DNA from: Deltaproteobacteria bacterium | GTDB lineage: Bacteria > Desulfobacterota > Desulfobacteria > Desulfobacterales > C00003060 | Assembly (NCBI GenBank): GCA_016930875.1 | Contig: JAFGFW010000158.1 | Coordinates: 1 to 41,910 of the forward strand | Reading direction: 5' to 3' | DNA: 41,910 bases | Shown here: positions 1-41,910 of the stretch, one piece after another | How the letters are laid out: each line of letters opens with the position of its first letter | Numbering within the stretch: position 1 is the stretch's first letter | Made by a program: the position numbers and the translations under genes | Notes under the pieces: model-generated | What the model saw: only the letters and a program-made list of their open reading frames with translations | Told to the model about the DNA's origin: nothing | Database searches by the model: none

Positions 1-70
1 AGATCTGCTCCATTTCCTGGACACAATAAGAAAAGCTGCATAGGCTCCGATAAGTAAAACCTCAAAACAT

Positions 71-457
71 TTATGCAACGTTAGGGTCTACAAATGAGGC
101 CATTCGACCAACGACGTTTCCCCTGTGGTCTGTCACGTTGGAATAGGAGACCTCCACTGGAAATACGGTACCACCACTTCGCTGAACGTCGAACTCCTCA
201 ATCTCTCCTTTTGTTTTGTCTATGAGGGCCTCGACGTCAGAAAATTTCCTTACTTTGCCTTCAACGAACAATTCGGCGGCGTTTTTGCCCAGCACCTCCG
301 TCTTTTCCAAATACTCGAAGGTCCTGAGAAGGGCTGGGTTCACGAACGTGATACGTCCATCAAGATTTGTTATAATGACGCCATTGGCAGATGAATTCAG
401 TGCATCATAAACGACACTCAACTCTTCTTGAAGGTGTCTTCGATCAAAGGTCTCCAT
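71..457 (-). CDS. Stand-alone PAS domain protein
   Basis: A 128-residue protein that is almost entirely one PAS domain. Residues about 12-125 carry the typical PAS core, with the ANGVIITNLDGRITFVNPA stretch near residues 21-39 and a PAC-like end (GTVFPVEVSYSNVTD, then VVGRMASFVD). There is no kinase, cyclase or DNA-binding domain, so it would act as a sensor or adaptor for a separate partner. No ligand can be deduced. AAGG lies just before the ATG. It is the last gene of the minus-strand run that begins at the sigma-54 promoter near 5838. PAS assignment is confident; the biological role is unknown. Confidence 0.8.
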   Translation of the reverse strand: METFDRRHLQEELSVVYDALNSSANGVIITNLDGRITFVNPALLRTFEYLEKTEVLGKNAAELFVEGKVRKFSDVEALIDKTKGEIEEFDVQRSGGTVFPVEVSYSNVTDHRGNVVGRMASFVDPNVA

Positions 458-519
458 TTCCTTTTCTCGGCCTCGTTTGCCCAGAAATTTTTTTTGGATG
501 GCCTAATCTCGTTTTCATC

Positions 520-840
520 CTAACAGCTATTTTTCAGCCAATACTCTTTCAATTCATCATGTAACATGTCTTGGATGGCTGCGTCAATTTTCCAGGTTAT
601 CTTCTTGATCTTAATCCCGTCTTCAATCGCGGAAAGCAGGCTTTCCATCAGTCTGGTCTCAAGGCCATCTGGGCTCTCATCGCTGGACGTTTCGTACCAA
701 GATGATCTTTTTCCGCGATACTGACCAAGGAACGCCTCCAATTCCTGGACTTGATCATACAGTGGCAGGGAAGAGAAACGGTCCGAAAGTGTTACGGATA
801 CTTCGCCGTCTTTTTGTGTCTGCAAGCGGATATCGCTCAC
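520..840 (-). CDS. Hypothetical protein, 106 aa
   Basis: I do not recognise the family. The frame opens at GTG (the + strand reads CAC at 838-840) and encodes a soluble, charged 106-residue protein. It has a central Ser/Glu/Asp-rich stretch (SSDESPDGLE) and a C-terminal part predicted helical, ending KEYWLKNSC. There is no signal peptide or membrane segment. It shares strand and spacing with the PAS gene downstream and the MarC gene upstream, so it may belong to the same transcript. Support is frame length, codon composition like its neighbours, and absence of a competing frame. Confidence 0.5.
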   Translation of the reverse strand: MSDIRLQTQKDGEVSVTLSDRFSSLPLYDQVQELEAFLGQYRGKRSSWYETSSDESPDGLETRLMESLLSAIEDGIKIKKITWKIDAAIQDMLHDELKEYWLKNSC

Positions 841-991
841 TGGGGCTACGCCTTTATTGTTTTATTTAGCGACAAAAAGTGCCTTGTGTTGATTCGGGCT
901 GTTTCTCTAGCCTGTCTCATACATCACCGAGGTTCGTTGAAACACCGTCGGTTGCCGTATCAGGAACCAATTAACTAAATGAACCTATCTC

Positions 992-1506
992 TCAAGCCCC
1001 AACGATTTCCATCCCTCTCCGGTAAATCTCCTTCCCATAGTCCGTCCATAATCCTGTTCCCCAGTACCTGAAACAGCTTGTTTGCGAAAGAAGAAGATAA
1101 AGAAGAGCTTCCCGGTGGACAGGGTCGTTTTCGTCGATTTTTCCACCATCAAAACGTTTATGGAATGTAACACTCAGGTCGCTCAAAGGATCAAGAAGAT
1201 CTTTGTACCCTTCCACCCAACTCTTGTTGTTCGTCCATGACGCCCTATCCAGATCAAAACCAGGATACTTCCTTTTTACTTCGTCAATAGCCCGGTCAGC
1301 TGCGCCCGGAGAATACCCATCCATACATTCCCAAATCCTGTGTTGCGATATAGGCTGAACGGACGCGCAATCGGTATGATCCATACCCATTGCCTGTATG
1401 AATTCAGGTACTCAGACCCGTTCATCGCGACTACGCCTACCTTGCCCACTTCGCCGAAGACCTTCATATAGGCACCTGTCATGATTAGCACCCTATTTTT
1501 GCTCAC
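992..1506 (-). pseudogene. Remnant of a glycoside hydrolase family 57 protein (C-terminal end)
   Basis: Two overlapping minus-strand frames (1276-1506 and 992-1390) together look like the end of a GH57-type glucan hydrolase. The 992-1390 frame contains the tail pattern of these enzymes: SWTNNKSWVEGYKDLLDPL, a FHKRF stretch, and TSCFRYWGTGLWTDYGKEI near the C terminus. The upstream frame ends in a GSEYL-like segment resembling the region before that tail. The join would need a frameshift near 1390-1400. The N-terminal catalytic region of several hundred residues is absent. I read this as a decayed gene rather than two small proteins. Family assignment is from memory of the C-terminal motif and is moderately sure. 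Confidence 0.5.
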
Positions 1507-1618
1507 CTTCTTTTCAGACTGGCTTCGGCGGTCACTTCCTACGAATTAATTCTGGCATCTTGTGCTTTCCTGTTTGTGAACCCTCTTTGCGGTGTCGGTC
1601 CGTTTAAACGGCTTGTTT

Positions 1619-2227
1619 CTAACCAGAGACACGGCCATATACCAGTAATTCGATCCCTTTACGGACGATCATGACGGCTATGGCAGCCAACAGAAGACTG
1701 GCAATTTTGGACGTGGTCTTGGTTCCCGCGTGACCAAGGAAGCCGTTGATTGTCTCGGCAGATTTGAAAATCAATCCTGCAATGAGAATATTTAATAACA
1801 ACATTGTGGCTGTGGGCAAAAAGCCGTATTCATTCAGGAGCAGTACTGACGTCGTGAGTACTGCAGGTCCTGTGATCAAAGGGACTCCCAGGGGCACCGC
1901 GCCAAGACTCTCCGGGTCCACTTGCCTTTGGACCTTTTCGGCTCTAAGGAGGTCGCTCATTGAGATCACAAAGAGCAGAATGCCACCGGCAACCATGAAA
2001 TCCGCCACGCTTATCCCCAGCAGGTTCAGCGCGCCTTTCCCGATCGCGAGAAAAGCGATCCCTACGATTGAAGCCGTGATTACCGACTGACGCAGGACTC
2101 GACGCACAACAGGCCTTCCCAGGCCTTCAGTAAGCCCCATAAACATGGGAAGAACACCGATAGCGTCAACAGCGACAAAAAGGGGAACGAAACAAAGCCA
2201 AAACGATTTTATTTCCAGATCCACCAT
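1619..2227 (-). CDS. MarC family integral membrane protein
   Basis: A 202-residue protein with six predicted membrane helices and the MarC/UPF0056 pattern: an N-terminal PLFVAVDAIGVLPMF segment (residues about 14-28), GGILLFVISMSDLL near 81-94 and PLGVPLITGPAVLT near 111-124. It sits in the inner membrane. The family was once linked to multiple antibiotic resistance, but no transport substrate is established. Length matches the family. The start codon is the inner one of two ATGs created by a duplicated 18-bp leader; the outer ATG runs into TGA after four codons. It follows the SAP-like gene in the same minus-strand run. Confidence 0.88.
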   Translation of the reverse strand: MVDLEIKSFWLCFVPLFVAVDAIGVLPMFMGLTEGLGRPVVRRVLRQSVITASIVGIAFLAIGKGALNLLGISVADFMVAGGILLFVISMSDLLRAEKVQRQVDPESLGAVPLGVPLITGPAVLTTSVLLLNEYGFLPTATMLLLNILIAGLIFKSAETINGFLGHAGTKTTSKIASLLLAAIAVMIVRKGIELLVYGRVSG

Positions 2228-2260
2228 GCGTCAACAGGAACCCATGCGTCAACAGGAACC
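2226..2260. repeat. 18-bp tandem duplication spanning the marC-like start codon
   Basis: The unit ATGCGTCAACAGGAACC occurs at 2226-2242 and again at 2244-2260 (period 18 bp). Read on the minus strand, each copy ends in an ATG. The first gives only a four-codon peptide ending at TGA; the second is the MarC start. It looks like a recent slippage duplication of the translation initiation region. Confidence 0.85.
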
Positions 2261-2387
2261 TAATACGATTTGGATTTTTCGTCTTGCAGCCCTGATCCGG
2301 TCTAGACAGGTCGCTCAGGAAGCCGAAGCACCACCGGTTTCGTCCAATCCCCACTTGAATCCCGATGGGTAAACCCGCTGCAAAGAG

Positions 2388-2594
2388 CTATTGAGCAGGC
2401 ATATTATTGTTTGAGGCCAGGCAGTCATTCCTCCACAAACATGTCTCCTCGTGACAGCCGTGTATTCTTTCAGTGCCATAACACGGAATGTTGTTTTCCG
2501 CTCTTTGAATAGCCCGGATCATGTCAGTCTTTTTCATCCTATAGGTGTTGATGTCCATGCATTTTGCCATTTTTTGAATGTCCTGGAATCTCAT
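2388..2594 (-). CDS. Small SAP/Rho-N-like protein
   Basis: A 68-residue protein. Residues 1-32 (MRFQDIQKMAKCMDINTYRM, then a KKTDMIRAIQ helix) resemble the helix-turn-helix of SAP or Rho N-terminal domains, which bind nucleic acids. The C-terminal part holds Cys and His residues (CYGTERIHGCHEETCLWRNDC) that could bind a metal. Start chosen at ATG 2594 because TGGAGG precedes it at good distance; a GTG four codons upstream lacks such a site. I recall short proteins of this form from deltaproteobacteria, function unknown. Role as a nucleic-acid-binding or metal-binding protein is inference. Confidence 0.7.
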   Translation of the reverse strand: MRFQDIQKMAKCMDINTYRMKKTDMIRAIQRAENNIPCYGTERIHGCHEETCLWRNDCLASNNNMPAQ

Positions 2595-2669
2595 CGGAAC
2601 CTCCACAGTCTATCCGCCAAACATTCGGCCTGTTGCTCTCTTTGCCACGTGTGTAACGGATCTCGTTGC

Positions 2670-2972
2670 CTACCTCATAGAAATTCTCCCCTCTTCATCA
2701 ATGACAAGGTATCTATCCACTGTGATTGTCTTTTGCTTTTCCGTCTCTTCAACAGTACCTGTCACCAGTACTCTTGCCCCAATGAGCTCAGCCACGGCTT
2801 TGCCCAGGTCAGTCCGGGCCAAGTCATACGCTTCCCCATCATCCGTCACGATTTGAGCCCTTTCATTGACCATCCCCTCAATCGTGACAGGGTCTGTCTG
2901 GGCAATCGTTCCTGAAACCAACAACCCAGCAAGCAACATAAAAGTAGCAAACCACGCTTTTTGTCTCTTCAT
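2670..2972 (-). CDS. Secreted small OB-like protein (paralogue D)
   Basis: A 100-residue protein with a signal peptide (MKRQKAWFATFMLLAGLLVSGTIAQ). The mature part reads DPVTIEGMVNERAQI, then a VLVTGTVEETEKQKTITV segment and a VDRYLVIDEEG end. The beta-rich pattern (TIxGxV at the start, TGTVxE...KTITVxxY at the end) is shared with the proteins at 22553-22849, 28147-28452 and 28495-28815. It likely folds as a small OB-like barrel in the periplasm. Its ATG overlaps the TGA of the restored kinase frame by four bases (ATGA), so the two genes are translationally coupled. The biochemical role is unknown. Confidence 0.75.
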   Translation of the reverse strand: MKRQKAWFATFMLLAGLLVSGTIAQTDPVTIEGMVNERAQIVTDDGEAYDLARTDLGKAVAELIGARVLVTGTVEETEKQKTITVDRYLVIDEEGRISMR

Positions 2973-4244
2973 TGTCCAACCTCCCTGGAAATAGAAATGT
3001 AAAAGGTCGTTCCGTTAGCAGGGTCGGATTCGACCCAGGCCTTTCCACCATGGGCTTCCATGATATCCCGCACAATGGCCAGACCCAAACCAGAACCCTC
3101 TGTTTGCCGTGAAACTGACAGCCTGCGAAACATGTGGTAAACCTGATTACATTCCTCTTCGTTGATGATTCTACCGTTATTGTTTACAGAAAAGATGTGA
3201 AAGTGATCGTCATGGTGGTATCCAATGGCGATCTTGGGCGATCTTGCTGAGGCTGTCACCTCCATGCTTCAAGGCATTGTTAATCAGGTTTCTAAACACC
3301 CTTGTCATGGCCAGTTCGTCGGCCATGACTTCTCGGACGCCTTCAGGTCCTAAAAGACGAATGCTTCGCTTTTCGAGCACTTCTGAGACCTCATCTCGAA
3401 TCTGCTCCACGACCTTATGAATGTCTGTCTTCTCCATGTTCAGGGCGGCTTCAGTGGCACTGATGTATTCGTTAATGGCCATGACCAATCTCAAAACCTG
3501 ATCGGCTGCCTTTTTAATGGCCTTGCAGTACTTTTTCAGCTTGTCATCCAAAGCATCGCCGTATCTTTCAAGGATGGATTCCATCATACCGACAATGCCT
3601 ACGGTCGGGTTTTTGAGATCGTGAGAAATCGTATACGCAAAGAATTCAATCTCGTCTTTTTTCTTTTTGATTTCCTCGGCCTTAATCTTAATGGCTTCAT
3701 GAAGTCTTGCCACATTGACGGCAATTGCAATTTGATTGCCGACTGCCACAAAAAGATCTACATCGGATTGGGTCAAAGACACGGTCCGTTTGGAAGCCAG
3801 GTTCATGACCCCAAGAACCTCTTCGTTGACAATGAGTGGCACACAGATAATCACCTTGAAACCCTGACCTTGAACAAGTTTTGTCCTGGCTGCGTTTTCC
3901 AGGTCTGTGACTTTCTGAGCGATAAAGCTTTTGGTTCTGACCGCTTTCCCGGAAAAACCCTCCCCGATGGCGATTCTGCGGAGGTCCTCTGTCCCCACCT
4001 CACAAAATCCTGCACAGGCCGCCAGTTCCAGTTGGTGGCCAGACTCATCCATCAAATAGATCCTTACAACGTCTACCTTATAGTGCTCTGAAACCTTCCG
4101 AACGGCCCTGTCCAAGATTTCTCGAAGACTAAGAGAGCTGGTCAGATCGCTACCGACGTCATGGAGAATGGCGAGACCCTTGTTTCTCCGTCCCAGCTTA
4201 GCCTTACTGAACTTGACAGTTATGTGTTTTCTGTTTTCCGACAT
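2969..4244 (-). pseudogene. GAF-sensor histidine kinase, frameshifted by a 10-bp duplication
   Basis: The first frame (to 3210) encodes a GAF domain (residues about 30-180), a helix rich in Lys/Glu (184-200), the phosphoacceptor SHDLKNP with His208, and the N-box region NLINNALKHGG. The frame is then lost; the second (2969-3265) continues the ATPase domain with GSGLGLAIVRD and GGKAWVESDPANGTTF. The break coincides with a perfect 10-bp tandem repeat at 3227-3246. Removing one copy joins the frames and gives 421 residues, a normal cytoplasmic kinase. Start chosen at ATG 4244 (GGAAG six bases upstream) rather than the upstream ATG at 4286. The restored frame overlaps the next gene by ATGA, showing the second frame is the ancestral end. 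No cognate regulator gene is adjacent. Confidence 0.85.
3227..3246. repeat. Perfect 10-bp tandem repeat inside the kinase gene
   Basis: GGCGATCTTG occurs at 3227-3236 and 3237-3246 with no spacer. Because 10 is not a multiple of three, it shifts the kinase frame just after the N box. Loss of one copy restores it exactly. Confidence 0.95.
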
Positions 4245-4313
4245 AGGTATCTTCCAAGAAAAGAACAGCGGCTTCAGTCCGTACAATAGCGTTTGACCTG
4301 TTGTTGTAATTCC

Positions 4314-4478
4314 TCAATAAGGAATCCGGACCCGCCGTCTTTCAATCTCATCGAGGAAATCCCGGCCGGTGTAAAGAACGACAAATCTTTTCTCAAGTTC
4401 ATCGGTCAGAGCCTCCACCTTGTCTTCCCCAATGCCAGTAGTGCGGACATACACATTGCGTCGCCCTTCCTCTGTCAT
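4314..4478 (-). CDS. Small hypothetical protein, 54 aa
   Basis: A short frame with ATG at 4478 and TGA at 4314-4316. It begins MTEEGRRNVYVRTTGIGE and ends ERRRVRIPY; the middle reads ALTDELEKRFVVLYTGRDF. Its ATG overlaps the stop of the upstream universal stress gene as ATGA, a strong sign of translational coupling. It fills most of the gap between that gene and the kinase gene. Soluble, charged, with an alternating strand/helix pattern. I do not recognise the family and propose no function; the position suggests a role together with the stress protein or the kinase. Confidence 0.65.
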   Translation of the reverse strand: MTEEGRRNVYVRTTGIGEDKVEALTDELEKRFVVLYTGRDFLDEIERRRVRIPY

Positions 4479-5413
4479 TTCCACCGGTGTTTTGAATCAT
4501 CCGGCTTGACCGCCAAAACAGAACATTCAAGGTGATTGAGCACCTTTTCAGCAGTGTTTCCGATTAAAAAACCAGTGATGCCTGTTCTTGCTACAGTTCC
4601 CATGACAACCAGTTCCACCTGCTTCTTTTTTGCCAGATCCACGATCAACTGACTGGGCTTGCCTTCCAATAGATGGACTCTGGAGGATCGGTAATCCAAT
4701 GAAAACCTTTCCAAAAGCTCTTTGACTCGGGTCTCGTGGGCCTTTCGGGTTTCCTTGAGGAGGTCATCCACTACGGCCTGTTTTAGTCGCGAGCGTGCCC
4801 TAAACGTTTTTTCTCGATTCCGGCTCCAGCAATTGACTACGTGAAGGGTACTTCCTTGGGAACGGGCTAATGACGTGGCCAATGCCATGATCTTGATATC
4901 GAGGTCATTCATCTTGTCATCAAAAGGCGCAGGATCTACTGCAGCTAGAATTCGATCGACTTGTCTGCCATGGGTCGGTTTGACCGCCCAGACTGGGCAG
5001 GGACATTTGCGCATAAGGCGCATAGCCGTACTTCCCAGAAGCATTCCTTCCATTCCGTCGTTCGATTCAATTCCGACCATCACCAAGTCGTGGCTTCTTT
5101 TAAGGACTTCCCGGATGATTTCGAGAAATGGGGTACCCCACAGAACTCTCGTGGTCAGTTCGACCCCCTTTGCCTTGGCAGCTGATCTAAACCTCTTCAA
5201 TTGCTCTTCCGTTTCGTCCCTGTCGCTCTTCGGGATTTCTTCAAAACCCTGTGCTTCCACCAACAGCTCTGCGCCAAAGGGATAGTATTTTAGAACCTGG
5301 ATCACTGTCAGCGAAGCACTATTACTTTGCGCCAACCTAACTGCCCGATTGAAGATCTGCTCTCTGCCAGGTTTCCCGTCGTAGGCAAAAAGTATGTTTT
5401 TAAAACGTTTCAT
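4475..5413 (-). CDS. Tandem universal stress protein (UspA family)
   Basis: A 312-residue protein with two UspA domains, about residues 1-146 and 155-308. Each begins with a beta strand (ILFAYDGKPG; RILAAVDPAP) and ends with the nucleotide-binding pattern G-x2-G-x9-G-(S/T): GMLLGSTAMRLM in the first and TGITGFLIGNTAEKVL in the second. Both repeats therefore probably bind ATP. Cytoplasmic. UspA proteins accumulate under starvation and stress and support survival; direct targets are generally unclear. GGGGAG lies upstream of the ATG. It follows the uspA remnant under promoter P1 and is coupled to the 54-residue gene. Confidence 0.92.
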   Translation of the reverse strand: MKRFKNILFAYDGKPGREQIFNRAVRLAQSNSASLTVIQVLKYYPFGAELLVEAQGFEEIPKSDRDETEEQLKRFRSAAKAKGVELTTRVLWGTPFLEIIREVLKRSHDLVMVGIESNDGMEGMLLGSTAMRLMRKCPCPVWAVKPTHGRQVDRILAAVDPAPFDDKMNDLDIKIMALATSLARSQGSTLHVVNCWSRNREKTFRARSRLKQAVVDDLLKETRKAHETRVKELLERFSLDYRSSRVHLLEGKPSQLIVDLAKKKQVELVVMGTVARTGITGFLIGNTAEKVLNHLECSVLAVKPDDSKHRWK

Positions 5414-5523
5414 GATAAGTTGCTCCCCTTTTTACAACAATCACCGTGCAGTAGCATGAACTTGCCCCAATACGTTATGGCTAAAACGGGAACGTACTGA
5501 CAAGAACCAGCAAGCTGTTTTCC

Positions 5524-5814
5524 CTATGGAACGATAGGCATTGTCATCCCGGCGGAGGCCTCCAGGACCTTGCCGGCCACACTGCCCATTGAATAGTCTT
5601 TCACTGCCGACTGTCCTTTTCGTCCCAGTAATACGGTCCCATAACTACTCCCTTTGGCCTCTTCTAAGATATCACTCGCCGCACTTCGGCTACCGTCAAC
5701 GAGCTTTGTTGCAATTTGATTCTCACTGGATCCCGCCCTGACAATCATCTCTTGGGCTTTCTTCATGTACGGACCGATCTCTTGCCCCGCTTTTTGCTTC
5801 CAGAGTTCTTCCAG
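5524..5814 (-). pseudogene. Truncated universal stress protein (C-terminal half)
   Basis: An open frame after TAA at 5815-5817 reads LEELWKQKAGQEIGPY, then MKKAQEMIVRAG and on to GTVLLGRKGQSAVKDYSMGS and VAGKVLEAS. This is the second half of a UspA domain, including the GRKG...GSVAGKVLE nucleotide-binding segment. The N-terminal half is missing. The homology starts within a few bases of the predicted start of transcription (about 5819) of promoter P1, as if a deletion joined promoter and mid-gene. Translation could begin at ATG 5766 (53 nt leader) to give 80 residues, but no clear ribosome site is seen. A functional half-domain protein cannot be excluded. Confidence 0.75.
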
Positions 5815-5830
5815 TTATACGGGGATCTGA

Positions 5831-5845
5831 GCAACTGTTGTGCCA
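5831..5845 (-). promoter_or_regulatory. Sigma-54 promoter P1
   Basis: The minus strand reads TGGCACAACAGTTGC, matching the -24 (TGGCAC) and -12 (TTGC) consensus with correct spacing. Predicted start near 5819. It faces the uspA remnant and the minus-strand run to 71. Confidence 0.9.
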
Positions 5846-5851
5846 AGACAT

Positions 5852-5864
5852 TAACCCATTAACA
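5852..5864 (-). promoter_or_regulatory. Degenerate IHF-like site of P1
   Basis: The minus strand reads TGTTAATGGGTTA, two mismatches to the IHF consensus WATCAANNNNTTR. It is centred at about -39, the same place as better matches at P3 and P4. Confidence 0.5.
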
Positions 5865-5899
5865 TTACAGCAGTTTCAAGCGTTCCGGCAGCCGACAAA

Positions 5900-6045
5900 G
5901 GAACTCCTTGTTCCCCGATGTGTAGGACCGCCTAGTCTCGAGACGAATTCCCCCACTGGGTCGGCCACAAGACATTACAATTTAAGGCAAAACAACCACA
6001 GGAACTGGAAGTTCCCCATTTTTTCTTAGGAGAACAGCGGATTCT
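5900..6045 (-). promoter_or_regulatory. Enhancer array of P1 (three palindromes)
   Basis: Three 15-bp palindromes: GGAAC-TCCTT-GTTCC at 5900-5914, GGAAC-TGGAA-GTTCC at 6001-6015 and the weaker AGAAC-AGCGG-ATTCT at 6031-6045. Their centres lie about 88, 189 and 219 bp upstream of the predicted start, with internal steps of 101 and 30 bp. The geometry matches the other three arrays, so these are probable upstream activating sites for one activator. Confidence 0.85.
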
Positions 6046-6124
6046 CTTTCTGATGAAGCATGTACGAAAGGGTGGTGAAATGGGGTCAAACAACGCCTCG
6101 GGCTTTGTGACGCCTCATCAGAAC

Positions 6125-6152
6125 CGGGGCGGGTTAGCCCCGTGTATTTTTT
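6125..6152 (+). terminator. Hairpin with T-run (plus orientation)
   Basis: CGGGGC at 6125-6130, loop GGGTTA, GCCCCG at 6137-6142, then TGTATTTTTT. It has the form of a Rho-independent terminator on the plus strand, but no plus-strand gene precedes it. It lies just past the stop of the minus-strand MFS gene and may work weakly in that direction or be a relic. Confidence 0.5.
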
Positions 6153-7569
6153 ACGGACCTCCTTGTTCTTGTTCGACGTGATGCGGTCCCGGCCGTTTCA
6201 TTGGGTTCTTCGGGACTTCTATCGTCGGGTGCAATAGCTGATTGTACCCGTTTGCTGTGTTCAACCCCCTGACACTTCTGATGATTCTAACCATTTGACC
6301 TATTGAAACCTCGTCCGGTTCATGCACATACCTCAGCATCCACAGACTCAGAAATCTCAAAAGGGTTGAGGCAAAGAAAACGACTTGCAGGGGCACGAGG
6401 TTCCGGGAAAAGACGTTAAATTGGTGACCGTCAAAGGATTCGAGTGCCAATCCGGCCACAACTGGCCCTAAGACGGCACCAAGCCCTCCGATAATGTTGT
6501 AAGCAGATATATACAGAGGCCTGGTCTTTTGTGGAGAAACGGCTAACAACAGGTTATTGGTGCACAGATTGATACCGGCCCAAAATGCACCTCCCATCAG
6601 GTGTAGAAGGATTGGGATGACGAGACTGCCTGGTCTGACTGTTGCCCACGCTAAGGGCAGGAAGACAACCACCCAACTGGCAATGCGAATGACCACCTTG
6701 TTTTTGACTTTATCAGACACTTTGCCCCACACATGCATACCCAGCAGATCAGCCAGAGCGGAAACCATGGCCAAAGCAGCCACAAATCCATAGCTGAATT
6801 GAAGGTCCCGAAGAAAATACAGGGTGAAAAAAGGGCTTGCCAAATAGACTGCGCAGTTCCACATGGACATAAAAACCAGGAAACGTCGAAAATTGGCATC
6901 TTTGAAAGGAAGGGCAAGATTCCTGCGAAAAGAAATGTCATCCCGGGAAGGGCTTATAGGCACTTCGGATACGCGGCGCAAAAACCGCAGACTCATCAGG
7001 CCAAAAATGACAGCTGATGAAAAAGTTATTGTGAATCCAAAAGAGGGACCAAGTGCTTGCGACTTCGAAAAATCCAGGAAATTTCCAAAAAGGATAGTAG
7101 CGCCGATCCCAGCTGCCCCACAAAGCATATTCCTGGTGCCAAAGAACCTCCCTCTGATGTCGCAGGGAACCAGGTCTGATGTCCAAGAGAGCCACGCAAT
7201 ATAACCGACGGTGGCAAAGGCGTGGGATAGAAAAATAAGGCCCAGGACAGTTGTGTGTTTAACAGTATCGTCAGAAAAAGGCAAGAGGCCAAAACCCAAA
7301 ACAGGAACCCACAGCCCCCTTGAAACCCAGGAAGAGACATAGGCAACTTTCTTTCGCGTCCCGTTTTTCTGTATGAGCCTTGATGTCGGGAGCTGGAATA
7401 TAGTTACCACAAACGGTAGTGCCGCCAGAATGCCGATCATGAAATCGCTCATGCCGAGATGGAGTGCAAATCCGGTGAGAAAGACCCCTCCTGTGAGCGT
7501 GGCGAACACGTGAGCAAAGATCCCATCGTAAAAGGAATTCCTGAAGTCCGGGACAGCAAGCAGTTTCAT
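6151..7569 (-). CDS. Major facilitator superfamily transporter
   Basis: A 472-residue membrane protein with about 12 hydrophobic helices in two halves and a soluble C-terminal tail. The loop between helices 2 and 3 has PTSRLIQKNGTRKKVAYVSS, a degenerate form of the family loop motif, and the second half contains DLLGMHVWGKVSDKVKNK, the usual WGxxSDKxxxK signature. Members of this type are putative drug or solute exporters; no substrate can be assigned. It is the last gene of the run headed by hsp20 (CBS, unknown, FmdB, GroEL, GroES upstream). No strong ribosome site is visible before the ATG. Confidence 0.85.
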   Translation of the reverse strand: MKLLAVPDFRNSFYDGIFAHVFATLTGGVFLTGFALHLGMSDFMIGILAALPFVVTIFQLPTSRLIQKNGTRKKVAYVSSWVSRGLWVPVLGFGLLPFSDDTVKHTTVLGLIFLSHAFATVGYIAWLSWTSDLVPCDIRGRFFGTRNMLCGAAGIGATILFGNFLDFSKSQALGPSFGFTITFSSAVIFGLMSLRFLRRVSEVPISPSRDDISFRRNLALPFKDANFRRFLVFMSMWNCAVYLASPFFTLYFLRDLQFSYGFVAALAMVSALADLLGMHVWGKVSDKVKNKVVIRIASWVVVFLPLAWATVRPGSLVIPILLHLMGGAFWAGINLCTNNLLLAVSPQKTRPLYISAYNIIGGLGAVLGPVVAGLALESFDGHQFNVFSRNLVPLQVVFFASTLLRFLSLWMLRYVHEPDEVSIGQMVRIIRSVRGLNTANGYNQLLHPTIEVPKNPMKRPGPHHVEQEQGGP

Positions 7570-7682
7570 GGCAATCTGGCATCGAAGAAATCCCCCAAAG
7601 ACCTGGGATCAATACCGGGAAAGGCGGTCAGGTCTGATATTTCAGAAGATTATTTTTGGAAGATTTCCATCTAGTTTTGGGG

Positions 7683-8477
7683 TTAGGAACAGCCTTTGAT
7701 TATATCGCTTATCATTCGGAACACATCGCTAAGACGAATGATTCCGACGATGCGTCCTTCCTTGCGAACATACAGAAACATCAGGTTTCCCAGGACAAGA
7801 AGGTGGATCACTTCATTCAGTGGCGCATCGTGCTCCACAATTTCCTTTTCGCGGTGAAGCAATTCCTCTTCCGAAATGGGCGTCATCACGTTACGGACCT
7901 TTAGGTTGGCTGCTTTGTGACATGCATCATCCAATGGATTCTGAAGGAGACCGTAGTTTTCTACCATGGACTTGACAAAGTCAGCACTCCATCCACATTG
8001 CGAGATTGCCCTGCCGTCTCCCATGGATTTGTATTTTGGCTCCAGGGCTCGGAGAACATCCCAGTGACTTACCTTACCAACAACCCGCTTTTTATCATTC
8101 AACTCCCATCTACACGATAAATAAAGAATTCCTTTGGCGATGGCTTGGCTTGTGCTCGTTATTTCTCCGATATATCGCTGAGCGCTAAGTCCTTGCGACC
8201 GAACACAGGCAATGATTTCCGGAAGCAGACGATTCAGGCTCATGGATCGGATTTCCGAATCAACATTCGGATTATTGGCCACCTCGAATTGGGCCTCAAA
8301 ATCGGTCAGATACCTTTCGCGCCCCAGGGACTTTTTCTTCAAGATGGCCGACTCGTGGACATCCTTTTCCCATTCATCTCTGACGTCAGCTTTTAGGAGA
8401 TGAAGTTTTAACTTCAGTTCGTCTCGTTGTTGCTTCAGCCCCCCAAAAAACCGCTCAAAATCCTCAAAGGTTTTCAT
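7683..8477 (-). CDS. CBS-pair protein with N-terminal coiled coil
   Basis: A 264-residue protein. Residues 1-60 are strongly helical and charged (LKQQRDELKLKLHLLKADV). Residues about 95-264 form a CBS pair: the first half ends VVGKVSHWDVLRALEPKYKS, the second ends GRIVGIIRLSDVFRMISDII. CBS pairs usually bind adenine nucleotides and act as energy sensors. No enzyme or channel domain is attached, so it probably regulates a partner. Its ATG overlaps the stop of the upstream gene (ATGA), with an AGGAGA-like site just before it. The family form is familiar from deltaproteobacteria, but its partner is unknown. Confidence 0.8.
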   Translation of the reverse strand: MKTFEDFERFFGGLKQQRDELKLKLHLLKADVRDEWEKDVHESAILKKKSLGRERYLTDFEAQFEVANNPNVDSEIRSMSLNRLLPEIIACVRSQGLSAQRYIGEITSTSQAIAKGILYLSCRWELNDKKRVVGKVSHWDVLRALEPKYKSMGDGRAISQCGWSADFVKSMVENYGLLQNPLDDACHKAANLKVRNVMTPISEEELLHREKEIVEHDAPLNEVIHLLVLGNLMFLYVRKEGRIVGIIRLSDVFRMISDIIKGCS

Positions 8478-8902
8478 CTTTGTCTCCTGTCTCGGCTCTC
8501 TACGCCATGTCCGCTTGATCGTTGCGTGGCCTTGCCCGGAACGGGATACATCTTGGCCTCTGTTTTATCCCGATGTCTTTCCAGGTGTTCGTGCCGTTTC
8601 AAGGCAAATTCAGCCATGCGTTTAATAATGTGCGGCAGATCCGATTCTCTCCAGACAGAGGCAAAGCCCTTCATTTTTTGAAGACGCTCACTAATAACAT
8701 AGGCGCCCTTTTCACGAGGATTGAATCGTATGTCCTCGTACCGAAGGTCGACATTATCTCCCAAAACCTTCTGCAACAACTCCCCAACTGTCTGGGCAAA
8801 GAACTTTTTCACATCCTCCGTTGATTCTGCGGCGCTTACTTTCTCTCTGAGCCTGGCTCGGAGGTCTTGTTCCAACTTGCTGAAAGAAATCTGTCTTGTC
8901 AT
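8474..8902 (-). CDS. Hypothetical protein, 142 aa
   Basis: A soluble, strongly charged protein of 142 residues. The N-terminal two thirds looks helical (LEQDLRARLREKVSAAE, then VKKFFAQTVGELLQKVLGD). A mixed segment YEDIRFNPREKGAYVI follows, and the tail is basic and low in complexity, ending ESRDRRQR. I do not recognise the family. It is translationally coupled to the CBS protein by ATGA overlap, so the two probably act together. It lies in the same run as fmdB-like and groEL, which hints at a stress role only by context. Confidence 0.6.
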   Translation of the reverse strand: MTRQISFSKLEQDLRARLREKVSAAESTEDVKKFFAQTVGELLQKVLGDNVDLRYEDIRFNPREKGAYVISERLQKMKGFASVWRESDLPHIIKRMAEFALKRHEHLERHRDKTEAKMYPVPGKATQRSSGHGVESRDRRQR

Positions 8903-8951
8903 GTTATGATCTTCCTTATTTCCGAACTTGGCGGCGGTTAGGATTGCCCTG

Positions 8952-8981
8952 ATGACTGGGCGGACATGTCAGCCCAGTCAT
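8952..8981. other. Intergenic perfect hairpin
   Basis: ATGACTGGGC at 8952-8961 and its complement GCCCAGTCAT at 8972-8981 with a 10-base loop. It lies between the FmdB gene and the 142-residue gene. No T-run follows on the minus strand, so it may act in mRNA processing or partial termination. Confidence 0.6.
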
Positions 8982-8990
8982 GGTTCATCG

Positions 8991-9155
8991 TCAACTTTTT
9001 TTGGAAGTTATGGTTTGAAAGGACGAGATGACCTGCTTTATTTTTTTTCCTTTACACTTTGGGCACTGGATCTTCTTCTTTTGATATTCTGAGACACGCA
9101 TGGTTACCGTGAACGTTTTGTTACACTTCTCGCAAAAAAACTCGTATGTGGGCAT
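8991..9155 (-). CDS. FmdB family zinc ribbon protein
   Basis: A 54-residue protein starting MPTYEFFCEKCNKTFTV. Two CxxC pairs (CEKC near residues 8-11, CPKC near 33-36) form a zinc ribbon, followed by a basic, Ser/Thr-rich tail. This is the FmdB/regulatory zinc-ribbon family, whose members begin with almost the same MPTYEY/F sequence. The start is fixed by AGGAGG eight bases upstream of ATG 9155; a longer reading to 9272 has no such site. Function of the family is not established. It lies downstream of groEL and is likely cotranscribed. Confidence 0.85.
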   Translation of the reverse strand: MPTYEFFCEKCNKTFTVTMRVSEYQKKKIQCPKCKGKKIKQVISSFQTITSKKS

Positions 9156-9209
9156 GACCAAACCTCCTTGTAGGAAAATCTCGTGAGGAATTGGTTCGTT
9201 CAATGCCGG

Positions 9210-9245
9210 TCGGCCAAGGGATACTTGTCTCGTATCCCCGGCCGA
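9210..9245. other. Strong intergenic hairpin after groEL
   Basis: TCGGCC at 9210-9215 pairs with GGCCGA at 9240-9245, and inside it GGGATAC at 9218-9224 pairs with GTATCCC at 9232-9238, with a seven-base loop. There is no T-run on either side. It is a likely RNA stem that could limit read-through or protect the groESL message. Confidence 0.65.
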
Positions 9246-9298
9246 TTGGTTGAAGTACCCCGCCAATTTCACAACAAGTTATCCCCCGTGTGTTGTCC

Positions 9299-10921
9299 CT
9301 AATACATGTCCTCAGCAGGCATCTGGGGCATACCCCCTTTTTTCTTTTTTGGCTTCTCCGCAACGGCAGCCTCTGTGGTCAAGAGGAGCGCAGCCACTGA
9401 TGCAGCATTTTGCAGGGCGAATCTGGCCACCTTTGTAGGGTCGATGACCCCAGTTTTTGCCAGGTCTTCGTACTTCCCAGTCTCGGCATTGAAACCAAAG
9501 GCATCTTTGCCCTCCATCACCTTTTGAACCACCACGGACCCTTCAAACCCGGCATTACCAGCAATTTGCCTGACAGGTTCTTGCAAGGCCCTTTTGATGA
9601 TTTTCACGCCCAGTTGTTCTTCACCGGGAAAGCTGGCCTTCTCAAGGGCGTTAAGTGCACGGATATAGGCCACGCCACCACCTGGGACAATACCTTCCTC
9701 CACAGCCGCACGGGTCGCGTTGAGGGCGTCCTCCACCCGGGCCTTTTTCTCCTTCATCTCGGTCTCCGTGGCAGCCCCCACATTGATCACAGCCACCCCG
9801 CCAACCAGTTTTGCCAGGCGTTCCTGGAGTTTTTCACGATCATAGTCACTGGTGGTTTCCTCGATCTGTACCCGAAGCTGCTTGACACGGCCTTCCAGGG
9901 TCTCACGACTCCCGCCACCTTCGACGATGGTGGTGTTGTCCTTGTTCACGGTGATGCGTTTTGCCGTTCCCAGATCGTCGATGGAGATATTCTCCAACTT
10001 GACACCCAGCTCCTCGCTGACTACTTGGCCGCCGGTCAGGACGGCAATGTCTTGCAACATGGCCTTGCGCCGGTCACCGAATCCCGGGGCCTTCACAGCA
10101 GCACATCTGAGCGTTCCGCGGAGTTTGTTGACCACCAGTGTGGCCAAAGCCTCTCCCTCCACATCTTCTGCGATGATCAAAAGCGGCCTTCCCATCTTGG
10201 CGACCCGTTCCAAAACAGGAAGCAGGTCCTTCATGCTGTTCAGTTTCTTCTCGTGCAGGAGTATGGATGCCTCTTCCAGGTGGACCTCCATCTTCTCAGC
10301 GTTAGTGACGAAGTATGGGCTCAGGTACCCCTTATCAAACTGCATCCCCTCAACAATCTCAAGGGTCGTCTCCATGCTTTTGGCTTCCTCCACGGTAATG
10401 ACCCCTTCTTTGCCCACCTTATCCATGGCTTCTGCAATGATATCGCCGATGGTTTTGTCGTTGTTGGCGGAAATGGTCCCCACCTGGGCGATCTCTGTCT
10501 TGTCCTTGGTCTGTTTGGACATGTTTTTGAGGTCTTCAACCACCAGATCTACGGCCTTTTCGATGCCACGTTTGATGGACATGGGATTTGACCCTGCCGC
10601 CACCAGCTTGCACCCCTCACGATAAATGGCCTGGGCGAGAATCGTTGCCGTGGTCGTGCCATCGCCTGCTACATCAGAGGTCTTGGAGGCAACTTCCTTC
10701 ACCATCTGGGCACCCAGGTTTTCGAACTTGTCCGCGAGTTCAATTTCCTTGGCAACGGTCACGCCATCCTTTGTTACCCTGGGCGATCCCCAGGACTTTT
10801 CGATGAGCACATTGCGACCCCTTGGACCCAGGGTCACCTTTACAGCATCGGCCAGCGTGTCTATGCCTTTCATCATTTTTTCCCTGGCAGTCATGCTGTA
10901 TCTGATTTCCTTGGCTGTCAT
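9299..10921 (-). CDS. groEL: Chaperonin GroEL
   Basis: A 540-residue chaperonin subunit, full family length. The ATP-binding loop [10 protein letters not shown] is at residues about 29-38 and [15 protein letters not shown] near 85-99. The apical domain and the C-terminal equatorial [18 protein letters not shown] are all present. It forms the double-ring folding chamber in the cytoplasm with GroES. The C terminus is [16 protein letters not shown], without the usual GGM repeats, as in several deltaproteobacteria. AAAGGAGG precedes the ATG. It lies 20 bp after groES. A second, broken groEL copy lies at 27779-28144. Regulation: no CIRCE element is seen upstream; before the IS insertion it may have been read from P2. 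Confidence 0.98.
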
Positions 10922-10941
10922 GGTTCAAACCTCCTTTCCAA

Positions 10942-11232
10942 TTACTTTTCGATGACCCCCAGGATATCATCTTCTCGAAGTATCAGGTGTTCCACGCCAT
11001 CGATCTTGATGTCTGTGCCAGCGTACTTCCCGAAGAGTACGCGGTCGTTTTCTTTAATGTCTAACGGAACGCGCTTTCCGTTGTCGCTCGTTTTTCCAGG
11101 TCCTACGGCGACCACTTTGCCCTCCTGGGGTTTTTCCTTGGCCGTGTCAGGGATGATGATGCCCCCTGTCGTCTTTTCTTCCTGATCAGTCCGGGTGACT
11201 ATCACCCTGTCATGTAAAGGTCTCACTTTCAT
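10942..11232 (-). CDS. groES: Co-chaperonin GroES
   Basis: A 96-residue co-chaperonin. It begins [14 protein letters not shown], has the mobile-loop region [18 protein letters not shown] at residues about 18-35, and contains the family patterns [11 protein letters not shown] and [13 protein letters not shown]. It caps the GroEL ring. GGGAGG stands before the ATG. It is the first gene of the groES-groEL pair. The 260 bp upstream up to the insertion sequence hold no CIRCE inverted repeat and no clear sigma-32 or sigma-54 promoter, so the present promoter is uncertain. Confidence 0.97.
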
Positions 11233-11406
11233 CGCAGAAGCCTCCCTCTTCCTTAGACTTTGCTACATTCCGTTTATTTTTCCTTTCAAAATTTGCTGCA
11301 GGGAAGTCGATACACCTTGTATATTGTGTAACACCAAAATAAGTTTCGCAGCTCCGGTATCTGAAACCAAGGTCCCGTCTTATTTCGTCTTTTTCACTAC
11401 TTAGGG

Positions 11407-11434
11407 TTGACATTACCGTTTTTTGTGATAAAGT
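11407..11434 (+). promoter_or_regulatory. Predicted sigma-70 promoter of the transposase
   Basis: TTGACA at 11407-11412, then 16 bp, then TAAAGT at 11429-11434. The -35 box is perfect and the -10 box matches four of six bases. It overlaps the left arm of the inverted repeat that follows. Confidence 0.5.
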
Positions 11435-11481
11435 ATTGAGTATCTTCCGGTTGGGAGATTTGCTACTTAATACTTTATCAC
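11425..11481. repeat. 18-bp inverted repeat before the transposase start
   Basis: GTGATAAAGTATTGAGTA at 11425-11442 is the complement of TACTTAATACTTTATCAC at 11464-11481 at 17 of 18 positions, with a 21-base spacer. It ends next to the AGGGG ribosome site. In transcripts that enter from outside it would form a long stem beside that site; a transcript starting inside the left arm would not. Alternatively it is a repressor site. Confidence 0.8.
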
Positions 11482-11491
11482 AGGGGCCATA

Positions 11492-13968
11492 ATGAGTACT
11501 CAGCCTTCGCCGTTGGAACTTCTGGTAGAGTTGTTTTCTCATGAAAAATGCTGGATGATCGATGATATCTCAAAGAATCTTGGTTATGCTGTTATCTCTA
11601 TTCGACGTTTCTTGAAACAGATCGGATATTTCAGAAGTTTTACCCATAATGCAAAATGGTACACACTGCATTCTATTCCCCATTTCAATAAAGACGGAAT
11701 CTGGCTGCATGAAGATATTGCCTTTTCCAAACATGGAAATTTGACACGGACAATCATTCATATGATCTACAAATCCCCTCAAGGTTGTACAGCCAAATAC
11801 CTTGCCGACAAACTCCATTATTCATGCCATGCCGTTTTGACGAACATGTACAAAGCCAGGCTGATTGATCGGGTTAAATTCACTCATGAATTCTCGTACC
11901 TTTCGATGAATGATAAAATCAATCGGCAGCAGTATAAACGTCTTGAGATACAAAGAGTCAAAAGAACCTTACAACCTTTAAGCGCAGAAACGGCAGTTCT
12001 TGTTTTAGTTGAATATATCAAAGAGCCTCAACTGTCCTTTCAGAATATTGCCGCAAGGCTCAAGCAAAATAAGAATATTACAGTATTGGCGGAAGACATT
12101 GCCCGGTTTTTCCAGCAACACGGTATAAAAAAAATGCCGGATTCATCGATCTTAACGCATTAGATACGCTAAAGACCTGTGTAGATAGGATGATTGAGGA
12201 TACCTCATCATGCTGTCTTTTGCCTGAACCTCCTATTTTATGTTTTAAGCCCATGCAAACAACTTGTTCAGATTGCCATGCTCAACTTAATGTGCTGAAG
12301 ACTCGGGTAAAATCGGCTCTTACCATGCATATTGGCCCATTTATTGCCCATGAAACGCTTCTTCACTGCAAGCGGTGCGGGGCTGAAACGGTTTATGCTT
12401 CCGATGATCTACACAAATTGGTGCCGGATCGTTGCACATTTGGTTATGATGTTTCGGTCCACGTCGGCAAAGCTCTCTTTCTCAGGCATCGCAATACCAG
12501 GGAAGTCATTGATGAGCTGGCAGCCAAAAACATCCCGATAAGTGCCAGCGAAATTGATTACCTGGGAAAAAAATTCATTGTTTACCTCGCCATAGCCCAT
12601 CGACAACGCGCTGATAAAATCAAAGCAGCCATGCAAGTAAAAGGCGGATATGTTTTGCACCTGGATGGTACCTGTGAGGGTAACAGCCCGTTATTAATGA
12701 CCGGATTGGATTCTATCTCGGAAATTGTCTTGGGCAACGTGAAACTCCCCTCTGAAAAGGCAGACAAAATCATCCCTTTTTTACGTGAGATCATTAGCAT
12801 GTTTGACTACCCTCTTGCCGTTGTTCATGACATGGGCCGGGGCATTTTGAAAGCTGTTGCAAAGGTATTGCCTGACACACCTGACTTTGTTTGTCACTTT
12901 CATTTCCTCAGAGACATTGGCAAGGACCTGTTTGGAAATGAGTACGCCATAATCAGAAACCGATTAAAAAAACACGGAATCACTTCAAGGCTACGGCAGA
13001 GAGCAAGCGCACTGAAAAAGATCATGGATGACAATCCTTGCCTGATCGATGCGTTTTACTGCCATGTTGAAAACCCATCAGGCAGGCCGGAGGCCACCGC
13101 CGGGCTCTCTCCGGCAGTTATCGCATACAGTCTTATTCAATGGGCTTTGGATGGTAAAAATCAGGGCAAAGGATATGGTTTTCCATTCGATCAACCCCTT
13201 GTCGCGTTTGCCCAAAGACTTAACGTTGTTTATGCGCAAATCAATCGGCTGAAAAATGTTCGATCAAACGATGCAAGAAATGACCACAAAGCGCTTGTCA
13301 AGGTCTCAGGCGATCTTAAGCAAGTCATTAGCGATACTGTTTTATGCCAGACGATTGCCGAAATTGAATCAAAGATCAAGGTTTTTGAGAAACTTCGGGA
13401 TGCCATGCGAATCGCTCCAAAGTCAGGATGCCAGGGGCTTAACTGTGATGGCGTGGATACGAACATCCAAACCATCGAAAAGAGGGTCAAGAAATTCCAC
13501 GACTGGCTCAGCAATCATGACAAGTTTTCAAAGAACACGGATTACGGGAAGCTCATTGCGCAATTAGACAAATACTGGGAAAAACTGTTCGCCGATCCTA
13601 TTGACATTAAAACTGCATTTGGCAAAGTTACAATACAGCCACAACGAACTAACAATATAATGGAGCGTTTTTTTAGGGACCTGAAACGGGGAAACCGTCG
13701 AAAGACAGGTAACAACTCCATGTCCAAAACACTCCAGGCGATGCTTGCAGATACGCCTTTAGTCAAAAATCTCGAAAACCGCCAATATGTAAATGTCTTG
13801 CTCGATGGCAAGGCTACTTTGGAAGAACTGTTTGGGACCATTGATAACAAAGCTGTACGAAAAGAATTACAGAATGTCAAAAAATCTGTGGATAAAGTTC
13901 CAGCCAAAATCAAAAAGATTATTGCTAAGCCGATGTTTTCTGAGATAATCCAAAATATCTTAAACTGA
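11492..13968 (+). CDS. DDE transposase made by -1 frameshifting (about 825 aa)
   Basis: Two frames, 11492-12163 and one continuing to 13968, join at an A8 run (12127-12134). Reading A-AAA-AAA in frame 0 and slipping back one base at 12133 gives one protein of about 825 residues. The N-terminal 214 residues have winged-helix-like DNA-binding segments. Next comes a zinc ribbon (CSDC, then CKRC). The catalytic region has Asp in LHLDGTCE, Asp in VVHDMGRGILKAV with CHFHFLRD after it, and Glu in NNIMERFFRDLKRG: residues 159, 214 and 492 when counted from the ATG at 12190, a DDE triad. It cuts and joins the ends of its own element. That ATG could also give a shorter 592-residue product. I do not assign the IS family. 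Confidence 0.85.
12127..12134 (+). promoter_or_regulatory. Slippery A8 site for -1 frameshift
   Basis: Eight A residues. In the upstream frame the codons are ATA AAA AAA ATG, so A-AAA-AAA is a canonical -1 slippery heptamer. The -1 frame is open from before this site through the long transposase frame without a stop. Transcriptional slippage at A8 would have the same effect. Confidence 0.8.
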
Positions 13969-14422
13969 TGCCATAATTGATGCTAAATAAGTCAAAATCC
14001 AACTGAATTTTGTGGCCATAGGTGATTTTCAACACACCATCCTTGTAAGCGGCATCCACCTTGTCTTTTTCAACCTCAGCAGGAAGGCGAATCGAGCGGG
14101 AAAAGGCCCCATAGCTTCGCTCGATACCGTGAAAGTTTTCGTCCTTTTCTTCCTTCTCCTGCTTCCGTTCCCCGCGAATGCTCAGAATGTCACCGGTGAT
14201 GGTGATGTCGATGTCTTTGGCATCCATGCCAGGAACCTCTGCCTTGACGACAACTTTGTTGGCGGTTTCCGACACATCCACGGACGGTGCCCACGCGCCT
14301 TCCGCACCGGAAGGCCTGAAAGGCCACCCCTCAAAGAACCGATCGAAGAGCCTGTCCATCTCGCGTCTGAAACCGGTCAGTTCGCTACGCCGGCTCCACG
14401 GTACCAAACTAGAATTTTTCAT
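13925..14422 (-). CDS. Small heat-shock protein Hsp20, C terminus replaced by IS sequence
   Basis: Residues 1-134 are a normal alpha-crystallin family protein: an N-terminal arm (FRREMDRLFDRFFEGW), then the domain from PSVDVSETANKVVVKAEVPG to the end strand DGVLKIT, with the usual SIRGERK and RSYGAFSRSIRLP segments. After T134 (base 14021) the frame runs 31 residues into the insertion sequence. The final strand and the C-terminal I-x-I segment that docks neighbouring subunits are lost. The protein may still bind unfolding proteins but probably assembles poorly. GGGGGTGAT precedes the ATG. Promoter P2 and its array lie directly upstream with a 69-nt leader. Confidence 0.9.
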   Translation of the reverse strand: MKNSSLVPWSRRSELTGFRREMDRLFDRFFEGWPFRPSGAEGAWAPSVDVSETANKVVVKAEVPGMDAKDIDITITGDILSIRGERKQEKEEKDENFHGIERSYGAFSRSIRLPAEVEKDKVDAAYKDGVLKITYGHKIQLDFDLFSINYGISLRYFGLSQKTSA

Positions 14423-14502
14423 ACTATCACCCCCTTTCCCTGTTTTGCTTTTGATGGTTAGGCTATCGGCCCATACAGATCTCTTATGGCTTTAACAAAT
14501 GA

Positions 14503-14517
14503 GCAACTGCCGTGCCA
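14503..14517 (-). promoter_or_regulatory. Sigma-54 promoter P2 (hsp20)
   Basis: The minus strand reads TGGCACGGCAGTTGC, a perfect -24/-12 pair. Predicted start near 14491, giving a 69-nt leader to hsp20. Confidence 0.92.
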
Positions 14518-14524
14518 ATCAAAT

Positions 14525-14537
14525 TAACTTATTGATA
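14525..14537 (-). promoter_or_regulatory. IHF-like site of P2
   Basis: The minus strand reads TATCAATAAGTTA, a full match to WATCAANNNNTTR, centred at about -40. A second full match, TATCAAGAGCTTG, lies at 14541-14553. Bending here would bring the upstream palindromes to the polymerase. Confidence 0.7.
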
Positions 14538-14573
14538 TTTCAAGCTCTTGATAATTTTTAATGAATGGCACTC

Positions 14574-14720
14574 GGAACTGTCAGTTCCGGTTTCCGTGGA
14601 AGAAAGTTCGATGTCCTCTCTGATAGAGCGGTGAGCGGGATTTAACCTATTGAAATAGTGAGAGATTCAACTAAGAGAACTCCAGGTTCCACTTTTGCCC
14701 ATACCAGAATTACAGATTCT
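14574..14720 (-). promoter_or_regulatory. Enhancer array of P2 (three palindromes)
   Basis: GGAAC-TGTCA-GTTCC at 14574-14588, AGAAC-TCCAG-GTTCC at 14676-14690 and the degenerate AGAAT-TACAG-ATTCT at 14706-14720. Centres lie near -90, -192 and -222; steps are 102 and 30 bp. The stretch between the first two sites shares GATAGAGCG (14622) and CTATTGAAATA (14647) at the same offsets as the P3 array, so the two arrays are duplicates. The rest of the gap up to 14786 holds no other feature I can support. Confidence 0.9.
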
Positions 14721-14786
14721 TATTTACGGATTGGCGCCGAGAGTTGGAAGGGTTTCGACCTCTGAGCAATCTACCCGTTGCCTTCG

Positions 14787-17161
14787 TCATGACGAATTAT
14801 CAATCTTTTCGGTCGGACCATTGGCATTCAAGATCTTGAGCTCCAGAGGTCTTGTGGTATCGAGATGGACATCCCTCTGTGGGAAAGCAATGACGATGCC
14901 AGCTTCACGGAAGAGGCCATCAATGCGGAATCGCACATCGCTTTCAATTATGCGACGCTCCATAATTCGAATCACTATAATCCAAAAATATGCATGAAAT
15001 ACGAGAGAGTTATCCCCGAAATCACTGAAAAGCACAAAAGGCTCAGGTACCTTGAGAACACTTCCGTGGCCGAAACGGCTTTAATCATAAGACGTTTCAC
15101 TTCACGTACAGGGGACCCATAGGCTACTCCAACGGTGATGCGGGCCCGGATCATCTTGTCTGAGAGAGTCCAATTTGTTATATTTTTTTCCAAAAAAGTG
15201 CTATTCGGCACCAGGATATGTATATTGCCAGCCGTTCGTATGCGTGTGCACCGTGCGCCAATCTCTTCAACTTTAGCGAAGTTCCCTTCTATTTCGACCA
15301 GGTCGCCTATCTTAATCGGCCGCTCAGCCATGATAATGAATCCGCTGATGAAATTGTTGATGAGGTTCTGGGCGCCAAAACCGACACCAATGGCAATAGC
15401 ACCACCAAGGAAAGTAAAAGCCGTAAGGGGAATGTTAACCATGCGCAAGCCAAAGAGAATGATCAACAGGAAGCCGAGGTAATAGATTATCTTTTCAAGT
15501 GCGGCGGCGGCGCTTGCTTCCAGGTTCATTCGAGGCAGGAGACGGTTCCTCATGACCCGGATGAAGTGCTTAACCATGAAAAGACCCAAGACTAAAATCA
15601 ACAGGGCGATCACGACCTTTCTCACCGTCACAGCCTGGTCATCAATCACCCATAGTTCAAAGTTCCAGACATCTTTTGCCTTGCTTCCCACGGCCAGGAC
15701 CGTCTCCCACAACGCAACATGCTCACGCCTTGAAACAATTTCATCCAAAAGTCTGTGACTTGGCTCTTTAGTGGCCAGCAGCATTGATAGATACTCAAGG
15801 CTTCGTTCAGCCAACTTTTGAAGAGCCTGCCGCTGTTCCTGTAAATGTTGTCTTATCTCCGGATTTACGGCCTCTTCCGAAACTTGTTTTTCTAAAGCTG
15901 CAATCTGAGACTGTAAGTTGGTCCCGTAACTCTGTTGCAGAGACAATACCCCATCAATGCTCTTGATTTGAGTCTCGGCATCTCTCCGCCAGACATCAAT
16001 CTGTTCATGACTTGCCTCATCTTTGACAAGCTCATAACGTCTTTTCCAAACCTGCTCCCTCTGATTTATGAGATGCAACATATGCTCGGTCTGCTCCAAA
16101 ACCCTTTGATAGGTTTCGCGCCATGTCACCCGTGCTTTAAGGAAGGCAGAGGCTATGACAAGCTCGCTTTCATTCCTGGCATCTGATATCTTTTGCTGGG
16201 CCAGGAGCCATGCGGTCTCTATCTGTCTCTGTTCGCGCAGCAATTTTCCCCGGCGTTCTTGTAATTCAGCCCTCTTTTTTTCAAGGCTCTGCAGCTGCTT
16301 TTCCAGATCACTTTGCTCAAAATGGAGGCGGCCGCGCACCCAGCTGACGCTCTGTTGTCCGATATCTGTTTCCAGTTCTGCTAGCCGGAGTCTTGACTGA
16401 AGGTTTTCAAGATTTACTTTTTGAAAATCGAGGATCGCATGAGCCAGTTCCACATCCAATGTCCCTTGTTCAAGATCCCATCTGAATTTACCTGAGTCTT
16501 TCCCAGTTTCTGCGGTTTTTGTTTGTTCCTTGAGGCGGCGCAAGGTCTTTTCCGCCTCTTGAAGCCTCAGCCTGGCATCTTCTACGGCTCTTTCCGCTGA
16601 CCTTTTTCCCAACTCAGCCGCTTCCTTTTCTTGTTTGGAAGCGGTCATTTCATCCAGGAGGTGATCATAAAAACTCAAAGAATACGGTGGCTTTTGGGAA
16701 AGTCCAACCTGTTGCTGCGCTTTTCGCTTCTCCCGTAAGAGATCCTCTTCCTTATACAGAGTTGCCTGCTCCTTTAAGGCAGTGAGAAGGCGTTGATACA
16801 TTATATGAGTCTCTCGCAGTTCAGCAGTACGGGCCTGCAGATCGAAAAGTGACACCCCAAACTGCTGCGCTGTGTTATCATTCTCAGCAGCTTCGGATAC
16901 CTTTATACGCTCTTGAATCTCCTTTATTTTATTCTCTGCCACGGTGGGAGTCATCCCAGAAGACACCTCTTCATTAGTGACTCTCCCGGGCGATTCTTCG
17001 GCTGAATCCGCCAGCGGCATGCCAAGCCACAAGAGCATCAGAATTATAATGAGGGGAACAATCAGGCTGGGATTTCCCAATCGCTCTAGCGCTGGCAGCT
17101 TGTTTTCGCTGTGCCCTCGAAATTTTCGGTTTGTCTGCTTTTCTTTAAATGGGTAATGCAT
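14787..17161 (-). pseudogene. Large MscS-type mechanosensitive channel, one-base frameshift
   Basis: The main frame encodes a signal-anchor, a long periplasmic coiled-coil region rich in Glu/Gln/Arg/Leu, several membrane helices and the MscS pore and beta domain (FLGGAIAIGVGFGAQNLINN, then IMAERPIKIGDLVEIEG). After the AVS at about 15073 the frame runs out to a stop at 14975. The true C-terminal domain continues in another frame (HGSVLKVPEPFVLFSDFGDN and onward to 14787). A single missing base in GGCC at 15068-15071 explains the break; the restored protein would be 791 residues. MscS channels release solutes after osmotic downshock. Start chosen at ATG 17161, six bases after GGAG. Could be a sequencing error. 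Confidence 0.82.
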
Positions 17162-17274
17162 AGTCATCTCCAAAAAAAAGCTTAACAAACTCACTTTGCC
17201 ATGAACTATTCCGCTCCGCGGTCACCACTCACAAGGACGAGAAATCTCTTATTCTTTTCCGCACTATCGCCTCG

Positions 17275-18336
17275 CTAACCATAGGAAAGCAAGGGTGTAA
17301 CTCGCCTCTGTCTCCAACGATCAATAGGCGCTTCTATTGCATAATAAACGACCAACGAAGCGAAGAAGACAGCCAGCAGCAACAGGATAAACGGATATTC
17401 TTCTTCAAAATACTCTTCAAAGACTGCAATTATGAGGAAGTGGATGATATAGATTGGATAGGAAATGTTGCCGAGAAACCTGTCTAGCCTGCTGTCCTTT
17501 GTAAGATTGAATATGAGTGGCATGGATAAGAACATAGTGAAAGCAAGCAGTGCCAGCGAGAATTTCTCGTTTATTTCGTTGTAGAAAACAAGCACGGCCA
17601 GCAATGTTGTCCAACAAATCAACCCCAGTGAATATTTCCTTCTATACTCTTTGATCCGGGTGAAAAGAAAATAGCTGAAATAACCGATAAGAAAAAGACA
17701 CAATTCAGCGGGAAAGAATCTTCGCAAAAACAAATCATATTCCGGACCTTTTGAAACAATAAAAAGACGCAAGGCAAGGCTCAGGATGAAGATCGCCCCC
17801 ACCCAACGCATACTACGTCGCAAAATAAGGGGGGCTAACAGGTAAAAACATAATTCCAGAGAAAGAGACCACGCTTGCGGGACTAACATGTAGCTCCAGG
17901 CTTTTACTGAGGCCGTTCCATTTGGCGCCCAATAGAAGGAGTAATTCGTGGTGTCTATGCCAAGCAGAAACAGCATTTCCTGCCCCAGCACCGCTACGTT
18001 TGCCCACAAATACAATACGGCCATGAACACACCGTGTGTAAAGACTTTCTTAAACTTATCAATGTAAACAAATATGCCCACATCAAAAGCATAGAGAACT
18101 CCGAACGACAGAAATAACATGAACAAATACGTTGGAAATAGACGCAGCAACCTATTTGTATAAAAAACAAAAACGCTGCACGTCTTGTATTTCTGAGCAA
18201 GAATCAACGACATATAAAAGCCGGATATCATGAAAAAGGCCTGAACCGCAACCTGTCCGGGTATGATACTGATATCGAATGCATCCGCATGCGACATCAA
18301 AACGGCAAAGGCAAGAAATAAACGAATCGATCCCAT
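17275..18336 (-). CDS. Acyltransferase 3 family membrane protein
   Basis: A 353-residue protein with about ten membrane helices and the acyltransferase-3 (OafA-like) plan. The N terminus has MGSIRLFLAFAVLMSHADAF with the family histidine near residue 16, then PGQVAVQAFFMISGFYMSL. A later GNISYPIYIIHFLIIAVF segment is typical of the last helices. Such enzymes add acetyl or other acyl groups to surface sugars or peptides in the inner membrane. The acceptor cannot be told here; nearby GH130 and glycosyltransferase genes make a polysaccharide possible. GGTGGGG lies before the ATG. Confidence 0.85.
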   Translation of the reverse strand: MGSIRLFLAFAVLMSHADAFDISIIPGQVAVQAFFMISGFYMSLILAQKYKTCSVFVFYTNRLLRLFPTYLFMLFLSFGVLYAFDVGIFVYIDKFKKVFTHGVFMAVLYLWANVAVLGQEMLFLLGIDTTNYSFYWAPNGTASVKAWSYMLVPQAWSLSLELCFYLLAPLILRRSMRWVGAIFILSLALRLFIVSKGPEYDLFLRRFFPAELCLFLIGYFSYFLFTRIKEYRRKYSLGLICWTTLLAVLVFYNEINEKFSLALLAFTMFLSMPLIFNLTKDSRLDRFLGNISYPIYIIHFLIIAVFEEYFEEEYPFILLLLAVFFASLVVYYAIEAPIDRWRQRRVTPLLSYG

Positions 18337-18385
18337 TCACCCCACCAGCGGACGAGGAATGATGTTGACGGAAATCACCGGAGTT

Positions 18386-18607
18386 TCACCTCTCGTGGAA
18401 TTCATAGTCATCCCTTCGGCGCCTGCGTCTCTTGTTGTTTTTGCCCTTTCCACTGTTATTTATCTCAATCCCTCGCACCCTATTTTTTCGACACTGCGGG
18501 CAGCGTTTTGGTCTGTCGAAACCGCGAGCAATAAAACGCGCCTGTTCGGCAGCCGTGAAGCCAAATGCGTTTCCACATTGTATGCACGCCATGATCTTAT
18601 TTTTCAT
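18386..18607 (-). CDS. Zinc-ribbon protein with arginine-rich tail
   Basis: A 73-residue protein. It has CIQC near the start and CPQC about 30 residues later, forming one zinc ribbon with FGFTAAEQARFIARGFDRP between. The tail carries six arginines in a row (KRRRRRRDD) and ends in a charged segment. The form resembles the probable zinc-ribbon domain found in many small bacterial proteins; the basic tail suggests nucleic-acid binding. ATG 18607 is preceded by GGAAG at six bases and is preferred to the TTG at 18625. Function is unknown. Confidence 0.75.
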   Translation of the reverse strand: MKNKIMACIQCGNAFGFTAAEQARFIARGFDRPKRCPQCRKNRVRGIEINNSGKGKNNKRRRRRRDDYEFHER

Positions 18608-18629
18608 CCCGGTCTTCCTTAGCAAGCTT

Positions 18630-19103
18630 CTAAACCTCCTTCATGAAGATCATCTTGTGGTCACTTTTTCGATAGAAATCATGCAGCACACAAACCACAC
18701 GATAGCCGCATTTCTCATAAAAAGATCTTGCGGCTGCGTAGGCCGCGGTTGACGAGGTGTCCACGTAGATACGCCTTGCCTTTTTCCTGACGACAAACGC
18801 TTCCATGCATTCAAGAAGCCTCCCTCCAATCCCTTTTCTTGAAAATTTCTCGTCCACTACGATCCAATAAACGTCGTAACAATTATCCGTCATCGGAATA
18901 GGGCCAAAACAGGTGAACCCGACCAATGAGCCGGTGCGATCCACCGCGCAAAAGACATGATACTCCTCACGTTCCGGATGCCGCAAAGCTTCTCCCACGA
19001 CCTCCATAGCGATCTGAATCTCGTTCTTGTTGAAGGTGCCCCTCAGTTCAATAAGAAGGCGTATCTTGTCCTTATCCTGAGGCACGAGAGGTCTGATGAC
19101 CAT
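18630..19103 (-). CDS. GNAT family N-acetyltransferase
   Basis: A 157-residue protein of the GNAT fold. The acetyl-CoA loop is DEKFSRKGIGGRLLECMEAF (residues about 83-102), and the family end pattern AAARSFYEKCGYRVV is near 123-137. It transfers an acyl group from CoA to an amine. Its start overlaps the end of the upstream ATP-grasp gene by 32 bp, so it is the last enzyme of the aminomutase/ligase cluster. In archaea the pair aminomutase plus acetyltransferase makes N-acetyl-beta-lysine; here the acceptor may be a beta-lysine product, which is inference. Confidence 0.85.
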   Translation of the reverse strand: MVIRPLVPQDKDKIRLLIELRGTFNKNEIQIAMEVVGEALRHPEREEYHVFCAVDRTGSLVGFTCFGPIPMTDNCYDVYWIVVDEKFSRKGIGGRLLECMEAFVVRKKARRIYVDTSSTAAYAAARSFYEKCGYRVVCVLHDFYRKSDHKMIFMKEV

Positions 19104-20103
19104 CTTTTCCGGACCTTTGAAGTATGAAATGCACGATGCGGCTCACCATATCCGAATAGCTCATACCGGCTTTTTCGGCGGCCGCCGAAAATCCGGCGTC
19201 AGGACTGAGACATGGATTGCCATTAATTTCAAGGACATATATTCTTCCCTGGCCGTCGACCCTCATATCGATGCGTCCATAGTCTTTGAGCATAAAAAGA
19301 CGGAAGCAATCAAGCGCTGTCCTTTTTATGGCTATTAGGAGGGCTTGGGGAAGATCTTGTGGAAACTCTCTGGGTGTGTGATGGTACTCAAAAGACGTCT
19401 TATCCCATTTGGCCCGGTAGCCCACGATGGACCGGAGACTCTCGGGAAAGTCGGAAAAATCGATCTCTGCTACCGGCAGCACGCTCGGAGAGGGGTAACC
19501 GAGAAGGGAAGCATTGAACTCTCTGCCCTCAATATACTCTTCTACCAGAAGGGCCTCGAAGCGCTCTGATAACTCCGGGAGACGTTTTCTAAGCTGTGCC
19601 TCGTTCTCAAAAATCGATTCCTGATCAATGCCGATGCTGGCATCCTCGAATCTCGGTTTGGCCATAACAGGAAACGTCAGGCCCGTGGGATGAAATGGTT
19701 CCATTGCATTGTAAGTTGTGTAATTGGGCGTGGCAATCGCACTGGCGTGAAGGAGTCGCTTGGTGATGAACTTATCGGTTGTGAGCATGAGCGCCATGGA
19801 CGGGGAGCCCGAAAAGGGAATTTCAAGGACTTCAAAGACAGCGGCCGGATGCCCTGACAATCTTCCATCTTCATTCACCGTCTCACACAGGTTGAAAACC
19901 ATTTCCACCTTTTCTTCTTTCATTCTCTGGATGAAGCGACCCAGGTCCCTTGTAAAAAAGATACGTACCGATGAATGACCCAATTCCTCCAGGGCCTTCT
20001 CAACAGCCTCTACCTGGGCCATTACGTCCATGGAGGCTTCCGAAAAAGCCTGCCCCTGTGGAGCCGGTTCGTTATGGACAATGCCGATGACCCTCCCACC
20101 CAT
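19072..20103 (-). CDS. D-Ala-D-Ala ligase-like ATP-grasp enzyme (second copy)
   Basis: A 343-residue ATP-grasp protein. It has the pre-ATP-grasp domain (residues 1-100), the ATP-binding region FPVMAKPRFEDASIGIDQES, the EEYIEGREFNASLLG strand and the metal site RIYVLEINGNPCLSPDAGFS. It differs from true cell-wall Ddl enzymes in sequence around the substrate site and is paired with a second homologue. It would join a carboxyl group to an amine using ATP. It lies between the first ligase and the GNAT gene. The substrate is unknown; role in making a beta-amino-acid conjugate is inferred from the aminomutase upstream. Confidence 0.85.
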   Translation of the reverse strand: MGGRVIGIVHNEPAPQGQAFSEASMDVMAQVEAVEKALEELGHSSVRIFFTRDLGRFIQRMKEEKVEMVFNLCETVNEDGRLSGHPAAVFEVLEIPFSGSPSMALMLTTDKFITKRLLHASAIATPNYTTYNAMEPFHPTGLTFPVMAKPRFEDASIGIDQESIFENEAQLRKRLPELSERFEALLVEEYIEGREFNASLLGYPSPSVLPVAEIDFSDFPESLRSIVGYRAKWDKTSFEYHHTPREFPQDLPQALLIAIKRTALDCFRLFMLKDYGRIDMRVDGQGRIYVLEINGNPCLSPDAGFSAAAEKAGMSYSDMVSRIVHFILQRSGKDGHQTSRASG

Positions 20104-20112
20104 GACTATGAC

Positions 20113-21105
20113 CTATATGCCCCTGCTTGTTGACGGATACCGTTTGATGGCTGATGACATGATCGCCCCGATAAGGGACTTGTATGTTATGCCTGCCTGA
20201 CGGGCGAGGATGCAAAGGTCGGAGTGCTCAGGGTGGAGACCGGCCAGGGGGTTGACTTCCATAATGTTCGGTGTCCCATCTTCGTCTACACGTAGATCGA
20301 CTCGCCCCCCATCGCGGCAGCCAAGACCTCTCCAGACAGTCAAGGCCAATTCCTCAGCCTCTTCCGCGACGGTGTCTTTTGCAAGGTGATATTCAACCAG
20401 GTCTTCGCATCTTTTCTTGTTCCGATACGAGTGCGCGTAGGGTTCCGCATCTTTTTTAAGAATAACTTCCAGCGCTCCGATGGCCATTGCATCTTCTCCT
20501 GTGCCTATGATCCCGACCGTGAATTCCCGCCCAGGTAAAAAGATCTCCACAAGAGCAGCTTGATTGTACGTCTGCAAGAGTCTCTCACAGACGGAAAGGA
20601 GTTCGTCTCGAGTTGCAATCTTCGATGCGCCGTTGATTCCTTTTCCGGTCCCCTCGGCCACCGGTTTTGCAAAAAGGGGGAAGGGCAGAGCAACCCTCTC
20701 CAGATCGGACACCCTCTCTACGACAAAGAAATTTGGCGTGGGAAGACCCATGTCTCGAATAACGCGCTTGGACATCCCTTTGTGCAGCGTCAGCGAGAGC
20801 ACCAGAGGATCCGAAAAGGTGTACGGTACGTCGTATGCGTCCAAGATGGCAGGGACTTGTGCTTCCCGTCCAAACCCTCTAAGTCCCTCGGCAATATTGA
20901 AAACCATATCCCAGCGATCCCCAGCCAGCAGCCGTCTTGCCAAGTTTCTTATGTTACCTATGCGAGCTGTCTCAAACCCCAAATCCTCCAGTGTGTGCTC
21001 GATCGCCTCGATGGTATCTGCACCGTCAAATTCTGCAGTCTCCTCCTCCGTAAATCCTTCGGCGAGGTAATCGGTACGGAGATCATACGAAAGTCCTATC
21101 TTCAC
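20113..21105 (-). CDS. D-Ala-D-Ala ligase-like ATP-grasp enzyme (first copy)
   Basis: A 330-residue ATP-grasp protein with PLFAKPVAEGTGKGINGAS (ATP binding), VEIFLPGREFTVGIIG and the metal-binding end IMEVNPLAGLHPEHSDL. The start is GTG at 21105, overlapping the stop of the aminomutase-like gene by four bases (GTGA). This marks translational coupling and a shared pathway. It is homologous to the next gene but clearly divergent, so the two probably use different substrates or act in sequence. True Ddl function is unlikely because cell-wall ddl genes are normally found in the mur cluster and not in pairs. Confidence 0.85.
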   Translation of the reverse strand: MKIGLSYDLRTDYLAEGFTEEETAEFDGADTIEAIEHTLEDLGFETARIGNIRNLARRLLAGDRWDMVFNIAEGLRGFGREAQVPAILDAYDVPYTFSDPLVLSLTLHKGMSKRVIRDMGLPTPNFFVVERVSDLERVALPFPLFAKPVAEGTGKGINGASKIATRDELLSVCERLLQTYNQAALVEIFLPGREFTVGIIGTGEDAMAIGALEVILKKDAEPYAHSYRNKKRCEDLVEYHLAKDTVAEEAEELALTVWRGLGCRDGGRVDLRVDEDGTPNIMEVNPLAGLHPEHSDLCILARQAGITYKSLIGAIMSSAIKRYPSTSRGI

Positions 21106-22460
21106 ATGCCCTCCTTTTGTTGTACGGCATGTGCCTTGCCTGATCTTTCTGATACGAGATTCCCATCTGGGTCCGGGTAACGATAAAGGTGTCCCTCGTA
21201 GTTCCTAAGCAACAAATCACTGCCATCGCGTCCGATAACGTATTCGGGAAGTAATGGGATCTTGCCGCCCCCTCCGGGTGCGTCGATCACATAAGTCGGC
21301 ACCGCGTAGCCACTGGTGTGTCCCCGCAGGCCCTTGATAATCTCCATGCCCTTCTGAACGGGCGTTCGAAAGTGGGCTGACCCGGAGACAGGGTCGCATT
21401 GATAGAGGTAGTAAGGCCTCACACGCATTTGGAGAAGGCCATGAAACAGGCGCCTCATCGTTTCCGCGTTGTCATTGACGCCTGCTAGAAGCACGGTCTG
21501 GCTTCCCAGAGGGATGCCAGCGTTTGCCAAAGACTCACAGGCTCGGCGAACCTCAGGCGTCAACTCGTCTGGATGAGTAAAGTGAATGCTCATCCACAAA
21601 GGATGATATCGCCTCAACATACGAGTGAGAGTTCCCGTGATCCGCTGCGGCAAGACCACAGGGGCCTTTGTTCCAATACGGAGCAATTCAACGTGTCGGA
21701 TCCGTCGCAATCGAGATAAAAGCCACTCCAAATTCTCGTCCCTGAGGGTCAATGGATCGCCACCGGATAGAAGGACATCCCGCACAGCGGGCGTCGCTTC
21801 AATGTAGTCAATTGCCCTTTGCCATTGACGCAAGTTGAAGTGATGTGACCTGTGGGAACCCACCATCCGTGAACGGGTGCAATAACGGCAGTACGTCGAG
21901 CAGAAACCCGTTGCAAGGAAAAGGACCCGATCTGGATAACGGTGCACCAGCCAGGGCACCGGGCTGTCCCCCTCTTCTCCAAGAGGGTCGGTTGCTTCCC
22001 CCCGGGAGCGCTCGTATTCGGCCGTGACCGGGACAACGGTGCGACGGAGCGATTGTAACGAGTCTTCTTCATCGAGTAGGCTCGCAAAGTAAGGAGTAAT
22101 CGCCACTGGAGGTGAAGCAGAAGAACGAAGGATGGCATTACGCTCGTCTTCTGAAAGGCGGATGATGCGCTCCAGTTCAGGAAGGCGGGTGACGCGGTGG
22201 CGCAATTGCCAGTGCCAGTCGTTCCATTCGGCGTTGGTGGCTTGAGGAAAGAATCGTTTACGAAATCTCAGGGTCCGTGGGCCTGGTTGAAATCTTGAAA
22301 CCCCTTGACTTTTTCCGATGCATACAATTTTTCCTTTTTCTGAATGTGAACTGATGCTGTACTTCGATGGAACAACACCGGTTCGCTTGTCCACTTGTCC
22401 AAGAGTAGACAACGTACCAGGAGGTTCCCCCTCATCAGTAAAAAGGATGTCCTTATCCAT
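21102..22460 (-). CDS. KamA family radical-SAM aminomutase
   Basis: A 452-residue protein of the lysine 2,3-aminomutase family. The radical-SAM cluster motif is CSTYCRYC (Cys187, 191, 194). The PLP lysine is in DAPGGGGK (Lys400). Asp356 (YQCDPVSG) and Asp393 (VIDAPG) match the two aspartates that bind the lysine side chain in the known clostridial enzyme; glutamate 2,3-aminomutases replace them. So a lysine-like substrate is favoured. The N terminus (about 60 residues) is longer than usual, and the ribosome site before the ATG is weak, so the true start may be inside. It heads the ligase/ligase/GNAT set and would supply beta-lysine. Confidence 0.9.
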   Translation of the reverse strand: MDKDILFTDEGEPPGTLSTLGQVDKRTGVVPSKYSISSHSEKGKIVCIGKSQGVSRFQPGPRTLRFRKRFFPQATNAEWNDWHWQLRHRVTRLPELERIIRLSEDERNAILRSSASPPVAITPYFASLLDEEDSLQSLRRTVVPVTAEYERSRGEATDPLGEEGDSPVPWLVHRYPDRVLFLATGFCSTYCRYCTRSRMVGSHRSHHFNLRQWQRAIDYIEATPAVRDVLLSGGDPLTLRDENLEWLLSRLRRIRHVELLRIGTKAPVVLPQRITGTLTRMLRRYHPLWMSIHFTHPDELTPEVRRACESLANAGIPLGSQTVLLAGVNDNAETMRRLFHGLLQMRVRPYYLYQCDPVSGSAHFRTPVQKGMEIIKGLRGHTSGYAVPTYVIDAPGGGGKIPLLPEYVIGRDGSDLLLRNYEGHLYRYPDPDGNLVSERSGKAHAVQQKEGM

Positions 22461-22552
22461 TGTGGAAATTTATACCTTTCTCCTCGCGCTCTTTTTTCGC
22501 TCCCCGTGTACGGTCAGAAGGTTGCCATCTCCCTCATTGTCGTTTTGCTGTG

Positions 22553-22849
22553 TTACGCATAGTCTTCTTTGTATTCATCCTCTTCGTCTTCATCATTGTC
22601 CTTGATCGGTTCATAGCTCTCCACAGTGATGATCATATCACCATCTAATCGCTCTCTTACTGTGCCTGTAAACCGCAGTTTGTTATCGACGAAAGCCAAC
22701 AATTCCTTGCCCTTTTTATTGTGTTCGACAACATATTCCAGGTAATCGCGCGTTTTGATGGCGACACGAATGACGTTGCCGTTTTCGTCCCAGTCTTCCT
22801 CGACGACAATGCCAGTGATTGTACGTTGCCTACCCCTTTTCCTTTTCAT
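22553..22849 (-). CDS. Small OB-like protein without signal peptide (paralogue A)
   Basis: A 98-residue protein starting with a basic stretch (MKRKRGRQRTITG). The core shares WDENGNVIRVAI, EYVVEHNKKGKELLAFV and TGTVRER...ITVESYE with the proteins at 28147-28452 and 28495-28815. The tail is acidic (DNDEDEEDEYKEDYA). It lacks a signal peptide, so it acts in the cytoplasm, unlike two of its relatives. AGGAGG precedes the ATG. It lies between the ParB-like gene and the aminomutase gene. A small beta-barrel is likely; its ligand is unknown. Confidence 0.75.
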   Translation of the reverse strand: MKRKRGRQRTITGIVVEEDWDENGNVIRVAIKTRDYLEYVVEHNKKGKELLAFVDNKLRFTGTVRERLDGDMIITVESYEPIKDNDEDEEDEYKEDYA

Positions 22850-22995
22850 CTCGACCTCCTTCTTTGAACCTGCCGAACCTTATTCACTGTTACTGTCTCT
22901 TTTTTCTCAAAGACTTTGGTGATACTTTCGAAAGCGCAAACTACCATACGCGCGTTTTTCCCATATTTTTCACCTTTGCTGCTAGTCGACTATGT

Positions 22996-23613
22996 TTACT
23001 TTATTCTGTCTTTGATTGCACAGAATAACTCTCCCATGTCCCTCTGCACTCTTCTGCAGAGCTGCTTTTCTTTAACTGCTTGCCAATTTATTACATACTG
23101 TTTCCACCCGTAGTTCTTTATTGCTTTTGCATGTTCTCCGTAGAAAACCACAATATCTTTGTCTTCAATATATCCTTTGTCTTCATCTGCAATAATCATA
23201 TGAGGGATCTCTTCCAAATATGTTTTCCCGGAATTCATGTAAGCTAGCATTGAATGATGCCCGTCAAATAGTAGTAGTTGATTGTCTTTTGTCTTGACTA
23301 GCTTTACATTAGGGATTCCTTGAAAGAATATGTGTTTTCCGGATTTTATGGCGGCCGTCATCCTTCTTACTTGTGCCAAGTCTCTAATTGCGTCATCATT
23401 GTGGATGTTCAGGATGTCCCTTAAAGCGACTTTTTCCTCAACTTTCTTCAGCGCTAGCTTTTTTTGGAGTGTTGGAAGCATATTCTTCTCAAAAAAAGAA
23501 ACAGCGTCATAGACCGTATTCCCATTTTTGGAAACCTCAATTTCTGATATAAAGGTCCTTGGTTCATTTGGCGCTTTTTCGGGATAGCTTAGTTTTATTA
23601 TTCTAAATGCCAT
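22996..23613 (-). CDS. ParB-like domain protein
   Basis: A 205-residue protein. The segment IPNVKLVKTKDNQLLLFDGHHSMLAYM (residues about 100-126, in two halves) has the ParB/sulfiredoxin-type pattern, with DGHH at the place of the usual GxHR-like motif. A helical RDLAQVRRMTAAIKSGKH lies before it. No HTH for centromere binding is seen and no ParA gene is near, so it is not a segregation ParB. ParB-like folds include nucleotide-using enzymes and kinases. It sits downstream of GH130. Fold assignment is moderate; function unknown. Confidence 0.6.
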   Translation of the reverse strand: MAFRIIKLSYPEKAPNEPRTFISEIEVSKNGNTVYDAVSFFEKNMLPTLQKKLALKKVEEKVALRDILNIHNDDAIRDLAQVRRMTAAIKSGKHIFFQGIPNVKLVKTKDNQLLLFDGHHSMLAYMNSGKTYLEEIPHMIIADEDKGYIEDKDIVVFYGEHAKAIKNYGWKQYVINWQAVKEKQLCRRVQRDMGELFCAIKDRIK

Positions 23614-23628
23614 ATATTCTAAATAGAT

Positions 23629-24591
23629 CTATAGTGATTTCCCAGAGTAACTGTTGTGCTTTTTGAGCCAGGCCAGTAGCTCGGAAAGGCTGGCCGTGGC
23701 CATGGCTAGGCATTTGTCCGCCCCGCCATAGTAGAGCCGCACCGTGTCCCCATCGGCTATCCAGCCACACGGAAAAACGACCTTGTCAACATCTCCGAAA
23801 ACCTCGTATTTTTCTTCAGGCGCAAAGACCCACTGGTCAGACCGGGTCATAACTTGGCAGGGATTCTCCAAATCGAGAAGAGCCAATCCCAGCCGATAAA
23901 TGGCCCCGCTGGCTGTCACTTTGACGCCATGGTAGAGGATCAACCAGCCCTCGTCAGTCTTGAGCGGCGGCGGCGAGAGGCCGATCTTCTTGGCATCCCA
24001 CCAGGCGCCTTTTCTCGCTAGGATGAGCATACGATGGTCACCCCAGTGCTTCAGATCGGGTGAAAATGAGATCCAGATGTGAGCTCCAGTGGACGGAAAA
24101 GTGGAAACCGGGCGGTGGATCATTGCCCAGCGTTCCGTAAAGCGAACCGGAAAAAGGGCCGCGTCTTTGTCTTCCGGCGGCATAACAGGGCCAAGACGTT
24201 GGAAGCTCTCAAAGTCAACGGTCGTGGCCAAGGAGACCAGAGGCCCACCCTCCGAATAGGCCGTATAAGCTATGGCCCATCGTTCTTGGTCCTCGAGGTA
24301 GGTTATCCTGGGATCTTCTATTCCCCAGATCTCCTCAGGATAGGTTTCCGGGCTGGGCATCATGCTTGGCTGTTTATCGATGCGCCAGTTGCCGATCCCG
24401 TCTCCGCTCCGAGCCGCAGTGAGATGAGATATGCCCCGTCTGTCCTCAACCCGCATCAAAAGCAGAACCTCGTCACCCACCCTGGTTGCACCGGCGTTGA
24501 AGACAGAATTGGCCGGGTAAGGGATGTCTTTGACAGTAATGATAGGATTGCCCCCGTGACGTCGAAACAGCTCTTTGAAGTGCAGGTTTTT
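23629..24591 (-). CDS. Glycoside hydrolase family 130 (beta-mannoside phosphorylase type)
   Basis: A protein of 320 residues with the five-bladed propeller pattern of GH130. The key motif GIEDPRITYLE (with the catalytic Asp) is at residues about 88-98; LLMRVEDRRGISHL, HRPVS and ILYHGVKV follow the family order. GH130 enzymes are mannoside phosphorylases or hydrolases in the cytoplasm. The start ATG 24591 is chosen since it begins eight bases past the stop of the glycosyltransferase remnant and matches the family N terminus. It probably worked with that glycosyltransferase on a mannose-containing compound. Confidence 0.88.
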   Translation of the reverse strand, partial: KNLHFKELFRRHGGNPIITVKDIPYPANSVFNAGATRVGDEVLLLMRVEDRRGISHLTAARSGDGIGNWRIDKQPSMMPSPETYPEEIWGIEDPRITYLEDQERWAIAYTAYSEGGPLVSLATTVDFESFQRLGPVMPPEDKDAALFPVRFTERWAMIHRPVSTFPSTGAHIWISFSPDLKHWGDHRMLILARKGAWWDAKKIGLSPPPLKTDEGWLILYHGVKVTASGAIYRLGLALLDLENPCQVMTRSDQWVFAPEEKYEVFGDVDKVVFPCGWIADGDTVRLYYGGADKCLAMATASLSELLAWLKKHNSYSGKSL

Positions 24592-24598
24592 CATTTCT

Positions 24599-25042
24599 CT
24601 AGAACTCCGGATCCAGAACAACGGGCTGGCCGGTCCGCTTGGCTTCCCGGGCCAGTTCGTAGGCCCTGTTGTACAGCCCCGCTACTACTTCCCAGGAGAC
24701 GACCTCGTCCAGATAACATTTCAGATTCTCGCCGAGTTTCAGCCGAAGCTGTTCCTGGCAGGCCAGCCGGATCACCTTTTGTTTCAGCATATCCTTGGTG
24801 GTGAATAGTAGTCCTCCTTCGCTTTCCAAAGTCTGGGCGGTCAGCCCTTCCATGGGTGCGGTGGTGATATATGGCTTGTTCAGAGCGATGATTCCGGCCA
24901 ACGTGCCTGACTGTGTCTCATCGGTAGACGGCAGGACCATGAAGTCGCACACGGCCATCATCTTGTAATTTGGTACGCCGCACAAGCGATCCCACAGATT
25001 GATCCGCCGGAGGCGGAGAAAAGGGCCATTTCTGGATGAAAA
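24599..25042 (-). pseudogene. C-terminal remnant of a glycosyltransferase
   Basis: An open frame runs from TAG at 25043-25045 to TAG at 24599. It contains INLWDRLCGVPNYKMMAVC and DFMVLPSTDETQSGTLAGI, then the nucleotide-sugar end ESEGGLLFTTKDM. This is the second Rossmann half of a GT-B glycosyltransferase. The N-terminal half (about 250 residues) is missing. The first start codon in frame would be TTG 24985. Upstream lies about 100 bp of sequence without a gene, then the acidic repeat gene, so a rearrangement has removed the front of this gene. Its intact partner gene is GH130. Confidence 0.7.
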
Positions 25043-25146
25043 CTAGTTACACTCTTGTGTCTATCACCTTTTGCGCCTACTGGTTTGAGGGCTACCTCGC
25101 TTGCCTGTATTCTTAACGCTCCGCCTCAACCTGTGCGTTTCACATT

Positions 25147-25710
25147 TTAGCCTTGGTCAACAGTCGCCAACTCGTCTTCCTTAAATGGTTCCTCTGTGGA
25201 AGGTTCGTCTTCTGGATCTGATGGAGTTCTCTCGAACTCATCTTGCTTCTCTTCACTTTCGTGTTGGGACTCATCTTTGTAGTCGTCGCCACTTCCCCCA
25301 GATGGTTCCTCTGAGGAGGATTCGTCTTCTGGATCTGGTGGGGTGTTCTCGTTCTGCTCGTCACTCTTTTCACTTTCGTCTTGGTACTCATCTTTGTAGT
25401 AGTCGCCATTTCCCCCAGATGGTTCCTCTGTGGAAGGTTCGTCTTCTGGATCTGGTGGGGTGTTCTCGTACTCCTCGTTCCTCTCCTCAGGTTCCTCTTT
25501 GTATTCCTCTTCATACTCGTTCTTCATATCCCCCTCCTTGTCGCTCCATCCACCTGAGTCCCCGTAGTCACCATCGGCTCCCCTTTCGTAGTATGACTCG
25601 GCCGTTTCCGTAATGGATACTTCGGACGCCAATACATTCGCCGAAAAGACAAACAAAGCCGATACCAGAGCACAAAGACCTGCCAAAAAAAATCTCTTGT
25701 TTTTTTTCAT
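25147..25710 (-). CDS. Secreted acidic repeat protein
   Basis: A 187-residue protein with a signal peptide (MKKNKRFFLAGLCALVSALF, cleaved near ANVLA-SE). The mature part is highly acidic and unstructured. It has two full 39-residue repeats (about 83-121 and 122-160; each starts TPPDPEDE and holds EEPSGG) and a partial third. The signal peptide and first residues (EVSITETA) resemble those of the small OB-like protein at 28495 (MKRNKRSLISGLCALV, then QVTITGTV), so it may descend from that family with its barrel replaced. Start ATG 25710 has AAAGG upstream; an earlier reading frame start would overlap promoter P3. Cation or water binding at the surface is a guess. Confidence 0.8.
   Translation of the reverse strand: MKKNKRFFLAGLCALVSALFVFSANVLASEVSITETAESYYERGADGDYGDSGGWSDKEGDMKNEYEEEYKEEPEERNEEYENTPPDPEDEPSTEEPSGGNGDYYKDEYQDESEKSDEQNENTPPDPEDESSSEEPSGGSGDDYKDESQHESEEKQDEFERTPSDPEDEPSTEEPFKEDELATVDQG
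25150..25464. repeat. 117-bp tandem repeats in the acidic protein gene
   Basis: Units at about 25348-25464 and 25231-25347, with a partial third at 25150-25230. Each full unit encodes 39 residues. The high similarity allows gain or loss of units by slippage. Confidence 0.85.
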
Positions 25711-25802
25711 GTCAATACCTTTCTGAGCAATCTTGTGGTTGGTGTCCAGGATCTTCCCGTTAAGACGCCCCCGCACCTGTGCCATAGAATTTCCCTTAAT
25801 GG

Positions 25803-25817
25803 GCAACAGTCGTGCCA
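25803..25817 (-). promoter_or_regulatory. Sigma-54 promoter P3 (acidic protein)
   Basis: The minus strand reads TGGCACGACTGTTGC, a perfect -24/-12 pair. Predicted start near 25791, giving an 81-nt leader. Confidence 0.92.
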
Positions 25818-25823
25818 CATTCT

Positions 25824-25836
25824 TAACCTATTGATA
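25824..25836 (-). promoter_or_regulatory. IHF-like site of P3
   Basis: The minus strand reads TATCAATAGGTTA, a full match to WATCAANNNNTTR, centred at -39. Confidence 0.7.
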
Positions 25837-25872
25837 ATGCAGGTTTTTGTATGATTGTCACGAAGAGAAACC

Positions 25873-26020
25873 AGAACTAACAGTTCCGATCTTGATGGGA
25901 GGAAACTTGATCAGGCGGGTGATAGAGCGATGTATGTAATGCAGTCTATTGAAATAATGGAGGATTAAATGATACGAACTTTGAGTTCCGGTTTTCTTAA
26001 CTATCGGAACTCAAAGTTCT
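25873..26020 (-). promoter_or_regulatory. Enhancer array of P3 (three palindromes)
   Basis: AGAAC-TAACA-GTTCC at 25873-25887, CGAAC-TTTGA-GTTCC at 25975-25989 and GGAAC-TCAAA-GTTCT at 26006-26020. Centres lie near -89, -191 and -222; steps are 102 and 31 bp. The distal site overlaps the last codons of the activator gene. GATAGAGCG (25921) and CTATTGAAATA (25946) match the P2 array at identical offsets. The 300-bp gap between the two genes holds only this regulatory module. Confidence 0.92.
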
Positions 26021-27441
26021 TCTCTGTGGGTAAGCTTAATAGGTGATTTGAACTCTTCCTTTCTGATGCCATATTTTTTCATCAATTTATGTAGTTGACG
26101 GGCACTGATTCCGGCTGCCTCGGCAGTCTGTTTTATTTGACCCTTGTTTGCAGCCAAGGCCCCTTCCAAATAGTACCTTTCAGTGTGTTCCATAGCCGCA
26201 CGTCTCGCCTCGGCCAGGGTAAGAGAAATGTCCGCCTTGACTTGTACCTGCGAAGGATCAGAGGTAAAAAGCTCGTTTGGGAAGCCCTCAGGCGTCAGTA
26301 TTGGAGACGCTTCTAATATATAGGCACGCTCCATAAGGTTTTCCAGTTCACGGATGTTTCCGGGCCATGAGTAGTTTCTAAAGGCTTCCATCACATCTGG
26401 ATGAATGTCGCGAATCTCCTTTAGATCAAATTTGTTCAGCCTTTTAAGAATGACCTCGACAATATATGCGACGTCCTCCATTCTCTCTCTCAATGGCGGG
26501 ATTTCGAGCGGGAACACATTTAACCGATAATAGAGGTCTCTTCTAAATTGGCCGGCTTCGCACATTTTCACTAAGTCCGTATTCGTGGCCCCTATGACTC
26601 TCACATTGGCCTCTATCGTCTCTTCCCCTCCAACGCGATGAAAAGTCCCATCCTGGAGTATTTCCAAGAGCTTGATCTGTGCAGAGGGCGTAATGGTGCC
26701 GATTTCGTCAAGGAAGATCGTGCCCTCCTGGGCGATCTCAAACTTGCCCAGCTTTCTCCGGACAGCCCCTGTGAACGCACCCTTCTCGTGTCCGAACAGC
26801 TCACTTTCCAAAAGGCTGTCCGGGATCGCGCCGCAATGAACACTGATGAACGGGCCATCGTTTCGGTTACTATGCCGATAAATCAGTCTCGCTAACACGC
26901 CTTTTCCCGTTCCTGTTTCACCGCTCAGCAGGACCGTGCTTTTGGTTGGCGCCACGGATCGCACCTTATCAAAGACCGTTTTCATCAAGGAGCTTCTCGT
27001 CCGCACGATTTCGATGGAATCCTCTTGCCAAAATCTGTCCCGAAGATAATCGAGTTCGGATTCCATGATGATAGATTCATAAATACTTTCGGTGACATGT
27101 TTGACCTCATCCGGATTGATAGGATAGGTGAGATAATCGCTGGCTCCCGCCTTGACTGCCCTCACGGCTTCCCTGATCATTTCCTGAGATGACATGACAA
27201 TGATTTGAGCCGTCGGATACGCATGCCAAAATGGTTGCAATGTCGTCTTGTAGTTGTTGTCAGGCATCGAGCCGCAAAGAATTTCCACATCTATAAATAG
27301 GAATTCATACCGCTTTTTCCGAAAGATCTCCAAACAGCCACCCTGGCTGGACACCACATCGACCCTATATTCTGAGCGCATGCTAGCCCGGATCGCATTA
27401 CAGGCCGATTGGTTTTTAGAAGCAACCAGAACGCCTTTCAT
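26011..27441 (-). CDS. Sigma-54-dependent activator with a degenerate receiver domain
   Basis: A 476-residue NtrC-type protein. Residues 1-120 are a receiver fold with the phosphoacceptor position kept (Asp51 in FLFIDVE). The acidic pair near the N terminus is missing (VLVASKN) and the conserved lysine is Tyr106 (YLTYPIN). Residues 145-380 are the AAA+ domain: Walker A GETGTGKG (174-181), GAFTGA loop (221-226) for sigma-54 contact, Walker B GTIFLDEIG. A Fis-type HTH follows (IKQTAEAAGISARQLHKLMK). Start ATG 27441 has GGAGG at five bases. The gene is bracketed by arrays P3 and P4, so it is the best candidate to bind the palindromes. Phosphorylation control is doubtful. Confidence 0.93.
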   Translation of the reverse strand: MKGVLVASKNQSACNAIRASMRSEYRVDVVSSQGGCLEIFRKKRYEFLFIDVEILCGSMPDNNYKTTLQPFWHAYPTAQIIVMSSQEMIREAVRAVKAGASDYLTYPINPDEVKHVTESIYESIIMESELDYLRDRFWQEDSIEIVRTRSSLMKTVFDKVRSVAPTKSTVLLSGETGTGKGVLARLIYRHSNRNDGPFISVHCGAIPDSLLESELFGHEKGAFTGAVRRKLGKFEIAQEGTIFLDEIGTITPSAQIKLLEILQDGTFHRVGGEETIEANVRVIGATNTDLVKMCEAGQFRRDLYYRLNVFPLEIPPLRERMEDVAYIVEVILKRLNKFDLKEIRDIHPDVMEAFRNYSWPGNIRELENLMERAYILEASPILTPEGFPNELFTSDPSQVQVKADISLTLAEARRAAMEHTERYYLEGALAANKGQIKQTAEAAGISARQLHKLMKKYGIRKEEFKSPIKLTHREEL

Positions 27442-27483
27442 CCATACCTCCACGGTCATATCAATGGTGATTGAGATTAGATC

Positions 27484-27512
27484 AATTTATTGTCGTGGCT
27501 CAAAAACCTCAA
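27484..27512 (-). promoter_or_regulatory. Possible sigma-70 promoter of the activator gene
   Basis: The minus strand has TTGAGG (27512-27507), a 17-bp spacer and TAAATT (27489-27484). It is a moderate match, placed about 40 bp before the chosen start codon. It would give basal activator expression independent of sigma-54. Confidence 0.4.
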
Positions 27513-27563
27513 GCCCTTTTCCACATATTGCACCACAAATTTAAGGCTTACAACACAAAAAAC

Positions 27564-27712
27564 AGAACCATGAGTTCTAATCATGAAAAATACCGGAATC
27601 TAGAGTTCCGGTCTACAAGTTTTCCATTTATTTCAGTCCGTTGAACAATCATAGAAGTCTTTACGGAGGGCAAAGGGTATATTTTTCTGCAAGTATCGGA
27701 ACCAGTAGTTCC
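27564..27712 (+). promoter_or_regulatory. Enhancer array of P4 (three palindromes)
   Basis: AGAAC-CATGA-GTTCT at 27564-27578, GGAAT-CTAGA-GTTCC at 27595-27609 and GGAAC-CAGTA-GTTCC at 27698-27712. Centres lie near -223, -192 and -89 of the plus-strand promoter P4; steps are 31 and 103 bp. This is the P3 layout in mirror image on the other side of the activator gene. The sites also lie 100-260 bp upstream of that gene, so autoregulation is possible. Confidence 0.92.
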
Positions 27713-27748
27713 GCTTGCCATTTTGTCTCAACACAACAAACCCTGCAA

Positions 27749-27761
27749 TATCAAATGATTA
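27749..27761 (+). promoter_or_regulatory. IHF-like site of P4
   Basis: TATCAAATGATTA, a full match to WATCAANNNNTTR, centred at -39. Confidence 0.7.
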
Positions 27762-27767
27762 TAGTTC

Positions 27768-27782
27768 TGGCACGGGTAATGC
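27768..27782 (+). promoter_or_regulatory. Sigma-54 promoter P4
   Basis: TGGCACGGGTAATGC: perfect -24 box and a -12 box with one change (ATGC for TTGC) that keeps the key GC. Predicted start near 27794, inside the groEL remnant. Confidence 0.85.
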
Positions 27783-28144
27783 TTTTGGCTGGAGACGGGA
27801 CGACCACAGCCACAGTACTTGCTCAGGCGATCTACCGGCAGGGTCTGAAGCTTGTGACAGCGGGCAGTCCTTCTGTTTAGGAGGGGGTTATAGTCGGTGG
27901 TGGCGTAGCCTTTGTTCGGTGTATTTCGGGACTGGAGAAGCTCAAGCTTGCCGGAGGCCAGCAGTTTGGTGTCAACTTCGTTCAGAGGGCCCTTGAGGAG
28001 CCGCTGAGGCAGATCGCAGAGAATGCGGGCCATGACGGCTCAGTCGTGGTCGAGGAAGTCAAAGCGGAAAAGGGAAGCTTCGGCTTCAATGCGGAGACAG
28101 AGAAGTTCGAAGAGCTGATGAAAGAGAAGGCCGGTAGAGCCTGA
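27779..28144 (+). pseudogene. groEL remnant with an in-frame stop and a large internal deletion
   Basis: The frame from 27779 reads [20 protein letters not shown] (GroEL equatorial region near residue 85), reaches TAG at 27878-27880, then continues in the same frame with [19 protein letters not shown] and [20 protein letters not shown] up to [12 protein letters not shown] and TGA. About 290 residues (most of the intermediate and apical domains) are missing at the TAG junction; the first 84 and the last part are also gone. It cannot make a chaperonin. Homology begins at the predicted start of transcription of P4. It differs enough from the intact groEL to be a separate ancient copy. It now serves as the leader of the two small genes downstream. 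Confidence 0.88.
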
Positions 28145-28146
28145 CT

Positions 28147-28452
28147 ATGAGCACAACGGCATTCAGAAAGGAGGTGAAAAAAAACCAGGGAACAGGCGAT
28201 GAACTGACCACGGTTAGGGGCATTATGATCCCGGTGGATTGGGATGAAGAAGGCAATGCGCTTGCTGCTGCTATTTCGGGCTCAGATGAGCAGGAGTACG
28301 TAATTGAACAAGATGAAAAGGGGAAAGAATTGCGGGAGCTCATAAGGCAAGAGATAGAGGTCATCGGCGTGGTCAGAAAGGCAATCAAAGGTCGCAAGAC
28401 CGTTACAGTGAAAAGTTACAGGTTGAAAACGGATGGTGATTGGCAAGGATGA
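28147..28452 (+). CDS. Small OB-like protein without signal peptide (paralogue B)
   Basis: A 101-residue protein. Its core (TTVRGIMIPVDWDEEGNALA, then EYVIEQDEKGKELRELI and GRKTVTVKSYR) matches the proteins at 22553 and 28495. It has no signal peptide; the first 20 residues are polar and basic. A GGAGGTG stretch lies inside its first codons and the ATG directly follows the stop of the groEL remnant (TGACTATG), so translation may be coupled to that remnant. It is the first intact gene after promoter P4. Function unknown; cytoplasmic. Confidence 0.75.
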   Translation: MSTTAFRKEVKKNQGTGDELTTVRGIMIPVDWDEEGNALAAAISGSDEQEYVIEQDEKGKELRELIRQEIEVIGVVRKAIKGRKTVTVKSYRLKTDGDWQG

Positions 28453-28494
28453 TCCACGGGAAAAACCATACAATTAAGAAGGGAGTAATTGACA

Positions 28495-28815
28495 ATGAAA
28501 CGGAACAAAAGGTCTTTGATTTCGGGACTCTGCGCCCTGGTATTGCTTTGTGTCGTGTGTGCAACGAATGTGTGTGCCGCAGACCAGGTTACGATTACTG
28601 GAACAGTGTATGCAGTGGCTTGGGATGATATGGACAATGTAACCGCCGTCATTATAGCCGACATGGTCGAGGAATATGTTGTCGTCAACAACGCCGCTGG
28701 ACAAGAATTGTTCAAACTGGACAATAAGATTGTCAAGGCTTCTGGTGTTATTGGCGAAGACAGTAAGGGCAATAAGACCCTTGCTGTTACCAACTACGAG
28801 GTGATGCCGGAATAG
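28495..28815 (+). CDS. Secreted small OB-like protein (paralogue C)
   Basis: A 106-residue protein with a signal peptide (MKRNKRSLISGLCALVLLCV, cleaved near CAA-DQ). The mature part reads QVTITGTVYAVAWDDMDNV, then EEYVVVNNAAGQELFKL and GNKTLAVTNYEVMPE. It is the exported form of the family and would sit in the periplasm or outside. GGGAG nine bases before ATG 28495 sets the start; a TTG two codons earlier is less likely. It is followed by a strong terminator, so P4, the groEL remnant and the two small genes form one transcript. Confidence 0.8.
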   Translation: MKRNKRSLISGLCALVLLCVVCATNVCAADQVTITGTVYAVAWDDMDNVTAVIIADMVEEYVVVNNAAGQELFKLDNKIVKASGVIGEDSKGNKTLAVTNYEVMPE

Positions 28816-28876
28816 GGTCAAGAGAAAAGGGGGTCCGCGCAAACAGATTGAATAAATACTGTCGTCGTGACCCCGT

Positions 28877-28903
28877 GAGGGGGGATTCGTCCCCCCTCTT
28901 TTT
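28877..28903 (+). terminator. Rho-independent terminator
   Basis: GAGGGGGG at 28877-28884, loop ATTCGT, CCCCCCTC at 28891-28898, then five T. A perfect eight-pair stem with a T-run, ending the P4 transcript. Confidence 0.93.
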
Positions 28904-28983
28904 CGAATAAAAGGAGCTGCATTGCTCCCAAAGACCCTGGGTTTCGTGGAAACCTTTATTCTGATCAACAAAGGAGGAAAGTA

Positions 28984-29256
28984 GTGACAAAGACACAACT
29001 CATTGAACAGATTGCAAATGAAGCCAGCATCTCAAAGGATGAGGCAGGCAGGGCCCTTGACTCGCTTTTTGACAGCATCGCGGAGGCCATCAAAGAGGAG
29101 GATGGCAGAATCACACTCCCTGGTTTGGGCACGTTTTCAAAAGTTTATCGGAAAGCCCGTCAGGGAGTAAATCCCTCAACTGGTGAAAAAATAACCATTA
29201 AGGCCCGTCATGCGATGAGGTTTAAACCCGGCAAAGCCCTGAAAGACGCTATCTGA
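28984..29256 (+). CDS. HU family DNA-binding protein
   Basis: A 90-residue HU/IHF-type protein. The N-terminal helices (MTKTQLIEQIANEASISKDE) and the DNA-binding arm (ARQGVNPSTGEKITIKA) are complete, with the end MRFKPGKALKDAI. It binds and bends DNA with little sequence preference as a dimer. The start codon is GTG, preceded by AAAGGAGGAAAGTA; the second HU gene at 34777 has nearly the same leader (AAAGGAGGAAAGTATC). The terminator just before separates it from P4. It could contribute bending at the sigma-54 promoters. Confidence 0.92.
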   Translation: MTKTQLIEQIANEASISKDEAGRALDSLFDSIAEAIKEEDGRITLPGLGTFSKVYRKARQGVNPSTGEKITIKARHAMRFKPGKALKDAI

Positions 29257-29357
29257 GAATGTTCTGGCGCAATGTGAGGTGACGCGGCGGACGAGTGGTG
29301 ACGCGTTTTCCAAGTTTTCCATTTGGCTCAGGATCGAAATCGTTTTTAGGAGGATTT

Positions 29358-29417
29358 ATGAAAAATGAAGAACCAGACCCGTGGATACGGCCCCCATTTA
29401 ATGCTGGATCTGAATGA
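29358..29417 (+). other. Possible 19-codon leader frame overlapping the speD start
   Basis: ATG at 29358 follows AGGAGG at four bases and reads 19 codons to TGA at 29415, in another frame than speD (ATG 29365). The speD start is further from the same ribosome site. It may affect speD initiation, or the overlap may be chance. Confidence 0.3.
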
Positions 29418-29784
29418 TTGCAATCCGGTAATCCTAGATGATCTTAACGCTTGCTTCAAACTGTTGAACGAGCTACCCGATAAGATCGGCATGACAAAGA
29501 TAACCCAACCCTACGTGTTTCGATACAGCGGGCTGGTACCCGAAGATGAAGGGATTACCGGAGTGACCGTCATCGCCGAGAGTCATATCTCACTTCATAC
29601 CTACCCAAGGAAAAACTTCGTATTTGTGGACCTGTTTTCATGCAAACCATTCGATGTGGAGAGAGCCAAGGACTATATCGTCCAATTCTTCCAGTCGAAG
29701 TCCCCCGCAGTTCACATACAAGAACGCGGCTCAGCCTTTGCCAGAGCCATCCGACTCCATCATAGGGATTCTCATGAAATTTAG
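29365..29784 (+). CDS. speD: S-adenosylmethionine decarboxylase proenzyme
   Basis: A 139-residue protein of the short prokaryotic type. The self-cleavage motif ESHISLHTYP lies at residues 72-81; cleavage before Ser73 makes the pyruvoyl group. The DLFSCKPFDVERAKDYI region near 90-106 is also typical. It makes decarboxylated AdoMet, the aminopropyl donor for spermidine. No aminopropyl transferase (speE) is present in this cluster. It overlaps the start of the agmatinase gene by 11 bp. The family assignment is certain; the pathway end product here is not. Confidence 0.95.
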   Translation: MKNQTRGYGPHLMLDLNDCNPVILDDLNACFKLLNELPDKIGMTKITQPYVFRYSGLVPEDEGITGVTVIAESHISLHTYPRKNFVFVDLFSCKPFDVERAKDYIVQFFQSKSPAVHIQERGSAFARAIRLHHRDSHEI

Positions 29785-30649
29785 TGTGCATCCTGGCGCT
29801 TTTGGCGCTGTTCCCGAAGAATTTTGCCGGTATGAAACGGCATCCATTGCCATTTTACCCGTTCCCTACGACGGCACATCCACATGGATGAGAGGCTCAA
29901 GCCGTGGACCCCAGGCTCTAATAGATGCCTCTGCCAATCTGGAATTATACGACATTGAAACCGATTCCGAGGTGTTCAAGCACGGCATTGTCACTCTGGA
30001 CCCCGTTTCGTGCCCGGACGATCCGGAAGCAATGGTCACTGTTGTCTATGAACGTGCAAGGCGCATTTTGCAGGACGGGAAATTCATCGTTGGAATAGGT
30101 GGCGAGCATTCCATTTCGGTGGGATTGGTGCGCGCCACGGCAGAAAAATTCCGAAACCTATCCGTTCTTCAGTTTGACGCTCACTCTGATACGCGTAGTG
30201 AGTATAAGGGCAGCCCGTACAATCACGCCTGTGTTATGTCAAGAATTGGTGAAATCTGTCCTTATGTTCAGGCGGGCATTCGGAGTATGGATTCTTCCGA
30301 ACTGAACAGATTGAATCGTGACCGGACGTTTTTCGCCCATGAAATTATTAAGCGTTCAGACGTAACCCGCAAAATGCTGAAGGCATTAACACACAATGTT
30401 TATATCACGATTGATTTGGACGTTTTTGACCCCTCCATTATGCCGTCCACCGGGACTCCGGAACCAGGGGGATTGGATTGGTATACTCTGCTGGGGCTTG
30501 TTGAATCAGTGGCAAGGGAAAAGGACGTGATCGGAATGGATGTGACTGAGCTATTGCCCAATCCTGCCAACAGAACATCGGATTTTATGGCCGCCAAATT
30601 GGTCTACCGGGTTTTAAGCATGATCTTCGCAAAGAGAAAGGGAAGCTGA
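29774..30649 (+). CDS. speB: Agmatinase (ureohydrolase family)
   Basis: A 291-residue enzyme with the manganese-site motifs in order: GIGGEHSISVG, QFDAHSDTR, then TIDLDVFDPSIMP and TGTPEPGGLDW. It hydrolyses agmatine to putrescine and urea in the cytoplasm. Agmatinase is favoured over arginase because of its company with speD and the deoxyhypusine-synthase-like gene. Start ATG 29774 lies inside the speD end; the frame open further upstream is the speD shadow. Its stop overlaps the next start (TGATG), so the three genes are coupled. Confidence 0.9.
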   Translation: MKFSVHPGAFGAVPEEFCRYETASIAILPVPYDGTSTWMRGSSRGPQALIDASANLELYDIETDSEVFKHGIVTLDPVSCPDDPEAMVTVVYERARRILQDGKFIVGIGGEHSISVGLVRATAEKFRNLSVLQFDAHSDTRSEYKGSPYNHACVMSRIGEICPYVQAGIRSMDSSELNRLNRDRTFFAHEIIKRSDVTRKMLKALTHNVYITIDLDVFDPSIMPSTGTPEPGGLDWYTLLGLVESVAREKDVIGMDVTELLPNPANRTSDFMAAKLVYRVLSMIFAKRKGS

Positions 30650-31671
30650 TGGAGAAACAAGATCTCCTAAGAAAACCGATCGAGCATATCGACATCAAGA
30701 CGTTTGATGCCAGACCGATCATAGAGCGTTACGCTTTGATGGCCTTCCAGGCACGGAATCTTGCGAGTGCCGCGGATGTGTATAACCGTATGCTGGCAGA
30801 CCACGACTGCAAAATTATCCTTACACTCGCAGGCTCTCTATTCAGCGCCGGCTTAAAGCATATAGTTGCGGATATGGTTGATCACAATATGGTGGATGTC
30901 ATCGTATCTACGGGCGCAATCATCGTAGATCAGGATTTTTTCGAGGCGCTCGGTTTTAGACATTATATGGGGAGCGCATTCGCGGACGATACGGCGTTAC
31001 GAGAACTTGCCATTGACCGGATCTACGATACGTATATCGACGAAGATGAACTGAGAGTCTGTGACATGGCCATAGCAAAAATTGCCGACATGTTACCTCC
31101 AGGACCGTATTCCTCCAGAGAATTCATCCATGCCATGGGAGCTTATTTGGACAGGGAAGGGTTAAAAGCGGAAAGATCCGCAATTCACTCTGCTTATAAG
31201 AAAGGGGCGCCAATCTTTGTCCCTGCATTTTCTGATTGCTCTGCTGGTTTCGGACTCGTGTACCATCAATGGCACAAGAAAGATGGGCATGTTACCATCG
31301 ATTCCGTCCGGGACTTCCGTGAACTGACAGAGATCAAGTTGGCCGTCAAAGATACGGGCATCATCATGGTAGGTGGTGGGGTACCCAAGAACTTCACTCA
31401 GGACGTCGTGGTGGCCACAGATATCTTGGGTGAAGAAAAGCCCATGCATAAGTACGCCATACAGCTCACCGTGGCTGATGAGCGGGATGGGGGACTATCA
31501 GGGTCCACGCTGAAAGAGGCATGCTCCTGGGGTAAAGTAGACCTGAAGTACGAGCAGATGGTCTTTGGTGAAGCCACTCTTACGTTTCCTCTGCTTGTCA
31601 GCGATGCCTACCACCGAGGTGCCTGGAAGAAAAGAGCGCCCGGGAATCTGTCTAACCTTTTTATGAAGTAA
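30649..31671 (+). CDS. Deoxyhypusine synthase-like enzyme
   Basis: A 340-residue protein of the deoxyhypusine/homospermidine synthase family. NAD-binding stretches (SLFSAGLKHIVADMV, VSTGAIIVDQDFF) are followed by GGGVPKNF and the active-site EACSWGKVD with Lys296 at the catalytic lysine position. Bacteria lack eIF5A hypusine, so the bacterial members are thought to move an aminobutyl group between polyamines, for example to make homospermidine. It is coupled to speB, which would supply putrescine. The exact product is not known from sequence. Confidence 0.88.
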   Translation: MEKQDLLRKPIEHIDIKTFDARPIIERYALMAFQARNLASAADVYNRMLADHDCKIILTLAGSLFSAGLKHIVADMVDHNMVDVIVSTGAIIVDQDFFEALGFRHYMGSAFADDTALRELAIDRIYDTYIDEDELRVCDMAIAKIADMLPPGPYSSREFIHAMGAYLDREGLKAERSAIHSAYKKGAPIFVPAFSDCSAGFGLVYHQWHKKDGHVTIDSVRDFRELTEIKLAVKDTGIIMVGGGVPKNFTQDVVVATDILGEEKPMHKYAIQLTVADERDGGLSGSTLKEACSWGKVDLKYEQMVFGEATLTFPLLVSDAYHRGAWKKRAPGNLSNLFMK

Positions 31672-31745
31672 ATACGGCGAATGGATAACCCATTCTTGAT
31701 TCGAGCGTAACGTCAATGATCTTGAATTTATACAGGGTATAGAAC

Positions 31746-32945
31746 ATGAAACATAAGGATGAGCTTTTGGCCCGGGCTGAGGCCCACATATTCTCCACCG
31801 GTCTGCGGGATGGAGCGACCCATCTCTGTCGGGCCAATATGAAGTATGGGTTGGCCAAGATCCACTGGGTTCAGGAGCGGCTTGGCCTGAAGTCGGATGC
31901 CACCTTCATTTCTAGTCCGGACATGACCATTAGCCGGAATGCCGCCCGGTGGAAGAGCGGGTTTGGCTATGGGGGAAAACTTACCTGGGGCGATGGTGAC
32001 ATCGAACTGGTGATCCTGGATGTAAAACCTAATACCTGCGGGATGCTGGTGGGAGGACTAGACCGATTGCCCGACAGCTCAGAGCTGGTCTGTATGGTCG
32101 ACAAACTAAAAGACCGAAAGAGAGAAATTGATGGGATTGAGATCCAGTGGGACTTCCACCTCTCCAACCACTTCATAGACCTCTTTTGGGTAAAACCCCT
32201 GGGGGATGTCAAATTCTCCGAATATGTCTTTATCATCCATTCGTCTGCCCCTGAATTAACAGGGGATAACTCGATAGGATTCGGCCTCTATTATGACCGC
32301 AGCATGCTCCTTAGAGACACGGCGGAGAGGTTCGATACTCCCTTCGGCCCCCTCCACGTTTTGACCGGCTCTCGGGCCAAGGAATACTATGAGTTCTACC
32401 GCTATGCGGAAGGATACTCCAAAAAAAAGCGTATTCTGGCGGCCGAGGGGCTTTTCGGCGGGTTTCAGCTCATCTCTAACGAAGTGCACCAAGGGCTGGC
32501 GAATATGAACGAGATCATCCTCGGTTGTCACCTACTGCATGAGAACAACCCGGAGCATATCTTTCCCTTAGTATTGAGGGCGGACTTGCCGGCCTATCTG
32601 GTAAAGGGCAAGCCCAACATAGATGAGAAAGAAATCGAATCCCTGGGCTTTGCACAGCGATCAAAAAGGTTGGGGGTATATGATAGGTTGAAGAAGGCCA
32701 ACATCATCCCCCATGGGTCTGGCTATACCTTCCCGGACCTGCTGAGTGTTTGCCGGGTCTTCGAACATAACGATCACAGATACTTCGAGGTAGACCTGCT
32801 CAATGACCGGGGCAAAAAGGTGCTCTCCGACGTTAGGGAAATCCCTTACACCTATCGGGGCCGGGAAGTAGTGCTCAAAACATTGGAGCTGAATCTGTGT
32901 GAACTGGTGGCCAAGTTGCTTCCCCGATATGTGCTCAAGATATAG
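31746..32945 (+). CDS. Conserved-looking hypothetical protein, 399 aa
   Basis: I do not recognise this family. The protein is soluble, 399 residues, starting MKHKDELLARAEAHIFSTGL. It holds a DGDIELVILDVKPNTCGMLV segment, an IQWDFHLSNHFIDLFWVK segment rich in His and Asp, and a HEVHQ-like VHQGLANMNEII. The His/Asp clusters could bind a metal. No signal peptide or membrane helix. It lies 74 bp after the polyamine genes and 53 bp before the HD-domain gene on the same strand. An enzyme role is plausible, but no reaction is proposed. Confidence 0.7.
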   Translation: MKHKDELLARAEAHIFSTGLRDGATHLCRANMKYGLAKIHWVQERLGLKSDATFISSPDMTISRNAARWKSGFGYGGKLTWGDGDIELVILDVKPNTCGMLVGGLDRLPDSSELVCMVDKLKDRKREIDGIEIQWDFHLSNHFIDLFWVKPLGDVKFSEYVFIIHSSAPELTGDNSIGFGLYYDRSMLLRDTAERFDTPFGPLHVLTGSRAKEYYEFYRYAEGYSKKKRILAAEGLFGGFQLISNEVHQGLANMNEIILGCHLLHENNPEHIFPLVLRADLPAYLVKGKPNIDEKEIESLGFAQRSKRLGVYDRLKKANIIPHGSGYTFPDLLSVCRVFEHNDHRYFEVDLLNDRGKKVLSDVREIPYTYRGREVVLKTLELNLCELVAKLLPRYVLKI

Positions 32946-32998
32946 GACAATGGTCCTTCAATTAGCCATAATATGCCGTGTGAGAGAGGAGTTCATCT

Positions 32999-33640
32999 AT
33001 GTTCACCAGAAATTTGAGCGAGGAGGAGGTAGCCATTATTCGCAAGATAGAGGTGTTCGTTCGAGACAAACACCACAAATTGCAGGGTCATGACTACTCT
33101 CATGTCATGGCTGTCACGCAATATGCTATTGAAATCGCTCAGAGTATACCTGACTCGGTAGATCCATTCGCGCTGATCTGTGGAGGCCTGTTTCACGATA
33201 TCGGTCGGGTAGGGACCATTACCGGACGGCTGCACGGACTGCGAGGGGCGACCATCGCCGACGAATACTTGAGAGCTGTTGGCATAGGCAATGAAATGCG
33301 CGAACAGATTGTGCGGATCGTGGTCCGGCACACGGAGACCTCTATGTTGCCCCCGGAGACTGTGGCTGAGAAGGTGGTCTTTGATGCAGATGATCTGGAC
33401 CGACTGGGGTTAATCGGGATGCTGCGGGGGATGATGGTTGGAAATGTGGATTGGTCCATGGAGGATATCATCGAGAACCGGCTGGATAAGAGGAGGAAGG
33501 ACTACCAGAGGTTACATTTTCAGGCCAGCCGAGAGCTTGGCCGAAAGCTATACGAGGAAACCCTCCAACTTATCGATTTCATCAAAGATTCCTTGGACCA
33601 GAGGTGCCTCGAGATAAGCAAACTAAACCTACCAATATGA
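32999..33640 (+). CDS. HD domain phosphohydrolase
   Basis: A 213-residue protein with the HD metal-binding motifs: HDYSHVMAV (His near residue 25), CGGLFHDIGRVG (the HD pair) and a later DADDLDRLG. This is the fold of small metal-dependent phosphohydrolases acting on nucleotides or related phosphates. It is close in form to uncharacterised YedJ-type proteins. It follows the unknown 399-residue gene. Substrate unknown. The start ATG has no ideal ribosome site but is the first in frame. Confidence 0.82.
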   Translation: MFTRNLSEEEVAIIRKIEVFVRDKHHKLQGHDYSHVMAVTQYAIEIAQSIPDSVDPFALICGGLFHDIGRVGTITGRLHGLRGATIADEYLRAVGIGNEMREQIVRIVVRHTETSMLPPETVAEKVVFDADDLDRLGLIGMLRGMMVGNVDWSMEDIIENRLDKRRKDYQRLHFQASRELGRKLYEETLQLIDFIKDSLDQRCLEISKLNLPI

Positions 33641-34776
33641 GCATCTACTCGATGCTTAGCAGCAGCTTTTATGGGCTCCGATGCGCCGTCCTATCGCCTA
33701 AGGCCCTCAATGACCTTACTTTAAGAGTTTCGGAGTCATCGCGGTGGAGTTCTTGCCTGTTTAATGCGGCTCATCCTGCCATCATCCAGACCAAAAACTC
33801 CACAACAAACGCCCCAATAACAATTTCTCGGGGCTTGAAAAAGCACTTTAAAGAGTATGTTGAGTGGGAAAAGGGGTCGGATTCAGGGTATAGTCCGTGC
33901 AAATGATACACAGATTCTAATAGGGTGTATTTCAAAACAAACCTCTCCGCCTGCAGGGCCGGGGTTCACCTTGTGGCAGTGTTTCGTGGACGGGTAGCAA
34001 GCCGGTTAACATGAAGACAGAGCGCGCGGATCAACTCGAACGTATTGTCTTGGTTTCAACGCCATGGCCTCTTTACAGCCGGCCTTCGGAAAAAATGGTG
34101 TCAGAGTCCCTACACATTTGACAAGGGCAGTTCCTTCACCGTCTTCGTAACAAGCTTTCCGAGCTTTTTTCATTTTTTTGCTTTATCCGGATTCTTCGAC
34201 TCGCCTGGGTTACCCTGATTCGCTCCCACCAAATCGCGCCGCAGTTTTCCTTGGTTTCTTACCGCTACAGCGGTGGCAGTCGGCTTCGTATCGAAATAGT
34301 TGACCCTCCGAATGTTGCATAAACAACATGGCAACAGAAGACAAAAACCAAGAATAACATATAGTTGAGCATTGATGATGCCTTGTTCGCAAATCCACCG
34401 ACAGTGACGTCCATGAAGACCGAAAAATCTGCCGTGTTTTTTGCCCTTTGGGAAAGCCGATGTCGAAGATGCGCCACACGAGGGATGCCGCATCTCCTGC
34501 GTTGTACCGCGGCGCACGGCAGACTACTACAGCTACACCCGTGACAGATACGGTCACACCCACACTTTTCTTGAGAGAAGCTCTCTGGCACGCCGAATCA
34601 TCGCCATCGCGGGAACCAACAAAAAAGGCCCGGCTCACTACATTATATTGTGCCTCCTGACATTTTTGAGCCCATATATTGTGTTTTTTCTCTTGACTTT
34701 CGGAAAAATCCTGTTCTATTGAGCGATAACGTTCGACATGGCTCGTTATTCACTCAGACCAAAGGAGGAAAGTATC
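33641..34776. other. 1.1-kb stretch with no confident gene
   Basis: Short frames exist on both strands (for example plus 33604-33906 and three overlapping minus frames between 34170 and 34638), but none shows a recognisable motif. The three minus frames overlap each other, as expected of non-coding or decayed DNA. No array palindrome, sigma-54 site, tRNA or terminator was found. TTGACT at about 34694 followed by TATTGA 18 bp later may be a weak promoter for the HU gene. Confidence 0.5.
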
Positions 34777-35049
34777 ATGACAAAGGCAGAACTGGTGGAA
34801 CGGATGGCAAAGGATGCGGGGATCTCAAAGGCTGCGGCCACCAAGGCGCTGAACTCATTTGTTGACAGTGTCAAGAAAGCTCTTAAGAAAAAGGACGGAA
34901 AGCTCACACTGGTTGGTTTCGGCACATTTGCCAAAATCCGTCGCAAGGCCCGTACAGGCGTAAACCCCGCGACAGGCAAAAAGATAAAGATCAAGGCACG
35001 CAATGCTGTAAAGTTCAAACCGGGCAAAGGCCTCAAAGACGCCATTTAG
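34777..35049 (+). CDS. HU family DNA-binding protein (second copy)
   Basis: A 90-residue HU protein (MTKAELVERMAKDAGISKAA; arm ARTGVNPATGKKIKIKA; end KPGKGLKDAI). It is more lysine-rich than the copy at 28984. AAAGGAGGAAAGTATC precedes the ATG 34777, almost identical to the other HU leader. It is followed by the histone-like gene, so both code for nucleoid proteins. The longer frame back to 34738 is excluded because of the ribosome site position. Confidence 0.93.
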   Translation: MTKAELVERMAKDAGISKAAATKALNSFVDSVKKALKKKDGKLTLVGFGTFAKIRRKARTGVNPATGKKIKIKARNAVKFKPGKGLKDAI

Positions 35050-35113
35050 TGTCCACAGCAGCAGTTGAGCAAACAGCTATTGAAATAGAAATCTCAAAGG
35101 AAGGAAACCACGG

Positions 35114-35482
35114 ATGAAAAGTCTGACAAAGGATCTTCAAGCCGTAGCCAAGGAACTGAAGGCCATCACAAAGAAGACAGAAAGACTGGTCAGCGCGGTT
35201 GATGAGATCGAGAAGGCTAATATTTCTAAGAAACCGAAAGCCAAAACCAAAGTCAAGGCCAAAGCTGCGAAGAAAAAAGCTCCTGCGAAGAAAAAAGCCA
35301 CTGCGCCGACTGCGACTGACCAGGTGCTCAAGATCATCAATAGATCGAAGAAAGGCGTTGACGTCCCCACGTTGATGAACAACACTGGGTTTGATGAAAA
35401 GAAGGTAAGAAATATCGTTTCCAGGGCGTTTAGCCAGGGCAAAATTAAGAGAACAGGAAGAGGAGTATATGTAGGGACGTAA
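35114..35482 (+). CDS. Histone H1-like protein with a winged-helix C terminus
   Basis: A 122-residue protein in three parts. Residues 1-35 form a helical segment (MKSLTKDLQAVAKELKAITK). Residues 40-70 are a Lys/Ala-rich tail-like stretch (KKPKAKTKVKAKAAKKKAPA). Residues 72-122 look like a small winged helix (DVPTLMNNTGFDEKKVRNIV, then GKIKRTGRGVYV). It likely binds DNA and shapes the nucleoid. AAGGAAGG precedes the ATG. It lies 64 bp after the second HU gene and is probably cotranscribed. Confidence 0.8.
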   Translation: MKSLTKDLQAVAKELKAITKKTERLVSAVDEIEKANISKKPKAKTKVKAKAAKKKAPAKKKATAPTATDQVLKIINRSKKGVDVPTLMNNTGFDEKKVRNIVSRAFSQGKIKRTGRGVYVGT

Positions 35483-35906
35483 CCCAGGCGCCCACTTCCC
35501 TGCTTCTAGTGATAATCTCTATTTCCTAATCACTGCCCGCAAAACTGCACGGATCTTTGTCTCGCGGTCATGTAAAACGGGCGGCTTCACAATTGGGCAT
35601 CGACTGGTTGCAGATGTGTCTAGTCTGGGTGGGTGATTCTTGTGGTCATTTTTTTTGGCGACGCATTGAACCCCGCCCATTCATAGGCGTGACGCCCCCA
35701 GCCTGTTGACCAATTCACCTATCATTGTCAAACCTAGAATGAACCTAATGGAAGGGTTTGCTTATTGACTAGGGTGCTACAAGCTGTTAAAGAAAAAACA
35801 TGCCGACTCACAAAATCGCTCTGCGATTCTATGTAGTCCCTCCTTCGACGGAACTCTGCAGTCAGAAAAAGGCACTTTTCTTATCCAATTGACCGAGGGG
35901 TGAGAG
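35483..35906. other. Intergenic region, 424 bp
   Basis: No supported gene. A T8 run at about 35649-35656 has no clear stem before it. The region should contain the promoter of the Fur-type gene, but no confident -35/-10 pair, Fur box or sigma-54 site is visible. Confidence 0.5.
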
Positions 35907-36341
35907 ATGAAAAGCGAAATTGAGGTGTTCAGAGAGTTTATTCGAGAAAAAGGCCTTAGAAATACCCCCGAGCGTGAACTCATTATCAAGGAGATCTTTG
36001 CCACTCACGATCACTTTGACGTGGACGAACTCTATTTACGCTTGAAACGAAACAAACATAAGGTCTCAAAGCCATCCATCTATCGCCTGATTCCGCATCT
36101 GTTGGAGACCGGTCTGATTCAAGAGGCCTATTTTGAAGATGGCCACCTTCACTATGAGCACATCTACGGCCACGAACACCATTGTCATCTTCGGTGTATA
36201 AAATGCGGCAAGACCATCGAATTCCAAGAAAAGTCTTTGATACGGCTTGAAAAGAAGCTGGCAGAGAAATATGATTTTTCGATCAAGGGCCACAAGTTTG
36301 AGGTAACTGGTTACTGCCGGAAGTGCAAAGCCCATCTCTGA
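35907..36341 (+). CDS. Fur/PerR family metal-dependent regulator
   Basis: A 144-residue Fur family protein. The winged helix covers residues 1-80 (KGLRNTPERELIIKEIF, then SKPSIYRLIPHLLETGLI). The metal sites are the His-rich HYEHIYGHEHHCHLRCIKCG and a second CRKCK near the end, giving the two CxxC zinc pairs. It represses iron, zinc or peroxide genes depending on subtype; the subtype cannot be fixed from sequence alone. GGGGTGAGAG lies before the ATG. radA follows closely. Confidence 0.9.
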   Translation: MKSEIEVFREFIREKGLRNTPERELIIKEIFATHDHFDVDELYLRLKRNKHKVSKPSIYRLIPHLLETGLIQEAYFEDGHLHYEHIYGHEHHCHLRCIKCGKTIEFQEKSLIRLEKKLAEKYDFSIKGHKFEVTGYCRKCKAHL

Positions 36342-36389
36342 TTGTCTTTCTCTGGATCTAAACGCTTTCAGTGTCCAAATGAAATTGCC

Positions 36390-37763
36390 ATGGAACGTAA
36401 GAAGGCAGGCAAGACGGTTTTCTTGTGTCAAAACTGCGGCTATCAAGCGCCAAAATGGATGGGAAGATGTCCGGACTGTGGTGAATGGAACAGCCTCGTT
36501 GAGGAAAGGCGCCAGTTGGAGTCCGGGCTTGCAGTTCATGCATTTTCTGCAACCTCACCATCCCGGCCGGTTCCTATCAACAGTGTAGAAATCAGCCAGG
36601 TCAAACGTATTGCCACAGGAATACACGAATTTGACCGTGTCCTCGGAGGGGGAGTGGTCCCAGGATCTCTTATCCTAATAGGTGGAGATCCCGGCATCGG
36701 CAAATCCACCCTCATGCTTCAGGTTTCACACAGACTTGCATCGCACAAGTACAAGCTGCTGTACATTTCCGGTGAGGAATCTGTACAGCAAATCAAGCTC
36801 AGAAGCAACCGACTGGGCACATGTTCAGATGGACTCTGGGCCGTCTCGGAGACAGGCCTTGAATCGATCAGAGCCATGGCCGGCGAGATGGAGCCCGATG
36901 TCATGGTAGTTGATTCCGTTCAGACCATCTTTAGCCCGGAATTGACCTCTGCCCCAGGTAGCGTAAGCCAGGTTCGGGAGGCCACTATGCACCTAATGCT
37001 CCTGGCGAAGCGTACAGGTATTCCGATTTTTCTGGTGGGACACGTGACAAAAGATGGAGCCATTGCCGGCCCCAAGCTGCTGGAACATATGGTTGATACG
37101 GTGCTCTATTTCGAAGGGGGCCAAAACAACCTTTTCCGGATACTGCGGGCAGTAAAGAACCGGTTTGGTTCCACCAATGAGATCGGTGTGTTTGAGATGA
37201 AGGACAGCGGGCTTTGCGAGGTTCTGAATCCTTCTTCGGTATTCCTCCCCGAACGTACCTCTTTGGTCCCTGGTTCTGTGGTTACAGCCAGTATTGAGGG
37301 TTCTAGACCCATATTGCTTGAGATCCAGGGTCTTGTTGCCAAGTCCGGCTTTGGCACACCGCGGCGGACAGTCCTTGGAGTTGACTACAACAGGGTTTCT
37401 CTTCTGGTAGCAGTCATGGAGAAGAAACTCGGCTTGCAGTTGAAAGACGATGATATCTTTGTGAATGTAGCAGGTGGCGTAAGAATAGATGAGCCAGCCG
37501 TGGATCTGGGGATTGTCTCAGTTATTGCATCGAGTCTCTTTGACAAACCTGTCAAGGGACACACAGTGGTGCTGGGAGAGATCGGGTTGACCGGAGAGGT
37601 CAGGCCAATCAGTCGGATCGAACCGAGGGTGCATGAGGCAGGAAAGATGGGCTTTGAGCGGTGCCTCCTTCCAGACGACAACCTGAAACATCTCAAAAGA
37701 CCGGATACTATGGAGCTTGTTGGCGTCCGCACGATCTCTGATGTGGTCGATTCACTCTTTTAG
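36390..37763 (+). CDS. radA: DNA repair protein RadA
   Basis: A 457-residue protein. The N-terminal zinc finger has FLCQNCGYQAPKWMGRCPDC. The RecA-like core has Walker A GGDPGIGKSTL and the RadA-specific KNRFGSTNEIG motif. The C-terminal Lon-like domain includes DDIFVNVAGGVRIDEPAVD. RadA drives branch migration in recombination and repair of stalled forks. Start ATG 36390 is chosen as it begins just before the zinc finger; the TTG 36342 alternative would abut the Fur stop and adds a non-family segment. Probably cotranscribed with the Fur-type gene. Confidence 0.96.
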   Translation: MERKKAGKTVFLCQNCGYQAPKWMGRCPDCGEWNSLVEERRQLESGLAVHAFSATSPSRPVPINSVEISQVKRIATGIHEFDRVLGGGVVPGSLILIGGDPGIGKSTLMLQVSHRLASHKYKLLYISGEESVQQIKLRSNRLGTCSDGLWAVSETGLESIRAMAGEMEPDVMVVDSVQTIFSPELTSAPGSVSQVREATMHLMLLAKRTGIPIFLVGHVTKDGAIAGPKLLEHMVDTVLYFEGGQNNLFRILRAVKNRFGSTNEIGVFEMKDSGLCEVLNPSSVFLPERTSLVPGSVVTASIEGSRPILLEIQGLVAKSGFGTPRRTVLGVDYNRVSLLVAVMEKKLGLQLKDDDIFVNVAGGVRIDEPAVDLGIVSVIASSLFDKPVKGHTVVLGEIGLTGEVRPISRIEPRVHEAGKMGFERCLLPDDNLKHLKRPDTMELVGVRTISDVVDSLF

Positions 37764-38126
37764 CGGCAATTTTGATGGACTCGCAAAAAATCCGCAAACA
37801 GACGGCACAGTAATCCGCCTCAGGCGGACCAGTTGCAAGGCGCGCGTCTTTTCCTAAGCCGTCAGGCGCAATCTTGAGGAGTCAGGTCCGCCTAGGCGGA
37901 TCGCAATGACTTACCCTGTTAAATCGGCTTCGCCGTCTCGCATAGCGAGAATTTAACAGAGCGGGGATGAAGCGGAATCCACCGGAGGCGGACAGATGGA
38001 CTTCCAACGAACTTAAACATCAAGTTCGTTGCCGACAGGACGCCGCAAAGCGGCATAAACCAGCTTTTTAGGGAGCCGTCAATTTTGTCTTGCAATAGAT
38101 CCAATTGTTGATATATTGCCTCCGCG
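37764..38126. repeat. Intergenic palindrome-rich region
   Basis: Several inverted repeats without a gene: TCCGCCTCAGGCGGA at 37814-37828, TCCGCCTAGGCGGA at 37887-37900, a compound fold at 37918-37957 (GTTAAAT and ATTTAAC enclosing two hairpins), and AACGAACTT/AAGTTCGTT at 38006-38030. The frequent GGCGGA motif suggests a dispersed intergenic repeat family. No coding frame is credible. Confidence 0.75.
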
Positions 38127-38714
38127 GTGAAACTTAACCGATGGAATGACTCTTATACAATACGTGCTCGTAAGGAAGGATTCCCAGCTCGATCAGTCTT
38201 TAAACTTCAAGAGATACAAGAATCCTTTCGTATCCTGAAAAAAGGTGGCCGTGTGCTTGATTTGGGCTGCGTCCCCGGCTCATGGCTGCTGTTTGCTTCA
38301 AGGACAGTGGGGAGCAAAGGTTTCGTTGTTGGAGTGGATATCACGCCGATTTCTCTGAAGCTTCCGCCCAACGTTCGATTTGTCCAGCACGACGTGCTAC
38401 GCCCTGACGCGTCATTCTTGGACACCGTTGGAGGCCCGTTTGACACGGTATTGAGCGATATGGCGCCTTCTAGCACAGGGAACAAGTTCCTGGATGCACA
38501 CAGGTCCCTTGAACTGTGTGAATCGGCCCTGGCTATTGCAGGTCACGTTCTGGAAGCCGGAGGAGCCTTTGTCTGTAAGATCTTTCACGGGGCTGACTTC
38601 AAGGTTTTTTCGGACCAGGTCAAGAAGTCCTTTGGCAGGGTCGTGCACGTAAGGCCAAAGAGCACCAGGAAGGCAAGCAGGGAAATATATGTCGTAGGAT
38701 TGGGAAAAAACTGA
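38127..38714 (+). CDS. rlmE: 23S rRNA 2'-O-methyltransferase RlmE (FtsJ/RrmJ)
   Basis: A 195-residue methyltransferase. The SAM-binding motif is GRVLDLGCVPGSWLLFA (residues about 40-56), followed by SDMAPSSTGNK with the catalytic Asp, and the C-terminal KSTRKASREIYVVG. The K-D-K-E set of the family can be traced. It methylates U2552 in 23S rRNA of the large subunit. The start is GTG 38127 and no ribosome site stands out. It is heat-inducible in some bacteria, but here no array is near. Confidence 0.93.
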   Translation: MKLNRWNDSYTIRARKEGFPARSVFKLQEIQESFRILKKGGRVLDLGCVPGSWLLFASRTVGSKGFVVGVDITPISLKLPPNVRFVQHDVLRPDASFLDTVGGPFDTVLSDMAPSSTGNKFLDAHRSLELCESALAIAGHVLEAGGAFVCKIFHGADFKVFSDQVKKSFGRVVHVRPKSTRKASREIYVVGLGKN

Positions 38715-38758
38715 TCTCACGAAAGGCAAGTATGTAAAAGGCCAACTCAGGAGGCACG

Positions 38759-39511
38759 ATGTCCGGGCATTCAAAGTGGAGCACGATCAAGCGCAAAAAG
38801 GGCGCGACAGATGCCAAGCGAGGCAAGATTTTTACCAAGTTGATAAAAGAGATCACCGTTGCTGCTCGCTTTGGGGGAGGCGATCCGGATGCCAACCCTC
38901 GCCTCCGTACGGCTATCGCTGCAGCAAAGTCAGAAAACATGCCAAAGGACAACATTGAAAGAGCAATAAAGAAAGGAACAGGTGATCTGGAAGGCGCCGC
39001 CTATGAAGAGGTCTATTATGAAGGATACGGGCCTGGCGGGGCGGCTGTGCTCGTGGAGTCTTTGACCGACAATAAGAACCGTACAGTGGCCGATATACGC
39101 CATGCCTTCAGCAAGGCCGGGGGAGGCCTGGGTGAGGCAGGATGCGTGGCCTGGATGTTTCAAAAAAAGGGGCTGTTTGCATTCGAGAAGGGAAGCGTGG
39201 ACGAAGAGACCCTCATGGATATAACACTGGATGCAGGGGCAGAAGACATCCATGACGAGGAAGGAGCCTTCGAGGTCATTACTTCCACGGAAGATTTTGA
39301 GCAGGTGAAGAAGGCACTGGATGATCGAGCGCTCGGATATGTCGTTGCCGAGATCACGATGTTGCCCCAAAGCACGATTAAACTTGAAGGCAAGGAGGCC
39401 GAACAGATGCTTCGCCTCATGGACGGACTGGAAGACTCAGACGATGTCCAGAAAGTATATTCCAATTTTGATATCTCCGATAAGACCCTTGAAGAGATCG
39501 GCGGAGGCTAG
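38759..39511 (+). CDS. yebC: YebC/PmpR family protein
   Basis: A 250-residue protein starting [20 protein letters not shown], the invariant YebC N terminus. It has [14 protein letters not shown], then a [18 protein letters not shown] segment. YebC family proteins were described as transcription regulators and more recently as translation factors that relieve ribosome stalling. Full length. AGGAGG precedes the ATG. A weak hairpin (CGGAAA/TTTCCG at 39520-39540) follows. Near rlmE, it fits a ribosome-related pair. Confidence 0.96.
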
Positions 39512-39624
39512 GTTGCCCGCGGAAATCCGGAGGTTTTCCGTACTTCTTCTTACAAGAACTCTTGGTTCGGTATATAGGCATCCGGGATTGATACGATAGT
39601 GGCAAAGACGAAGGCGAGGCCGCT

Positions 39625-40017
39625 TTGTTAGTACTGGACGAACTGCATTACTCCGAGGAGCATATATGGGTCCGCCGGGAAGGCGATCACACAGTGACTC
39701 TCGGAATAACCGATTACGCCCAATTGGAGTTGGGTGATCTTAACTACATAGAACTCCCAAACGAAGGTGATGAAATAGTGTACTGCGAGCCCTTCGGCAG
39801 CGTTGAATGTGCAAAGCTGGTTAACGATCTCTATGCCCCTGTCTGCGGGAAGGTGCTGGCAGTGAACCGAGATGTCATTGACAACCCCACACTAATCAAT
39901 CGCTCACCATACAGCCAAGGGTGGGTGATTCGAGCCAGGGTCTATTCCTTAGACGAATTAGAGCTCCTCATGTCGGCCGACGATTACGAGGAATATGTAC
40001 TCAGCAAGCCCCTTTGA
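39625..40017 (+). CDS. Glycine cleavage H-like lipoyl carrier protein
   Basis: A 130-residue GcvH family protein: HYSEEHIWVRREGDHTVTLG, then DLNYIELPNEGDE and the lipoyl site VECAKLVNDLYAPVCG with Lys64. The usual ESVKAASDL is ECAKLVNDL here, so the lysine is kept but the surrounding residues differ. No other glycine cleavage gene (gcvT, gcvP) is near. It may be a true GcvH or one of the H-like proteins used in lipoate transfer or other lipoyl-linked systems. The start is TTG 39625, with no clear ribosome site. Confidence 0.82.
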   Translation: MLVLDELHYSEEHIWVRREGDHTVTLGITDYAQLELGDLNYIELPNEGDEIVYCEPFGSVECAKLVNDLYAPVCGKVLAVNRDVIDNPTLINRSPYSQGWVIRARVYSLDELELLMSADDYEEYVLSKPL

Positions 40018-40046
40018 GCACGGTCTTAACAAACCCATACGAGCCC

Positions 40047-40958
40047 TCACTTCCCAGTAATTTCCTGCATCCGTTTTACTGCCCTGAAGGCTTTCTTCCG
40101 AACTGTTTCGGGCACTTTCACCTCATAGGTCATTGTCCTTATGGCTCTGAGGACATCACTGAGCGTTGTTCTTTTCATGTCTTCACATACCATGTTGTCG
40201 GAGACCTTGTAGAACGACTTGCGGGGGTTTGCTTTTTGCAGCGGGTAGATCAGCCCTTCCTCCGTTCCCACGATAAATGACTGATTCTCAGAACGTTTGG
40301 CAAAATTCAGCATACCGGAGGTACTCAAGACAGCATCGGCCAGGGCCAGAACCTCCGGACGACATTCTGGGTGAGCCATAAACAGGGCCTCTGGATGGGC
40401 TGCCTTTGCAATCATCACTTCTTGGGCCGACAACCGGTCGTGGATCGGGCAGTATCCGTCCCAGTAGTTGACTTTCTTGCTGGTCTTGGATGCGGCGTAT
40501 TGGGAGAGGTTCCGATCCGGCGTCATGAGGAGTTCATGCTCCGGCAGGCTGTTTACAACAGCAACAGCATTGGCGGAAGTACAGCAGATAGTGGAGTGTG
40601 CCTTCACCGAGGCAGGGGAGTTGACATAGGTTACAACGGGGATTTCGCCAAGCCGGGCAAGCTTTGCCTCAAGCGCCTCAACCGTAATCATGTCAGCCAT
40701 GGGACACCCTGTGTCCATGCGAGGCATAAGCACGGTTTTGTCGGGAGATACTATGGCAGCCGTCTCCGCCATAAAGAGGACACCACAAAAAACGATTGCA
40801 TCCGCATCGGTTTTCCCCGCAAGGATGCTGAGTTCAAGGGAATCTCCCGTGAGGTCGGCAACATCCTGAATTTCAGCGGACTGGTAGTTGTGAGCGAGCA
40901 GAATGGCATTTCGCTCACTCAAAAGCGCCCTTATTTCCTTGGCTATCGTGTTAGTCAT
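40047..40958 (-). CDS. nadA: Quinolinate synthase NadA
   Basis: A 303-residue enzyme of NAD biosynthesis that condenses iminoaspartate and dihydroxyacetone phosphate using a 4Fe-4S cluster. LLAHNYQSAEIQDVADLTGD is at the N terminus. Three cluster cysteines can be assigned: in VFCGVLFMAE, in STICCTSANA and in AHPECRPEV. The MDTGCPMADM and GTEEGLIY motifs are also present. Start ATG 40958 (MTNTIAKEI) fits the family; the frame upstream begins with TTG 40997. It is convergent with the gcvH-like gene. Confidence 0.95.
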   Translation of the reverse strand: MTNTIAKEIRALLSERNAILLAHNYQSAEIQDVADLTGDSLELSILAGKTDADAIVFCGVLFMAETAAIVSPDKTVLMPRMDTGCPMADMITVEALEAKLARLGEIPVVTYVNSPASVKAHSTICCTSANAVAVVNSLPEHELLMTPDRNLSQYAASKTSKKVNYWDGYCPIHDRLSAQEVMIAKAAHPEALFMAHPECRPEVLALADAVLSTSGMLNFAKRSENQSFIVGTEEGLIYPLQKANPRKSFYKVSDNMVCEDMKRTTLSDVLRAIRTMTYEVKVPETVRKKAFRAVKRMQEITGK

Positions 40959-41016
40959 AGTATGTACGTCCAACCAGTATCCGCCACAGGCCAACAATCA
41001 GAAAAACAGATTTGCC

Positions 41017-41727
41017 CTATTGCCCTTCCAGCTCAAGCACGTCTGCGTTCTTGGGAATCTTGAAGACAAACAAAGACAAATCCAGCCCTTGATCAAATTT
41101 GAAGTCAGAAAATCGAATGCTCGTTTTGTCGCCAAAAGCGTTAGCAGTAACCGATTCCAAGATATCGAAGGTGTTCTTTGATACAGTCATCAGAAGTTCC
41201 ACCAGATTCGGCCGCTTTTTCTTGGGAAGAAGCTTCAGGACAAACAGGTCCTTCTTTTGTGACTCCGTGGCTGACAACCGTACGACAAAATCATCAAGGA
41301 GCTTGCGAGGTTCGGTAAAAAACTCTGCCAGTTTGGTGTCGCCAAAATAGTCCGCACAACTTCCAACCATGACCTGGTTATCTGCCGGCCGATAGATCCA
41401 CACATTTTCTCCGTCCGAAATAATAAAGTATTCCTCCGGTATTCTATAGTGCCAACGCATCATGGCAGGGCGCCTGAAACAGACGTGTCCCTCTGCTGTA
41501 TCGACTATACCCATCGCTTCTATGCGAGATTCCTGGAAAAAATCAGCCTCAAAATCGGCTGCTGCATACCGGCGCTGAACCTGCTCAAAGATTTCGGAAA
41601 TCGAAAGACAGTCCGAGGCAGCACAGGTGTGCCGGGACAAAAGAGCAAACGACATGAGGAACAGAACCACACACAGATAAGGGAGCCACGGCGCGAACCG
41701 CGCACATATCACGTCTCTTTTTCTCAT
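41017..41727 (-). CDS. lolA: Outer-membrane lipoprotein carrier protein LolA
   Basis: A 236-residue periplasmic protein with an N-terminal signal segment (LCVVLFLMSFALL, then CAAS). The mature part has DFEADFFQESRIEAMG, GHVCFRRPAMMRWHYR and DGENVWIYRPADNQV, which is the LolA fold carrying lipoproteins to the outer membrane. The presence of LolA implies a Gram-negative cell. It is followed by nadA 58 bp downstream. Beyond it (41728-41910) I see only a hairpin (CCTGG...CCAGG, 41762-41780) and no gene. Confidence 0.9.
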   Translation of the reverse strand: MRKRDVICARFAPWLPYLCVVLFLMSFALLSRHTCAASDCLSISEIFEQVQRRYAAADFEADFFQESRIEAMGIVDTAEGHVCFRRPAMMRWHYRIPEEYFIISDGENVWIYRPADNQVMVGSCADYFGDTKLAEFFTEPRKLLDDFVVRLSATESQKKDLFVLKLLPKKKRPNLVELLMTVSKNTFDILESVTANAFGDKTSIRFSDFKFDQGLDLSLFVFKIPKNADVLELEGQ

Positions 41728-41910
41728 CAGTTCGATATCCTTTTCATTTCAGTTCAGGAAACCTGGTCCTTTGGGCCAGGTCAGAGTCATTGGCTCTGCT
41801 ATACTTCGTTCCGTCGAAATGCGCTTGTATACTGGAATTTAGATATAAGAGTTAGCATTTGAGGGTACGGGGGATGTCCCCAGCCCTCCAATATTACAAG
41901 TTGTACGGAT

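Follow-up and report, generated by a model that had tools for sequence, protein, structure and literature searches.

A perfect 10-bp tandem duplication splits a divergent sensor kinase gene in a deltaproteobacterial genome, probably a recent loss

Introduction

The stretch of 41,910 nucleotides analysed here (hereafter, the window) carries on its minus strand a sensor histidine kinase gene whose coding frame is broken at a perfect tandem duplication of 10 bp. The locus raises the question of whether the kinase has recently been lost, is caught in one position of a reversible switch, continues to work as two pieces, or has been broken by the assembly. The initial annotation of the window had left two of these possibilities, a phase-variable state and a very recent loss, standing side by side.

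Results

Organization of the broken kinase gene

The features of the kinase locus are as follows.

2670–2972, minus strand: small protein of 100 aa, signal-like at its N terminus and without a Pfam match at E <= 0.001; follows the kinase in the presumed operon
2969–2972, minus strand: ATGA overlap between the kinase stop codon and the start of the next gene (sequence)
2969–3265, minus strand: downstream kinase part, in the other frame, 98 aa; rest of HATPase_c with an altered G1 box and the F and G2 boxes (translation, Pfam)
3210–4244, minus strand: upstream kinase part, 344 aa followed by a stop; GAF, HisKA with the SHDLKNP H box, and N box NLINNALKHGG (translation, Pfam)
3227–3246, no strand assigned: perfect 10-bp tandem duplication (GGCGATCTTG twice) with zero flanking microhomology (sequence)
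4475–5413, minus strand: two-domain universal stress protein (Usp), upstream of the kinase (translation, Pfam)

From the ATG at 4244 the kinase frame runs for 344 codons to a stop at 3212–3210. This lies just past the N box, where the frame shift had been placed by the initial annotation, and the rest of HATPase_c lies in another frame. The HisKA profile (PF00512) matches the upstream part with 31.9 bits against a cut-off of 26.9, and the H box and the N box are both present in its translation. The HATPase_c profile (PF02518) matches the 98-aa ORF alone, over profile positions 23–108 of 111 (3e-17), and no complete HATPase_c domain stands in frame with HisKA. The boxes in the downstream part are those that we take to be G1, F and G2. 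The start codon of this ORF (ATG 3265) is situated 53 nt ahead of the upstream stop, and no ribosome-binding site is apparent before it when the sequence is inspected by eye. The 421-residue kinase proposed to result from removal of one copy is right by arithmetic alone (1276 - 10 = 1266 = 422 codons including the stop), and its ATGA overlap with the next ORF is present at 2972–2969.

Neither kinase part contains a further stop in translation, and alignment of each to the homologues described below revealed no additional frame shift or gap; because no other such lesion is seen, the loss would be a recent one. The H, N and G2 boxes are still recognisable. The GC3 of the kinase is 0.51–0.56, versus a mean of 0.56 over 421 ORFs of the same genome; a horizontal origin was considered from composition and set aside, both GC and GC3 being ordinary for the genome. 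With ordinary composition and the boxes kept, decay has not gone far, and a reversible state or an assembly artefact would look no different. Scans for promoters and terminators returned signals no higher than those in shuffled sequence.

The duplication at 3227–3246 was found as the initial annotation had described it, with two copies of GGCGATCTTG head to tail and 100% identical. The 20-mer formed by both copies occurs once in the window's own assembly (212 contigs, 3.68 Mb). Identity at period 10 spans exactly 10 positions, and the duplication is therefore without flanking microhomology. In a 326,176-base sample of the genome, window included, there are 11 exact duplications with a unit of at least 10, against 0, 0, 1, 0 and 1 in five first-order Markov resamplings; the kinase duplication is more than a product of chance. 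A perfect inverted pair of 11 nt (3139–3149 / 3281–3291) flanks the duplication with a spacer of 131 nt. Hairpin-driven duplication by way of this pair was considered and set aside, the spacer being long.

Homologues, the intact paralogue and the phylogenetic position of the window copy

The kinase family was searched for in 40 genomes and additionally across the order (389 genomes; E <= 1e-60), where five candidates were scored in each genome. It was found in 11 genomes, every one belonging to the window's genus (22 genus genomes in the set), with two copies in the window's genome and one in each of ten others. The comparison set accordingly comprises 11 homologues, namely those of the ten other genomes and the own paralogue; L013 and L014, two more remote kinases, are not part of it. 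At the position of the duplication, all 11 homologous stretches are single-copy and, read codon by codon, remain in one frame, and none contains a tandem unit of 8–14 bp. Both window copies of GGCGATCTTG align to the same codons of the homologues, and one codon of the relatives is matched both by residue 334 in the upstream part and by residue 11 in the downstream part. Since the homologues are uniformly single-copy, the lesion is derived in the window copy.

The homologues are 56–60% identical to the upstream part of the window kinase. The intact paralogue lies on contig C135 of the same genome as an open frame of 422 codons, with 57% identity to that part. Eight homologue frames span 421–437 codons (including that of G002, which reaches its contig end), and that of G001 spans 479. 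The G018 homologue, of 426 codons, contains an in-frame TAG at a place other than that of the window's lesion. The G014 homologue is divided between two contig ends, which overlap by 141 identical bases, and its larger piece has 300 codons; an apparent second copy in this genome (a 62% piece) proved to be the front of the same gene at a contig end, 95% identical to the G005 copy.

The domains and their order match those of the window kinase (GAF-HisKA-HATPase_c) in the three homologous loci scanned with Pfam (L003, L010 and L032). The SHDLKNP H box, the G2 box and an Asn at the position of the G1 Asp are common to all 11 and to the window; where the genus kinases differ is in having a single copy of the 10-bp stretch. 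The G1 box is typically DxGxG, and its Asp has a role in adenine binding. In the window the G1 box (about 3170–3184) reads N-N-G-R, without the Asp. The Asn occupies this position in every homologue (L003–L012 and L032), while two outgroup kinases have Asp, and when the own paralogue is aligned to solved kinases the Asn sits on the Asp of D-P-G-I-G and D-N-G-I-G. The replacement is thus clade-wide, in GAF histidine kinases that are otherwise well kept.

A tree of 13 rows was calculated with G014 omitted and L013 and L014 as outgroups. The C135 paralogue groups with the G009 kinase (100/99). The window copy is paired with G001, with support that is not firm (83/63), and has no well-supported partner in this tree; its branch is long (0.66; the median end branch is 0.17), which would fit relaxed constraint or an unsampled origin. 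Given the long branch and the grouping of C135 with G009, the window gene is an extra, divergent copy that was met in none of the other genomes examined. Among the 40 relatives, the 22 genus genomes and the 389 order genomes there is neither a second genome of the species nor a relative of the window copy closer than 60% over the whole part. The one locus returned by a contig search belongs to a Lachnospiraceae MAG and encodes a distant kinase with 31% identity over residues 189–341; the set searched may omit genomes very close to that of the window.

Neighbouring genes

The C135 paralogue is also preceded by a Usp gene, 26% identical to the window Usp. Near the other homologous loci a Usp match occurs only at that of G009 (L005), so that a stress-sensing setting common to the window kinase and its paralogue is only a guess. 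Three further features of the window were noted.

2224–2260: 18-bp unit in perfect tandem (2.1 copies), spanning the start codon of a MarC-family gene
5524–5766, minus strand: Usp fragment whose match is confined to the profile's C-terminal half; the frames upstream look degenerate (Pfam)
14975–17194, minus strand: MscS-type mechanosensitive channel gene, C-terminal part frame-shifted and continuing in the other frame to about 14790 (homologue search)

No tandem duplication was found near the frame shift of the MscS-type gene.

Frame shifts and tandem duplications across the genome

Frame shifts were sought in the window's genome, G001, G005 and G017, each being searched with the ORFs of the remaining three. 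In matched sequence the window's genome has 5 sites in 167 kb, G001 has 2 in 156 kb, and G005 and G017 have 0 in 46 kb and 41 kb, respectively. Two of the own sites lie in the window, in the kinase and in the MscS-type gene (at about 15083), and L051, L138 and L147 have one apiece; the three outside the window are the fairer figure, because the window is in the data by choice. Among the seven sites of the own genome and G001, the kinase site alone has a tandem duplication (unit of at least 6 bp, within 80 bases). The somewhat higher number of sites than in the relatives sampled could also be compatible with assembly error.

Exact tandem duplications were counted for units of 10–120 with two full copies, composite units being left out. 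ORF calls followed a simple longest-ORF rule. The own sample amounts to 900,180 bases (24% of the genome, window and L032 included), from contigs picked by number, with a third batch picked mostly by known size or earlier matches. Counts were 19 in this sample, 6 in 799,001 bases of G001, 34 in 241,348 of G005 and 19 in 185,700 of G017, and short perfect tandem duplications are common in the window's genome. ORFs of at least 100 aa cover 83% of the own sample, yet 16 of its 19 duplications fall outside them (binomial 2.8e-10), and with the window removed 16 of 17 do so. Duplications that touch ORFs number 3/19 in the own genome, 3/6 in G001 (two of them in-frame units), 7/34 in G005 and 8/19 in G017; the small G001 count gives no sign of ORF avoidance, and in G017 the avoidance is less marked. 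Of the 17 duplications within the first 550,611 bases of the own-genome sample, 10 have no flanking microhomology, the kinase duplication among them.

Joins made by an assembler should not avoid genes, so most duplications of the own genome are probably real, and we infer that they have been cleared from genes by selection. The proposal that all exact duplications are assembly joins is disfavoured as a main account by the same 16 of 19. In G005 and G017, two species of the genus, tandem arrays outside ORFs contain recurring units such as CTAAAGTGAA / ACTTTAG and TTCAGTGTTCAGGT; examples from their stretches are listed here.

L110, 2408–2442: array outside ORFs
L116, 1360–1451: array outside ORFs
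L115, 3301–3368: array outside ORFs

Discussion

The broken gene is probably a divergent extra GAF-HisKA-HATPase kinase that was recently lost through a spontaneous 10-bp tandem duplication and is tolerated beside its paralogue. A duplication of this type may have arisen during replication or end repair. The shift of +10 would end translation just past the N box, about 240 bases ahead of the overlapping downstream start, and a truncated product would retain the GAF sensor and the phospho-acceptor His. Such a product would be without the ATP-binding boxes G1, F and G2, and so would be expected not to autophosphorylate. Polarity should also uncouple translation of the downstream gene that overlaps the kinase. 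The loss would be tolerated because the intact paralogue is present. Two observations are counted in favour of loss: the homologue in G018 is broken by a different lesion, its TAG, and the window itself also contains a frame-shifted gene and a Usp remnant. Of the two states offered by the initial annotation, loss is favoured by the single-copy homologues, the shared codons and the lack of any further lesion, whereas phase variation gained no positive evidence. Ordinary recent gene loss, rather than an on/off switch, is most likely.

An error of assembly or consensus, or a minority-strain allele, would have the population single-copy, a short overlap having been doubled at a join or a rare variant taken as the consensus. 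The assembly is a draft of 212 contigs, 97.42% complete and 3.11% contaminated, and an overlap of 10 bp left unmerged would produce just such a site with zero microhomology. The other four own frame-shift sites (the window MscS-type gene, L051, L138 and L147) have no tandem unit of at least 6 bp within 80 bases, which may point to unrelated frame errors in the assembly. Join errors, however, would be expected to hit coding DNA as often as its 83% share predicts, which is the reverse of the distribution observed. An array of 20 bp is moreover normally shorter than an assembler's k-mer, and the lesion is not a homopolymer error. We regard this explanation as unlikely. Phase variation, in which slipped-strand mispairing would lose or gain one 10-bp copy and toggle the kinase and, by polarity, the next gene, is less probable again. 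Perfect direct repeats can contract, and both sides of the duplication are free of further stops. Titles of published work provide precedent for phase variation by duplication and for a frameshift switch in a two-component gene. The array nevertheless consists of two copies only and is missing at the same place in all 11 homologues, with no longer array or conserved repeat at the site; the gene copy was seen, among the genomes examined, in one that also has an intact paralogue, and similar duplications form a generic intergenic background there. In the excerpt of PMC6786866, moreover, no genetic reversion was found in the eight isolates tested from a study of Xenorhabdus lrp mutants. A switch is not supported, as what speaks for it is limited to the reversibility expected of any perfect direct repeat.

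The two remaining explanations are both very improbable. The split form might itself work, with the 344-aa fragment serving as phospho-acceptor or competitor under GAF control, either alone or together with a 98-aa ATPase fragment translated from ATG 3265. Both frames are open, the second ORF has its ATG ahead of the upstream stop, and the clade's Asn at the G1 Asp suggests that catalysis may be unusual in any case. The cut, however, parts the N box from G1, F and G2, the ATG is not preceded by an apparent ribosome-binding site, and the duplication is shared by none of the homologues. Alternatively, the kinase family of the genus might be a 10-bp slippage switch, with the window copy in the OFF state. 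At the H box (TISHDL), 4 of the 11 homologues (G002, G014, G017 and G019; L006, L010, L011 and L012) contain a 10-bp tandem repeat, ACACGATCTC, that is exact and in frame, and its contraction would shift the frame there. This repeat is probably a coincidence arising from the codons of the conserved TISHDL.

If the locus represents plain loss, its significance is minor: short perfect tandem duplications would be a standing class of mutation in this genome that survives mostly between genes and occasionally disrupts a redundant regulator. Were reads to show a mixture, the locus would represent a sensor kinase that is switched by a repeat of two copies, a kind overlooked by scans for long arrays.

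No direct parallel was found in the literature searched on short or reversible tandem duplications. In a preprint (PMC11661271), a 208.6-kb duplication activates a two-component system in Burkholderia thailandensis, which differs from the kinase duplication in scale and mechanism. Among the titles cited in PMC11868660 is one on a switch by frameshift in a Bordetella pertussis two-component gene. Closer in kind are the pneumococcal capsule genes, for which PMC4022640 cites Waite 2001 and 2003, titled on phase variation by sequence duplication; as in the window kinase, a tandem duplication inactivates the gene. Those titles claim phase variation, whereas for the window kinase, known from one assembly, no reversion, population mixture or recurrence was seen. 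In the excerpt of PMC6786866, eight Xenorhabdus isolates were tested and showed no genetic reversion, and it is not stated there if any of the eight carried a duplication. The lrp mutants were followed in isolates and judged to be plain mutants rather than phase variants, while the window kinase comes from a single assembly. Three of the 25 lrp mutations in that excerpt are tandem duplications of 26–116 bp, and there, as proposed for the window kinase, spontaneous tandem duplications inactivate a regulator.

Follow-up and report, generated by a model that had tools for sequence, protein, structure and literature searches.

Insertion of a transposable element, with a probable adjoining deletion, in a candidate hsp20-groES-groEL operon of an uncultured Desulfobacterota genome

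How did a small heat-shock gene come to end inside a transposable element, and did the chaperonin genes on the other side of that element once belong to the same operon? Both questions are raised by a 41,910-nucleotide stretch of DNA from an uncultured member of the Desulfobacterota, which is called the window below. The earlier note on this DNA had proposed that an insertion sequence cut the tail of hsp20 and split an operon of hsp20, groES and groEL.

The truncated hsp20 and the insertion element

The features at the right junction of the element are the following.

14022..14422, minus strand: native part of hsp20, 133 complete codons plus two bases
13925..14021, minus strand: tail of the truncated Hsp20, 31 element-encoded residues (135-165) and the stop codon, reading through the right inverted repeat
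13999..14021, minus strand: right terminal inverted repeat of the element, intact, CCAACTGAATTTTGTGGCCATAG, outer base 14021

The hsp20 reading frame (13925-14422, minus strand, start at 14422) encodes 165 amino acids. An alpha-crystallin domain was identified by Pfam HSP20 (PF00011) at residues 50-135 (E=3.6e-22; 78.8 bits against a cut-off of 20.8), the match covering only positions 2-85 of the 102 in the profile. The best relatives align to the protein over residues 1-134/135, and residues 1-134 share 70-77% identity with the Hsp20 proteins of genomes G001 and G007. Past the junction these relatives continue with PKTKEAAVKKIEVK or similar and end in PKTK...KKIEVK or KKIEIK. This ending is absent from the window protein, which has thus lost the I-x-V/I motif together with the last part of the alpha-crystallin domain; the motif is kept as KIEV/KIEI in G001, G007 and G020, whereas the window Hsp20 has element-encoded residues in its place. 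Its 31-residue tail has no counterpart among the relatives compared, none of which naturally bears such a tail. A family match to about residue 134, followed by 31 residues of insertion sequence and the loss of the C-terminal I-x-I segment, was what the earlier note had described, and the description is borne out, the element ending at base 14021. The last base of codon 134 belongs to the element, which leaves 133 codons wholly native. The native part shows no clear decay, as its 10 private amino-acid changes are only a modest excess over the 5 in G007. Oligomerisation of the protein is probably impaired.

The ends of this type of element are defined by identical multi-copy relatives, which possess 23-bp repeats of the type CTATGGCAGCAAATGACGGTTGG (CTATG...GTTGG) and 8-bp target duplications (CTATTTAG, AAAAAAAC, AGTTTTCA, AATTATTG and CAATTTTC, carried by copies in G357 and G348 and by loci L101, L119 and L124). 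The right repeat in the window is letter for letter the same-end repeat of two G348 copies (L111, L122), and scores 28.9 with a profile built from the repeats of 14 relatives, the best score elsewhere in the window being 7.2. Since it ends exactly where the Hsp20 homology stops, the right junction is fixed at 14021/14022. The remainder of the element is composed as follows.

11407..14021, plus strand: insertion element, assignable body; left end missing, the true left boundary lying between 11233 and 11407
11407..11434, plus strand: sigma-70-like promoter of the element, TTGACA-16-TAAAGT, 10/12 matches, with TG, just before ORF1
11424..11482, plus strand: hairpin just upstream of the transposase start, 19-nt arms, 95% complementary
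11492..12163, plus strand: transposase ORF1, 223 aa, weak helix-turn-helix matches
12126..12133, plus strand: A8 run at the ORF1/ORF2 overlap, in the same place in L066, L099, L100 and L107
12190..13968, plus strand: transposase ORF2, 592 aa, distant from IS256/MULE

Sigma-70-like sites around the element promoter occur at chance level, and the one at 11407..11434 is distinguished by its place before ORF1. The hairpin folds as RNA with -32.6 kcal/mol (z -5.7), and similar arms precede ORF1 in the closest relative of the element, L066. A role as terminator against read-through was rejected, as neither strand has a T run after it; more likely the hairpin guards translation of the transposase. 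The ORF2 frame is open from 12073, and in some relatives ORF1 and ORF2 form one open frame of 830-902 codons. Because the two ORFs overlap at the A8 run, and the run is kept in the four relatives examined, it is likely to be a site of frameshift or slippage.

No curated IS family was matched by the element at its cut-off, and PADLOC found nothing in its ORFs. ORF2 reaches 26.4 bits with the NCBIfam IS256 model (cut-off 150), which places it outside IS256, and 16 bits with Pfam MULE (cut-off 27.6). Typical IS256 elements are shorter than about 2.7 kb. The element resembles the IS256/MULE type in its DDE-type transposase region with weak matches to both, in its family inverted repeats and in the 8-bp target duplication of its family, but differs in lying far under the curated cut-offs, in its length of about 2.7 kb with an ORF1/ORF2 pair and A8 run, and, for the window copy, in lacking a left end. 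Relatives of the transposase at E<=1e-100 are present in 23 of the 389 genomes of the order, the source genome included, where the element occurs once and has no fragments at the ends of other contigs. The order thus contains a group of transposons of about 2.7 kb that share CTATG...GTTGG repeats and 8-bp duplications, with a hairpin upstream of ORF1 and a frameshift-like A8 run.

Gene order in relatives and the lost left end

The genes beyond the element, and the promoter region before hsp20, include the features below; G001 is a genome of the same genus.

9299..10921, minus strand: groEL, accessory copy, intact; 540 aa, TIGR02348 858 bits
10942..11232, minus strand: groES, accessory type (MKVRPL...), intact; above the NCBIfam GroES cut-off, 83% identical to the hsp20-linked groES of G001
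11233..11406, no strand: unassigned segment between groES and the element promoter, holding the groES leader and the probable deletion junction
14503..14517, minus strand: sigma-54-type -24/-12 site, TGGCACGGCAGTTGC, exact match, taken as the promoter P2 of the earlier note
14525..14537, minus strand: IHF-like site, TATCAATAAGTTA read by eye against WATCAANNNNTTR, between enhancers and promoter
14574..14588, no strand: proximal enhancer-like site GGAAC-N5-GTTCC, 56 nt from the -24 element
14676..14690, no strand: second enhancer-like site, 102 nt further upstream
14706..14720, no strand: third enhancer-like site, 30 nt further, with two mismatches

Both chaperonin genes lie on the minus strand (9299-11232), the same strand as hsp20, as had been claimed. 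The window groEL is 85% identical to the linked copy of G001, against 76% to the housekeeping copy of its own genome. In G001 the genes FmdB-groEL-groES-hsp20-enhancer array-acyltransferase are found on one strand in the order and orientation of the window (contig C1: FmdB 838-656; groEL 2606-987, 85%; groES 2913-2629, 83%; hsp20 3458-3063, 70%), the acyltransferase being 62.7% and 67.0% identical over two stretches. There hsp20 possesses its whole tail, ends 95 nt before groES, and lies behind a sigma-54-like promoter that has the same enhancer sites. Arrays of this kind also stand before hsp20 in G020 and G007; the sigma-54 site is the same in G020 (contig C253) and reads TGGCACAACTATTGC in G001. 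The proposal that hsp20 and groES-groEL formed an operon under P2 before the insertion is thus backed by the gene order and sigma-54-like site of G001, in which an uninterrupted arrangement behind the same array is found together with conserved outer neighbours. This arrangement suggests that the three genes may be transcribed in G001 as an operon from the sigma-54 site.

Linkage of hsp20 to groES, groEL and one promoter is found in G001 but not in G020 or G007, where other genes follow the array and hsp20. The hsp20 of G020 is 69.7% identical (C-terminal half only) and has beside it a mechanosensitive-channel gene up to 95% identical; that of G007 is 77% identical. Of the 29 groES genes of the order closest to that of the window, only the one in G001 has hsp20 upstream; that no more than one relative shows the uninterrupted order counts against the operon model. 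The operon is accordingly a feature of part of the genus, since the linkage of G001 is not shared by G020, G007 or the other groES relatives. Unlinked genes in relatives, which had been named as grounds for refutation, occur in two genomes while the linked order stands in a third.

A feature beyond the earlier account is the absence of both the left repeat and a target duplication. The right repeat is exact, but the best candidate for a left inverted repeat in 10900-11500 reaches 2.0 bits, against 27-36 in the 14 relatives of the profile. The left side holds no second copy of the eight bases beside the right end (GTGATTTT). In relatives with a recognisable hairpin arm, the 3' arm sits 207-258 nt inside the left end; at this spacing a complete left end would fall inside or right beside groES. 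Nor was an hsp20 tail detected above shuffles on the groES side (three frames and a DNA search); a VVKKTK-stop reading at about 11375-11396, tried as a remnant of that tail, lies within the shuffle range. No relatives of 11233-11420 were found in the genus, and none of 11233-11406 among the loci compared. As the groES side lacks the left repeat, the target duplication and the hsp20 tail, the junction between 11233 and 11407 probably includes a deletion, and the simplest account would be one deletion that took the left end, the hsp20 tail and most of the old spacer. Having lost its left repeat, the element should no longer be mobile, so that the disrupted state should be fixed against reversion by excision.

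It is highly probable that the element entered hsp20 of an ancestral hsp20-groES-groEL operon and that a deletion occurred on the groES side. Transcription of the ancestral operon would have started at a sigma-54 promoter, with activation through the three enhancer sites upstream of it. A two-ORF IS256/MULE-like element would then have entered codon 134 of hsp20, and a deletion, later than or simultaneous with the insertion, would have removed the left repeat and one copy of any target duplication, along with the last ~17 hsp20 codons and most or all of the hsp20-groES spacer; this order of events is what we infer. The resulting Hsp20 would keep an intact N-terminus and most of its alpha-crystallin domain, and would carry an unrelated 31-residue tail lacking I-x-I/V. 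An operon split by insertion, as first proposed, agrees with G001 and with the element end, but the insertion is not a clean one, the left end, the duplication and the hsp20 tail being gone.

Three other explanations were weighed. A simple complete insertion, of a whole element whose left repeat has diverged past recognition and which can still move, is very unlikely. If a weak repeat-like stretch at 11326 (score 2.0) is taken as the left end, the element measures 2,696 bp, which fits the family range of 2,643-2,929 bp, and both transposase ORFs are open. That score, however, lies below the chance level of the rest of the window (7.2), the eight bases outside 11326 (TGTATATT) differ from the right flank, and the distance from the end to the ORF1 start would be 166 nt, where most relatives whose ORF1 is separate have 208-278 nt (185 nt in L068 and 419 in L118); the surviving hsp20 tail that such an insertion predicts on the groES side is absent. 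Slightly less probable still is recombination between two element copies that joined an hsp20 fragment to an unrelated groES-groEL, the genes never having formed one operon in this lineage. A rearrangement would also be expected to leave no target duplication, left end or hsp20 tail, and hsp20 is unlinked from groES in G020 and G007, but G001 has the same hsp20, groES, groEL and both outer neighbours in the same order, and the genome holds no second copy of the element. Least probable of all is an assembly chimera, two contigs falsely joined at the element: the source genome is a 3.68-Mb draft of 212 contigs with 3.1% contamination (the window being contig 158), but the element is a single copy without fragments at other contig ends, so that assembly through it is not ambiguous, and a false join that recreated the G001 gene order would be very unlikely.

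Control of groES-groEL and the wider regulon

Under the preferred explanation, insertion followed or accompanied by deletion, groES and groEL are intact but lie about 3.3 kb from the promoter instead of the ~0.65 kb of G001, with convergent transposase genes in between. Upstream of groES, neither a CIRCE element (up to 5 mismatches allowed) nor a sigma-32-like site above shuffles was found, in agreement with what had been claimed; nor was any sigma-70-like site found on the minus strand between the element promoter and groES, or any sigma-54 site between groES and the element. From this distance and the absence of a replacement site, groES-groEL appears to be cut off from its promoter, and has likely lost sigma-54/enhancer control; read-through or an unrecognised promoter could serve it. 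Several further Hsp20 genes are present elsewhere in the source genome, as is a housekeeping groES-groEL on contig 19, so that the loss is probably buffered and viability probably not at stake. In housekeeping loci across the genus (L062 in the source genome, G000:C19; L040-L058 in other members), a conserved GAAAGGGGGTGNCA-like block lies some 80-120 nt upstream of groES, without CIRCE.

Four exact matches to the enhancer/sigma-54 pattern are present in the genome, all within the window, and none to the reversed pattern. Each of the four arrays contains three GGAAC-N5-GTTCC sites (5900-6031; 14574-14706, array B; 25873-26006, array C; 27564-27698, array D), with a rigid spacing of about 102 and 30 nt and then 54-56 nt to the sigma-54 site, and in three of them an IHF-like site was seen by eye between enhancers and promoter. 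The same arrangement is distributed amongst other Desulfobacterota (L127, L134, L136, L141), mostly before small unknown proteins. Array C is followed by a gene for a small acidic, secreted-looking protein (25147-25818) with no Pfam match, a homologue of which stands behind the same array in L141. The gene at 26011-27459, which separates arrays C and D, encodes a sigma-54 activator of the response-regulator type with receiver, AAA+ and Fis-type HTH parts. The activator is 86-87% identical in G020 and L141 and is the obvious candidate for binding and regulating the arrays.

Behind array D (27564-27782), intact groES-groEL is found in G020 (L087) and in G014, whose contig coordinates agree with those of the genome that carries L141 (Desulfobacterales MAG CSMAG_1531, DAOVOU010000096). 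The window retains there only a relic.

27786-27871 and 27875-28122: groEL relic behind array D, two pieces left after two deletions

One deletion took groES plus the start of groEL, the other the middle of groEL. With this chaperonin operon deleted to a relic and the other split by the element, both array-linked chaperonin operons look uncoupled, and genomes of the genus seem to keep different array-linked groES-groEL copies.

Known systems and meaning

Transposon-disrupted operons commonly have one gene truncated and the downstream genes parted from their promoter. The window operon resembles them in both respects, but differs in that the left end of the element is also lost, which fixes the state. 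No case of a transposon-split hsp20-groESL was met in a limited literature search. The accessory groESL3 operon of Bradyrhizobium is controlled by NifA and sigma-54. It is described as co-regulated with nitrogen fixation genes (PMC6604987, citing Fischer et al.). Both cases have an extra groESL in a sigma-54/enhancer regulon and a separate housekeeping copy; unlike groESL3, the window has three GGAAC-N5-GTTCC sites rather than NifA sites, places hsp20 first and belongs to an uncultured Desulfobacterota. In a non-exhaustive check, the Desulfovibrio vulgaris sigma-54 regulome (PMC4641369) gave no hsp20 and no GGAAC or GTTCC, and a survey of sigma-54 regulons across bacteria (PMC12316311) gave no match for hsp20, although the latter does name GroEL, GroES and IbpA as predicted targets of sigma-54, with enrichment in Planctomycetota and Bacteroidota.

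The locus amounts to a natural knock-out in which a small-heat-shock/chaperonin operon has also been un-wired, and it can be compared with an uninterrupted relative. Its gene order suggests that an operon of holdase (Hsp20) and foldase (GroESL) exists behind a sigma-54-type promoter in uncultured Desulfobacterota. As a disrupted operon it is well supported as an ordinary case, the surrounding regulon being the more original subject and the part of most concern to specialists. It may be, as a tentative and rather doubtful proposal, that an undescribed sigma-54/three-enhancer stress regulon lost the accessory chaperonins of this lineage by two separate events: the groESL of array D was deleted to a relic, and that of array B was cut off by the element. 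If so, the sole chaperone left under the control of the arrays would be Hsp20, in its truncated form with a tail derived from the element.
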